DNA from: a virus | Direction: 5' to 3' (one strand) | Length of the DNA stretch: 31,964 nt | IMG/VR virus record: IMGVR_UViG_3300005753_000420 | Coordinates: 1-31,964 of that record | Shown here: positions 1 to 31,964 of the stretch, piece by piece | How the letters are laid out: each line of letters starts with the position of its first letter | Position numbering within the stretch: position 1 is the first letter of the stretch | Position numbers and translations under genes: made by a program | The notes under the pieces: model-generated | Databases searched by the model: none | What the model was told of the DNA's origin: nothing | The model's input: the letters and a program-made list of their open reading frames with translations, nothing else

Positions 1-375
1 TTATATTTTAAGCTTCATTAATTTATTTAATTTATTCATGTCTTCCATATAGTTAATTACCAGCTCTCTCTGTTTTTCTGTGAGTTTACTGTATAACCTA
101 TCTATCTTGCTATTTGCAGCAACAATATCGCTGACTTTCTCAGGATAAATCTTATTAGGATCAATATCTATCAAATTGCATACTTTGAATATTATTTCTA
201 AGTTTAATGGTATTTGTCCATTCAAGTAATGGCTAAATGCGCCTTGGGTCATTTCTAGTTCAATTGCAACTTTATCTTGTGTTAGCCCTAGTCTCTTCTT
301 ATTTGCATCGAATGCTGATTTTAGCCTTCTAGCAGCATTGCTTTCACTCTTTGTTAATGCTCTTCGTTTAGTCAT
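1..375 (-). CDS. Phage repressor, Cro/CI-type HTH protein
   Basis: The 124-residue product has a helix-turn-helix of the XRE/CI class at about residues 28-75 (LGLTQDKVAIELEMTQ followed by GAFSHYLNGQIPLN). A short charged helical tail follows and may serve for dimerisation. There is no C-terminal LexA-type peptidase domain, so the protein is closer in size to the short P2-type C repressors than to lambda CI; RecA-driven self-cleavage is therefore not expected (inference). It is divergent from the Cro-like gene at 469, across a 93-bp AT-rich interval, the standard layout of a lysogeny switch. It probably represses the rightward early genes and controls itself. The start at 375 is the only ATG giving the whole N-terminus. 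The operator sequence it reads is not proven. Confidence 0.88.
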   Translation of the reverse strand: MTKRRALTKSESNAARRLKSAFDANKKRLGLTQDKVAIELEMTQGAFSHYLNGQIPLNLEIIFKVCNLIDIDPNKIYPEKVSDIVAANSKIDRLYSKLTEKQRELVINYMEDMNKLNKLMKLKI

Positions 376-468
376 GACATAAATACTAATATATGATTGA
401 AGATTTAATGAATAGCAAAGCTATTTTTTCATTGACAATGTTTTTTAATATCAATAGTATTCATTTTT
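376..468. promoter_or_regulatory. Immunity control region: early rightward promoter and putative operators
   Basis: Between the divergent repressor and Cro-like genes. On the + strand TTGACA lies at 432-437 and TAGTAT at 455-460, with a 17-bp spacer, a convincing sigma70-type promoter. Transcription would begin near 467, almost at the ATG at 469. AATAGC-AAA-GCTATT at 411-425 is a perfect 6-bp dyad with a 3-nt centre. AATACTA occurs at 382-388 and 474-480, and its complement TAGTATT at 455-461, overlapping the -10 box. These are candidate operators for the two regulators. A leftward promoter for the repressor must also lie here, but I cannot place it with confidence. Confidence 0.7.
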
Positions 469-759
469 ATGAAAATACTAGAACGATACTTAGATCAAGA
501 TAGGATCAAGTCGAAACATCGGCTCGCTACGGATAGCGGAATCTCGGATAGCATGTTGTATCAATTAAAAAAAGACATTAGGAAGCCGAATGCCGTTCAT
601 GCCATTAAGTTAGAGATTGGTAGTGAAGGTAAAATTTCTGCCGAGGAAGTATGTCCTGATTTTTTTAATTTACTTAAACAAATAGGCTATCAGCGTGTAA
701 ATAAAAAAAACGACTCTAAGCATGTAGAAATCAATCAACTTTCCCTATTTTTTAGGTGA
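469..759 (+). CDS. Cro/YdaS-like HTH regulator
   Basis: The 96-residue protein has the sequence pattern of the Cro/YdaS-like phage regulators: an N-terminal helix (MKILERYLDQ), a helix-turn-helix (HRLATDSGISDSMLYQLKKD) and the segment HAIKLEIGSEGKISAEEVCP, which is typical of the family. It is the first rightward early gene and faces the repressor, so it most likely acts as the lytic-side Cro that lowers repressor synthesis. No Shine-Dalgarno precedes the ATG, and the best promoter places the transcript start within a few bases of it, so translation may be leaderless. The C-terminal 30 residues are charged and not recognisable. Confidence 0.8.
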   Translation: MKILERYLDQDRIKSKHRLATDSGISDSMLYQLKKDIRKPNAVHAIKLEIGSEGKISAEEVCPDFFNLLKQIGYQRVNKKNDSKHVEINQLSLFFR

Positions 760-867
760 GGCTTTTAAACCTATTTAAAAATTAAAGGCAAAAAAAAACC
801 ACACATCGTCATAGATTGCCATCAACACGATATGCGGTTCTTCATTAATCGAACTACGGAAAATATT

Positions 868-1560
868 ATGACAAAAAAAAGCACACATCACAATAAGTAT
901 GTATCCGCAGAGAGTTGCGCCAAACTAATGGCGTTTCAACACATCGCGATCTTACTAGCTGATAACGAACGGTGTATAAAAAAAGACTTTTTAATAGACG
1001 AGCTGTGTCATTATCCTGATCTTTGGTATGATCGTGCGGATGCTGAAAGAATATTCAGTCGTGCCAGAATACTAAAAATACTAAAACATATCGGCTGGAG
1101 TGAATATGAGGGTCAACGTCATTCGCTGTATTATGTTGATTTTCAGTTTGATTTTTCTAAAATTATATTGATAAAAAAATACCTCGGTCATCAAACGTTT
1201 ATCCTTGAGTTTTTACAACAAAATCCATTGTCACGCACTACTCAAATTATTGATGCAATGATCAAAGAGCCTTTGTACAAAGATCTTAATCGAAAAATTC
1301 AATATAATTTGTTACATGCATTAGTGAAAAATGGCTATCTAACAAAACATCAACAGCCGAAAAATATCTATGTATATTCAGCCATTGCGGGTAAAAATAT
1401 CTCATATGCTGGTCTTCCTGCTATGCCCGCACTTAATCGAACAAACAAGATTGTTGTGGTGCATAAAAAAAGCAATGAAATAGTCATTGATCCGAGTTTG
1501 TTGATTGCAACAATGTTTCCCGCGTATGAGCCTGCTGCTGTGTGTGGAGGTGTAAAATGA
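868..1560 (+). CDS. Early protein of unknown function with winged-helix-like segments
   Basis: The 230-residue product is not a family I recognise. The ATG at 868 is preferred because GGA at 858-860 lies 7 nt upstream; an in-frame ATG at 832 adds 12 residues but has no ribosome site. The N-terminal half (KDFLIDELCHYPDLWYDRADAERIF onward, ending in a predicted strand HSLYYVDFQF) and the middle (LEFLQQNPLSRTTQIIDAMI to LLHALVKNGYLTKHQQP) both look like short winged-helix DNA-binding units. It overlaps the dnaB start by 4 nt (ATGA), so it belongs to the replication operon. It might bind the origin or regulate early transcription; this is inferred from position and fold impression only. Confidence 0.6.
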   Translation: MTKKSTHHNKYVSAESCAKLMAFQHIAILLADNERCIKKDFLIDELCHYPDLWYDRADAERIFSRARILKILKHIGWSEYEGQRHSLYYVDFQFDFSKIILIKKYLGHQTFILEFLQQNPLSRTTQIIDAMIKEPLYKDLNRKIQYNLLHALVKNGYLTKHQQPKNIYVYSAIAGKNISYAGLPAMPALNRTNKIVVVHKKSNEIVIDPSLLIATMFPAYEPAAVCGGVK

Positions 1561-3005
1561 GTCCACGACTTATACCTAATAGCATTGAAGCTGAGCAATC
1601 GGTACTCGGTGGCATTATGCTAAATAATCAAGCATTTTATCGAATAGAAAATGTATTAACACCGACTGATTTTTATCATAAGCATCATCAAATAATTTTC
1701 AGTTCTATTTTAGACATGTTTGCAGAAAGAAAGCCGATTGATGTTGTTACCGTTTCGGATTGGATGAAAGGCCGCTGCTTACCTTCTGGAGAGCATTTTA
1801 TTGATTTTATTGGTGGTCTTGCCTATTTAGGTGATCTGGCAAAAGACACGCCAAGCTCGGCGAATATTATTGCGTATGCGGGGATTGTACGAAACCATTC
1901 GATGCGGCGGCAGTTTATCGAGCTTGGATCGTCTATTATTGATCAATCGTATGATAATAGCGATGCCTCTGATGCGTCGATTGAAAAGTTAACTGAATTC
2001 ACCGTTGCGGGTGCATTTGCGTTGGAGCAAAAGAAAGAAGAAGCGAATAAGGGCTTCACAACGCTGAAAGATGCGCTGAAAGAGCAAGTTGCTCGTATTC
2101 AAACGCTGAATGAAAATAAAGAAGAGCAGTTGCTGGGGTCAGCATCAACGCTAGACGATTTAGATAAGAAATTATCAGGTTTTGAAAAGGGTAAAGTTTA
2201 TGTGTTGGCAGGTCGTCCTGCAATGGGTAAAACAACTTTGGGGCTGAATATTGTTGAAGGTATCGCACAAACAACAAAAAATCCAGTTGCCGTATTTTCG
2301 ATAGAAATGCCGACAGGCGATGTGGTGCAAAAGATGATGTCGTCAGCAGGGCGAGTCGATTTTGCTCATTTGCGTAATCCGTGGGAGCTAAATAGTGACG
2401 ATTGGCCCCATGTCACTCAAGGAATTAAAAAGCTGAGTGGAATGGATATATTTTTTGATGATAGTTCTCGCCAAACGCCTGCTGATATTCGTTCGCGTTG
2501 TCGGCGATTAATTCAGGATACAGGCAAGCCGTTATCAGCTGTTTTGATTGATTATGTGCAGTTGATGGGCGGATCGCGTGATAAAGCTTATTTTAATAAA
2601 GAAGCTGAGATAAATTATATTTCAGGGGAAGTGCGGGCAATGGCTAAAGATTTTGAGTGTCCTATTATTTTAATTTCTCAATTGAATCGTTCGGTTGAGA
2701 GCCGTCCTAATAAGCGCCCTGTAATGTCAGATCTGCGTGATAGTGGGGCATTGGAGCAGGATGCATCGGCGATTATTTTTGTTTATCGTGATGAGGTTTA
2801 TGATGAAAACACGGCGGATAAGGGAGTTGCTGAGCTGATTGTTGCAAAGCATCGCGGCGGTCAAACAGGTACCGTCCGTTGTCGTTGGGTGGGCCATCAT
2901 CAGCGTTTTGAGGATTTTGGTGATGATTATAGTAATTATCAAGATGATGGTTCTGGTGATAGAACCGCGATCAAAAATCTTATGGGTCGCGGGGAGTCAT
3001 ATTAA
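1557..3005 (+). CDS. dnaB: Replicative DNA helicase, DnaB family
   Basis: The 482-residue product is a full-length DnaB-type hexameric helicase. The N-terminal collar domain (NSIEAEQSVLGGIMLNN at residues 8-24) is followed by a linker and a RecA-like ATPase domain with Walker A GRPAMGKT at 219-226, Walker B VLIDYVQLM around Asp332, and the family's SQLNR and DLRDSGALEQDA motifs further on. It unwinds the fork during phage replication, so the phage need not recruit the host DnaB. The start at 1557 is chosen for the strong GGAGG at 1546-1550 and the ATGA overlap with the preceding stop; an in-frame ATG at 1542 would precede this site. The downstream DnaT-domain protein is the likely loader or initiator partner. 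Confidence 0.97.
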   Translation: MSPRLIPNSIEAEQSVLGGIMLNNQAFYRIENVLTPTDFYHKHHQIIFSSILDMFAERKPIDVVTVSDWMKGRCLPSGEHFIDFIGGLAYLGDLAKDTPSSANIIAYAGIVRNHSMRRQFIELGSSIIDQSYDNSDASDASIEKLTEFTVAGAFALEQKKEEANKGFTTLKDALKEQVARIQTLNENKEEQLLGSASTLDDLDKKLSGFEKGKVYVLAGRPAMGKTTLGLNIVEGIAQTTKNPVAVFSIEMPTGDVVQKMMSSAGRVDFAHLRNPWELNSDDWPHVTQGIKKLSGMDIFFDDSSRQTPADIRSRCRRLIQDTGKPLSAVLIDYVQLMGGSRDKAYFNKEAEINYISGEVRAMAKDFECPIILISQLNRSVESRPNKRPVMSDLRDSGALEQDASAIIFVYRDEVYDENTADKGVAELIVAKHRGGQTGTVRCRWVGHHQRFEDFGDDYSNYQDDGSGDRTAIKNLMGRGESY

Positions 3006-4018
3006 TGGCACTTTTATTTATTTTGCCATCCGAAAACGAGATTTTAGCACGACGACGAGCCTCGCATGTTGAAAATAATGGGCTTGTTATGCATGCACTG
3101 GATACCGATGTATTTGGTTATTTGTGCCAACGTACGGACTGGTCAACAGGTACCGTCGGTGTGAAATCAGCCATAAGCCATGCACGTATTGCATTTGATT
3201 TGAGTGAAGATATTCCCCGTAAACCAACGCGTAATTTGCGTGTTGTGAATAATAAAGCGGTACAAGACAGTATTAGCAGATTAATCAAAGTAGGGCTGTT
3301 TGATCGTCATTCGCAGAGTCTGCAAGAAGGTGCAAACAGAAACCGCCTGCTGCTGGTGCGAGTCTTGTGGCGTGAATTTCTAACGGCGCGGCATTTTCTG
3401 AAAAATCCAGACGTTGATCAGACGTTAGGCTTTTTTAGTGAGTTAAAAAACAATAATATATTCAATAACAGTAGTTTAGAAGAAAATACAGCTGTTGAAA
3501 ATACAAGCAGGCGTTCGTCAGACGTGACAAATAATAGTAACTATATAACTAACGCGGATACTCACAAATTTCGCATGTCATTGACCTGGCAACCCGATAG
3601 AGATTTTGTCGATTTGTTTTTAAGTGCATGTGGTTTTAAAGGAAGTGAAATTCAAAAAGTCTGGTTTGGAAAATATGTACAGTATTGGTACAAAGAAGAA
3701 ATGTTTAAAACGCAGCATGAATGGTCTGAGCATTTTGCTAATCATATGCAGGGTTACTTGATTGATGCTGGTCGCTTTGATCGACTTAACGGTGTGGGTG
3801 TTACGCCTACGGTTCGTAATAACACAGGATCACAGCCTAAGCGGTTGACTGTGCCTAATATACCTGATGGGTCTAGGCTACAGTCGTGGGCTATGTCTCA
3901 TGGGTTGGAAGCATGCCCTGTGGGTTATGACACTCGGCAGTATTATCAGATGCTATGTAACCATGTTGAGCGTATCAACTTGGATAATGAGAAACGGGGA
4001 GATAGGGTTTTACAATGA
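3005..4018 (+). CDS. Replication initiator with N-terminal wHTH and C-terminal DnaT-like domain
   Basis: The 337-residue product starts within the dnaB stop (TAATG), with GGGGAG at 2991-2996 as ribosome site. The N-terminal ~120 residues (ALDTDVFGYLCQRTDW to VQDSISRLIKVGLFDR) resemble the winged-helix domain of phage O-type replication proteins. A low-complexity Asn/Ser-rich linker (about 150-190) follows. Residues about 198-255 (LTWQPDRDFVDLFLSACGF, GKYVQYWYKEE, EWSEHFANHM) match the C-terminal DnaT domain pattern of a W-x-P start, a YW helix and a final W...F..H. The expected role is origin recognition plus delivery of the adjacent DnaB to single-stranded DNA. The AT-rich linker DNA (about 3450-3560) is a possible origin by analogy with lambda O, but no clear iterons are seen. 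Confidence 0.8.
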   Translation: MALLFILPSENEILARRRASHVENNGLVMHALDTDVFGYLCQRTDWSTGTVGVKSAISHARIAFDLSEDIPRKPTRNLRVVNNKAVQDSISRLIKVGLFDRHSQSLQEGANRNRLLLVRVLWREFLTARHFLKNPDVDQTLGFFSELKNNNIFNNSSLEENTAVENTSRRSSDVTNNSNYITNADTHKFRMSLTWQPDRDFVDLFLSACGFKGSEIQKVWFGKYVQYWYKEEMFKTQHEWSEHFANHMQGYLIDAGRFDRLNGVGVTPTVRNNTGSQPKRLTVPNIPDGSRLQSWAMSHGLEACPVGYDTRQYYQMLCNHVERINLDNEKRGDRVLQ

Positions 4019-4443
4019 GTAATAGTTCTAAGGCAATTGTTAAGCAAAGCCAAGGGAAACGTTATGTAACTCAGGCTGATCTAGTTGAGCAGATTAAACG
4101 GTTTCCTGGTGATACTAGGGCGCAAGCGTCTTGGCGTTACATTGGGGGATCTATCGTTAACGGGCAGTGTGTACCCGTACATGAGTTTGCTAAGTACATG
4201 TTGTTTTTTAATGCAACGCGTCGATTAGTTGAGCTGACATCAAGAAAAGAAAATCGGCAGATTAAAACGGGAAGAGCCCGATGTAATGCTCATGCTGAAG
4301 CTGCTGGTTTGTATCCGATCGACGCTAACATCGAGGCGATCTGTAAACAAAGGCAGGTTAAGCAGCCTGTTGAAGCTAAGCCTGCTGCTGATCCTGTTGA
4401 TGTTAAAAATATGATGAATGATTGGAATGATTACCTTACTTAA
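4015..4443 (+). CDS. Early hypothetical protein, end of replication operon
   Basis: The 142-residue product overlaps the initiator gene by 4 nt (ATGA). I do not recognise the family. It is basic and mostly helical. The N-terminus KRYVTQADLVEQIKRFPGD could be a small DNA-binding segment, and the C-terminal third is Pro/Ala/Lys-rich (QVKQPVEAKPAADPVDV) before an acidic end. Its place after an O/DnaT-like initiator corresponds to the slot of a helicase loader, but it has no Walker motif, so it is not a DnaC or IstB-type ATPase. No promoter separates it from upstream genes, so it should be co-expressed with them. Confidence 0.65.
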   Translation: MSNSSKAIVKQSQGKRYVTQADLVEQIKRFPGDTRAQASWRYIGGSIVNGQCVPVHEFAKYMLFFNATRRLVELTSRKENRQIKTGRARCNAHAEAAGLYPIDANIEAICKQRQVKQPVEAKPAADPVDVKNMMNDWNDYLT

Positions 4444-4448
4444 AAAAA

Positions 4449-4500
4449 AGGTACTCCTGAGTTAAACGGTGTACGGGTCTGTGAGCCTCACCATTTCGCT
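4449..4500. other. GC-richer island upstream of the packaging genes; possible cos/pac region
   Basis: This stretch of the 165-bp gap after the replication operon is clearly richer in G and C than its surroundings. It contains the odd dyad GTGAG-C-CTCAC at 4481-4491. It carries no plausible ORF. In lambda-type phages the cohesive-end site lies upstream of the terminase small subunit, which makes this a candidate, but the methyltransferase and a small gene intervene here and no known cos sequence is recognised. Confidence 0.2.
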
Positions 4501-4542
4501 AGTTGCAATTTTGTTTTTTTGCGTTTCATTTCGGTATTGAAT

Positions 4543-4597
4543 GCACTGTAAGTATATGATGTTGTTATAAAATATACTTATGGTGCTTTGTTTTTTT
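4543..4597 (+). terminator. Strong stem-loop with T-rich tail after the replication operon
   Basis: GCACTGTAAGTATAT (4543-4557) can pair with ATATACTTATGGTGC (4572-4586) over 15 positions, 13 Watson-Crick and 2 G-U, around a 14-nt loop. TTTGTTTTTTT follows at 4587-4597. This is the form of a rho-independent terminator, although the stem is AT-rich. It ends only 11 nt before the ATG at 4609, so it could also act as an attenuator or antitermination target that controls entry into the packaging genes. Confidence 0.6.
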
Positions 4598-4608
4598 GAG
4601 TGGTTTTT

Positions 4609-5685
4609 ATGAAAATAGAGCACGTTGAAATTAGTGAACTACATGAATATAAGCATAATTCACGGACTCATTCTGCTACTCAGGTTGCAGAAATTGCGGA
4701 ATCAATTAAGCTGTTTGGCTTTGTTAACCCTGTGCTTGTTGGTGATCAGGGACGTGTTATTGCTGGTCACGGTCGGTTGTCTGCTGCTGTCACTTTAAAT
4801 TTGGAGACGGTACCTGTTTGCAAACTTGGCGATATGTGGCAATTGGGTGATCATTATTTGATGTGTGGTAGTTCGGTTGATGGTGATCAGGTTAAAAAAT
4901 TATTATCAGCAGGCGGTACCCGTAAGGCTGATATGGTGTTTACTGATCCACCTTATTTGATGGATTTTCGCGGTAGTTTACGCGGTGATGGTAGTAAGTC
5001 GTTCAATGGAAAATATAAACCTATTCAAAACGATAAGCTAAGCAAGGTTGATGGGATAAAGTTTTTAGATGATGTAGCTGGTGTGATTAAACAGCATTGT
5101 CGTGGTGCTTGGTATATCTGCTTTTATCGCCTTGGTATTGATTGGATATTTGATGCTTTAAAATCTAATGGCATGAAATGGCGGAACCTGATTATCTGGA
5201 ATAAGGGTCACATCACGTTATCAAATAGTGACTACAAGTCAATGTATGAGCCAATTGTCTATGGCTTTGAAAATGATTATGAGCCTATTTTGTATGGTTG
5301 GAATGATCAACATTCTTTTCATGGCGAAAAGGGTGAGAAAGATATATGGGAATGTAGTGGTGAGTTGTCGGTGTGGGATATTAGTCGTACACGGCTTAAT
5401 GATCTTCATCCAACGATGAAACCAATTAGCTTGTGTGAACGGGCTATTTGTAACAGTAGTAAGCGCAATGAATCTGTTTTGGATTTATTTGGTGGTTCTG
5501 GTTCGACGCTGATTGCGTGTGAAAAATCAGGTAGAAATGCTTATTTGATGGAATTGGAGCCTAGTTATTGTGATGTGATTATTTTGCGCTATCAGGCGTA
5601 TACAGGGAAACAAGCCACTCGTATAAAAGATGGTGTTTCTTATGATTCCATTGCACAAAATATTAATAAAGGGGGAGGGGATTAG
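4609..5685 (+). CDS. ParB-like domain fused to beta-class DNA methyltransferase
   Basis: The 358-residue product has an N-terminal ParB/sulfiredoxin-type domain (NSRTH at 17-21, GHGRLSAA at 53-60) joined to an adenine-N6 or cytosine-N4 methyltransferase. Catalytic motif IV is DPPY at 113-116 and the AdoMet-binding motif FGGSG is at 294-298; the order IV before I defines the beta class. The linker that normally separates the two parts is almost absent: VPV at 68-70 runs within ten residues into LGDHYLMCGSS. ATG 4609 is chosen over the in-frame GTG 4600 because GAGTGG lies 5 nt upstream. Such proteins are common next to phage terminases and may protect phage DNA from host restriction; the target site cannot be read from sequence. 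Confidence 0.92.
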   Translation: MKIEHVEISELHEYKHNSRTHSATQVAEIAESIKLFGFVNPVLVGDQGRVIAGHGRLSAAVTLNLETVPVCKLGDMWQLGDHYLMCGSSVDGDQVKKLLSAGGTRKADMVFTDPPYLMDFRGSLRGDGSKSFNGKYKPIQNDKLSKVDGIKFLDDVAGVIKQHCRGAWYICFYRLGIDWIFDALKSNGMKWRNLIIWNKGHITLSNSDYKSMYEPIVYGFENDYEPILYGWNDQHSFHGEKGEKDIWECSGELSVWDISRTRLNDLHPTMKPISLCERAICNSSKRNESVLDLFGGSGSTLIACEKSGRNAYLMELEPSYCDVIILRYQAYTGKQATRIKDGVSYDSIAQNINKGGGD

Positions 5686-5686
5686 G

Positions 5687-6007
5687 ATGTTATTAGGATG
5701 TTTTCCTGCAACGATACAGCGTGTTTTGGTTATTACTCCAAAGCGTTATAGTGAATTAGTTGATGCTGGGGTTTTAATTGAGTTAGGTGGTCGTTGTGAT
5801 TTTTGTTCCAGTGTTCAGCGTTATATTTGTTACCTTAATGCAATGATAAATAATAAAAAAATAATGGATGTGGATAATATTACTGCTTGTTATCTGGATG
5901 ATAATTTAAGTGATAACGATATTCTTTCGATGACTAAAATTGTTGAAGATGATCAACATGAAAATCTGGATTTGGATCTTCCAGAAGGTTTAATGAGTTA
6001 TGTCTGA
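5687..6007 (+). CDS. Stand-alone Nu1-like DNA-binding domain protein
   Basis: The 106-residue product starts at ATG 5687 behind GGGGGAGGGG (5671-5680). Residues about 8-55 align by eye with the N-terminal domain of the terminase small subunit encoded just downstream: LVITPKRYSELVDAGVLI matches LVLTTRRVQQLANEGVII, and SVQRYICYLNAMINNK matches SVQGYITYLNELIPNK, about 20 identities over some 50 positions. The rest is an acidic tail (DDNLSDND, EDDQHENLDLDLPEG) with no terminase-binding region. It overlaps the next gene by 8 nt. It looks like a diverged tandem duplicate that may bind the packaging site or act as a regulator or competitor of Nu1. That role is inference. Confidence 0.75.
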   Translation: MLLGCFPATIQRVLVITPKRYSELVDAGVLIELGGRCDFCSSVQRYICYLNAMINNKKIMDVDNITACYLDDNLSDNDILSMTKIVEDDQHENLDLDLPEGLMSYV

Positions 6008-6572
6008 GCGTCTGTCTTACAACGTTGAAGTGATGTCAAAGCTGCTTGTTTTAACGACGCGTAGAGTTCAGCAATTGGCGAATGAAGGCGTTATTATTAA
6101 AACAAGTCGTGGTCGTTATGATCTAATTAAGTCGGTGCAAGGGTATATTACTTATTTGAATGAATTGATTCCCAATAAGCAATCAAGTGATGAAGGGGTT
6201 CAATTTGCTAAAGTTGATATTGAGGTTGAAAAGGCTAAATTATTTAAACATAAGGCTGAGCTTGCAAGGTTAGAAGAAGAAGAACGTAAAAATATTCTGG
6301 TAAATAAAGTCGATGAACGACGTGAGATGTTCCGATTAGGTCGTATTGTTCGCAATGGCGTGCTTGCTGTGCCTGCACGGTTGGCTCAAGGGCTAGCAGC
6401 TGAGTCGGATGCAATGGTTGTGCATCGTATGTTAGAGCATGAGTTGATTGATACATTGACGGAATTAGCTGAGTTGTCTAAGTCTGATGATCCTTTAGCT
6501 GATGAGGACAGTACACAAATACTTGATGTCGATGCTGATTGTGGCCATTGGATCTGGTGTGGCTATGGGTAA
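6000..6572 (+). CDS. Terminase small subunit, Nu1 family
   Basis: The 190-residue product has the Nu1 architecture. An N-terminal MerR-like winged helix (MSKLLVLTTRRVQQLANEGV, then GRYDLIKSVQGYITYLNELI) recognises cos/pac DNA. A long charged helix follows (EKAKLFKHKAELARLEEEER) for assembly, and then the conserved region RLGRIVRNGVLAVPARLAQGLA. It recruits the large subunit to phage DNA for packaging. The last residues (CGHWIWCGYG) are unusually rich in Cys and Trp, and this end overlaps the large-subunit start by 8 nt (ATGGGTAA). Lambda Nu1 is of similar length (181 residues). Confidence 0.9.
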   Translation: MSERLSYNVEVMSKLLVLTTRRVQQLANEGVIIKTSRGRYDLIKSVQGYITYLNELIPNKQSSDEGVQFAKVDIEVEKAKLFKHKAELARLEEEERKNILVNKVDERREMFRLGRIVRNGVLAVPARLAQGLAAESDAMVVHRMLEHELIDTLTELAELSKSDDPLADEDSTQILDVDADCGHWIWCGYG

Positions 6573-8490
6573 ATCCATTGATAAAAAAATAGCAGGTATT
6601 AGTCGCTATGCATTTGGTGAAGGGTTATTGCCTGATGAGCCGCTTGATGTCGATGACTATGCCGATAAGTATCGTAAATTATCTGAAAAATCCAGTCCTG
6701 AGCCAGGGCAGTGGAAAACCAGTCGTGTACCGTTTGTGCGTGAAATAATGAAAGCACTGTCAACATCAAGTGATGTGCAAGATGTATCGCTAATGAAAGG
6801 AACACAAATTTCTGGCACAGAAACAGGGAATAACTTTTTTTGCTACGTTGTTGATCATTCACCAGGGCCAATGATGATAGTGCAACCAACACTCGATATG
6901 GCTAAACGCTATAGTCGTCAACGGCTCACGCCCATGATTGCTGATATGCCGAGTTTGTCTGAAAAAATCGCCGATTCTAAATCCCGTGATGGTGGTAATA
7001 CATTACTCGAAAAAAACTTCATGGGAGGTTACTTGGTTATCACAGGGGCAAATAGCTCGACAGGATTGCGTTCGATGCCAGTGCGCTATTTATTTATGGA
7101 TGAAACGGATACTTATCCTTTTGACCTTGATAATGAGGGCGATCCTGAGCAATTGGCAATTAAAAGAACGCAGAATTTTAGCCGAAAAAAAATATTAAGA
7201 GTATCCACGCCAACGATTGACGGTATGTCGCGGATCCAAAAGGCGTTTAAAAGAGGCGATCAGCGTTATTATCATGTGCCATGTCCGCACTGTGGTGGTG
7301 ACCAGAAGCTAGTTTGGAAAAATATTAAATGGAATAAAGCATTGCCACGGAATGAACAACCTGACTCCGTTTTTTATGAGTGCATGCATTGTCATCAGCC
7401 GATTCAGGAACATCATAAAACAGCGATGCTTGATGCGGGACGATGGATTGCTGAAAATCCTGATGTGTCGCAATATCGACGTAGTTATCACATTAGTTCG
7501 CTTTATTCGCCGTTGGGTTGGTATAGCTGGCGTGAAGCAGTGGAAGATTGGCTGAATGCTAAAAATGATGTTGAGCTACTGAAGACATTTACAAACACGG
7601 TGCTTGCTGAGGTTTGGAAAGAATCGGTGAATGATGTTGAAGCCAAGATGCTGCAAGGCAAGGCGGAACCTTATGAGATGGGTATTGTGCCACAAGGTGG
7701 TTTAATCTTATTTTCAGGGTGTGATACACAAGATGATCGACTTGAAAGCTATGTTTATGCTTTCGGGCGTGGTGAAGAGGCGTGGCTTATTGATTATGAG
7801 GTTTTCCTTGGTGATCCTAGTATTCCTGAGACCGAACCTGATTCGCCTTGGACGGAAATGAAGGAATGGTTGATAAAGCCGTGGCTCCATGCTTCAGGTG
7901 CTTATTTAACAGTGGATTGCTCATTAGTTGACTCAGGTGGACACTACACACATGACGTATATAAGTTTTGTCGTGATAACAAACATCTTGGTTTTATAGC
8001 GGGGAAGGGTGCTTCACAGCGCAATAAACCTATCATTAATCGCCCAAGTAAAGTCGATATTGATTGGCGTGGACGTTTGATTAAGCGTGGGCTTGATCTT
8101 TACCAAGTCGGTACCGATACTGCAAAAAGTATGATTTATTCGCGTTTTTTGCGTGATAAAGGTGGTGCTGGTGCTATTCATTATCCTGATGCCTTGCCGT
8201 TAGAGATATTTGAGCAATTAACCTCAGAAAAGTTAGTAAGACGTTATAAAAAAGGTTTTGCTATCTATGAATGGGTTAAAAACTCAGCCGCTCGCAATGA
8301 AGCACTAGATTGTACGGTTTATATGTTTGCAGCCGCACAGAAAAAAGGTGTACATCGTTGGAGCAATAAACGCTGGGATGAGTTAGAGGCAAAAGTCCAG
8401 TCAGTAATGGGTGATTTGTTTGCGCCTAGGATTTCTGCAAAGAAAGCTACTCAGTCTAATAATTTTGGGGAATCAAAAGGATCATGGTAG
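6565..8490 (+). CDS. Terminase large subunit, lambda gpA family
   Basis: The 641-residue product is the packaging motor and nuclease of the lambda gpA (GpA) type. The family N-terminus (DDYADKYRKL, PGQWKTSRVPFVREIM) leads to the degenerate Walker A-like segment KGTQISGTETG at 78-88 and Walker B YLFMDETD with D179 and E180. A Cys pair CPHC...CMHC lies in the middle, and the C-terminal nuclease part begins near LFSGCDTQDDRLE. ATG 6565 is chosen because it overlaps the Nu1 stop and gives the same length as lambda gpA; the reading frame is open upstream to 6502, but that extension has no family similarity. No frameshift or missing segment is apparent. Confidence 0.95.
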   Translation: MGKSIDKKIAGISRYAFGEGLLPDEPLDVDDYADKYRKLSEKSSPEPGQWKTSRVPFVREIMKALSTSSDVQDVSLMKGTQISGTETGNNFFCYVVDHSPGPMMIVQPTLDMAKRYSRQRLTPMIADMPSLSEKIADSKSRDGGNTLLEKNFMGGYLVITGANSSTGLRSMPVRYLFMDETDTYPFDLDNEGDPEQLAIKRTQNFSRKKILRVSTPTIDGMSRIQKAFKRGDQRYYHVPCPHCGGDQKLVWKNIKWNKALPRNEQPDSVFYECMHCHQPIQEHHKTAMLDAGRWIAENPDVSQYRRSYHISSLYSPLGWYSWREAVEDWLNAKNDVELLKTFTNTVLAEVWKESVNDVEAKMLQGKAEPYEMGIVPQGGLILFSGCDTQDDRLESYVYAFGRGEEAWLIDYEVFLGDPSIPETEPDSPWTEMKEWLIKPWLHASGAYLTVDCSLVDSGGHYTHDVYKFCRDNKHLGFIAGKGASQRNKPIINRPSKVDIDWRGRLIKRGLDLYQVGTDTAKSMIYSRFLRDKGGAGAIHYPDALPLEIFEQLTSEKLVRRYKKGFAIYEWVKNSAARNEALDCTVYMFAAAQKKGVHRWSNKRWDELEAKVQSVMGDLFAPRISAKKATQSNNFGESKGSW

Positions 8491-8795
8491 ACAAAAGAAA
8501 CGCACAGCAACAGGACAGCTTTGTCGCTTTTATTGCCTCTTTAGAAGACGATCTTGCTGTGCATCAGAATGGCATTATCAAAGACATGTCACGTCATTTG
8601 TCTAAATCGTCGATTGAATTTGTGTTGGATCGTATTCAAACAGAGTATGGCGCATCGAGTCCGTACATTCATAGTCCAGCTCCTAATCGACGTAAAAATG
8701 TGTTGAAAATTTATAATGAAACCGATTGGTCGGTATCGCGTATTGCGGCTCATTTTAATATGTCAGAGCGGCAGGTTTATAATATTGTGAGATGA
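8484..8795 (+). CDS. Mor/C-like transcription activator candidate
   Basis: The 103-residue product overlaps the terminase stop (ATGGTAG), with AAAAGG at 8475-8480 upstream. Its C-terminal third (NRRKNVLKIYNETDWSVSRI then AAHFNMSERQVYNIVR) matches the layout of the helix-turn-helix of the Mu Mor/C family, where an R-N-x-x-I segment precedes the recognition helices. The N-terminal half (DSFVAFIASLEDDLAVHQ) fits the family's helical dimerisation part only loosely. Mor and C activate middle and late promoters with poor -35 boxes. The gene lies directly upstream of the 161-bp gap with a promoter candidate and the first copy of a repeated dyad, so it may control the head and tail operon. The family match is fair, the target inferred. 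Confidence 0.6.
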   Translation: MVDKRNAQQQDSFVAFIASLEDDLAVHQNGIIKDMSRHLSKSSIEFVLDRIQTEYGASSPYIHSPAPNRRKNVLKIYNETDWSVSRIAAHFNMSERQVYNIVR

Positions 8796-8818
8796 GCTTA
8801 TGTTTTATTATCCAATTT

Positions 8819-8847
8819 TTTACTTCTTTGTTGATTCTTTGTATAAA
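8819..8847 (+). promoter_or_regulatory. Candidate sigma70-type promoter for head genes
   Basis: TTTACT at 8819-8824 and TATAAA at 8842-8847 are separated by 17 bp, within the 161-bp gap after the Mor-like gene. The -10 matches consensus at 5 of 6 positions and the -35 at 4 of 6. Transcription would start near 8854 and run into the connector and portal genes. AT-rich DNA makes chance matches common. Confidence 0.4.
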
Positions 8848-8902
8848 TAAACAGCTTTTTCAATAAGTTTTTTTTTGCCTAATTTTCTTCAATAGTAATA
8901 GT

Positions 8903-8931
8903 AAATTGAAATTTCTCCCCTAGAAATTTCA
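8903..8931. repeat. Repeated dyad, copy 1 (upstream of connector gene)
   Basis: TGAAATTTCT (8907-8916) and AGAAATTTCA (8922-8931) form a perfect 10-bp inverted repeat around CCCCT. The 29-nt block is 27/29 identical to 11024-11052. It ends 25 nt before the ATG at 8957, which has no recognisable Shine-Dalgarno. No T-run follows, so it is not a terminator. It may be an operator or an RNA stem-loop. Confidence 0.85.
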
Positions 8932-8956
8932 GTAAACTTTATGCTCATAATTCGCC

Positions 8957-9232
8957 ATGAGCCAAAATAATCCTTTTATATACACAGAAAGTCCCTCAGC
9001 CCATGAGCGCACGCCGCAACAATGGGTGGATTTTTATCTAAATATTGAAAATGAAGTCGCGCAGGGGAAGGAATTCCGCTCTGATGTGCTGAATTATAGT
9101 GTTGTGATGGACGACCTTGATGCAATCCGTAAAGCGCGTAGAGAATGGCAGCGTGTTGTGCAAAAGACGGCTAAGTGTGGTGGTCGGCAGATCGGTGGAT
9201 TGAATTACAAAGTGGCGGATCTGTCTCGATGA
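8957..9232 (+). CDS. Small head-tail connector protein (gpW / DUF6148-like)
   Basis: The 91-residue protein has the pattern of small connector proteins found between terminase and portal: a helix with a WVDFYLNIENEVAQGKE core, a short hairpin (SDVLNYSVV) and a second helix DLDAIRKARREWQRVVQ with a basic glycine-rich tail. Lambda gpW occupies the same slot and plugs the portal before tail joining. The resemblance is to pattern and position; identity is not certain. The stop overlaps the portal start (ATGA). The start codon has no Shine-Dalgarno and follows the first repeated dyad. The codons for NNPF share AATAATCCTTT with the start of the protease-capsid gene at 11079. Confidence 0.6.
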   Translation: MSQNNPFIYTESPSAHERTPQQWVDFYLNIENEVAQGKEFRSDVLNYSVVMDDLDAIRKARREWQRVVQKTAKCGGRQIGGLNYKVADLSR

Positions 9233-10746
9233 AAAAACCACTAAAAATGAATAGGCTGGATAAGGTCATTGGTTATTTTTCGCCGCAATTGGGCTTAAAA
9301 CGGCTTGCTAATCGGCAACGGCTGACTAATTACTATGATGCTGCTAAGCCATCGCTAGATCGTAAGCCACGTACTGATCGCGGCTCTGGTGATGCGATGG
9401 TTGCGATGGCGGGGGATCGTTTGCGTGTCATGGCTCGCGATCTTGAAAACAATCATGATCTTGCTAAAGGCGTACTTGATGTATTGGTTAATAAAACAGT
9501 CGGCAGCGAAATACGTTATGAGCCGCAGGTGTTGGGGGCTGATGGTGAGCTGCATGATGAATTTAATGAATTATTACTAGATCGGCATCAACGATGGTCA
9601 CTAGCACCTGATGTCACGCGTGAAATGTCGCGCTCTGAAATGGAACGGCTCTATGCACGCACATGGTTTCGCGACGGTGAAGCCTTTAAAATTTACCATA
9701 TGGGTAAAGTACCTCATTTAAAACACCATTTTGGCAGTGATACGCCGCTTTCTGTTGATGTTTTTGAGCCTGATTTATGCCCTTTATACCTGAATAATGA
9801 GCATAAAAATATTATTCAGGGAGTTGAAAAGGATCGTTGGGGCTGTCCTACCGCTTATTATTTTTATCCCCACCATCCTGGTCAACCACGTTCGGCTATT
9901 TTTGCTGAAACGCAGTATAAAAAGGTTGGTGCTGAGTATGTTAATCATCTGAAAAACGTTACACGCTTGCGGCAAACGCGTGGAGTGTCTGTATTTCATA
10001 GCATTATGCTTCGACTTGATGATCTGAAAGATTATGAAGAAGCTGAACGGATTGCAGCGCGGATTGCTGCAAAAATGGTGATGTATGTCCGTAAAGGCGC
10101 GCCTGATATGTACGGCGATGATCAATTTAAAGATGAACAGCGTGAGCGGCAGCATTATGAAAATGGCATGACGATCATGGATATGTTACCTGGGGAGGAA
10201 ATTGGGGCTTTTGATACAAACCGTCCTAACACAAACCTTGAGACGTTTCGTAATGCGATGTTGAAAGCCGTTGCAGCAGGATCTGGCACGTCGTACAGCT
10301 CTATATCACGCAGTTACGATGGAACGTATTCTGCTCAACGGCAAGAACTGGTAGAGCAGCAAGAAAACTATTCTGTGTTGCAGGATATTTTTATTAATCA
10401 TTCGTGTCGTCCTGATTTTAGACGTTTTATTGATATGACGTTGTTAGCAGGCGATAAGGATTTATTGCGTTTATTGCCTGAAATTGATCGGCGGACACTT
10501 TACGATCTTGAGTGCTATGGCGCTGTGATGCCGTGGGTTGATCCCGATAAAGAAACGAAAGGGATCGAGCGGAATCTTGACAATAATTTAATGAGTGAGT
10601 CGGAGGCTATTCGTAAAAGAGGCAAGAATCCGATCACTGTTTATAAGCAGATAGCGCGTGATCAGCGTTTGCGTGAAAAGCTATCTATACCTGATAGAGC
10701 AACGAAAAAGGAGAGTATTAATGGACAACCAGCACAAGAAGATTAA
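9229..10746 (+). CDS. Portal protein, lambda gpB family
   Basis: The 505-residue product is a lambda-type portal. Recognisable segments are the N-terminal YYDAAKPSLDRKPR, the SGDAMVAMAGDRLRVMARDL block, the ENNHDLAKGVLDVLVNKTVG helix, WFRDGEAFKIY, and the conserved C-terminal region with PGEEIGAFDTNRPNTN and SGTSYSSISRSYDGTYSAQR. It forms the dodecameric ring at the head vertex through which DNA is packaged and ejected. ATG 9229 is favoured because it overlaps the preceding stop; the frame extends upstream to 9175 without similarity. The last 26 nt overlap the Tad2-like gene. The size is close to lambda gpB (533). Confidence 0.94.
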   Translation: MKKPLKMNRLDKVIGYFSPQLGLKRLANRQRLTNYYDAAKPSLDRKPRTDRGSGDAMVAMAGDRLRVMARDLENNHDLAKGVLDVLVNKTVGSEIRYEPQVLGADGELHDEFNELLLDRHQRWSLAPDVTREMSRSEMERLYARTWFRDGEAFKIYHMGKVPHLKHHFGSDTPLSVDVFEPDLCPLYLNNEHKNIIQGVEKDRWGCPTAYYFYPHHPGQPRSAIFAETQYKKVGAEYVNHLKNVTRLRQTRGVSVFHSIMLRLDDLKDYEEAERIAARIAAKMVMYVRKGAPDMYGDDQFKDEQRERQHYENGMTIMDMLPGEEIGAFDTNRPNTNLETFRNAMLKAVAAGSGTSYSSISRSYDGTYSAQRQELVEQQENYSVLQDIFINHSCRPDFRRFIDMTLLAGDKDLLRLLPEIDRRTLYDLECYGAVMPWVDPDKETKGIERNLDNNLMSESEAIRKRGKNPITVYKQIARDQRLREKLSIPDRATKKESINGQPAQED

Positions 10747-11002
10747 CAAAATGAGTTTTTCCGAAGCCTTGGAAATAATAAAAGAGGGCGGACTAGTAAG
10801 AAGATCAGGTTGGAATGGAAAAGGAATGCATGTATATCTTGAGAATATGTTTAGAAAAATTACAAATCACCCTAGTTCTAAAAATGATGGACATAGGGTA
10901 TACGAGCCTGTTGTGGTTTTACTAAACGCTAGAGGTAATCATCAGGCGGGTTGGGTTTGTTCTCAAGAAGATATGTTGGCAAATGATTGGGAAGTTGCAT
11001 AA
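10721..11002 (+). CDS. DUF2829 protein, Tad2-like (candidate anti-Thoeris)
   Basis: The 93-residue product shows the DUF2829 signature: FSEALEIIKEGGLVRRSGWN at about 13-32, GKGMHVYLE, a central EPVVVLLNARG strand pair, and the ending GWVCSQEDMLANDWEV at 77-92. Tad2, a member of this family, sequesters the signalling molecule 1''-3' gcADPR made by the Thoeris defence system; whether this homologue does so is inference. ATG 10721 follows AAGGAG (10708-10713) by 7 nt, so the gene starts inside the portal ORF. Its codons (many AGA, GGA, ATA) differ from the neighbouring CGT-rich head genes, suggesting recent acquisition as a moron. The second copy of the repeated dyad lies 21 nt after its stop. 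Confidence 0.82.
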   Translation: MDNQHKKINKMSFSEALEIIKEGGLVRRSGWNGKGMHVYLENMFRKITNHPSSKNDGHRVYEPVVVLLNARGNHQAGWVCSQEDMLANDWEVA

Positions 11003-11023
11003 CTTTTAACTTTTTTATTTAAA

Positions 11024-11055
11024 AAATTGAAATTTCTTACCTAGAAATTTCAATT
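11024..11055. repeat. Repeated dyad, copy 2 (upstream of protease-capsid gene)
   Basis: AATTGAAATTTCT (11025-11037) and AGAAATTTCAATT (11043-11055) form a perfect 13-bp inverted repeat around TACCT. The first 29 nt match 8903-8931 at 27 positions. The core ends 26 nt before the in-frame ATG at 11079, close to the 25 nt seen for copy 1. The structural and sequence conservation indicates a shared regulatory or recombination role. Confidence 0.85.
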
Positions 11056-11066
11056 GAAAATGGTTA

Positions 11067-13214
11067 ATGATAAAAAGCATGAATAATCCTTTACATAAAT
11101 TGAAACGAAAACCAACCGCAAGTGCTGTCAATTTTATTGATGGTGGTGGTAAGCAGGATGGTTACGTCAATGTGAGACTGAATGCGGCTGAAAATCATCT
11201 TGATATCTATATCATCGGTGTAATTGGCTGGGAATCATCGCATAGAGGATTAATAGAACAGCTGAAAGACCACAGTGATGTTGCGTCGATCACTGTTTAT
11301 ATCAATTCTGTGGGCGGCTACATTGGCGAAGGCATGGGCATGATTAATGCATTGCGAATGCATGATGCTGATGTGACGTGTGTCAATGTCGGCTATGCAT
11401 TATCGATGGGATCACTCCTTTTGTTAGCTGCAAACGAGGGTAAGGTGCAAATGGCATCGAACTCACTCATTATGATCCATCGTGCACAAGGTGGGGAATG
11501 GGGTGATGCAGCTGAGTTGCGTAAAGAAGCTGAGATTCTGGAAAAGCATGAAAAAGCCATGATGGTTGAATACATGCGGCAGACAGGAAAATCACAGAAA
11601 GCAATACAAAAACTACTGGATGCCGAGACGTGGTTTACGGCTGAAGAAGCGTTAGAAATTGGGCTGATTGACGAAATTATTGATCCTGTTGAAGAGGATG
11701 AAGCGGACAATATGCTCACTGAAAACGTGTGGAAAAATTTAAAAGAATCTGGATTGAAAAATATGCCTCAAACGTTAACAAATCGCATCCATAAGCGTTT
11801 AAACCCTACTATATTACGGGGGGCAAAAGCTGCTGCTGTTCCATCGAGTCAGCCACCTAGTGCGAATACTTCAGGTGGCGATGATGGTACGAATAGCCAT
11901 TCTCAGACTCAACCAACGACTGAGGAAATACGCGCACAGGCGCTTGCTGATGAAGCTAATCGGCGTGAGGATATAACCGCTATTTTCGACGCGCACGGCG
12001 GTGTGACAGGGCGTTATGTCGATGTTGCACACGTATCGTTGAATGATATGTCATGTAACGTTGATCAAGCGCGAGAAAATCTGCTTGAGGCGATTGGTAA
12101 AGAATCACCAGGTGCAATTGGTATTTCATCCATTGAAATTACGCAGGATGAAGTTGATACACGTCGTGAACTCATGACGAACTCATTGCTTGCGCGTTCA
12201 AATGTTGCGGCTTCAATGCCGAATAATCCTTATGCCTTTATGCGATTGTCAGACATTGCAAATGCTTGTTTGGGAGCTATTGGGCAACCTGTTGCGGGGA
12301 TTAATCCGTTACAGATGATATCTAACGCTTTTATGCAAACAAGCAGTGATTTTCCCATTATTCTTGATCAGATGATTACAGAGATGGTGCTGGTTAGTTA
12401 CCGTAAAAAGGCTAATACATGGAAGCAATGGTGTGCAACGGGCAGTGTATCGGATTTTCGTGAGCATAAAAGACTGCGACTTGGCTCTTTTGGCACGTTA
12501 GATGACTATCAAGAAGGCGGCGAATACAAGAATAAAAGCATTCCTGACGGTGAAATTGAGGGCGTTTCTATCGCGACAAAAGGGAATATTATTTCGATTA
12601 CCCGTGAAGCGATTATCAACGATGATTTAGGTTACTTTAGCCGTATGGGAGCCATGCTGGGAAGTGCCGCAGGGCGAACGATTGAAGCTGATGTTTATAA
12701 ATTATTGTTGTCGAATCCTGTGATGGCTGATAAGCACAAGTTATTTAGTGCTGAGCATAAAAACATTCTCACGGGTGAGCAGGCTGCTGCTATGTCCGAA
12801 GAGGTGCTGAATTCGATGGATCTGATGATGGGGAGTCATAAAGATATTTCAGGTAAGGAAGAACTGGATATTTCACCCTCATTGTTGCTTGTACCGAATA
12901 CGATGAAAATGTTGGCTAGGAAGTGGATGAACAGCACAACCTTACCAGGGCAAGATAATTCGGCATTAACGAATGGGGTTGCTGGACTTGCTGAAGTATT
13001 AGCAACGGCAAAGTTATCAGGTGCAGGTTATTACTTGTTAGCTGATGCAACAGATGTGCCAACGATTGAAGTTAATTTCTTATTTGGTGAGGAAGAGCCT
13101 TTTCTTGATAACCAAACAGGCTGGCGAACCGATGGTGCAGAAATGAAAGTGAGACTGGATTACGGTGTTGACGCGGTTGATTATCGTGGCGCAGTCTTTA
13201 ATAAAGGGAAGTAA
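11067..13214 (+). CDS. ClpP-type prohead protease fused to major capsid protein
   Basis: The 715-residue product joins two head functions. Residues about 45-205 are a ClpP/S14 maturation protease with putative triad Ser113 (GYALSMGS), His138 (IMIHRAQ) and Asp185 (LLDAETWFTAEEAL). A Pro/Ser/Thr-rich linker (about 255-290) and a helical, scaffold-like region follow. From about residue 370 to the end is a capsid protein domain (FMQTSSDFPIILDQM, YQEGGEY, ISITREAIINDDLGYF). Such prohead protease/major capsid fusions are an established phage arrangement; self-cleavage should free the capsid subunit. ATG 11067 and ATG 11079 are both possible. Neither has a clear Shine-Dalgarno, which is odd for so abundant a product. 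The second start gives MNNPL, like the connector gene. Confidence 0.92.
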   Translation: MIKSMNNPLHKLKRKPTASAVNFIDGGGKQDGYVNVRLNAAENHLDIYIIGVIGWESSHRGLIEQLKDHSDVASITVYINSVGGYIGEGMGMINALRMHDADVTCVNVGYALSMGSLLLLAANEGKVQMASNSLIMIHRAQGGEWGDAAELRKEAEILEKHEKAMMVEYMRQTGKSQKAIQKLLDAETWFTAEEALEIGLIDEIIDPVEEDEADNMLTENVWKNLKESGLKNMPQTLTNRIHKRLNPTILRGAKAAAVPSSQPPSANTSGGDDGTNSHSQTQPTTEEIRAQALADEANRREDITAIFDAHGGVTGRYVDVAHVSLNDMSCNVDQARENLLEAIGKESPGAIGISSIEITQDEVDTRRELMTNSLLARSNVAASMPNNPYAFMRLSDIANACLGAIGQPVAGINPLQMISNAFMQTSSDFPIILDQMITEMVLVSYRKKANTWKQWCATGSVSDFREHKRLRLGSFGTLDDYQEGGEYKNKSIPDGEIEGVSIATKGNIISITREAIINDDLGYFSRMGAMLGSAAGRTIEADVYKLLLSNPVMADKHKLFSAEHKNILTGEQAAAMSEEVLNSMDLMMGSHKDISGKEELDISPSLLLVPNTMKMLARKWMNSTTLPGQDNSALTNGVAGLAEVLATAKLSGAGYYLLADATDVPTIEVNFLFGEEEPFLDNQTGWRTDGAEMKVRLDYGVDAVDYRGAVFNKGK

Positions 13215-13217
13215 ATC

Positions 13218-13541
13218 ATGGCTAACAATTTTGTACAGATAGGGACTGCAATGGCCTATATCAATCTGGGATCAGAGGATATTTTTAGTGGCGATGTTGT
13301 GCCATTGGAATCAAAAATAGGCATTGCTAAAACGGATATACCCGTTGGTGACATGGGTTCTGTTGCCGTTGGTGGAGTTTGGAATTTACCAAAAAGCTCA
13401 GGCATTTTAAAGCAAGGTCAATTGGTGTACTGGAAAGAGGGGCAGATTGTTGTTGCCAATTCTGACGGTGCAACGCCTTCAGGTTATGCGTGGGATGTTG
13501 CAGCAGCGACTGATGATATGGCCAATATCAAGATTGATTAA
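13218..13541 (+). CDS. Capsid cement/decoration protein, DUF2190 family
   Basis: The 107-residue product has the DUF2190 pattern: short N-terminal strand, SGDVVPLESKIGIAKTDIPVGDMGSVAVGGVWNLPK across the middle in several recognisable blocks, then QLVYWKEGQIV and a Gly/Ala-rich end (GYAWDVAAATDD). Proteins of this family sit on the outside of the capsid and stabilise it. It directly follows the capsid gene with a 3-nt gap and has AGGGAAG about 7 nt upstream of the ATG, consistent with strong expression alongside the capsid. Confidence 0.88.
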   Translation: MANNFVQIGTAMAYINLGSEDIFSGDVVPLESKIGIAKTDIPVGDMGSVAVGGVWNLPKSSGILKQGQLVYWKEGQIVVANSDGATPSGYAWDVAAATDDMANIKID

Positions 13542-13912
13542 TGATGAGTATCTCCTACTTACAATTAAGTGACCAAAAAGCAGCGCAAATTATTCATAAA
13601 TTTTGTCAGCCTATCTTGATAGATGGTGAAATTATCAAAGCCATTTTTGTTGATAAAACAAAAAAACAAACGTTGCTGCATGCTGGTGGATCGGTTGATA
13701 AATCGAGTATTAGTGCTGATATGCGTTTGCCGCACTTATATTTACACAAAGCGGCAGGCGAGTTTAAAAAAGGCACTCAGGTTCGTGTTTTATGCAAAAA
13801 AAATGCGCCTGATTTGATCATGGATCGGTTTGATTATTCGCAAGGAGTATTGTATTCCGTCACATTGGTTGAAGATCAGGTTGATGATAAAAAAGGGCAG
13901 CGATGGCAGTAA
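13541..13912 (+). CDS. Probable head-tail joining protein
   Basis: The 123-residue product begins within the preceding stop (TAATGATG; ATG 13541 or 13544). The predicted fold is mostly beta, with LIDGEIIKAIFVDKTKKQ, DMRLPHLYLHKAAGEFKKGTQ in parts, and VLYSVTLVEDQ. This and the position between cement protein and a gpZ-like protein fit the head-tail attachment proteins (lambda FII type), which close the head and accept the tail. I see no diagnostic motif, so the assignment rests on size, strand content and gene order. Confidence 0.5.
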   Translation: MMSISYLQLSDQKAAQIIHKFCQPILIDGEIIKAIFVDKTKKQTLLHAGGSVDKSSISADMRLPHLYLHKAAGEFKKGTQVRVLCKKNAPDLIMDRFDYSQGVLYSVTLVEDQVDDKKGQRWQ

Positions 13913-14475
13913 GAGTTAGGGGCGGTATTGCTGGCATTCAACTACGCCTTGATGCGCCTGATTTTGATGCTAAACAGTTTGGTATTGATCAAAAAGCGGT
14001 AAAACGTGCTGAAGTGAGAGCGATTAATAAAACGATTCGCTGGTTAAAAGCACAAATGGCACGGCATATATCCAAGGATGTTGGTGTGGCTCAAAAACAT
14101 ATTAAACGGCGACTTTATGCCAGTTTAGCCAATGCTCAAAAAAGCAAAGCGGTTTTCTGGATGGGCGTTGGTGGCATCAATCCGATGAAATTGGGTTTGA
14201 CTGGAAGAAAGTTAAGAAGTGGCTATAAAGTAGGGCGATTTACGTTTAAAGACGGTTTCAGAGCATTTTATAAAAATCGCTGGGATGGTAAAGATGGAAT
14301 GATTTTTAAACGGCTTGGTGGTGATCGTTTACCTATTTCGAATATGGATATTAATGTGCGTCAGGCTGCTGAAAGTGCGCTAAATCGTTTGTTTAATCGT
14401 GCTGAAGCTGAGTTATTGAAGAAGATGAAACAAGAATTAACGTTTGAAATGAAAAAGGCAATGGGTGCTTTATAG
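13903..14475 (+). CDS. Prophage minor tail protein Z (gpZ) family
   Basis: The 190-residue basic product resembles the gpZ family. The N-terminal helical part (AVKRAEVRAINKTIRWLKAQ, then MARHISKDVGVAQKHIKRRL) is the family's recognisable region, followed by a beta segment (VFWMGVGGINPMKLGL), FRAFYKNRWDGKDGMIFKRL and a C-terminal helix. Lambda gpZ is needed to connect heads to tails and to position DNA in the tail. It overlaps the preceding gene by 10 nt (ATGGCAGTAA), with AAGGGCAG upstream. A P2-tail phage would usually have an S-type completion protein in this slot, so this is part of the lambda/P2 mosaic. Confidence 0.75.
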   Translation: MAVRVRGGIAGIQLRLDAPDFDAKQFGIDQKAVKRAEVRAINKTIRWLKAQMARHISKDVGVAQKHIKRRLYASLANAQKSKAVFWMGVGGINPMKLGLTGRKLRSGYKVGRFTFKDGFRAFYKNRWDGKDGMIFKRLGGDRLPISNMDINVRQAAESALNRLFNRAEAELLKKMKQELTFEMKKAMGAL

Positions 14476-14477
14476 CG

Positions 14478-14990
14478 ATGTTGAATGCTTATCATGACAA
14501 TTTAATTAAATTGATTAGCGATCATTTTGGCGATGTGCTGCAAACGGTATCAAGCTATTTTCCTGTTGAGCTTGAGAATACCCAAGATGCGGGGATTGTT
14601 TTAAACACGCCAGCTGCCTTGATTGAGATTGATATGTTGGATTTTCCTGAATCGATTGGTGATGGGCGTGATTCGATACAGTGTAACGTGATTATACATT
14701 GTGTATTGGGCAGTAAAACGGAGAATTTACAACGTGAGTTGCGTAATTTTGCAGTCAACATGTTGTTGCTAGTTAAAAACACGCCTGTTGCGTGTGGATT
14801 GTCAGCAGATGCAACGGATATAGCTGCCATGCCAGCAGGATTTTCGGCAGATAAAGACGGCTATGATAGTTGGGCGGTTAGTTTTTCTCAGCGTTTATTG
14901 GTCGGTGAGTCTGAATGGGGCGGGGAAGGTATTATTCCTCAAGAAGTTTTTTTTAGTTCGTCAAATGGCGAGTATGAGCGGGTTGTGTGA
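14478..14990 (+). CDS. Probable tail terminator / tail completion protein
   Basis: The 170-residue product starts 2 nt after the gpZ-like stop. It has an N-terminal helix (LIKLISDHFGDVLQTVSSYF), central strands (GIVLNTPAALIEIDML, IQCNVIIHCVLG) and an ending WAVSFSQRLLVGESEWGGEG. This alpha-beta order and the length are typical of tail terminators (gpU-like, Mu gp37-like), which cap the tail tube and meet the head. No sequence motif is diagnostic. The stop shares bases with the next gene's ATG (GTGATG). Confidence 0.5.
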   Translation: MLNAYHDNLIKLISDHFGDVLQTVSSYFPVELENTQDAGIVLNTPAALIEIDMLDFPESIGDGRDSIQCNVIIHCVLGSKTENLQRELRNFAVNMLLLVKNTPVACGLSADATDIAAMPAGFSADKDGYDSWAVSFSQRLLVGESEWGGEGIIPQEVFFSSSNGEYERVV

Positions 14991-15352
14991 TGCTGGGGTT
15001 TATAACATTTGTGTTTATTATATTGGTGACATTGGGGGTTATTGTCAGTGGTATATATGTGTATTCAATTACAAATGATTACCGGCGCTGGTGGTTTCTC
15101 GGTATTTCTGCGTCGTTTATTGTGTTGGGCATCGGTTGTATTACCTACCATGTTTTTGATAGTGAGTATGGTAACGTTTTCTTGATGGTTGGAATGTTAT
15201 TTATAATTGTATTAACAGGGGTTTATGTGATTATAAGAGCGGTGGACAAATGGTTCCAAAATCATAACTTTTATCTAAAAAAATGGCAAAAACAAAAAAA
15301 GTTAGAGGAGGAAGAATGTACGACACGAGTGGAATTATTAGTACAGCGGTAG
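14990..15352 (+). CDS. Three-TM membrane protein, holin candidate
   Basis: The 120-residue product has three hydrophobic segments at about 2-24 (FITFVFIILVTLGVIVSGIY), 35-53 and 63-85, then a basic and charged cytoplasmic-looking tail (KKWQKQKKLEEEE). Size and topology fit a class I holin. The phage P2 lysis genes also lie just upstream of R, S and V, the same region, and no other multi-TM protein is found in the window although the endolysin lacks a signal peptide. Against this, the endolysin is 15 kb away and the tail is long for a holin. Confidence 0.5.
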   Translation: MLGFITFVFIILVTLGVIVSGIYVYSITNDYRRWWFLGISASFIVLGIGCITYHVFDSEYGNVFLMVGMLFIIVLTGVYVIIRAVDKWFQNHNFYLKKWQKQKKLEEEECTTRVELLVQR

Positions 15353-15495
15353 CTCTTCAAGAACTGGGAATCATTGGCATATTGGGTTTATCAAATATAG
15401 CTTGGATTTGGATAGCCAAACGTTTGTGGGAAGACCGTAATAAAAAAGAACGTGAATTGTATGATTGTTTAAAATGGAAAAGAAGCAGTGAATGA
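15316..15495 (+). CDS. Small single-TM membrane protein, possible holin/antiholin partner
   Basis: The 59-residue product starts at ATG 15316 behind AGAGGAGG (15304-15311), inside the 3' end of the three-TM gene. One hydrophobic helix at about 8-35 (LGIIGILGLSNIAWIWIAKR) is followed by a highly charged tail (WEDRNKKERELYD). It looks like a type III small holin or an antiholin partner of the preceding protein. The stop overlaps the gpV start region. The in-frame ATG at 15283 would add 11 basic residues but lacks such a ribosome site. Confidence 0.55.
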   Translation: MYDTSGIISTAVALQELGIIGILGLSNIAWIWIAKRLWEDRNKKERELYDCLKWKRSSE

Positions 15496-16024
15496 TCATT
15501 ATCAACAAGTAGAGCAGCAACGCCGACAAAATAATTCGTTGCGGATTGGTACGATTATTGCCGTTGATTATGGCTCAAGTTCGCCACGTTATCAGGTAGC
15601 AGACGGTTCTTTTGTGAGCGGCTGGATTTTGTCGTTTACGGATCGGGCAGGGAAAAATAGTCAGGCTGATTTTTTAGAAATTGGCGAGCAAGTGGGTTTT
15701 ATGATGATGGTTTCAGGTGATGAAATCGGTTATATCATTGGCTCGTTGCCTAGTGATGCGTTTCCTGCACCTGCTCAGTCTGCGGATCTGCATGTGCGGA
15801 AATATGATGATGGTGCAATCATTAGTTATGACCGCGAAAAACATCATTATCAAATAAATTTGCCAAAGGCTGGCACGGTGAGTATTAAAGCCGCTGCGGG
15901 TGTGACGGTGACGGGTGATATCACGGTAAACGGTGATGTGATTATTGACGGCATTAGCTTTAAAGGACATTTACATAAAAATGTCGTTAAAGGTGGCGAT
16001 AAGTCAGGTACGCCTAGCGTATGA
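15488..16024 (+). CDS. Baseplate spike / assembly protein V (P2 gpV family)
   Basis: The 178-residue product is the central membrane-piercing spike. An N-terminal OB-fold (LRIGTIIAVDYGSSSPRYQV to VGFMMMVSGDEIGYIIGSL) leads into a beta-helical prism (GTVSIKAAAGVTVTGDITVN, then GDVIIDGISFKG) and ends in HLHKNVVKGGDKSGTP. The H161-x-H163 pair matches the iron-binding tip of P2 gpV. The start is GTG 15488, just before the TM gene's stop. It is shorter than P2 gpV (211). The stop overlaps the next start (ATGA). Confidence 0.93.
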   Translation: MNDHYQQVEQQRRQNNSLRIGTIIAVDYGSSSPRYQVADGSFVSGWILSFTDRAGKNSQADFLEIGEQVGFMMMVSGDEIGYIIGSLPSDAFPAPAQSADLHVRKYDDGAIISYDREKHHYQINLPKAGTVSIKAAAGVTVTGDITVNGDVIIDGISFKGHLHKNVVKGGDKSGTPSV

Positions 16025-16368
16025 AACGTGTGATTAAAAAATGGCTGAAAGCCTTTGTTGAATGGATTTTATCGCCTGAATACGGTGAGTTATCGGATCT
16101 TGAGACCTTACAAGCGGAAAAGCTGGCAATGGCTAATGCGATTGAAATGCTAGCAAACTTGATGATTCAGAGTAATGGCTTAATGAGCAAAGAAATGATG
16201 GCTGCACAGTTTAGATCACATGCAGATTATGTTTCTAAGATAGCGCTGAAAAAAGAGGGCTTTGAACGGCTTTCATTTCAGATCACCGCTACGCAATTAG
16301 ATGATATTGCCAGTAATATTATGGGAAATAATAATAATACTATGGAAAATAAACTTTCAACTTCGTAA
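16021..16368 (+). CDS. Hypothetical protein between gpV and the structural insertion
   Basis: The 115-residue helical product overlaps gpV by 4 nt (ATGA). The N-terminus is basic and amphipathic (MKRVIKKWLKAFVEWILSPE). A long helix follows (ETLQAEKLAMANAIEMLANL), and the end is Asn-rich. No TM segment and no family is recognised. It is the first of four genes lying between V and W, which are adjacent in P2, so it may be part of an added baseplate substructure or its assembly factor. Confidence 0.6.
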   Translation: MKRVIKKWLKAFVEWILSPEYGELSDLETLQAEKLAMANAIEMLANLMIQSNGLMSKEMMAAQFRSHADYVSKIALKKEGFERLSFQITATQLDDIASNIMGNNNNTMENKLSTS

Positions 16369-16386
16369 TAATAAAAGGAAAAAACA

Positions 16387-17268
16387 ATGGGTTTAAGAAC
16401 ACTCACCAATGCTAAAAAGCAAATTCGTGCAGGTACGATTAATGAAGCGCTATTAGACACTGATCTAACGGCTAAAATCGCTAAAATTGCAGTCAACGAA
16501 CAGGGTATTACTGATATTAATACTGCTCGCGGTGCAGCGAATGGTATTGCAACACTAGGTGCTGATGGCAAGCTTTTATCGGGGCAGATTCCAGCCATTG
16601 CTGTTTCAGATCATCTCGGTGATGTCGCTAATGAAGCTGCCATGCTTGCGTTAGCGGGTCAGCGTGGAGACTGGACGACACGTACCGACGAAAGTCAGTC
16701 TTATATGCTGATTGGCGACGATGCATCTGTGCTCGCTAACTGGAAAAAGATTACTACGCCGAACGATGGTGTGACGGATTTGCGTAATGCTTCAGGATCT
16801 ATAACGGGGCAAAACGGCAGTGTAACACTTGCTAACGTTGCATTCAGTGGTGCATCTGCTGATGTGGCATTTAGTCATGCAAGTTTCACCGCAACCAATG
16901 TCAGTACTGCACTTGTTGAAGTCAATCAAGCTGTTGCTGATATGGAAACAGCTTATCAGAATGCAGACTCCACATTGCAAGTTAATATCGACACGGTTTC
17001 TACGGCGGTTGCAACAAAAGCAGCGTTAGCTAACTTCAAAAATGGCATCTTGCTTGATGGTGTGGTTGATGGCTCTAATAAAGTATTTACCTTGCCTGCC
17101 GGTGAAGATTTTGAAGCTGGCACATTGGTCGTTACTTATAACGGTACACAAGTGCTTGAAGGCGAAACAATGGATTATACCATTGTAGGTACTACATTAA
17201 CGTTTAAAGCATCACCTGATGATGAAGATGAGCGTCCATTCGTAAACTACATTAAAAAAGCAGCGTAA
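16387..17268 (+). CDS. Fibre-like baseplate structural protein
   Basis: The 293-residue product has tail-fibre-type features. The segment GIATLGADGKLLSGQIPAIA at about 53-72 and then GDWTTRTDESQSYMLIGDD are common in phage fibre stems. A Thr/Ala/Ser-rich middle follows (VAFSGASADVAFSHASF, a short internal repeat) and then a helical region. A C-terminal beta domain begins near residue 217 (ILLDGVVDGSNKVFTLPAG, VVTYNGTQVLEG). This last domain recurs in the proteins encoded at 19014 and 19821. AAAAGG lies upstream of the ATG. It is probably a virion protein attached near the baseplate; the exact role is unknown. Confidence 0.7.
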   Translation: MGLRTLTNAKKQIRAGTINEALLDTDLTAKIAKIAVNEQGITDINTARGAANGIATLGADGKLLSGQIPAIAVSDHLGDVANEAAMLALAGQRGDWTTRTDESQSYMLIGDDASVLANWKKITTPNDGVTDLRNASGSITGQNGSVTLANVAFSGASADVAFSHASFTATNVSTALVEVNQAVADMETAYQNADSTLQVNIDTVSTAVATKAALANFKNGILLDGVVDGSNKVFTLPAGEDFEAGTLVVTYNGTQVLEGETMDYTIVGTTLTFKASPDDEDERPFVNYIKKAA

Positions 17269-17285
17269 TCGTTTTTTAAGTGTGT

Positions 17286-17310
17286 TGAGTGGGGGAGTTA
17301 CTCCCACTCA
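17286..17310. other. Intergenic stem-loop between fibre-like genes
   Basis: TGAGTGGG (17286-17293) pairs perfectly with CCCACTCA (17303-17310) around a 9-nt loop in the 64-bp gap. It is GC-rich against an AT-rich background. No T-run follows, so it does not look like a standard terminator. It may protect or separate transcripts of unequal abundance. Confidence 0.5.
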
Positions 17311-17332
17311 TTAGCAAATTTATTGGTAATTA

Positions 17333-19006
17333 ATGATGGCAGGATTACGAACAAAAACCAGTGGTGAGCGACAGTTGCAAGAAATGGATCATGCTACTGG
17401 GACGTTTCGCTATAGAGAGGGGGTAAAACCTGCTCACAAACAGGATTTAATCACTAAAAGCGATCTGGATGCTGTAGATGATAAGCTGAAGGAGCTATTG
17501 CCCGACAATGCAATGAGTTTAGAGGGTGAGAATTTAACAATTTATGCATCAACAACGCGTAAATACTCAGGTTATTTAGCCGTTGATACTGATGCCAACT
17601 ATAAGGAGGCTAATCCAGCAGGGGCGAGTGTTAATTATTTAATTAAAGATGCCGATTTTTCATTAGAAACACCTGATCCAACTAATGGAATCAGTGATGG
17701 TGATAAAGGTGTTTTAGAGCTTTGGATCAATGGAGAGCTGAAAGCATCATTTGATTTGGAAGCCTCTTTTGACGAAGGTTTTAAAGATAACGCTCAAAGA
17801 TATACGCCTGCCAACTCAGCAGAGGGTTATATAACCGTTGTCAGTGTTGAAAAATACAATGGTTTTTCGGCATGGCAAAAAGCGGTTGCCCGTTTAAATA
17901 TAACGGCGGCGGATCTACTGGTCGGTTATAACGTTGTTGTTTTGAAGCATGTGGGATTTGGTAGCGATCAAACTTCACAGATATTTGAAGTTTTCTATGA
18001 TAACGCCACACAATCACCTGTATTAAGTTTAATTGATGTACGCATCCATAGTAACAATTTGCCGAAACATCTCTCTGGTGTCCGATTTATGGGCGTTGGT
18101 GATGCTATAAAAGTTAGCACACAGTGTAATCATGTTGTTGATAATAGTTATGTCACTAATCCGATTGATTGTTATGGACTCAAGGGGGCTGCAACAACGG
18201 CGATTGCAACTAATGATGCATCGGTTTCAGGGTTAAGTAGCCCACCGATTGTTGGTGAAACGATGATTGTTACTGATAAGATCATGACGTTAAGCACTGC
18301 AAATAAATGTAGTGCGAATGCGCGCTTAACAGGTCGTCCGCGTGATCCCTTTGGTACGTATGCCACGGTTGTATCCACGTCACAACAATTACTGGTTTCA
18401 ACATTTGGCAGCAATTCAACCAATACGGCGGAATATTTTAATGACGAAAAATATCGTTTACCTCTAGATTTTGATTTTGATGATAAAACATCGGCTGTTA
18501 CTGATGTTTGGGATTCTTTAGCACTGCTAGAAAACGGTAATGCTCAGCGTTTTATTATTGCTGATAATGAGCATGGCTTGATTTATCCTAGTAATGATTT
18601 TACAACGTACTTGCCGAGCAATACGGCTAACTATGATGCATTTTCAGGGGATCAGCAGGATGTTAGGTGCTTTATATCGCCTAACTCTAAAAGCTCTGTA
18701 CAGCTGACTTTAAAAGGTGTTTCCTCAGGCATTGGTCAGGTTGGTAATGATGTCGTCAATATCGAAGTAAAATTACCGACACAAACGGGATGGCTAGATT
18801 GTGCAAAGCCTTATGATAGCTCTGCGGGTGTTGGCGCTGATGGTGATGGTTGTCTCTCTGGTGCGATCAGTTATTCGGGAGGCAATGCGACTATTAATGC
18901 AACGTTTGGTGGCAAGGTGACGTTTGATGCCAATAATCGCCTGTATTTCCGCATTACATTACGCGACGGCACACAGTCCGTTAAAGACGTTTTAACGAAT
19001 TGGTAG
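17333..19006 (+). CDS. Large virion structural protein of unknown function
   Basis: The 557-residue product is predicted almost wholly beta-strand, with only a short helical start containing HKQDLITKSDLDAVDDKLKE. Several segments look like carbohydrate-binding or jelly-roll domains (LELWINGELKASFDL, NVVVLKHVGFGSD, SQIFEVFYDNATQSPVLSL). The C-terminal region is Gly/Asn/Ser-rich (VGADGDGCLSGAISYSGGNA), as in virion appendages. No catalytic motif is seen. It starts ATGATG at 17333 with no clear ribosome site and follows a stem-loop. It is the largest gene of the V-W insertion and probably forms an extra appendage or fibre; this is inferred from neighbours. Confidence 0.65.
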   Translation: MMAGLRTKTSGERQLQEMDHATGTFRYREGVKPAHKQDLITKSDLDAVDDKLKELLPDNAMSLEGENLTIYASTTRKYSGYLAVDTDANYKEANPAGASVNYLIKDADFSLETPDPTNGISDGDKGVLELWINGELKASFDLEASFDEGFKDNAQRYTPANSAEGYITVVSVEKYNGFSAWQKAVARLNITAADLLVGYNVVVLKHVGFGSDQTSQIFEVFYDNATQSPVLSLIDVRIHSNNLPKHLSGVRFMGVGDAIKVSTQCNHVVDNSYVTNPIDCYGLKGAATTAIATNDASVSGLSSPPIVGETMIVTDKIMTLSTANKCSANARLTGRPRDPFGTYATVVSTSQQLLVSTFGSNSTNTAEYFNDEKYRLPLDFDFDDKTSAVTDVWDSLALLENGNAQRFIIADNEHGLIYPSNDFTTYLPSNTANYDAFSGDQQDVRCFISPNSKSSVQLTLKGVSSGIGQVGNDVVNIEVKLPTQTGWLDCAKPYDSSAGVGADGDGCLSGAISYSGGNATINATFGGKVTFDANNRLYFRITLRDGTQSVKDVLTNW

Positions 19007-19013
19007 GTGAGAA

Positions 19014-19808
19014 ATGGCGTATACACTAGAAGATAAAGTTGATTACCTTTTCAAGCAATCGCAATCAAAAACGCGCGGCTCAAATGATGTGGCGTTTTTT
19101 GAAGAAAATATTCCTTCATCGTTAGAGGTTCATGCAAATGCTGTGTTTGCAGAAACTGTGCCACAGCCTGCACCAAACGCCTCAACAGTTATTGTAAAAC
19201 GACACTATCCTGTCGATGAAGGCGGTGATGACATGATTCATTTAACCATGGATAGGGCGGTTAATGGTGGACGTAAATGGGTGGCACTCGATAATTTTGA
19301 GGCTGTTTGGTCGTCAGGATCAGGTGATGTTTCGCGAGTGTTGAAAAACTTCATTACTAATGCTTATCATAAAAGTTACGTTGTTAAAGTGTTTGCTGGC
19401 AATGGTGATCAAATTTCAGAGCTGGATGATTCAAGTTGGTTATTTAATTATCGTGCAGGTGTACTGACATTTGAGTCTGATCGTGCCGAGAGCGGTAGCA
19501 GTGAGAGTGATTGTATTAAAATAAAAGCCTTTCAATATATTGGCAAAATGCAATCAGATGTTGTTAGTCGTGGCACTAGTGTTAGCCGCTTACGTGCAGA
19601 GCTGATCGGCATTAAAGATGACACTAATGTTGATTTTAGATTACCTAATGCTGTTGATGTAACAATGAATTATGGCATTGAATTCAATGGCCATGAAATT
19701 TATGTTGGTGACGATTTTACTGTGGATATAGGGGATGATCATTTAATTCATTTAAATGAATCACCTGAAGATTTTGACGCATTACACGTTTTGTATTATC
19801 CCGTTTAA
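19014..19808 (+). CDS. Virion structural protein with shared C-terminal beta domain
   Basis: The 264-residue product has a short helical N-terminus, then a beta domain containing WLFNYRAGVLTFESDR at about 142-157, a pattern seen in structural proteins of large myophages. The C-terminal ~65 residues (IGIKDDTNVDFRLPNAVDV, IEFNGHEIYVGDDF, LHVLYYP) share the layout of the domain at the end of the 16387 product and at the start of gpW. AGGTGAG precedes the ATG. The shared domain suggests that the three proteins assemble or dock through a common module at the baseplate. Confidence 0.65.
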   Translation: MAYTLEDKVDYLFKQSQSKTRGSNDVAFFEENIPSSLEVHANAVFAETVPQPAPNASTVIVKRHYPVDEGGDDMIHLTMDRAVNGGRKWVALDNFEAVWSSGSGDVSRVLKNFITNAYHKSYVVKVFAGNGDQISELDDSSWLFNYRAGVLTFESDRAESGSSESDCIKIKAFQYIGKMQSDVVSRGTSVSRLRAELIGIKDDTNVDFRLPNAVDVTMNYGIEFNGHEIYVGDDFTVDIGDDHLIHLNESPEDFDALHVLYYPV

Positions 19809-19820
19809 TGAGCTGATTTA

Positions 19821-20555
19821 ATGAATAAAACAACCTACACATTCAATGTAAATCAAGCGTTATTGTTGCCTGAAACAATAACGCTTGATGAGAATGTGCG
19901 TATAGAGGTTTATATCAATGGCTCTCGTTTATCAGCACTGGATAATATTCACAGACAGGGCCATGTTGTTGTATTGCCTTTTTATCATCGGCATTCTGAT
20001 GATGTTATTGAAATTGACGTTTATGATGCTGTGGTTGTTCCAGAGCAGGAGACGGGTGATGACACTAGTACGGGGAATACTGATGCACCTGCGAATGATT
20101 TAACGAATGATACCGTTAGTGATATTGCTGTTTCTGTCGCTGTCGCTGAAAATAGTGATAACAACGCAATATTAGTTACCAAACAACAGCAAGGCATGAA
20201 TAGCCTCAATGGTCACATTATGCGTGGAATTGATCATTTAGAACAATCAGTCAGTGATATTTTATTAACGCCATTGGGAAGCCGTGTGATGCGGCGCAAT
20301 TATGGCAGTAATCTGTATTTACTGAAGGATCAGCGAATGACTTCATCAAATATCATGCGAATTTATTCCGCCGTTGCTGAAGCATTGCAGCTCTGGGAGC
20401 CGCGCATTTTGCTTGATCGGGTGTTTATTGATGAACATGATGTTTCAGAAGGGCGTTTAATTGTTGGATTGCAGTGGCGAATAGCCGCGTTTTATAGTGA
20501 TCAATTTCCCGTTAATGATGAGTGTTTCACACAGCGATTGCAGGTAGCATCATGA
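19821..20555 (+). CDS. Baseplate wedge protein W (gp25-like) with N-terminal extension
   Basis: The 244-residue product is about twice the length of P2 gpW (115). Residues ~128-244 are the canonical gpW/T4 gp25 domain: IMRGIDHLEQSVSDILLTPL then GSRVMRRNYGSNLYLLKD, and GRLIVGLQWRIA. Residues 1-75 form a beta module (TYTFNVNQALLLPETITLDE, VEVYINGSRL-like core) resembling the C-terminal domain of the two upstream structural proteins. An acidic Asp/Thr-rich linker joins the parts. The 5' end carries a perfect 16-bp inverted repeat. The stop overlaps gpJ (ATGA). The core function, joining the sheath and baseplate wedge, is well established for the family. Confidence 0.9.
   Translation: MNKTTYTFNVNQALLLPETITLDENVRIEVYINGSRLSALDNIHRQGHVVVLPFYHRHSDDVIEIDVYDAVVVPEQETGDDTSTGNTDAPANDLTNDTVSDIAVSVAVAENSDNNAILVTKQQQGMNSLNGHIMRGIDHLEQSVSDILLTPLGSRVMRRNYGSNLYLLKDQRMTSSNIMRIYSAVAEALQLWEPRILLDRVFIDEHDVSEGRLIVGLQWRIAAFYSDQFPVNDECFTQRLQVAS
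19852..19889. repeat. Perfect 16-bp inverted repeat inside the 5' end of gpW
   Basis: ATCAAGCGTTATTGTT (19852-19867) and AACAATAACGCTTGAT (19874-19889) are exact reverse complements around the 6-nt loop GCCTGA. The repeat covers codons 11-23 of the gpW-like ORF. In RNA it would form a long uninterrupted hairpin about 30 nt after the start codon. No T-run follows it. Confidence 0.92.
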
Positions 20556-21544
20556 GTGGTATACGTGCGTATTATGATAAAGATTTAAGTCTTTTACCAG
20601 CGCCAAAGGTACTTGAAGCTCTGGATTATGAAGCATTATTAGCTGAGCGAAAAACAGCACTCAATGCGTTGCAACCGTTGGTTTTTGAAAATGGCCAGCC
20701 TATTTTAAAACAAGCACAGTTGATTGAAACGGATACTGAACGTTACTGGAAAGTACCTGTTGATAGTGAAGCAGGTTTATATTATCTGGATCTTGAATCT
20801 GATCCTGCGGTACGTTTATTACAAGCCGATGTTTATCGTGAGCTGCTATTACGCCAGCGCATTAATGAAGCAGCCTTGGCAACAATGCCCGCTTATGCGA
20901 GATGCAGTGATTTAGATCACATCGGTTCACGGCTTGAATATGCGGTACATCGCCTTCAAATAACGCCTGAGACTGAAAACCCTGCTGTGCTTGAAGCAGA
21001 TGAGGCTTATCGTAAGCGTATACTTATTTCACCTGAAAATAACGCACATGGGGGCAGTAAAGGCTGGTATTTGTTTAATGCATTGTCTTCTTCAGGGCAA
21101 GTTAAAGATGCGGCGATTTATAGTCCTAAGCCTTATCACATAACAATTGTAATCTTGCAGCATGGTGGCGATGGCACGGCAAGCAATGTGTTATTAGGGG
21201 AGGTTTATGACTATGTAACATCGCGCTATAAATTTCCTCAAGGCGACAAAGTGACAGTACAAAGTGCTGAAGTGATTACTTACACATTAGCAGCGTCTAT
21301 TTATATGTATGCAGGGCCATCTAATAATGCCATTCAACAGAACATTGAAGCAGCGTGGCAACGTTACAGGGCGCAGTCTGAAAAAATAAAGCATTGGGTA
21401 ACACAGTCAGGTGTTGATGCGGCATTGCATCAAGTAGGTGTTTACCGTGCTGTTTTGAATAACCCTGTTTTACCGTTAGAGATTAGCAAATATCAAGCAC
21501 CCTTTTGCAGTGAATTAACGATTGAGGTGATTGATGCCGTGTGA
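20552..21544 (+). CDS. Baseplate assembly protein J (P2 gpJ family)
   Basis: The 330-residue product matches gpJ: LSLLPAPKVLEALDYEALLA at residues 8-27, the central YRELLLRQRINEAALATMPA, PENNAHGGSKGWYLFNALSS, and AAIYSPKPYHITIVIL-type strands before a C-terminal VITYTLAASIYMY region. It forms the outer wedge of the baseplate with gpW and gpI. The start at 20552 overlaps the gpW stop (ATGA); an upstream in-frame ATG at 20522 lies within gpW and gives no added similarity. The last 11 nt overlap gpI. Confidence 0.93.
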   Translation: MSGIRAYYDKDLSLLPAPKVLEALDYEALLAERKTALNALQPLVFENGQPILKQAQLIETDTERYWKVPVDSEAGLYYLDLESDPAVRLLQADVYRELLLRQRINEAALATMPAYARCSDLDHIGSRLEYAVHRLQITPETENPAVLEADEAYRKRILISPENNAHGGSKGWYLFNALSSSGQVKDAAIYSPKPYHITIVILQHGGDGTASNVLLGEVYDYVTSRYKFPQGDKVTVQSAEVITYTLAASIYMYAGPSNNAIQQNIEAAWQRYRAQSEKIKHWVTQSGVDAALHQVGVYRAVLNNPVLPLEISKYQAPFCSELTIEVIDAV

Positions 21545-22190
21545 TTTTGATACCTTATTGCCACATGCTTCAGCCCTTGAGTTAGGGCTTGAGGAAGAGG
21601 CTGCACAAAAATATTGTCGCTTAAATGCGGATATTATTCGTGATATTCATGATCCGTGGAAATGTCCGATTGAGATCCTTCCTTGGTTAGCCTACGCCTT
21701 GTCTGTTGATGTGTGGAATGACAACTGGCCAGAACAAACTAAACGTGCTATGTGCGCTAATTCGCTTGAGTTACATCGCCATAAAGGCACTCATGGCGGC
21801 GTTGAAGATGCATTGGCAGTGCTGGGTGTTCGGGCAACAATTGTTTACTGGCATCAGATGAAGCCTATCGGTGAAGAGGGAACAATGTCATTAACGGTTC
21901 TTGTTAATGAAAATATTTTACCTGATGCCGATGTCATTCTTGGTAATGAAATAATTGCCGATATTCGGCAACAAATTGATAGTAATAAACGGGCATCGTT
22001 GCATTACACGCTGAATGTTGGCGTTGAAACAACAGCTCAATTTGCTATTGCACATAGCGCACAATTTACAACAATGATGAATGTTGAAATGGTTAATACC
22101 GAGATTGCTATAAAACCTCAACTAATGGGATTTAGCATGGGTTTATCGACACAGTTTGTGACATTCATGGAAATGGAGATGGTTGTATGA
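21534..22190 (+). CDS. Tail protein I (P2 gpI family)
   Basis: The 218-residue product carries the gpI hallmarks: TLLPHASALELGLEEEAAQK, the PWKCPIEILPWLAYALSVDV block, WNDNWPEQTKRAMCANSLEL, and HRHKGTHGGVEDALAVLGV. It links the wedge to the tail fibres. The C-terminal ~45 residues are a Met/Phe-rich imperfect repeat (AQFTTMMNVEMV, then TQFVTFMEMEMV) not typical of P2 gpI. It overlaps gpJ by 11 nt and the fibre gene by 4 nt. Confidence 0.92.
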   Translation: MPCDFDTLLPHASALELGLEEEAAQKYCRLNADIIRDIHDPWKCPIEILPWLAYALSVDVWNDNWPEQTKRAMCANSLELHRHKGTHGGVEDALAVLGVRATIVYWHQMKPIGEEGTMSLTVLVNENILPDADVILGNEIIADIRQQIDSNKRASLHYTLNVGVETTAQFAIAHSAQFTTMMNVEMVNTEIAIKPQLMGFSMGLSTQFVTFMEMEMVV

Positions 22191-22810
22191 GCTTAACCAT
22201 AACGCCGTATCCAACAGCATCAGGCATGGAACGTGCAATGTCATTGCCTGCCAATGTTGCTATTAGCGCTAAATACATTGGTATTGGTAAAGGTCTGCAA
22301 ACGATTGAATTTGATGATGGAGGTAGAGCCATTACTAATGTGATGAAAACGCCCGTCGCATGGCTCGAAATCATGAATGCCGAAAAAGTGACCCCTTATC
22401 AACATGCTTTATTAGTCGATTTTGCAGGTGTTGCAGATGATGAATTTCAGCTTTCTGAACTAGTGCTTGCTGATAAAGATAAAAATGTGATTGCGATTTA
22501 CGGTCATTCTACACAAGCGATCACGACAGTCAGTCCCCAGGTTGATAATGCGTTTGTTGTGATCAATATGGTATTAGCATCTTTTCCTGCCGATAGTATT
22601 GAAATCGTTCACCAAAACATCCAAATCGGCATCTTGTTACAGCAAAAATCGCTAATGGCAACGCATAATACGCTGGCAAAAATGGCGTTAGCATCAATGA
22701 TAAATTCTTTAATTCAGCAAGAAATGCAGGATCAGCAACAAAAAATGCAAATGACTACTTTTAACACCTTGGCGAGAATTTCATTAGCGTCAATTGTCCA
22801 CGGAAATTAA
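22187..22810 (+). CDS. Short tail fibre N-terminal protein (phage tail-collar fibre, gpH-like)
   Basis: The 207-residue product starts ATGA over the gpI stop, with GGAGATGG upstream. Residues ~10-150 are the N-terminal attachment domain of P2 H-type fibres (DUF3751-like): AISAKYIGIGKG, VTPYQHALLVDFAGVADDEF, FQLSELVLADKDKNVIAIYG. The shaft and collar expected in a full-length fibre are missing. The C-terminus has two related units (LMATHNTLAKMALASMI and QMTTFNTLARISLASIV). The distal part may be supplied by the next gene as a separate subunit, so this would be the baseplate adaptor of a two-piece fibre. Confidence 0.8.
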   Translation: MSLTITPYPTASGMERAMSLPANVAISAKYIGIGKGLQTIEFDDGGRAITNVMKTPVAWLEIMNAEKVTPYQHALLVDFAGVADDEFQLSELVLADKDKNVIAIYGHSTQAITTVSPQVDNAFVVINMVLASFPADSIEIVHQNIQIGILLQQKSLMATHNTLAKMALASMINSLIQQEMQDQQQKMQMTTFNTLARISLASIVHGN

Positions 22811-22812
22811 TA

Positions 22813-23628
22813 ATGACGGAAAAAACACAAACAGAATTATTTACAGAGGCTATTGATCTTGCGGGGCAGTTTTCTAGTGAGTTTAAAGGGCAAGTTGATT
22901 TAAATAAACAATCAAGAGATGAGAATTCTGCAAAAGTTAATGCGGAAATTAAAAGAATAGGTGCTGATGGACGATATCAGCAATTATTCGTTGATCAGAT
23001 AAAGGGTGCTGATAGCAGTGAATCATACAATAAAAAAGATGGCATGCCATTAAAAACATTAAGTAAAGCATTCAGTTTAGTTCCTAGGAACTCATCTGCT
23101 ACTGTTTATTTGTGGGGAGATTATGATTTTTTAGGTGAAGCGAGAGCATCAGTCATAGAATCATACATCTCCGTTACACCTGCCAATTATCATTTTGATG
23201 AAAACAGAACACCTGTTCGAATAAAACTGAACACGCGTATCGATAAAAATAATAATATCAATATGGATGCTTTTTATTACTCTCAATCACCGAATGGTGG
23301 GAGCTTGAAATTTATCGGGATAGGTTTTGACTTTCCTGAAACAGTACCTGAAGGCATTCAACATAGAGCTCTCTCGTCTATTTACGCCAGCTGGTACTGG
23401 CATAATGGTTCACCGATGATGAAGCTGGGTTTTATTCATTGCGATTTTAATATGCCCGAAGATGGTTACGGCTATGTATTAGGTGTTGGTAGCAAAACAG
23501 GCACGCTTGTAGTAAACAACTGCACATACACTACTGCAATGGCTGGACATTGGTTAAGTGATGGCGCACATGCGGGTGCATTATCGAAAGATATTCATAA
23601 CGTTGTTACAAATCTGGAGACACTCTGA
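22813..23628 (+). CDS. Probable distal tail fibre / receptor-binding protein
   Basis: The 271-residue product begins with a helical stretch (TELFTEAIDLAGQFSSEFKG) and continues with FVDQIKGADSS...PLKTLSKAFSLVP, the usual opening of phage beta-helical spike and receptor-binding domains. The rest is beta-rich (TVYLWGDYDF, LKFIGIGFDF, GTLVVNNCTYTTAMAGHWLS). No enzymatic motif is seen. It sits between the gpH-like adaptor and a small gene in the fibre-chaperone slot. AGA and ATA codons are more frequent than in the tail genes around it, consistent with exchange of the host-range module. Specificity cannot be predicted. Confidence 0.68.
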   Translation: MTEKTQTELFTEAIDLAGQFSSEFKGQVDLNKQSRDENSAKVNAEIKRIGADGRYQQLFVDQIKGADSSESYNKKDGMPLKTLSKAFSLVPRNSSATVYLWGDYDFLGEARASVIESYISVTPANYHFDENRTPVRIKLNTRIDKNNNINMDAFYYSQSPNGGSLKFIGIGFDFPETVPEGIQHRALSSIYASWYWHNGSPMMKLGFIHCDFNMPEDGYGYVLGVGSKTGTLVVNNCTYTTAMAGHWLSDGAHAGALSKDIHNVVTNLETL

Positions 23629-24080
23629 TGCCAGAATATAAGATGAATGACGGCAGGATTTTTAATGGGGTGACTGAAGAAGATGCAAAAAAAATTAAAG
23701 AAATAAGTGATTCAGAGTTAATTATTGTTAAAATAAATGAACTGAAAAAATCAATTAAAAATTATATTTATTTGCATTACAGTGCTGAAAAACAATCACA
23801 AGATCAGGTTTGGGTAATGGCTTTCAGATCAAAACTTGTCGCAGGAGATTTTAAAGATATTGAAAAAACAATTCTATCTAAAGCATCGTCTGTAATAAAC
23901 GGTCAAACAATAAGTAAAGTAGTATCAAGCTACTCTAAAATAAATAAACCGATGGTTGAAAAATTAATCAAAGTGGCGATTAAAACAAACTGGGCTGAAC
24001 TGTGTGTGATAGAAGGAAAAGCAGCAATAGAAGAAGATCGTGATTTCAATTTCCCCAAATTTCCACAAATAGAGGGTTAA
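23628..24080 (+). CDS. Small protein in the tail-fibre chaperone position
   Basis: The 150-residue product starts within the fibre stop (TGATG), with GGAGA upstream. The N-terminus EYKMNDGRIFNGVTEEDAKK is followed by Lys-rich helices (INELKKSIKNYIYLHYSAEK, MVEKLIKVAIKT). In P2 this slot holds gpG, the fibre assembly chaperone, which makes that role plausible, but no chaperone family is recognised. It shares the A-rich codon style of the fibre gene before it, so the two probably travel together. Confidence 0.55.
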   Translation: MPEYKMNDGRIFNGVTEEDAKKIKEISDSELIIVKINELKKSIKNYIYLHYSAEKQSQDQVWVMAFRSKLVAGDFKDIEKTILSKASSVINGQTISKVVSSYSKINKPMVEKLIKVAIKTNWAELCVIEGKAAIEEDRDFNFPKFPQIEG

Positions 24081-24081
24081 C

Positions 24082-25272
24082 ATGCCAACAACACAACAAA
24101 CAACAGACCAGTTCCTTCATGGTATAGAGTTTATCGGCATTGACACAGGCGCACGTATCATTCAAACGCCACGCATGAATACTATATTCGTTGTGGGCAC
24201 TGCACCTGATGCCGATGCATCGGCTTTCCCAATGAATAAAAACACTTTAATTCCTGCCCGCGAGTCCGATTTAGCGCAATTAGGCACCACAGGGACATTG
24301 CCGACTATTTTAAAATTTCTGTTTAAAATGGGATTGTTTATGGTGATTGTCTGCCGAGTTAAAGAAGGGGCGGATGATAACGAGACAATGGCCAATATCA
24401 TCGGCGGTACAAACGACGAAACAGGTGAATATGAAGGCATTAAAAATGCACTCATTGCTGAAAACGATACGAAAGTTAAACCAAGAATACTCATTGCTCC
24501 TTATTTTTCACATAATAAACCTGTTGTGGATGCTATCGAGCAAGTCTGTGATCATTTACGGGCAATAAACTGGGTTGATGCACCAAGTGGAACGACTGAT
24601 AAATATACCGATGCGATTACTTACCGAGAAAATTTCGGTAATCGACGCACGAATGTTATTTACCCCGCTGTCACTGTTTACGATGAAGATGCCAAAGACT
24701 ATATCGAGATCCCTGCATCTATCTTGGCGGCTGCTGCTGAAGCAGTAACGAATTATTACGATAGTTCATCAATGACAAAAATAAGCCCAATTCAAGGCAT
24801 TACAAAGCCCATTACGTTTGAAGAAGGCAACCGCAATACGATTACTAATTTGCTCAATGAAAACGGTGTATCTACTTTTATTAATCAACTTGGTTGGCGT
24901 TTGTACGGTAATCAAAATTCAAGTGACGATCAGTTGTGGAAATATCGCGGTCATGTGCGGCTTGATGATGCCATTGCTGAAGCCATTGTTCATGCTCACG
25001 TTTGGGCTAAAGATCGGCAAATAAAGCGAACTTATACGGATGATGTGCTGCGGGGCTTAAATAATTATTTAGAGTATCTATCAAGCCCTGCTGTTGAAGC
25101 AATTGCGGGTGGACGTGCGTGGTTAGATCCTGAAGTGAATGATATTAATCAGATGGTTGATAACGGCAGAGTCTATTTTGATTTTGATTATGGACGCTAT
25201 GGTTATGCTGAGCATGTCATTTTTCGCCGTTTTTTAAATAATGGCTACGTTGAAGAGGTACTTTTCTCATGA
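24082..25272 (+). CDS. Contractile tail sheath protein (P2 gpFI family)
   Basis: The 396-residue product has sheath features: FLHGIEFIGIDTGARIIQTP at residues ~12-31, IFVVGTAPDAD, the LPTILKFLFKMGLFMVIVCR helix-strand, KPRILIAPYFSH, and a C-terminal VYFDFDYGRYGYAEHVIFRR. It is the polymer that contracts to drive the tube into the host, and its length equals that of P2 FI (396). AGAGGG precedes the ATG by about 5 nt. The stop overlaps the tube gene (ATGA). Confidence 0.95.
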   Translation: MPTTQQTTDQFLHGIEFIGIDTGARIIQTPRMNTIFVVGTAPDADASAFPMNKNTLIPARESDLAQLGTTGTLPTILKFLFKMGLFMVIVCRVKEGADDNETMANIIGGTNDETGEYEGIKNALIAENDTKVKPRILIAPYFSHNKPVVDAIEQVCDHLRAINWVDAPSGTTDKYTDAITYRENFGNRRTNVIYPAVTVYDEDAKDYIEIPASILAAAAEAVTNYYDSSSMTKISPIQGITKPITFEEGNRNTITNLLNENGVSTFINQLGWRLYGNQNSSDDQLWKYRGHVRLDDAIAEAIVHAHVWAKDRQIKRTYTDDVLRGLNNYLEYLSSPAVEAIAGGRAWLDPEVNDINQMVDNGRVYFDFDYGRYGYAEHVIFRRFLNNGYVEEVLFS

Positions 25273-25760
25273 GTCAATTAGCGGATGTAATGCGTCGGGC
25301 GAACGTTTTTGTCAATGGGGATTCTTATATTGGTAAAGCAGAATACAAGTCGCCAGACAAGAAATTTAAAACCGAAACAGACGAAAATAGTTTTGTTAAC
25401 GTTGAGCATATTGTTTCTTTTGAAGCGATGAATACTGAAATCACTTTCACTGAATACACACCGTCTGTGCTCAAGATGGTGAATATTTGTAATGGTGCAA
25501 CGGTCCCTTTTATTTTTCGTGGTTCTTATGAAACGGATCGTTGTGAAAAACGCTCATTCAGGGAAGAAATGGAGGGGCAGATTACTGAAATGGCAGGATC
25601 TGATAAGAAGCTGGGAAAAGCAGAAACTAAAATTACGCTTGCTATCCATAAATACAAGCTATTTGATAATGGTGAATTAATCCATTTTATTGATCAGGAT
25701 CATTTTATCGTGAATGGCGTTGATCAAATGAAAGAACATCTTAATAATGCGGGGGGCTGA
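25269..25760 (+). CDS. Tail tube protein (P2 gpFII family)
   Basis: The 163-residue product follows the sheath with a 4-nt overlap. It has the tube-protein layout: RRANVFVNGDSYIGKAEYKS at the start, EHIVSFEAMNTEITFTEY, VPFIFRGSYE, EMEGQITEMAGSDKKLGKAE, and LAIHKYKLFDNGELIHFID near the end. It stacks as rings inside the sheath to form the DNA channel. Length is close to P2 FII (172). AAGAGG is the likely ribosome site. Confidence 0.93.
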   Translation: MSQLADVMRRANVFVNGDSYIGKAEYKSPDKKFKTETDENSFVNVEHIVSFEAMNTEITFTEYTPSVLKMVNICNGATVPFIFRGSYETDRCEKRSFREEMEGQITEMAGSDKKLGKAETKITLAIHKYKLFDNGELIHFIDQDHFIVNGVDQMKEHLNNAGG

Positions 25761-25762
25761 TC

Positions 25763-26119
25763 ATGAAAGAAGTAGAAAAAGAAGTGACAGGAAAGAAACA
25801 ACAATCAGGGTTTATCAGTAAAAAAACGTATCGCATGGTTTCGCCCACTAATTTTGATGGCGAGCCGTTTAAAGTCGATGGTGAAGTTGTTGAGTCGTTG
25901 AAAATTCATAAAAAACGTCCCTCTGAGCTGATGGGTATTAATATATCAAGTGTCGGTGAAGGCAATATTGATGCATGTGTTGAAATGCTGCAACGTAGCT
26001 GTGAGCCGCATTTGAGCATGGAAGATGCGAATAACCTAGATTTACCGTTTATTCTTGAGGCGGCAGGGGTATTTAAAACTTTTTTTATGGGTACGCAATT
26101 GGTGATGTCAGAGAGTTGA
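25763..26119 (+). CDS. Tail assembly chaperone E (P2 gpE-like)
   Basis: The 118-residue zero-frame product lies between the tube and the tape measure, the P2 E position. It has a basic start, the PTNFDGEPFKVDGEVVESLK strand region, and the helical C-terminal DANNLDLPFILEAAGVFKTF. A GGGGGG tract precedes the ATG. Chaperones of this type coat the tape measure while the tube polymerises. A run of seven T near the end allows part of the ribosomes to shift and make a longer E+E' protein. Confidence 0.88.
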   Translation: MKEVEKEVTGKKQQSGFISKKTYRMVSPTNFDGEPFKVDGEVVESLKIHKKRPSELMGINISSVGEGNIDACVEMLQRSCEPHLSMEDANNLDLPFILEAAGVFKTFFMGTQLVMSES

Positions 26120-26247
26120 TGGGAATCATGAAATTCTTGGGCAACTGGACGTTACAAGAATTTCAATTAATTGAATCGTTTGATGATTTAATTTTTTGGC
26201 ATAACGACACAATCAAGCATTACAACGATAGGAAAAATAATCAGTGA
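25763..26247 (+). CDS. Frameshift product gpE+E' (tail assembly chaperone)
   Basis: Reading the heptamer T-TTT-TTT (26080-26086) with a -1 shift leaves zero frame after codon 26084-26086 and continues from 26086 in an open frame to TGA 26245-26247, giving about 161 residues. The E' part begins YGYAIGDVRELMGIMKFLGN and contains WTLQEFQLIESFDDLIFWHN, helical and Trp-containing as expected for E'. It fills the otherwise unexplained 124 bp between gpE and the tape measure, whose GTG start overlaps its stop. In P2 the equivalent shift occurs at T-TTT-TTG. Use of the site is inferred, not shown. Confidence 0.85.
26080..26086 (+). promoter_or_regulatory. -1 ribosomal slippery site
   Basis: Seven consecutive T lie in the register T-TTT-TTT of the gpE frame, 33 nt before its stop. 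Both tRNAs can re-pair perfectly after a -1 slip. I see no obvious strong stem-loop immediately downstream. Confidence 0.82.
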
Positions 26248-28925
26248 ATAGTAGGCAGGCAATGGAGGTCGTTATCGGGGGCAGTATTGATCCTAGCTTT
26301 AAACGTGCTTTTCAGTCTGCTGACAAACAATTTGATGCATTGAGCAAGGATATTACGGCATTAAAAAAGCAGCAAAAACTGATTGCTAAATTTGAGATGA
26401 GCACGGTTGCTGTTGATAAAGCACGTGCAAAGCTTAACCTTGCACAAAAATCAGTGATGAGTTTCAAAAGGAGCTTACTAGATGCAAAAAAAGCAGGTGA
26501 TTCTTCATTAACGAAAAAGCTGGAACGTGATTTAGAACGGGCTAAAGTTAAGGCTGAACGCTTATCATCAGCACTAGAAAAAAACCGCAATACACTTAAT
26601 ACAACATCGTCTGCCATGCGTAGTGCGGGTATTAGCACACAAAACTATGCGCGTGATAATGATAGATTAAGCAGTAGCTTAGCGCGTTTGCAACAGCAGC
26701 AGCAACGGATAGCCGCAACCGCATCACAGCGTCAAGCAATAAAAACAGGTTTTTCTGATATGAAAGGGCAGGCGATTGGGACGGCTGCCACGATTGGTTC
26801 AGGGGCTTTTGCCTTGAGACCAGGGTTAGATTTTCAAACAGCAGCTTCAACGCTGCAAGCCAAATCATCAGGTATGAGTGATGATGAGAGGACAATGCTG
26901 GAAGATCAGGCAAAAGAATTACAATTAAAAATGAAATTTACAGGTGCTGAGGTGCTGCAAGGGCAAACGTTCTTATCTATGGCGGGATTCAATCCCGAAC
27001 AAATTAAACAAGCTTCTAAGGGCATGCTTGATCTAGCGGCATCATCTGGCATGGGTTTGGCGGAATCCGCTGATATTAGTAGTAATATTTTATCCAGTTT
27101 TAAACTGGATGCGAGTGAAATGAGTCGTGTTGCTGATGTATTAACACAAACCTTTACTAGTTCAAATGTTACTTTGGAAATGTTAGGCGAAACGATGAAG
27201 TATGTTGCTCCAGACGCTAATAAACTAGGAGCCGGCATAGAGGAAGTGGCCACAATGGTAGGGCTTTTGGGTAACATCGGTATTCAAGGATCGATGGCCG
27301 GCACTGCGTTACGATCTGCTTATGCGCGTTTGTCTGCGCCGCCTAAAGCTGCCTCAAAAGCATTAAAAAAATTAGGCATTGAAACCAAAACAGCCAATGG
27401 TGATTTACGATCTATGCCTGTTTTATTAGAAGAAATATACGATAAAACGAGAGGCATGGGAACAGGCGATATATCGGAGGTAATGGGTGCTGTATTTGGG
27501 CTTGAAGCTAAAACAGCTATGCAAGAACTGATTGAAAAAACAGGTGAAGCAGAAGGCGGATTTAAAAAACTTTTTTCTAAAATTGAAGACTCTGAATTTA
27601 AAGCTGAGTTAACAGCAGAACGGATGAATAACAATGTTTCAGGTTCTTTTACGCGTTTACAATCTTCATTAAGTGCAATAGGACAGGCGGCGTTTGAGCC
27701 ATTCCAGGACAGTATACAAAGTGTTGTTGATAAGATTGGTAGTGTTGCTGCAACGACAGCCAAATGGATGGGACAGCACCCTAATTTAATCAGAAATATT
27801 GGGATGGTGGCGGGTGGACTGCTCGCGTTAAGTACAGCAGCATTGGTTGTAAAAGGATCAATGCTTTTATTGGGTCTTGTTGGTGCTAGTCGAATAGGTA
27901 CTTTTATTAGATTTATACCTATTGTTGGTGGTTTAACGCGTGGTTTTGGTTTGTTGGCTAGTGCTGCACCATTTGTTGTTACTGGAATTCGTGCTATTGG
28001 TTTGGCATTAATGGCAAACCCCATTGGGGCTATTATCGGCGGTATAGCAATAGCGGCTACCGTTATTATTGCTAATTGGGAAACAGTAGGGCCTTGGTTT
28101 GCATCAATGTGGAGTGGTATTAAAGACGGATTTTTTACGGCTTTGACAACCATTAAACAGGGATTTCTAAACTTTACGCCACTCGGCATGGTTATCAGTC
28201 AATGGGAACCCATAAAGGGCTATTTATCATCGGCATGGCAAAGTATAAAATCAATCAGTTCAGCGGGTTGGAGTGCGTTAAAACAAGGATTTTTGAACTT
28301 TACACCGCTTGGCATTGTTATCAGTAACTGGAGTTCATTGATGAGCTGGTTTCAAGAATTACCTAATAGATTTAATAACTTTGGCTCAATGATGATGGCA
28401 GGATTAAAGCGTGGGATTATTTCTGGCATTAAAAGCGTCACAAATGCTATCTCTGGTGCTGCAAGCACAATAACAGGTAAGTTCAAATCATTATTGGGTA
28501 TAAGTTCTCCTTCACGTGTCTTTATGCAACAGGGGGATTTTGTGATGCAGGGATTAGAACAGGGTATTAACCATAATACTCGGCGACCTGTTAATGCCAT
28601 CAGTCGAGTGAGTGCCTTGATGCTATCTGCTAATGATACTACCTTTAAAAAATTGGCCAATACTGCGTTGATTACAGGGGCTATGGCTACAACAGCCGTT
28701 TCTCCATTAGCAGCGGCGCAGCCTATGCCGCTTGCAATCCCTAACACCACGATTGAACAACACAATACGCAAGCGCCGATTGTTCATTATGAGATAAATA
28801 TTTATGCATCAGAGGGACAAAATGCGGAGGCAATCGCGGAGCAAGTTCGCTTAGAAATAGAAAAACATGAAGAAAATAAAGCCTTTCGTCAACGTGCCTC
28901 TTATTCAGATATGGGCGGCTATTAA
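26244..28925 (+). CDS. Tail tape measure protein (P2 gpT-like)
   Basis: The 893-residue product sets tail length. It begins at GTG 26244 (AGGA at 26230-26233), overlapping the E' stop. Residues ~20-170 are coiled coil (KDITALKKQQKLIAKFEM, LERDLERAKVKAERLSSALE). A TP901-type conserved core follows (LDLAASSGMGLAESADISSN, VGLLGNIGIQGSMAGTALRS). Hydrophobic, Gly/Ala-rich segments lie at about 515-610, then two tandem 42-residue units, each with KQGFLNFTPLG, and a short C-terminal region with LGISSPSRVFMQQGDFVMQG. An ATG at 26262 is an alternative start. The -strand ORFs within it are shadows. Confidence 0.94.
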   Translation: MNSRQAMEVVIGGSIDPSFKRAFQSADKQFDALSKDITALKKQQKLIAKFEMSTVAVDKARAKLNLAQKSVMSFKRSLLDAKKAGDSSLTKKLERDLERAKVKAERLSSALEKNRNTLNTTSSAMRSAGISTQNYARDNDRLSSSLARLQQQQQRIAATASQRQAIKTGFSDMKGQAIGTAATIGSGAFALRPGLDFQTAASTLQAKSSGMSDDERTMLEDQAKELQLKMKFTGAEVLQGQTFLSMAGFNPEQIKQASKGMLDLAASSGMGLAESADISSNILSSFKLDASEMSRVADVLTQTFTSSNVTLEMLGETMKYVAPDANKLGAGIEEVATMVGLLGNIGIQGSMAGTALRSAYARLSAPPKAASKALKKLGIETKTANGDLRSMPVLLEEIYDKTRGMGTGDISEVMGAVFGLEAKTAMQELIEKTGEAEGGFKKLFSKIEDSEFKAELTAERMNNNVSGSFTRLQSSLSAIGQAAFEPFQDSIQSVVDKIGSVAATTAKWMGQHPNLIRNIGMVAGGLLALSTAALVVKGSMLLLGLVGASRIGTFIRFIPIVGGLTRGFGLLASAAPFVVTGIRAIGLALMANPIGAIIGGIAIAATVIIANWETVGPWFASMWSGIKDGFFTALTTIKQGFLNFTPLGMVISQWEPIKGYLSSAWQSIKSISSAGWSALKQGFLNFTPLGIVISNWSSLMSWFQELPNRFNNFGSMMMAGLKRGIISGIKSVTNAISGAASTITGKFKSLLGISSPSRVFMQQGDFVMQGLEQGINHNTRRPVNAISRVSALMLSANDTTFKKLANTALITGAMATTAVSPLAAAQPMPLAIPNTTIEQHNTQAPIVHYEINIYASEGQNAEAIAEQVRLEIEKHEENKAFRQRASYSDMGGY

Positions 28926-29317
28926 TGGCTATTATGTACATGCTGGGAGGCTATGCATTCTCCAGCAATACGGCTGTTCCGCGCAGCGTCGGGCGTGAAA
29001 CAACGTTTAGCTGGAGCAAACACAACAGAATCAATAACCCTGTTTTGCAAGCAACAGGATTGGGGGATGATAAAATAAAACTCGATGGCATTATGTACCC
29101 GACTAAGGACAAAACGGGGATAGAACAGCTTGCTTTATTACGTGCCGAAGCAAGCCAAATGCTCCCACTGATGTTTGTTGATGGCAAAGGATACATTTAC
29201 GGCAGATGGGCGATAAAAAAAATAACCGAAGGGCGTGCTTATCTCTGGCAAAACTCTGACCCACGTAAAATAACCTTTAAAATCGAACTTGAAAAATACG
29301 GTGAGGATGCCGTGTGA
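28925..29317 (+). CDS. Tail protein U (P2 gpU family)
   Basis: The 130-residue product has the gpU pattern: MYMLGGYAFSSNTAVPRSVG, FSWSKHNRINNPVLQATGLG, DKIKLDGIMYP, and IYGRWAIKKITEGRAYLWQN. It starts in the tape-measure stop (TAATG) and overlaps gpX by 4 nt. In P2, U is required for tail completion; homologues form part of the tail tip around the hub. Length is near that of P2 gpU (159). Confidence 0.93.
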   Translation: MAIMYMLGGYAFSSNTAVPRSVGRETTFSWSKHNRINNPVLQATGLGDDKIKLDGIMYPTKDKTGIEQLALLRAEASQMLPLMFVDGKGYIYGRWAIKKITEGRAYLWQNSDPRKITFKIELEKYGEDAV

Positions 29318-29523
29318 ACACACCCTACTTAACAAAACAGGGCGATGTATTGGATGCTATTTGTTACCAGTTTTATGGTAATGAAACGCAGCTTGTTGCG
29401 GTGTTGAATAATAATCCGCATCTTGCTGATCAGCCTGTTCTGCTGCCGATGGGGATTACCATTGTTTTTCCTGATGCCATTGAAAAAAGTGTTGTGGTTG
29501 AAGCAATAAGGCTCTGGGACTAA
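29314..29523 (+). CDS. Tail protein X (P2 gpX, LysM-like)
   Basis: The 69-residue product starts at GTG 29314, overlapping the gpU stop (GTGA). It has the gpX/LysM form: YLTKQGDVLDAICYQFYGNE, VAVLNNNPHLAD, LPMGITIVFPD. P2 gpX (67 residues) is an essential tail protein; the LysM-like fold may contact the hub or peptidoglycan. The stop TAA contains the first base of the gpD start. Confidence 0.92.
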   Translation: MNTPYLTKQGDVLDAICYQFYGNETQLVAVLNNNPHLADQPVLLPMGITIVFPDAIEKSVVVEAIRLWD

Positions 29524-30506
29524 TGATGACTCCAGCGTATAAAATTGTTGTTAATGATAAAGACAAAACAGCCTTGTTTGAAGATCGTTTTTTATCGCTG
29601 GATATTACGGATAATGACGGCAATGAGGCGGATACACTAAGCTTAACATTGCATGATCGTGACTATCGAACGCCATTGCCTTCATCCGATGAATTAATCA
29701 AAATATGGTTGGGTTATGTGGGGAAATTGACGTACATGGGAGCTTATACTGTTAATGAATATACCTGCAAGCTTTCACCTAAACAACTGACTATTAACGC
29801 CAAATCTGCCAATATGGTCAGCGGTTTAAAAGAAACAAAAACGCGGGGCTGGCATGAAAAAACATTAGGTGAAATTGCACAGACGATTGCTACTGAGCAT
29901 GGGCTAAAAATAGCGATTAATGACAGGCTATCAAGCATTGCTTATGCACATATTAATCAAACAGAAGAGTCTGATATAAACCTTCTAAGAAGAATATCGC
30001 ATGAACATGATGCAGTGTTTAAAATTGCCAACGAAACACTGATTATTACGGCTCAAGGCGATGGAAAAACAGCAAGTGGGAAAATGTTGCCTATTGAGAT
30101 CCTACGTTATAGGGATTTAAAAAAAGGCGGCAATATTACTAATAAAGGGCGCAGCAAATATAGCGGTGTCAAATGCAAATGGCGTGATACCAATCAGGCA
30201 AAAACAATCACGGAAACAACAGGCACAGCCCCATTTTTCGAGATTCGTGATATTGCGACTACGAAAAAACAGGCAAAAAATAAAGCACAGGCGTTTTATA
30301 AGAAATTGCAACGGGGTGAGTCATCGCTAAATGTGTCTATCATCGGTAATGCGGCTTATTCCGCAGGAAAAATAATAACACTAGATGATGATTTCAAGCC
30401 TGCTTATGTAGAATCTGGCTGGATTATTAAGCGTGTTGTGCATCATTATGATAAGCAGCAAGGCTTTACAACGGCGCTTCAGTGTGAAGCACCCAATGAG
30501 GAATAA
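29523..30506 (+). CDS. Tail hub / late control protein D (P2 gpD family)
   Basis: The 327-residue product (ATG 29523 or 29526) matches gpD. It includes YKIVVNDKDKTALFEDRFLS, ITDNDGNEADTLSLTLHDRD, the TRGWHEKTLGEIAQTIATEH block, and LLRRISHEHDAVFKIANETL. It forms the trimeric hub at the base of the tail tube, onto which the gpV spike docks. The middle (GGNITNKGRSKYSGVKCKW) corresponds to the barrel domain. Length compares with 387 in P2. Confidence 0.93.
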   Translation: MMTPAYKIVVNDKDKTALFEDRFLSLDITDNDGNEADTLSLTLHDRDYRTPLPSSDELIKIWLGYVGKLTYMGAYTVNEYTCKLSPKQLTINAKSANMVSGLKETKTRGWHEKTLGEIAQTIATEHGLKIAINDRLSSIAYAHINQTEESDINLLRRISHEHDAVFKIANETLIITAQGDGKTASGKMLPIEILRYRDLKKGGNITNKGRSKYSGVKCKWRDTNQAKTITETTGTAPFFEIRDIATTKKQAKNKAQAFYKKLQRGESSLNVSIIGNAAYSAGKIITLDDDFKPAYVESGWIIKRVVHHYDKQQGFTTALQCEAPNEE

Positions 30507-30508
30507 TT

Positions 30509-31054
30509 ATGAAAACAAATACACGACGTGATGCCATCATCATGGATCTACTTTTTATTGAAGGGGGATATGTTGATCATGCTGATGATAGTGGCGGAAA
30601 AACAAAATACGGCATAACAGAGTATGTGGCTAAACGCCATCGTTATGATGTTCATAAAATAAGCAAAGATCAGGCAATTGCTATTTATGTTGCTGATTAT
30701 TGGGATAAATTGCGTTTAGATGATGTATTGAAACGATCCGAAAAACTGGCTATTGAGCTATTTGATACGGGCATCAATATGGGGATAGCACGTTCTGCTG
30801 AATTTTTACAGCGTTCGCTGAATGTGTTGAATAAGAAAGGGAAATTATACCCTGATTTAAAGGTTGATGGCGCAATAGGTAATAAAACCCTATCAGCATT
30901 AGATAAATATTTATCTAAACGCAAGCAAGCAGGGGCTGATATTTTGTTTAAAATGCTAAACACATTACAAGGTGCGTTCTATTTTTCGTTGGCAGAACGA
31001 CGGCAAAAAGATGAAAGCTTTATCTACGGCTGGTTTGGCAATCGCATTAGTTAA
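30509..31054 (+). CDS. Endolysin, glycoside hydrolase family 108 muramidase
   Basis: The 181-residue product has the GH108 signature FIEGGYVDHADDSGGKTKYG at 16-35, in which Glu18 is the expected catalytic acid, followed by GIT. The C-terminal part (YPDLKVDGAIGNKTLSALDK onward) is the usual PG_binding_3-type extension. It cleaves the glycan strands of peptidoglycan at lysis. There is no signal peptide or anchor, so it needs a holin, for which the membrane proteins at 14990 and 15316 are candidates. It starts 2 nt after gpD and is followed by a terminator. Confidence 0.93.
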   Translation: MKTNTRRDAIIMDLLFIEGGYVDHADDSGGKTKYGITEYVAKRHRYDVHKISKDQAIAIYVADYWDKLRLDDVLKRSEKLAIELFDTGINMGIARSAEFLQRSLNVLNKKGKLYPDLKVDGAIGNKTLSALDKYLSKRKQAGADILFKMLNTLQGAFYFSLAERRQKDESFIYGWFGNRIS

Positions 31055-31061
31055 CGTTTTG

Positions 31062-31086
31062 GGGCAAGGGCTGCCTTTTTATTTTT
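31062..31086 (+). terminator. Rho-independent terminator after the endolysin
   Basis: GGGCA (31062-31066) pairs with TGCCT (31072-31076; outer pair G-T) around AGGGC, and TTTTTATTTTT follows at 31076-31086. The stem is short but the T-tract is strong. It lies 8 nt after the endolysin stop and would end the late transcript, fully or in part. Confidence 0.65.
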
Positions 31087-31109
31087 AACATAATCATGGG
31101 GGGTTATGT

Positions 31110-31523
31110 ATGAAACAATTTTCATTACCGATTGAAACGCTTATTTATCCTAATAATAAGTATCCTTATAAGCTGCTGCTGGATGTAACGATTCGAGCAA
31201 CAGGCATTACGGGATATGACATTAAAACAAATTATATTGCGCTTAATGATGAAGGCGATCTGACTATTTTTTCAGGATATTCGTGGGATGGCGCAAGCGG
31301 GGCTGTTGATACGTTGAGTGCTGTATTGATGAGCTTATCGCATGATGCTTTTTATCAGCTATTGAGAATGGGACTTATTCCTTATGAGGAAAGGAAACGG
31401 GTTGATTGTTTTTCTTTGATTAGCGTTGCTAGAGCCAATGGCATGAGTTGTTTTAGGTCATTTTATATTTATACGGCTGTACGGTTATTTGGCGGCCGAT
31501 TTGCAAAAATGGGGAAGGTATGA
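31110..31523 (+). CDS. DUF1353-like phage protein
   Basis: The 137-residue product has the DUF1353 core: FSGYSWDGASGAVDT, LMSLSHDAFYQLLRMGLIPY, and KRVDCFSLISVARANGM. Function is unknown; members are often found beside phage lysis genes. A GGGGGG tract at 31098-31103 precedes the ATG. It lies beyond the terminator, so it may depend on readthrough or on a promoter that I cannot identify in the 55-bp gap. The stop overlaps the lipoprotein start. Confidence 0.75.
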   Translation: MKQFSLPIETLIYPNNKYPYKLLLDVTIRATGITGYDIKTNYIALNDEGDLTIFSGYSWDGASGAVDTLSAVLMSLSHDAFYQLLRMGLIPYEERKRVDCFSLISVARANGMSCFRSFYIYTAVRLFGGRFAKMGKV

Positions 31524-31774
31524 TGAAAACAGTTATTTTGTTGTTATTGATGGTTACTTTAAATTCAGGTTGTATTAATACGATGATCAAGGCACCTGAT
31601 GCCAAAATACGAGCGATTACGCCTGATCAAGCAGGAAAGTGGGCTGAAAAAAATAAGAGTGAACCGCATGCGCGTTTGTTTACGGTTCATTCTGAGGATA
31701 TGAAAGGGATTATTAAGTTTTTGGTTGGATTAGGCGTTGATGTTGATGTGGTGAAAGATGGGGATGGGAAATAG
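31520..31774 (+). CDS. Small lipoprotein, spanin candidate
   Basis: The 84-residue product begins (ATGATG) in the previous stop and has a lipoprotein signal: MMKTVILLLLMVTL followed by the lipobox LNSGC with the acylated Cys at 18. The mature part is short and polar. Position after an endolysin and the lipid anchor fit an outer-membrane or unimolecular spanin, but there is no proline-rich stretch as in Rz1 and no C-terminal TM as in u-spanins. It could equally be a superinfection or surface moron. Confidence 0.65.
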   Translation: MMKTVILLLLMVTLNSGCINTMIKAPDAKIRAITPDQAGKWAEKNKSEPHARLFTVHSEDMKGIIKFLVGLGVDVDVVKDGDGK

Positions 31775-31964
31775 CTATAGGCACATCTAAGACGAGATCT
31801 ATGTCAATATTTCCACCATATTCACCTTCACAAAATTTCCAGCCACGTCGCCACTGTATCCATTTGTCTGAATTGGACTCATAAGGGTTTTCATTCAATT
31901 TTTTTGTGTCGCCCTTGTGAGCAGCATAACCAAGACACCACGCATCGTTATTATTGTCATCCAT
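31713..31964 (-). CDS. Ribosome modulation factor-like small protein
   Basis: The reading frame starts with an ATG at the last base of the window, so the true start could be further out. Residues ~8-48 (AWCLGYAAHKGD, NPYESNSDKWIQWRRGWKFC) follow the RMF pattern of G-Y/F-x-A ... NPY ... W-x-x-GW. Host RMF dimerises 70S ribosomes in stationary phase; phage-borne relatives are of unknown role. The gene converges on the lipoprotein gene, and its last ~20 residues (HPHLSPHQHQRLIQPKT) are read antisense to it, so the normal end was probably shorter. Confidence 0.7.
   Translation of the reverse strand: MDDNNNDAWCLGYAAHKGDTKKLNENPYESNSDKWIQWRRGWKFCEGEYGGNIDIDLVLDVPIAISHPHLSPHQHQRLIQPKT

What the first reader, a model, noticed from the sequence alone, without database searches (positions are those of the whole stretch)
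10721..11002. Tad2-like (DUF2829) anti-defence candidate placed between portal and capsid genes
The protein carries the DUF2829 signature, including GWN and the SQEDMLANDW ending. Tad2 members bind the Thoeris signal 1''-3' gcADPR. Here the gene starts inside the portal ORF, has a textbook Shine-Dalgarno, different codon habits from its neighbours and is followed by a repeated dyad. An anti-defence gene inside the late head operon would be made late, unless it has its own promoter, which is unexpected for immune evasion. It may instead protect the lysogen or a step during assembly.
Basis: partly seen in the sequence, partly recalled or inferred. Interest (0 to 1): 0.66.

Follow-up and report, generated by a model that had tools for sequence, protein, structure and literature searches.

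The report
Phage Tad2 immune-signal sponge before capsid
A phage gene that most likely makes a small protein able to soak up a bacterial alarm molecule has been slotted into the virus's shell-building genes, directly ahead of the shell-protein gene, whose product is itself known to set off that alarm in some bacteria.

Summary
The 93-residue product of 10721-11002(+) is a clear member of Pfam PF11195 (Tad2-like, DUF2829; 80 bits, cut-off 25). It matches solved Tad2 chains by sequence, and the 24 best structural matches of its predicted model are all Tad2 entries. All ten positions invariant in my alignment of 57 are kept. It overlaps the portal gene by 26 nt and has the strongest ribosome site of the starts tested. 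A 29-nt dyad follows it, a near copy of one upstream of gpW. 'Different codon habits' is weak (arginine codons only).

The gene is cargo. In 15 relatives and cultured phages with this head module the portal and protease-capsid genes abut. Two close relatives with 95% identical portals carry unrelated cargo there (a 147-aa ORF; a type IV restriction enzyme plus Bro-N). Tad2 also sits in head gene clusters of other phages.

Most likely it is a late-made sponge for a TIR-made ADP-ribose signal. Late timing is not a paradox: Thoeris can be triggered by the major capsid protein, and this gene precedes the capsid gene. The ligand and activity are untested. New member of a known kind; the placement is the interesting part.

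The parts
10721..11002 (+). tad2-like gene, 93 aa; Tad2 domain = residues 11-92 (nt 10751-10996)
   Evidence: PF11195 80.2 bits; Tad2 PDB chains by phmmer, best E 6e-14; AlphaFold2 pLDDT 90; all 24 Foldseek PDB hits with E<=0.001 are Tad2-family entries
10707..10715 (+). Shine-Dalgarno AAAAGGAGA, 6 nt before the tad2 ATG, inside the last codons of the portal gene
   Evidence: computed -8.7 kcal/mol, strongest of the starts tested
9229..10746 (+). portal protein gene (505 aa, lambda family); its 3' end holds the tad2 ribosome site and start
   Evidence: PF05136 269.9 bits; 55-60% identical to portals of L009-L014
11024..11052 (.). second copy of the head-operon dyad (GAAATTTC-N7-GAAATTTC core), between tad2 and the capsid gene
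   Evidence: best local alignment of the two gaps scores 48 against at most 26 in shuffles
8903..8931 (.). first copy of the dyad, just upstream of the gpW-position gene; conserved in relatives L012, L013 and, decayed, L014
11067..13214 (+). ClpP-type protease fused to major capsid protein (start 11067 or 11079); no good SD in this phage
   Evidence: CLP_protease + Phage_capsid_4; SD -0.9 or -2.2 kcal/mol here against -5.9 to -6.0 in L012-L014
8957..9232 (+). small gene in the gpW (head-tail joining) position, no SD, preceded by the dyad
   Evidence: position between terL and portal as in cultured relatives; no Pfam match; SD +1.8 kcal/mol
13218..13541 (+). head decoration/cement protein gene
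   Evidence: PF09956 Phage_cement_2, 72.6 bits

Best explanation
10721-11002 encodes a Tad2-family sponge: a small protein that by homology forms a tetramer and binds, without degrading, an ADP-ribose-derived signal made by a host TIR enzyme (Thoeris; 1''-3' gcADPR or His-ADPR), so that the suicide effector is not switched on. It is an extra gene (cargo, or moron) inserted at a variable site between portal and capsid genes, translated from a strong ribosome site inside the end of the portal gene on the late head transcript. Because TIR sensors of this kind can be triggered by the capsid or portal protein, the sponge appears together with, and just upstream of, the protein that would raise the alarm. 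Shown here: family, fold, insertion, ribosome site, absence of a consensus-like own promoter just upstream. Inferred: ligand class, tetramer, late timing, coupling to the trigger.
For: PF11195 match. phmmer matches to SPO1 Tad2, HgmTad2/AcrIIA7, ModTad2 and SptTad2 chains, E 6e-14 to 2.7e-10. R28 G30 W31 N32 G33 W78 S81 D84 D89 W90 invariant across 57 sequences and kept here (partly circular, because the search patterns contained several of them). Predicted fold matches Tad2 complexes with gcADPR, His-ADPR and cADPR. The protein is as short as SPO1 and ModTad2 (ADPR-type ligands) and lacks the extra length of HgmTad2 and SptTad2, which bind cGG. Junction empty in L012-L017, L102, L103 and eight cultured phages; different cargo in L009 and L010/L018, whose portals are 95% identical. 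Capsid protein triggers Thoeris (PMC12578639); portal protein triggers the TIR NADase SpbK (PMC11984713). ThsB-type TIR domains occur in 22 of 185 sampled genomes of the class of Thiothrix, including the Thiothrix genome that carries a related prophage.
Against: No ligand, host or Thoeris system is known for this phage. The family is broad (Thoeris I, Thoeris II, CBASS dinucleotides, a reported anti-Cas9 activity), and sequence cannot settle the target. PMC11984713 notes that counter-defence genes are often in operons expressed early. Capsid sensing has been shown for staphylococcal and streptococcal Thoeris, not for the unknown host of this phage. Expression timing is inferred from gene order alone.
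Confidence: 0.68

Rival explanations
1. A Tad2-family protein whose main job is to sequester CBASS cyclic dinucleotides (cGG, cGAMP) rather than a Thoeris signal.
For: HgmTad2 and SptTad2 were solved with cGG (titles), and CDN binding by Tad2 is reviewed in PMC12043709. Tad2-family members bind more than one signal.
Against: CDN binding is ascribed to an insertion between strands 2 and 5 (PMC12043709). The window protein (93 aa) is short there, like SPO1 Tad2, which does not bind 3'3'-cGAMP (PMC11722364); the HgmTad2 and SptTad2 chains are 101-104 aa.
Confidence: 0.12
2. An AcrIIA7-type inhibitor of Cas9 (anti-CRISPR).
For: AcrIIA7 carries DUF2829 (PMC6739104), and the PDB chain 8kbi_A, called both HgmTad2 and AcrIIA7, is a phmmer match (E 4.7e-13).
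Against: That same protein was solved with 1',2'-cADPR and cGG (8kbj, 8kbk), so nucleotide binding is the better-documented property. AcrIIA7 homologues occur with many CRISPR subtypes and rarely with type II-A self-targeting (PMC6739104).
Confidence: 0.05
3. A cargo gene that protects the lysogen, or competes with other phages from the prophage state, expressed from its own promoter like a classical moron.
For: The site is variable and in the Thiothrix prophage holds a type IV restriction enzyme on the opposite strand. The window has divergent HTH-type regulators at its left end, as in temperate phages.
Against: No promoter-like site just upstream; start and ribosome site lie inside the portal gene, which ties translation to the head transcript; no GC-rich terminator after the gene.
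Confidence: 0.1
4. A structural or assembly protein of the head that has adopted the Tad2 fold.
For: Position between portal and capsid genes.
Against: Absent at this junction in 15 relatives with the same head module; family-invariant residues kept; homologues elsewhere lie outside head clusters, among replication or hypothetical genes.
Confidence: 0.03

Closest known systems
SPO1 Tad2 (gp34.65; PDB 8sme, 8smf, 8wje)
   Same: Same family, fold, length class and invariant residues; about 37% identity over 81 aligned residues.
   Different: Encoded at 127.1 kb of the 132.6-kb SPO1 genome, with no sign of a head-operon setting; neighbours not examined. Ligand known for SPO1 Tad2, not for this one.
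ModTad2 (Myroides odoratus prophage; PDB 9eib, 8v3e)
   Same: Short Tad2 protein, similar predicted structure (TM 0.69-0.71 by query length). Binds His-ADPR.
   Different: 34% identity. At the position after the invariant serine ModTad2 has V, whereas this protein has Q like SPO1 and HgmTad2.
HgmTad2 / AcrIIA7 (PDB 8kbi-8kbm)
   Same: Family member, 39% identity, ending SQTDMLANDWVI close to SQEDMLANDWEV here.
   Different: About 10-20 residues longer in the region linked to cyclic-dinucleotide binding.
Tad2 genes in other head clusters (L100, L048, L058, L002, L089)
   Same: Tad2 lies next to or within the head gene cluster, upstream of the major capsid gene: L100 terL-portal-Tad2-ORF-MCP; L048 portal-minor head-ORF-Tad2-scaffold-MCP; L058 Tad2-scaffold-MCP.
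   Different: Unrelated head modules, other neighbours, 37-41% identity to this protein for L048, L058 and L100.
Anti-CRISPR genes among head genes of D3112/JBD-type Pseudomonas phages (from memory, not tested)
   Same: Anti-defence cargo inside the head operon.
   Different: Those have an early acr promoter repressed by Aca through inverted repeats; here the dyad is downstream of the gene and no adjacent aca gene was recognised.

Membership tests
Tad2 / DUF2829 (PF11195) | Profile match above the curated cut-off | tested here: met
   80.2 bits against 25
Tad2 / DUF2829 (PF11195) | Tad2 fold | tested here: met
   AlphaFold2 pLDDT 90; all 24 PDB matches at E<=0.001 are Tad2-family entries, TM 0.63-0.72 by query length
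Tad2 / DUF2829 (PF11195) | Family-invariant residues of the beta1-beta2 loop and of strand beta4 / helix alpha3, the regions lining the gcADPR pocket | tested here: met
   R28 G30 W31 N32 G33 and W78 S81 D84 D89 W90 present; pocket regions after PMC12043709; individual contact residues were not available to me
Tad2 / DUF2829 (PF11195) | Homotetramer with two ligand pockets | not testable with these tools
   Only a monomer was predicted
Tad2 / DUF2829 (PF11195) | Sequesters a TIR-made ADP-ribose signal and restores phage growth on Thoeris cells | not testable with these tools
   Needs a binding or plaque assay
CDN-binding Tad2 (HgmTad2, SptTad2) | Extra length between strands 2 and 5 | tested here: not met
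   About 10-20 residues shorter there than HgmTad2, and 93 aa in all against SptTad2 chains of 101
AcrIIA7 anti-CRISPR | Inhibits Cas9 | not testable with these tools
   Only the shared DUF2829 domain could be checked (PMC6739104)
Cargo (moron) at a variable head-operon site | Gene absent at the same junction in relatives, with unrelated cargo in others | tested here: met
   15 junctions without a gene; L009 and L010/L018 with different cargo, 95% identical portals, similarity resuming 74 nt before the end of the shared capsid-gene start region
Cargo (moron) at a variable head-operon site | Own promoter and terminator (classical moron) | tested here: not met
   No + strand promoter-like site just upstream, no GC-rich terminator downstream by consensus scan; AT-rich hairpin only

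The most novel reading that the evidence does not exclude
Trigger-coupled counter-defence: selection has placed a signal sponge directly ahead of the capsid gene, at the ribosome-site position that the capsid gene occupies in relatives, so that the sponge is made in step with the capsid protein that sets off TIR defence. The recurrence of Tad2 upstream of scaffold/capsid genes in unrelated phages would then be convergence on the same solution.
Probability: 0.25. Interest if true: 0.6.

Novelty: new member of a known kind. Interest (0 to 1): 0.38.

Why it matters
Tad2 sponges are usually thought of as early or accessory genes. A member embedded immediately upstream of the capsid gene, together with similar placements in other phages, suggests that the timing of anti-Thoeris proteins may follow the timing of the trigger and not of entry. 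That is directly testable. The portal-capsid junction of this phage group is also a compact place to look for other defence and counter-defence genes.

Tried and rejected
(1) Own early promoter for tad2: no consensus-like site just upstream. (2) Dyad as a GC-rich intrinsic terminator: AT-rich stem, no T-run on the + strand; not called by the scan. (3) Dyad as a host repeat: no copy with at most one mismatch in 399 sampled genomes of the phylum of Thiothrix, no exact copy in viral contigs. (4) Foreign codon usage as proof of recent transfer: overall not unusual. (5) Close relatives of this gene by peptide patterns: only 7 loci at 28-37%; an alignment query then gave 80 loci. (6) Close DNA relatives among cultured phages: none. 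(7) Enrichment of Tad2 next to head genes: at least nine of about 80 surveyed loci have a head/packaging neighbour, which may be no more than phage gene content predicts; no enrichment claimed. (8) Two primary Tad2 papers that I expected to list contact residues were not held.

Full report
The gene. The ORF at 10721-11002 (+) encodes 93 residues, MDNQHKKINKMSFSEALEIIKEGGLVRRSGWNGKGMHVYLENMFRKITNHPSSKNDGHRVYEPVVVLLNARGNHQAGWVCSQEDMLANDWEVA. Pfam assigns it to PF11195 (Tad2-like; formerly DUF2829) at 80.2 bits against a cut-off of 25. phmmer against PDB sequences finds seven distinct chains at E<=1; all were named Tad2, gp34.65 (SPO1 Tad2), AcrIIA7 or inhibitor of type II CRISPR-Cas, with E from 6e-14 to 2.7e-10. 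A 57-sequence alignment gave an AlphaFold2 monomer with mean pLDDT 90; all 24 PDB structures matched at E<=0.001 are Tad2-family entries, including complexes with gcADPR, cADPR, His-ADPR and cGG. The ten alignment-invariant residues (R28 G30 W31 N32 G33 W78 S81 D84 D89 W90) are present; they lie in the loop after the first strand and in the last strand/helix, regions which PMC12043709 describes as lining the gcADPR pocket. The invariance is partly circular, since the search patterns contained some of these residues. The Tad2 domain begins at residue 11, immediately after the portal stop codon; residues 1-9 are encoded by DNA that also encodes the portal C-terminus and its stop.

Which ligand. 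Characterised members bind gcADPR (SPO1), His-ADPR (the Myroides protein; PMC13299392 and the title of 9eib), or cADPR plus cGG (HgmTad2/AcrIIA7). Dinucleotide binding is ascribed to an insertion between strands 2 and 5 (PMC12043709). The window protein is short there, like SPO1 and ModTad2, and shorter than HgmTad2 by about 10-20 residues. SPO1 Tad2 does not bind 3'3'-cGAMP (PMC11722364). I therefore expect an ADP-ribose-type signal; gcADPR and His-ADPR cannot be told apart here.

The place. The window is a 31,964-base viral contig, an assembly fragment. It encodes an HTH-type regulator on the minus strand at its left end, DnaB, a DnaT-like protein, a ParB-N/N4-N6 methylase, GpA terminase, a lambda-family portal, a ClpP-capsid fusion, a cement protein, a contractile-tail sheath and a GH108 lysozyme. 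The nearest relatives are three metagenomic contigs (L012-L014, portal 59-60% identical) and a Thiothrix eikelboomii prophage (L010/L011/L018) with the contig L009 (55%). In L012-L014 the portal and protease-capsid ORFs overlap by 8 nt with nothing between them. The same direct adjacency (overlap or a short gap) holds in L015-L017, L102 and L103 and in eight cultured phages: Hafnia yong2, Providencia PSTCR8lys, Pseudomonas Solano, Salmonella Fels-1, two Vibrio phages, Escherichia Eeyore and mEp460_4F5. In L009 and L010, whose portals are 95% identical, the junction holds entirely different DNA: a 147-aa ORF in one; in the other a minus-strand pair including an Mrr-type type IV restriction enzyme (PADLOC E 2.2e-62; Pfam Mrr_cat), followed by a Bro-N gene. 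Similarity resumes about 60 nt before the capsid gene's ATGGATACATCAAA start region. The portal-capsid junction is therefore a variable cargo site, and tad2 is this phage's cargo.

How it is expressed. tad2 has the strongest ribosome site of those tested (AAAAGGAGA, -8.7 kcal/mol), placed inside the last codons of the portal gene. In L012-L014 it is the capsid gene that has its site there (-5.9 to -6.0), whereas in the window the capsid gene has none worth the name (-0.9, or -2.2 for the alternative start 11079). So tad2 holds the position and translational set-up that the capsid gene has in relatives. No promoter-like site was found just upstream. Between tad2 and the capsid gene lies a 13-bp perfect AT-rich dyad whose 29-nt core is 27/29 identical to one at 8903-8931 upstream of the gpW-position gene. 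That first dyad is conserved in L012 and L013 and decayed in L014 at the same place, so it is a real element of this head operon. Only the window has the second copy. Both window genes directly behind a dyad lack a good Shine-Dalgarno site. What the element does is unknown.

Timing. PMC12578639 shows that staphylococcal Thoeris is activated by the major head protein itself; prophages lacking the late activator rinA or the capsid gene do not trigger it, and a streptococcal Thoeris also senses capsid proteins. PMC11984713 shows a TIR NADase (SpbK) activated by a phage portal protein. A sponge encoded between portal and capsid genes would be made together with such triggers. The same paper notes that counter-defence genes are often early, so both schedules exist. 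ThsB-type TIR domains are present in 22 of 185 sampled genomes of the class of Thiothrix, including the Thiothrix genome with the related prophage; the host of this phage is unknown.

Is the placement special? In a survey of Tad2 genes from viral contigs, Pfam found head or packaging genes next to Tad2 in at least nine loci: L002 minor capsid, L028 and L045 terminase large subunit, L036 P22-type coat, L042 terminase small subunit, L048 and L058 scaffold, L089 capsid, L100 P22-type portal. L100 repeats the window's logic in an unrelated head module (terL-portal-Tad2-ORF-major head), and L048 and L058 have Tad2 directly before scaffold and major head genes. Other Tad2 genes lie elsewhere: before the terminase genes in Curiosium, upstream of a major capsid gene in Vibrio 1.127.O, beside helicase, recombination or hypothetical genes in others. 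Nine of about 80 is not more than phage gene content might give, so I claim recurrence, not enrichment.

Codon usage. Overall likelihood under the phage's codon table is ordinary (53 of 177 equal-length stretches are as low or lower), but all five arginines after the overlap use AGA/AGG, against 78 of 455 in the other genes. This was noticed after the fact and is weak evidence for recent arrival.

Verdict. A sound first-stage call: a genuine Tad2-family gene in an unusual, clearly inserted position. The protein family and its mechanism are known. What is new is this member, its cargo site, and the testable suggestion that a capsid-triggered defence is answered by a sponge made from the gene next to the capsid.

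Noticed in passing
window 8900-8975; L012 1022-1098; L013 295-369; L014 2078-2155: The leader of the gpW-position gene has two successive predicted hairpins in all four phages: the GAAATTTC dyad, then a second stem of differing sequence that contains or abuts the start codon (GCTCAT/ATGAGC, GTGCGA/TCGCAC, TGCCAT/ATGGCA, TGCCATGAT/ATCATGGCA). The window and L012 lack an evident Shine-Dalgarno site. Possibly a structured regulatory leader of the head operon.
   Followed up: partly
L010 7528-11050 (Thiothrix eikelboomii prophage): The same portal-capsid junction carries a minus-strand pair including a 607-aa Mrr-type type IV restriction enzyme, then a Bro-N gene: a defence cargo where the window has a counter-defence cargo.
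   Followed up: partly
L009 5590-6033: 147-aa ORF (TTG start) beginning with a hydrophobic, signal-peptide-like stretch at the same junction; no Pfam or PADLOC match.
   Followed up: partly
window 8484-8795: 103-aa HTH protein gene between terL and the gpW-position gene, just before the first dyad; similar genes at the same place in L013 and L014, and a 127-aa ORF in that place in L010. A candidate binder of the dyad, untested.
   Followed up: no
L002, L029, L036, L048, L055, L061, L072 and others: In many viral contigs the Tad2 domain is the C-terminal part of an ORF of 160-290 codons, some possibly with a real N-terminal domain; the PHROG families matched (872, 1048) are also longer than the domain.
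   Followed up: no
neighbours of Tad2 in the surveyed viral contigs: An Acb2/Tad1-hairpin gene (PF24729) was found once upstream and once downstream of a Tad2 gene, and a second Tad2-like gene once on each side: small anti-signalling clusters.
   Followed up: no
window 19852-19889: Perfect 16-bp inverted repeat (6-nt loop) in the 5' part of the ORF 19821-20555 in the tail region.
   Followed up: no
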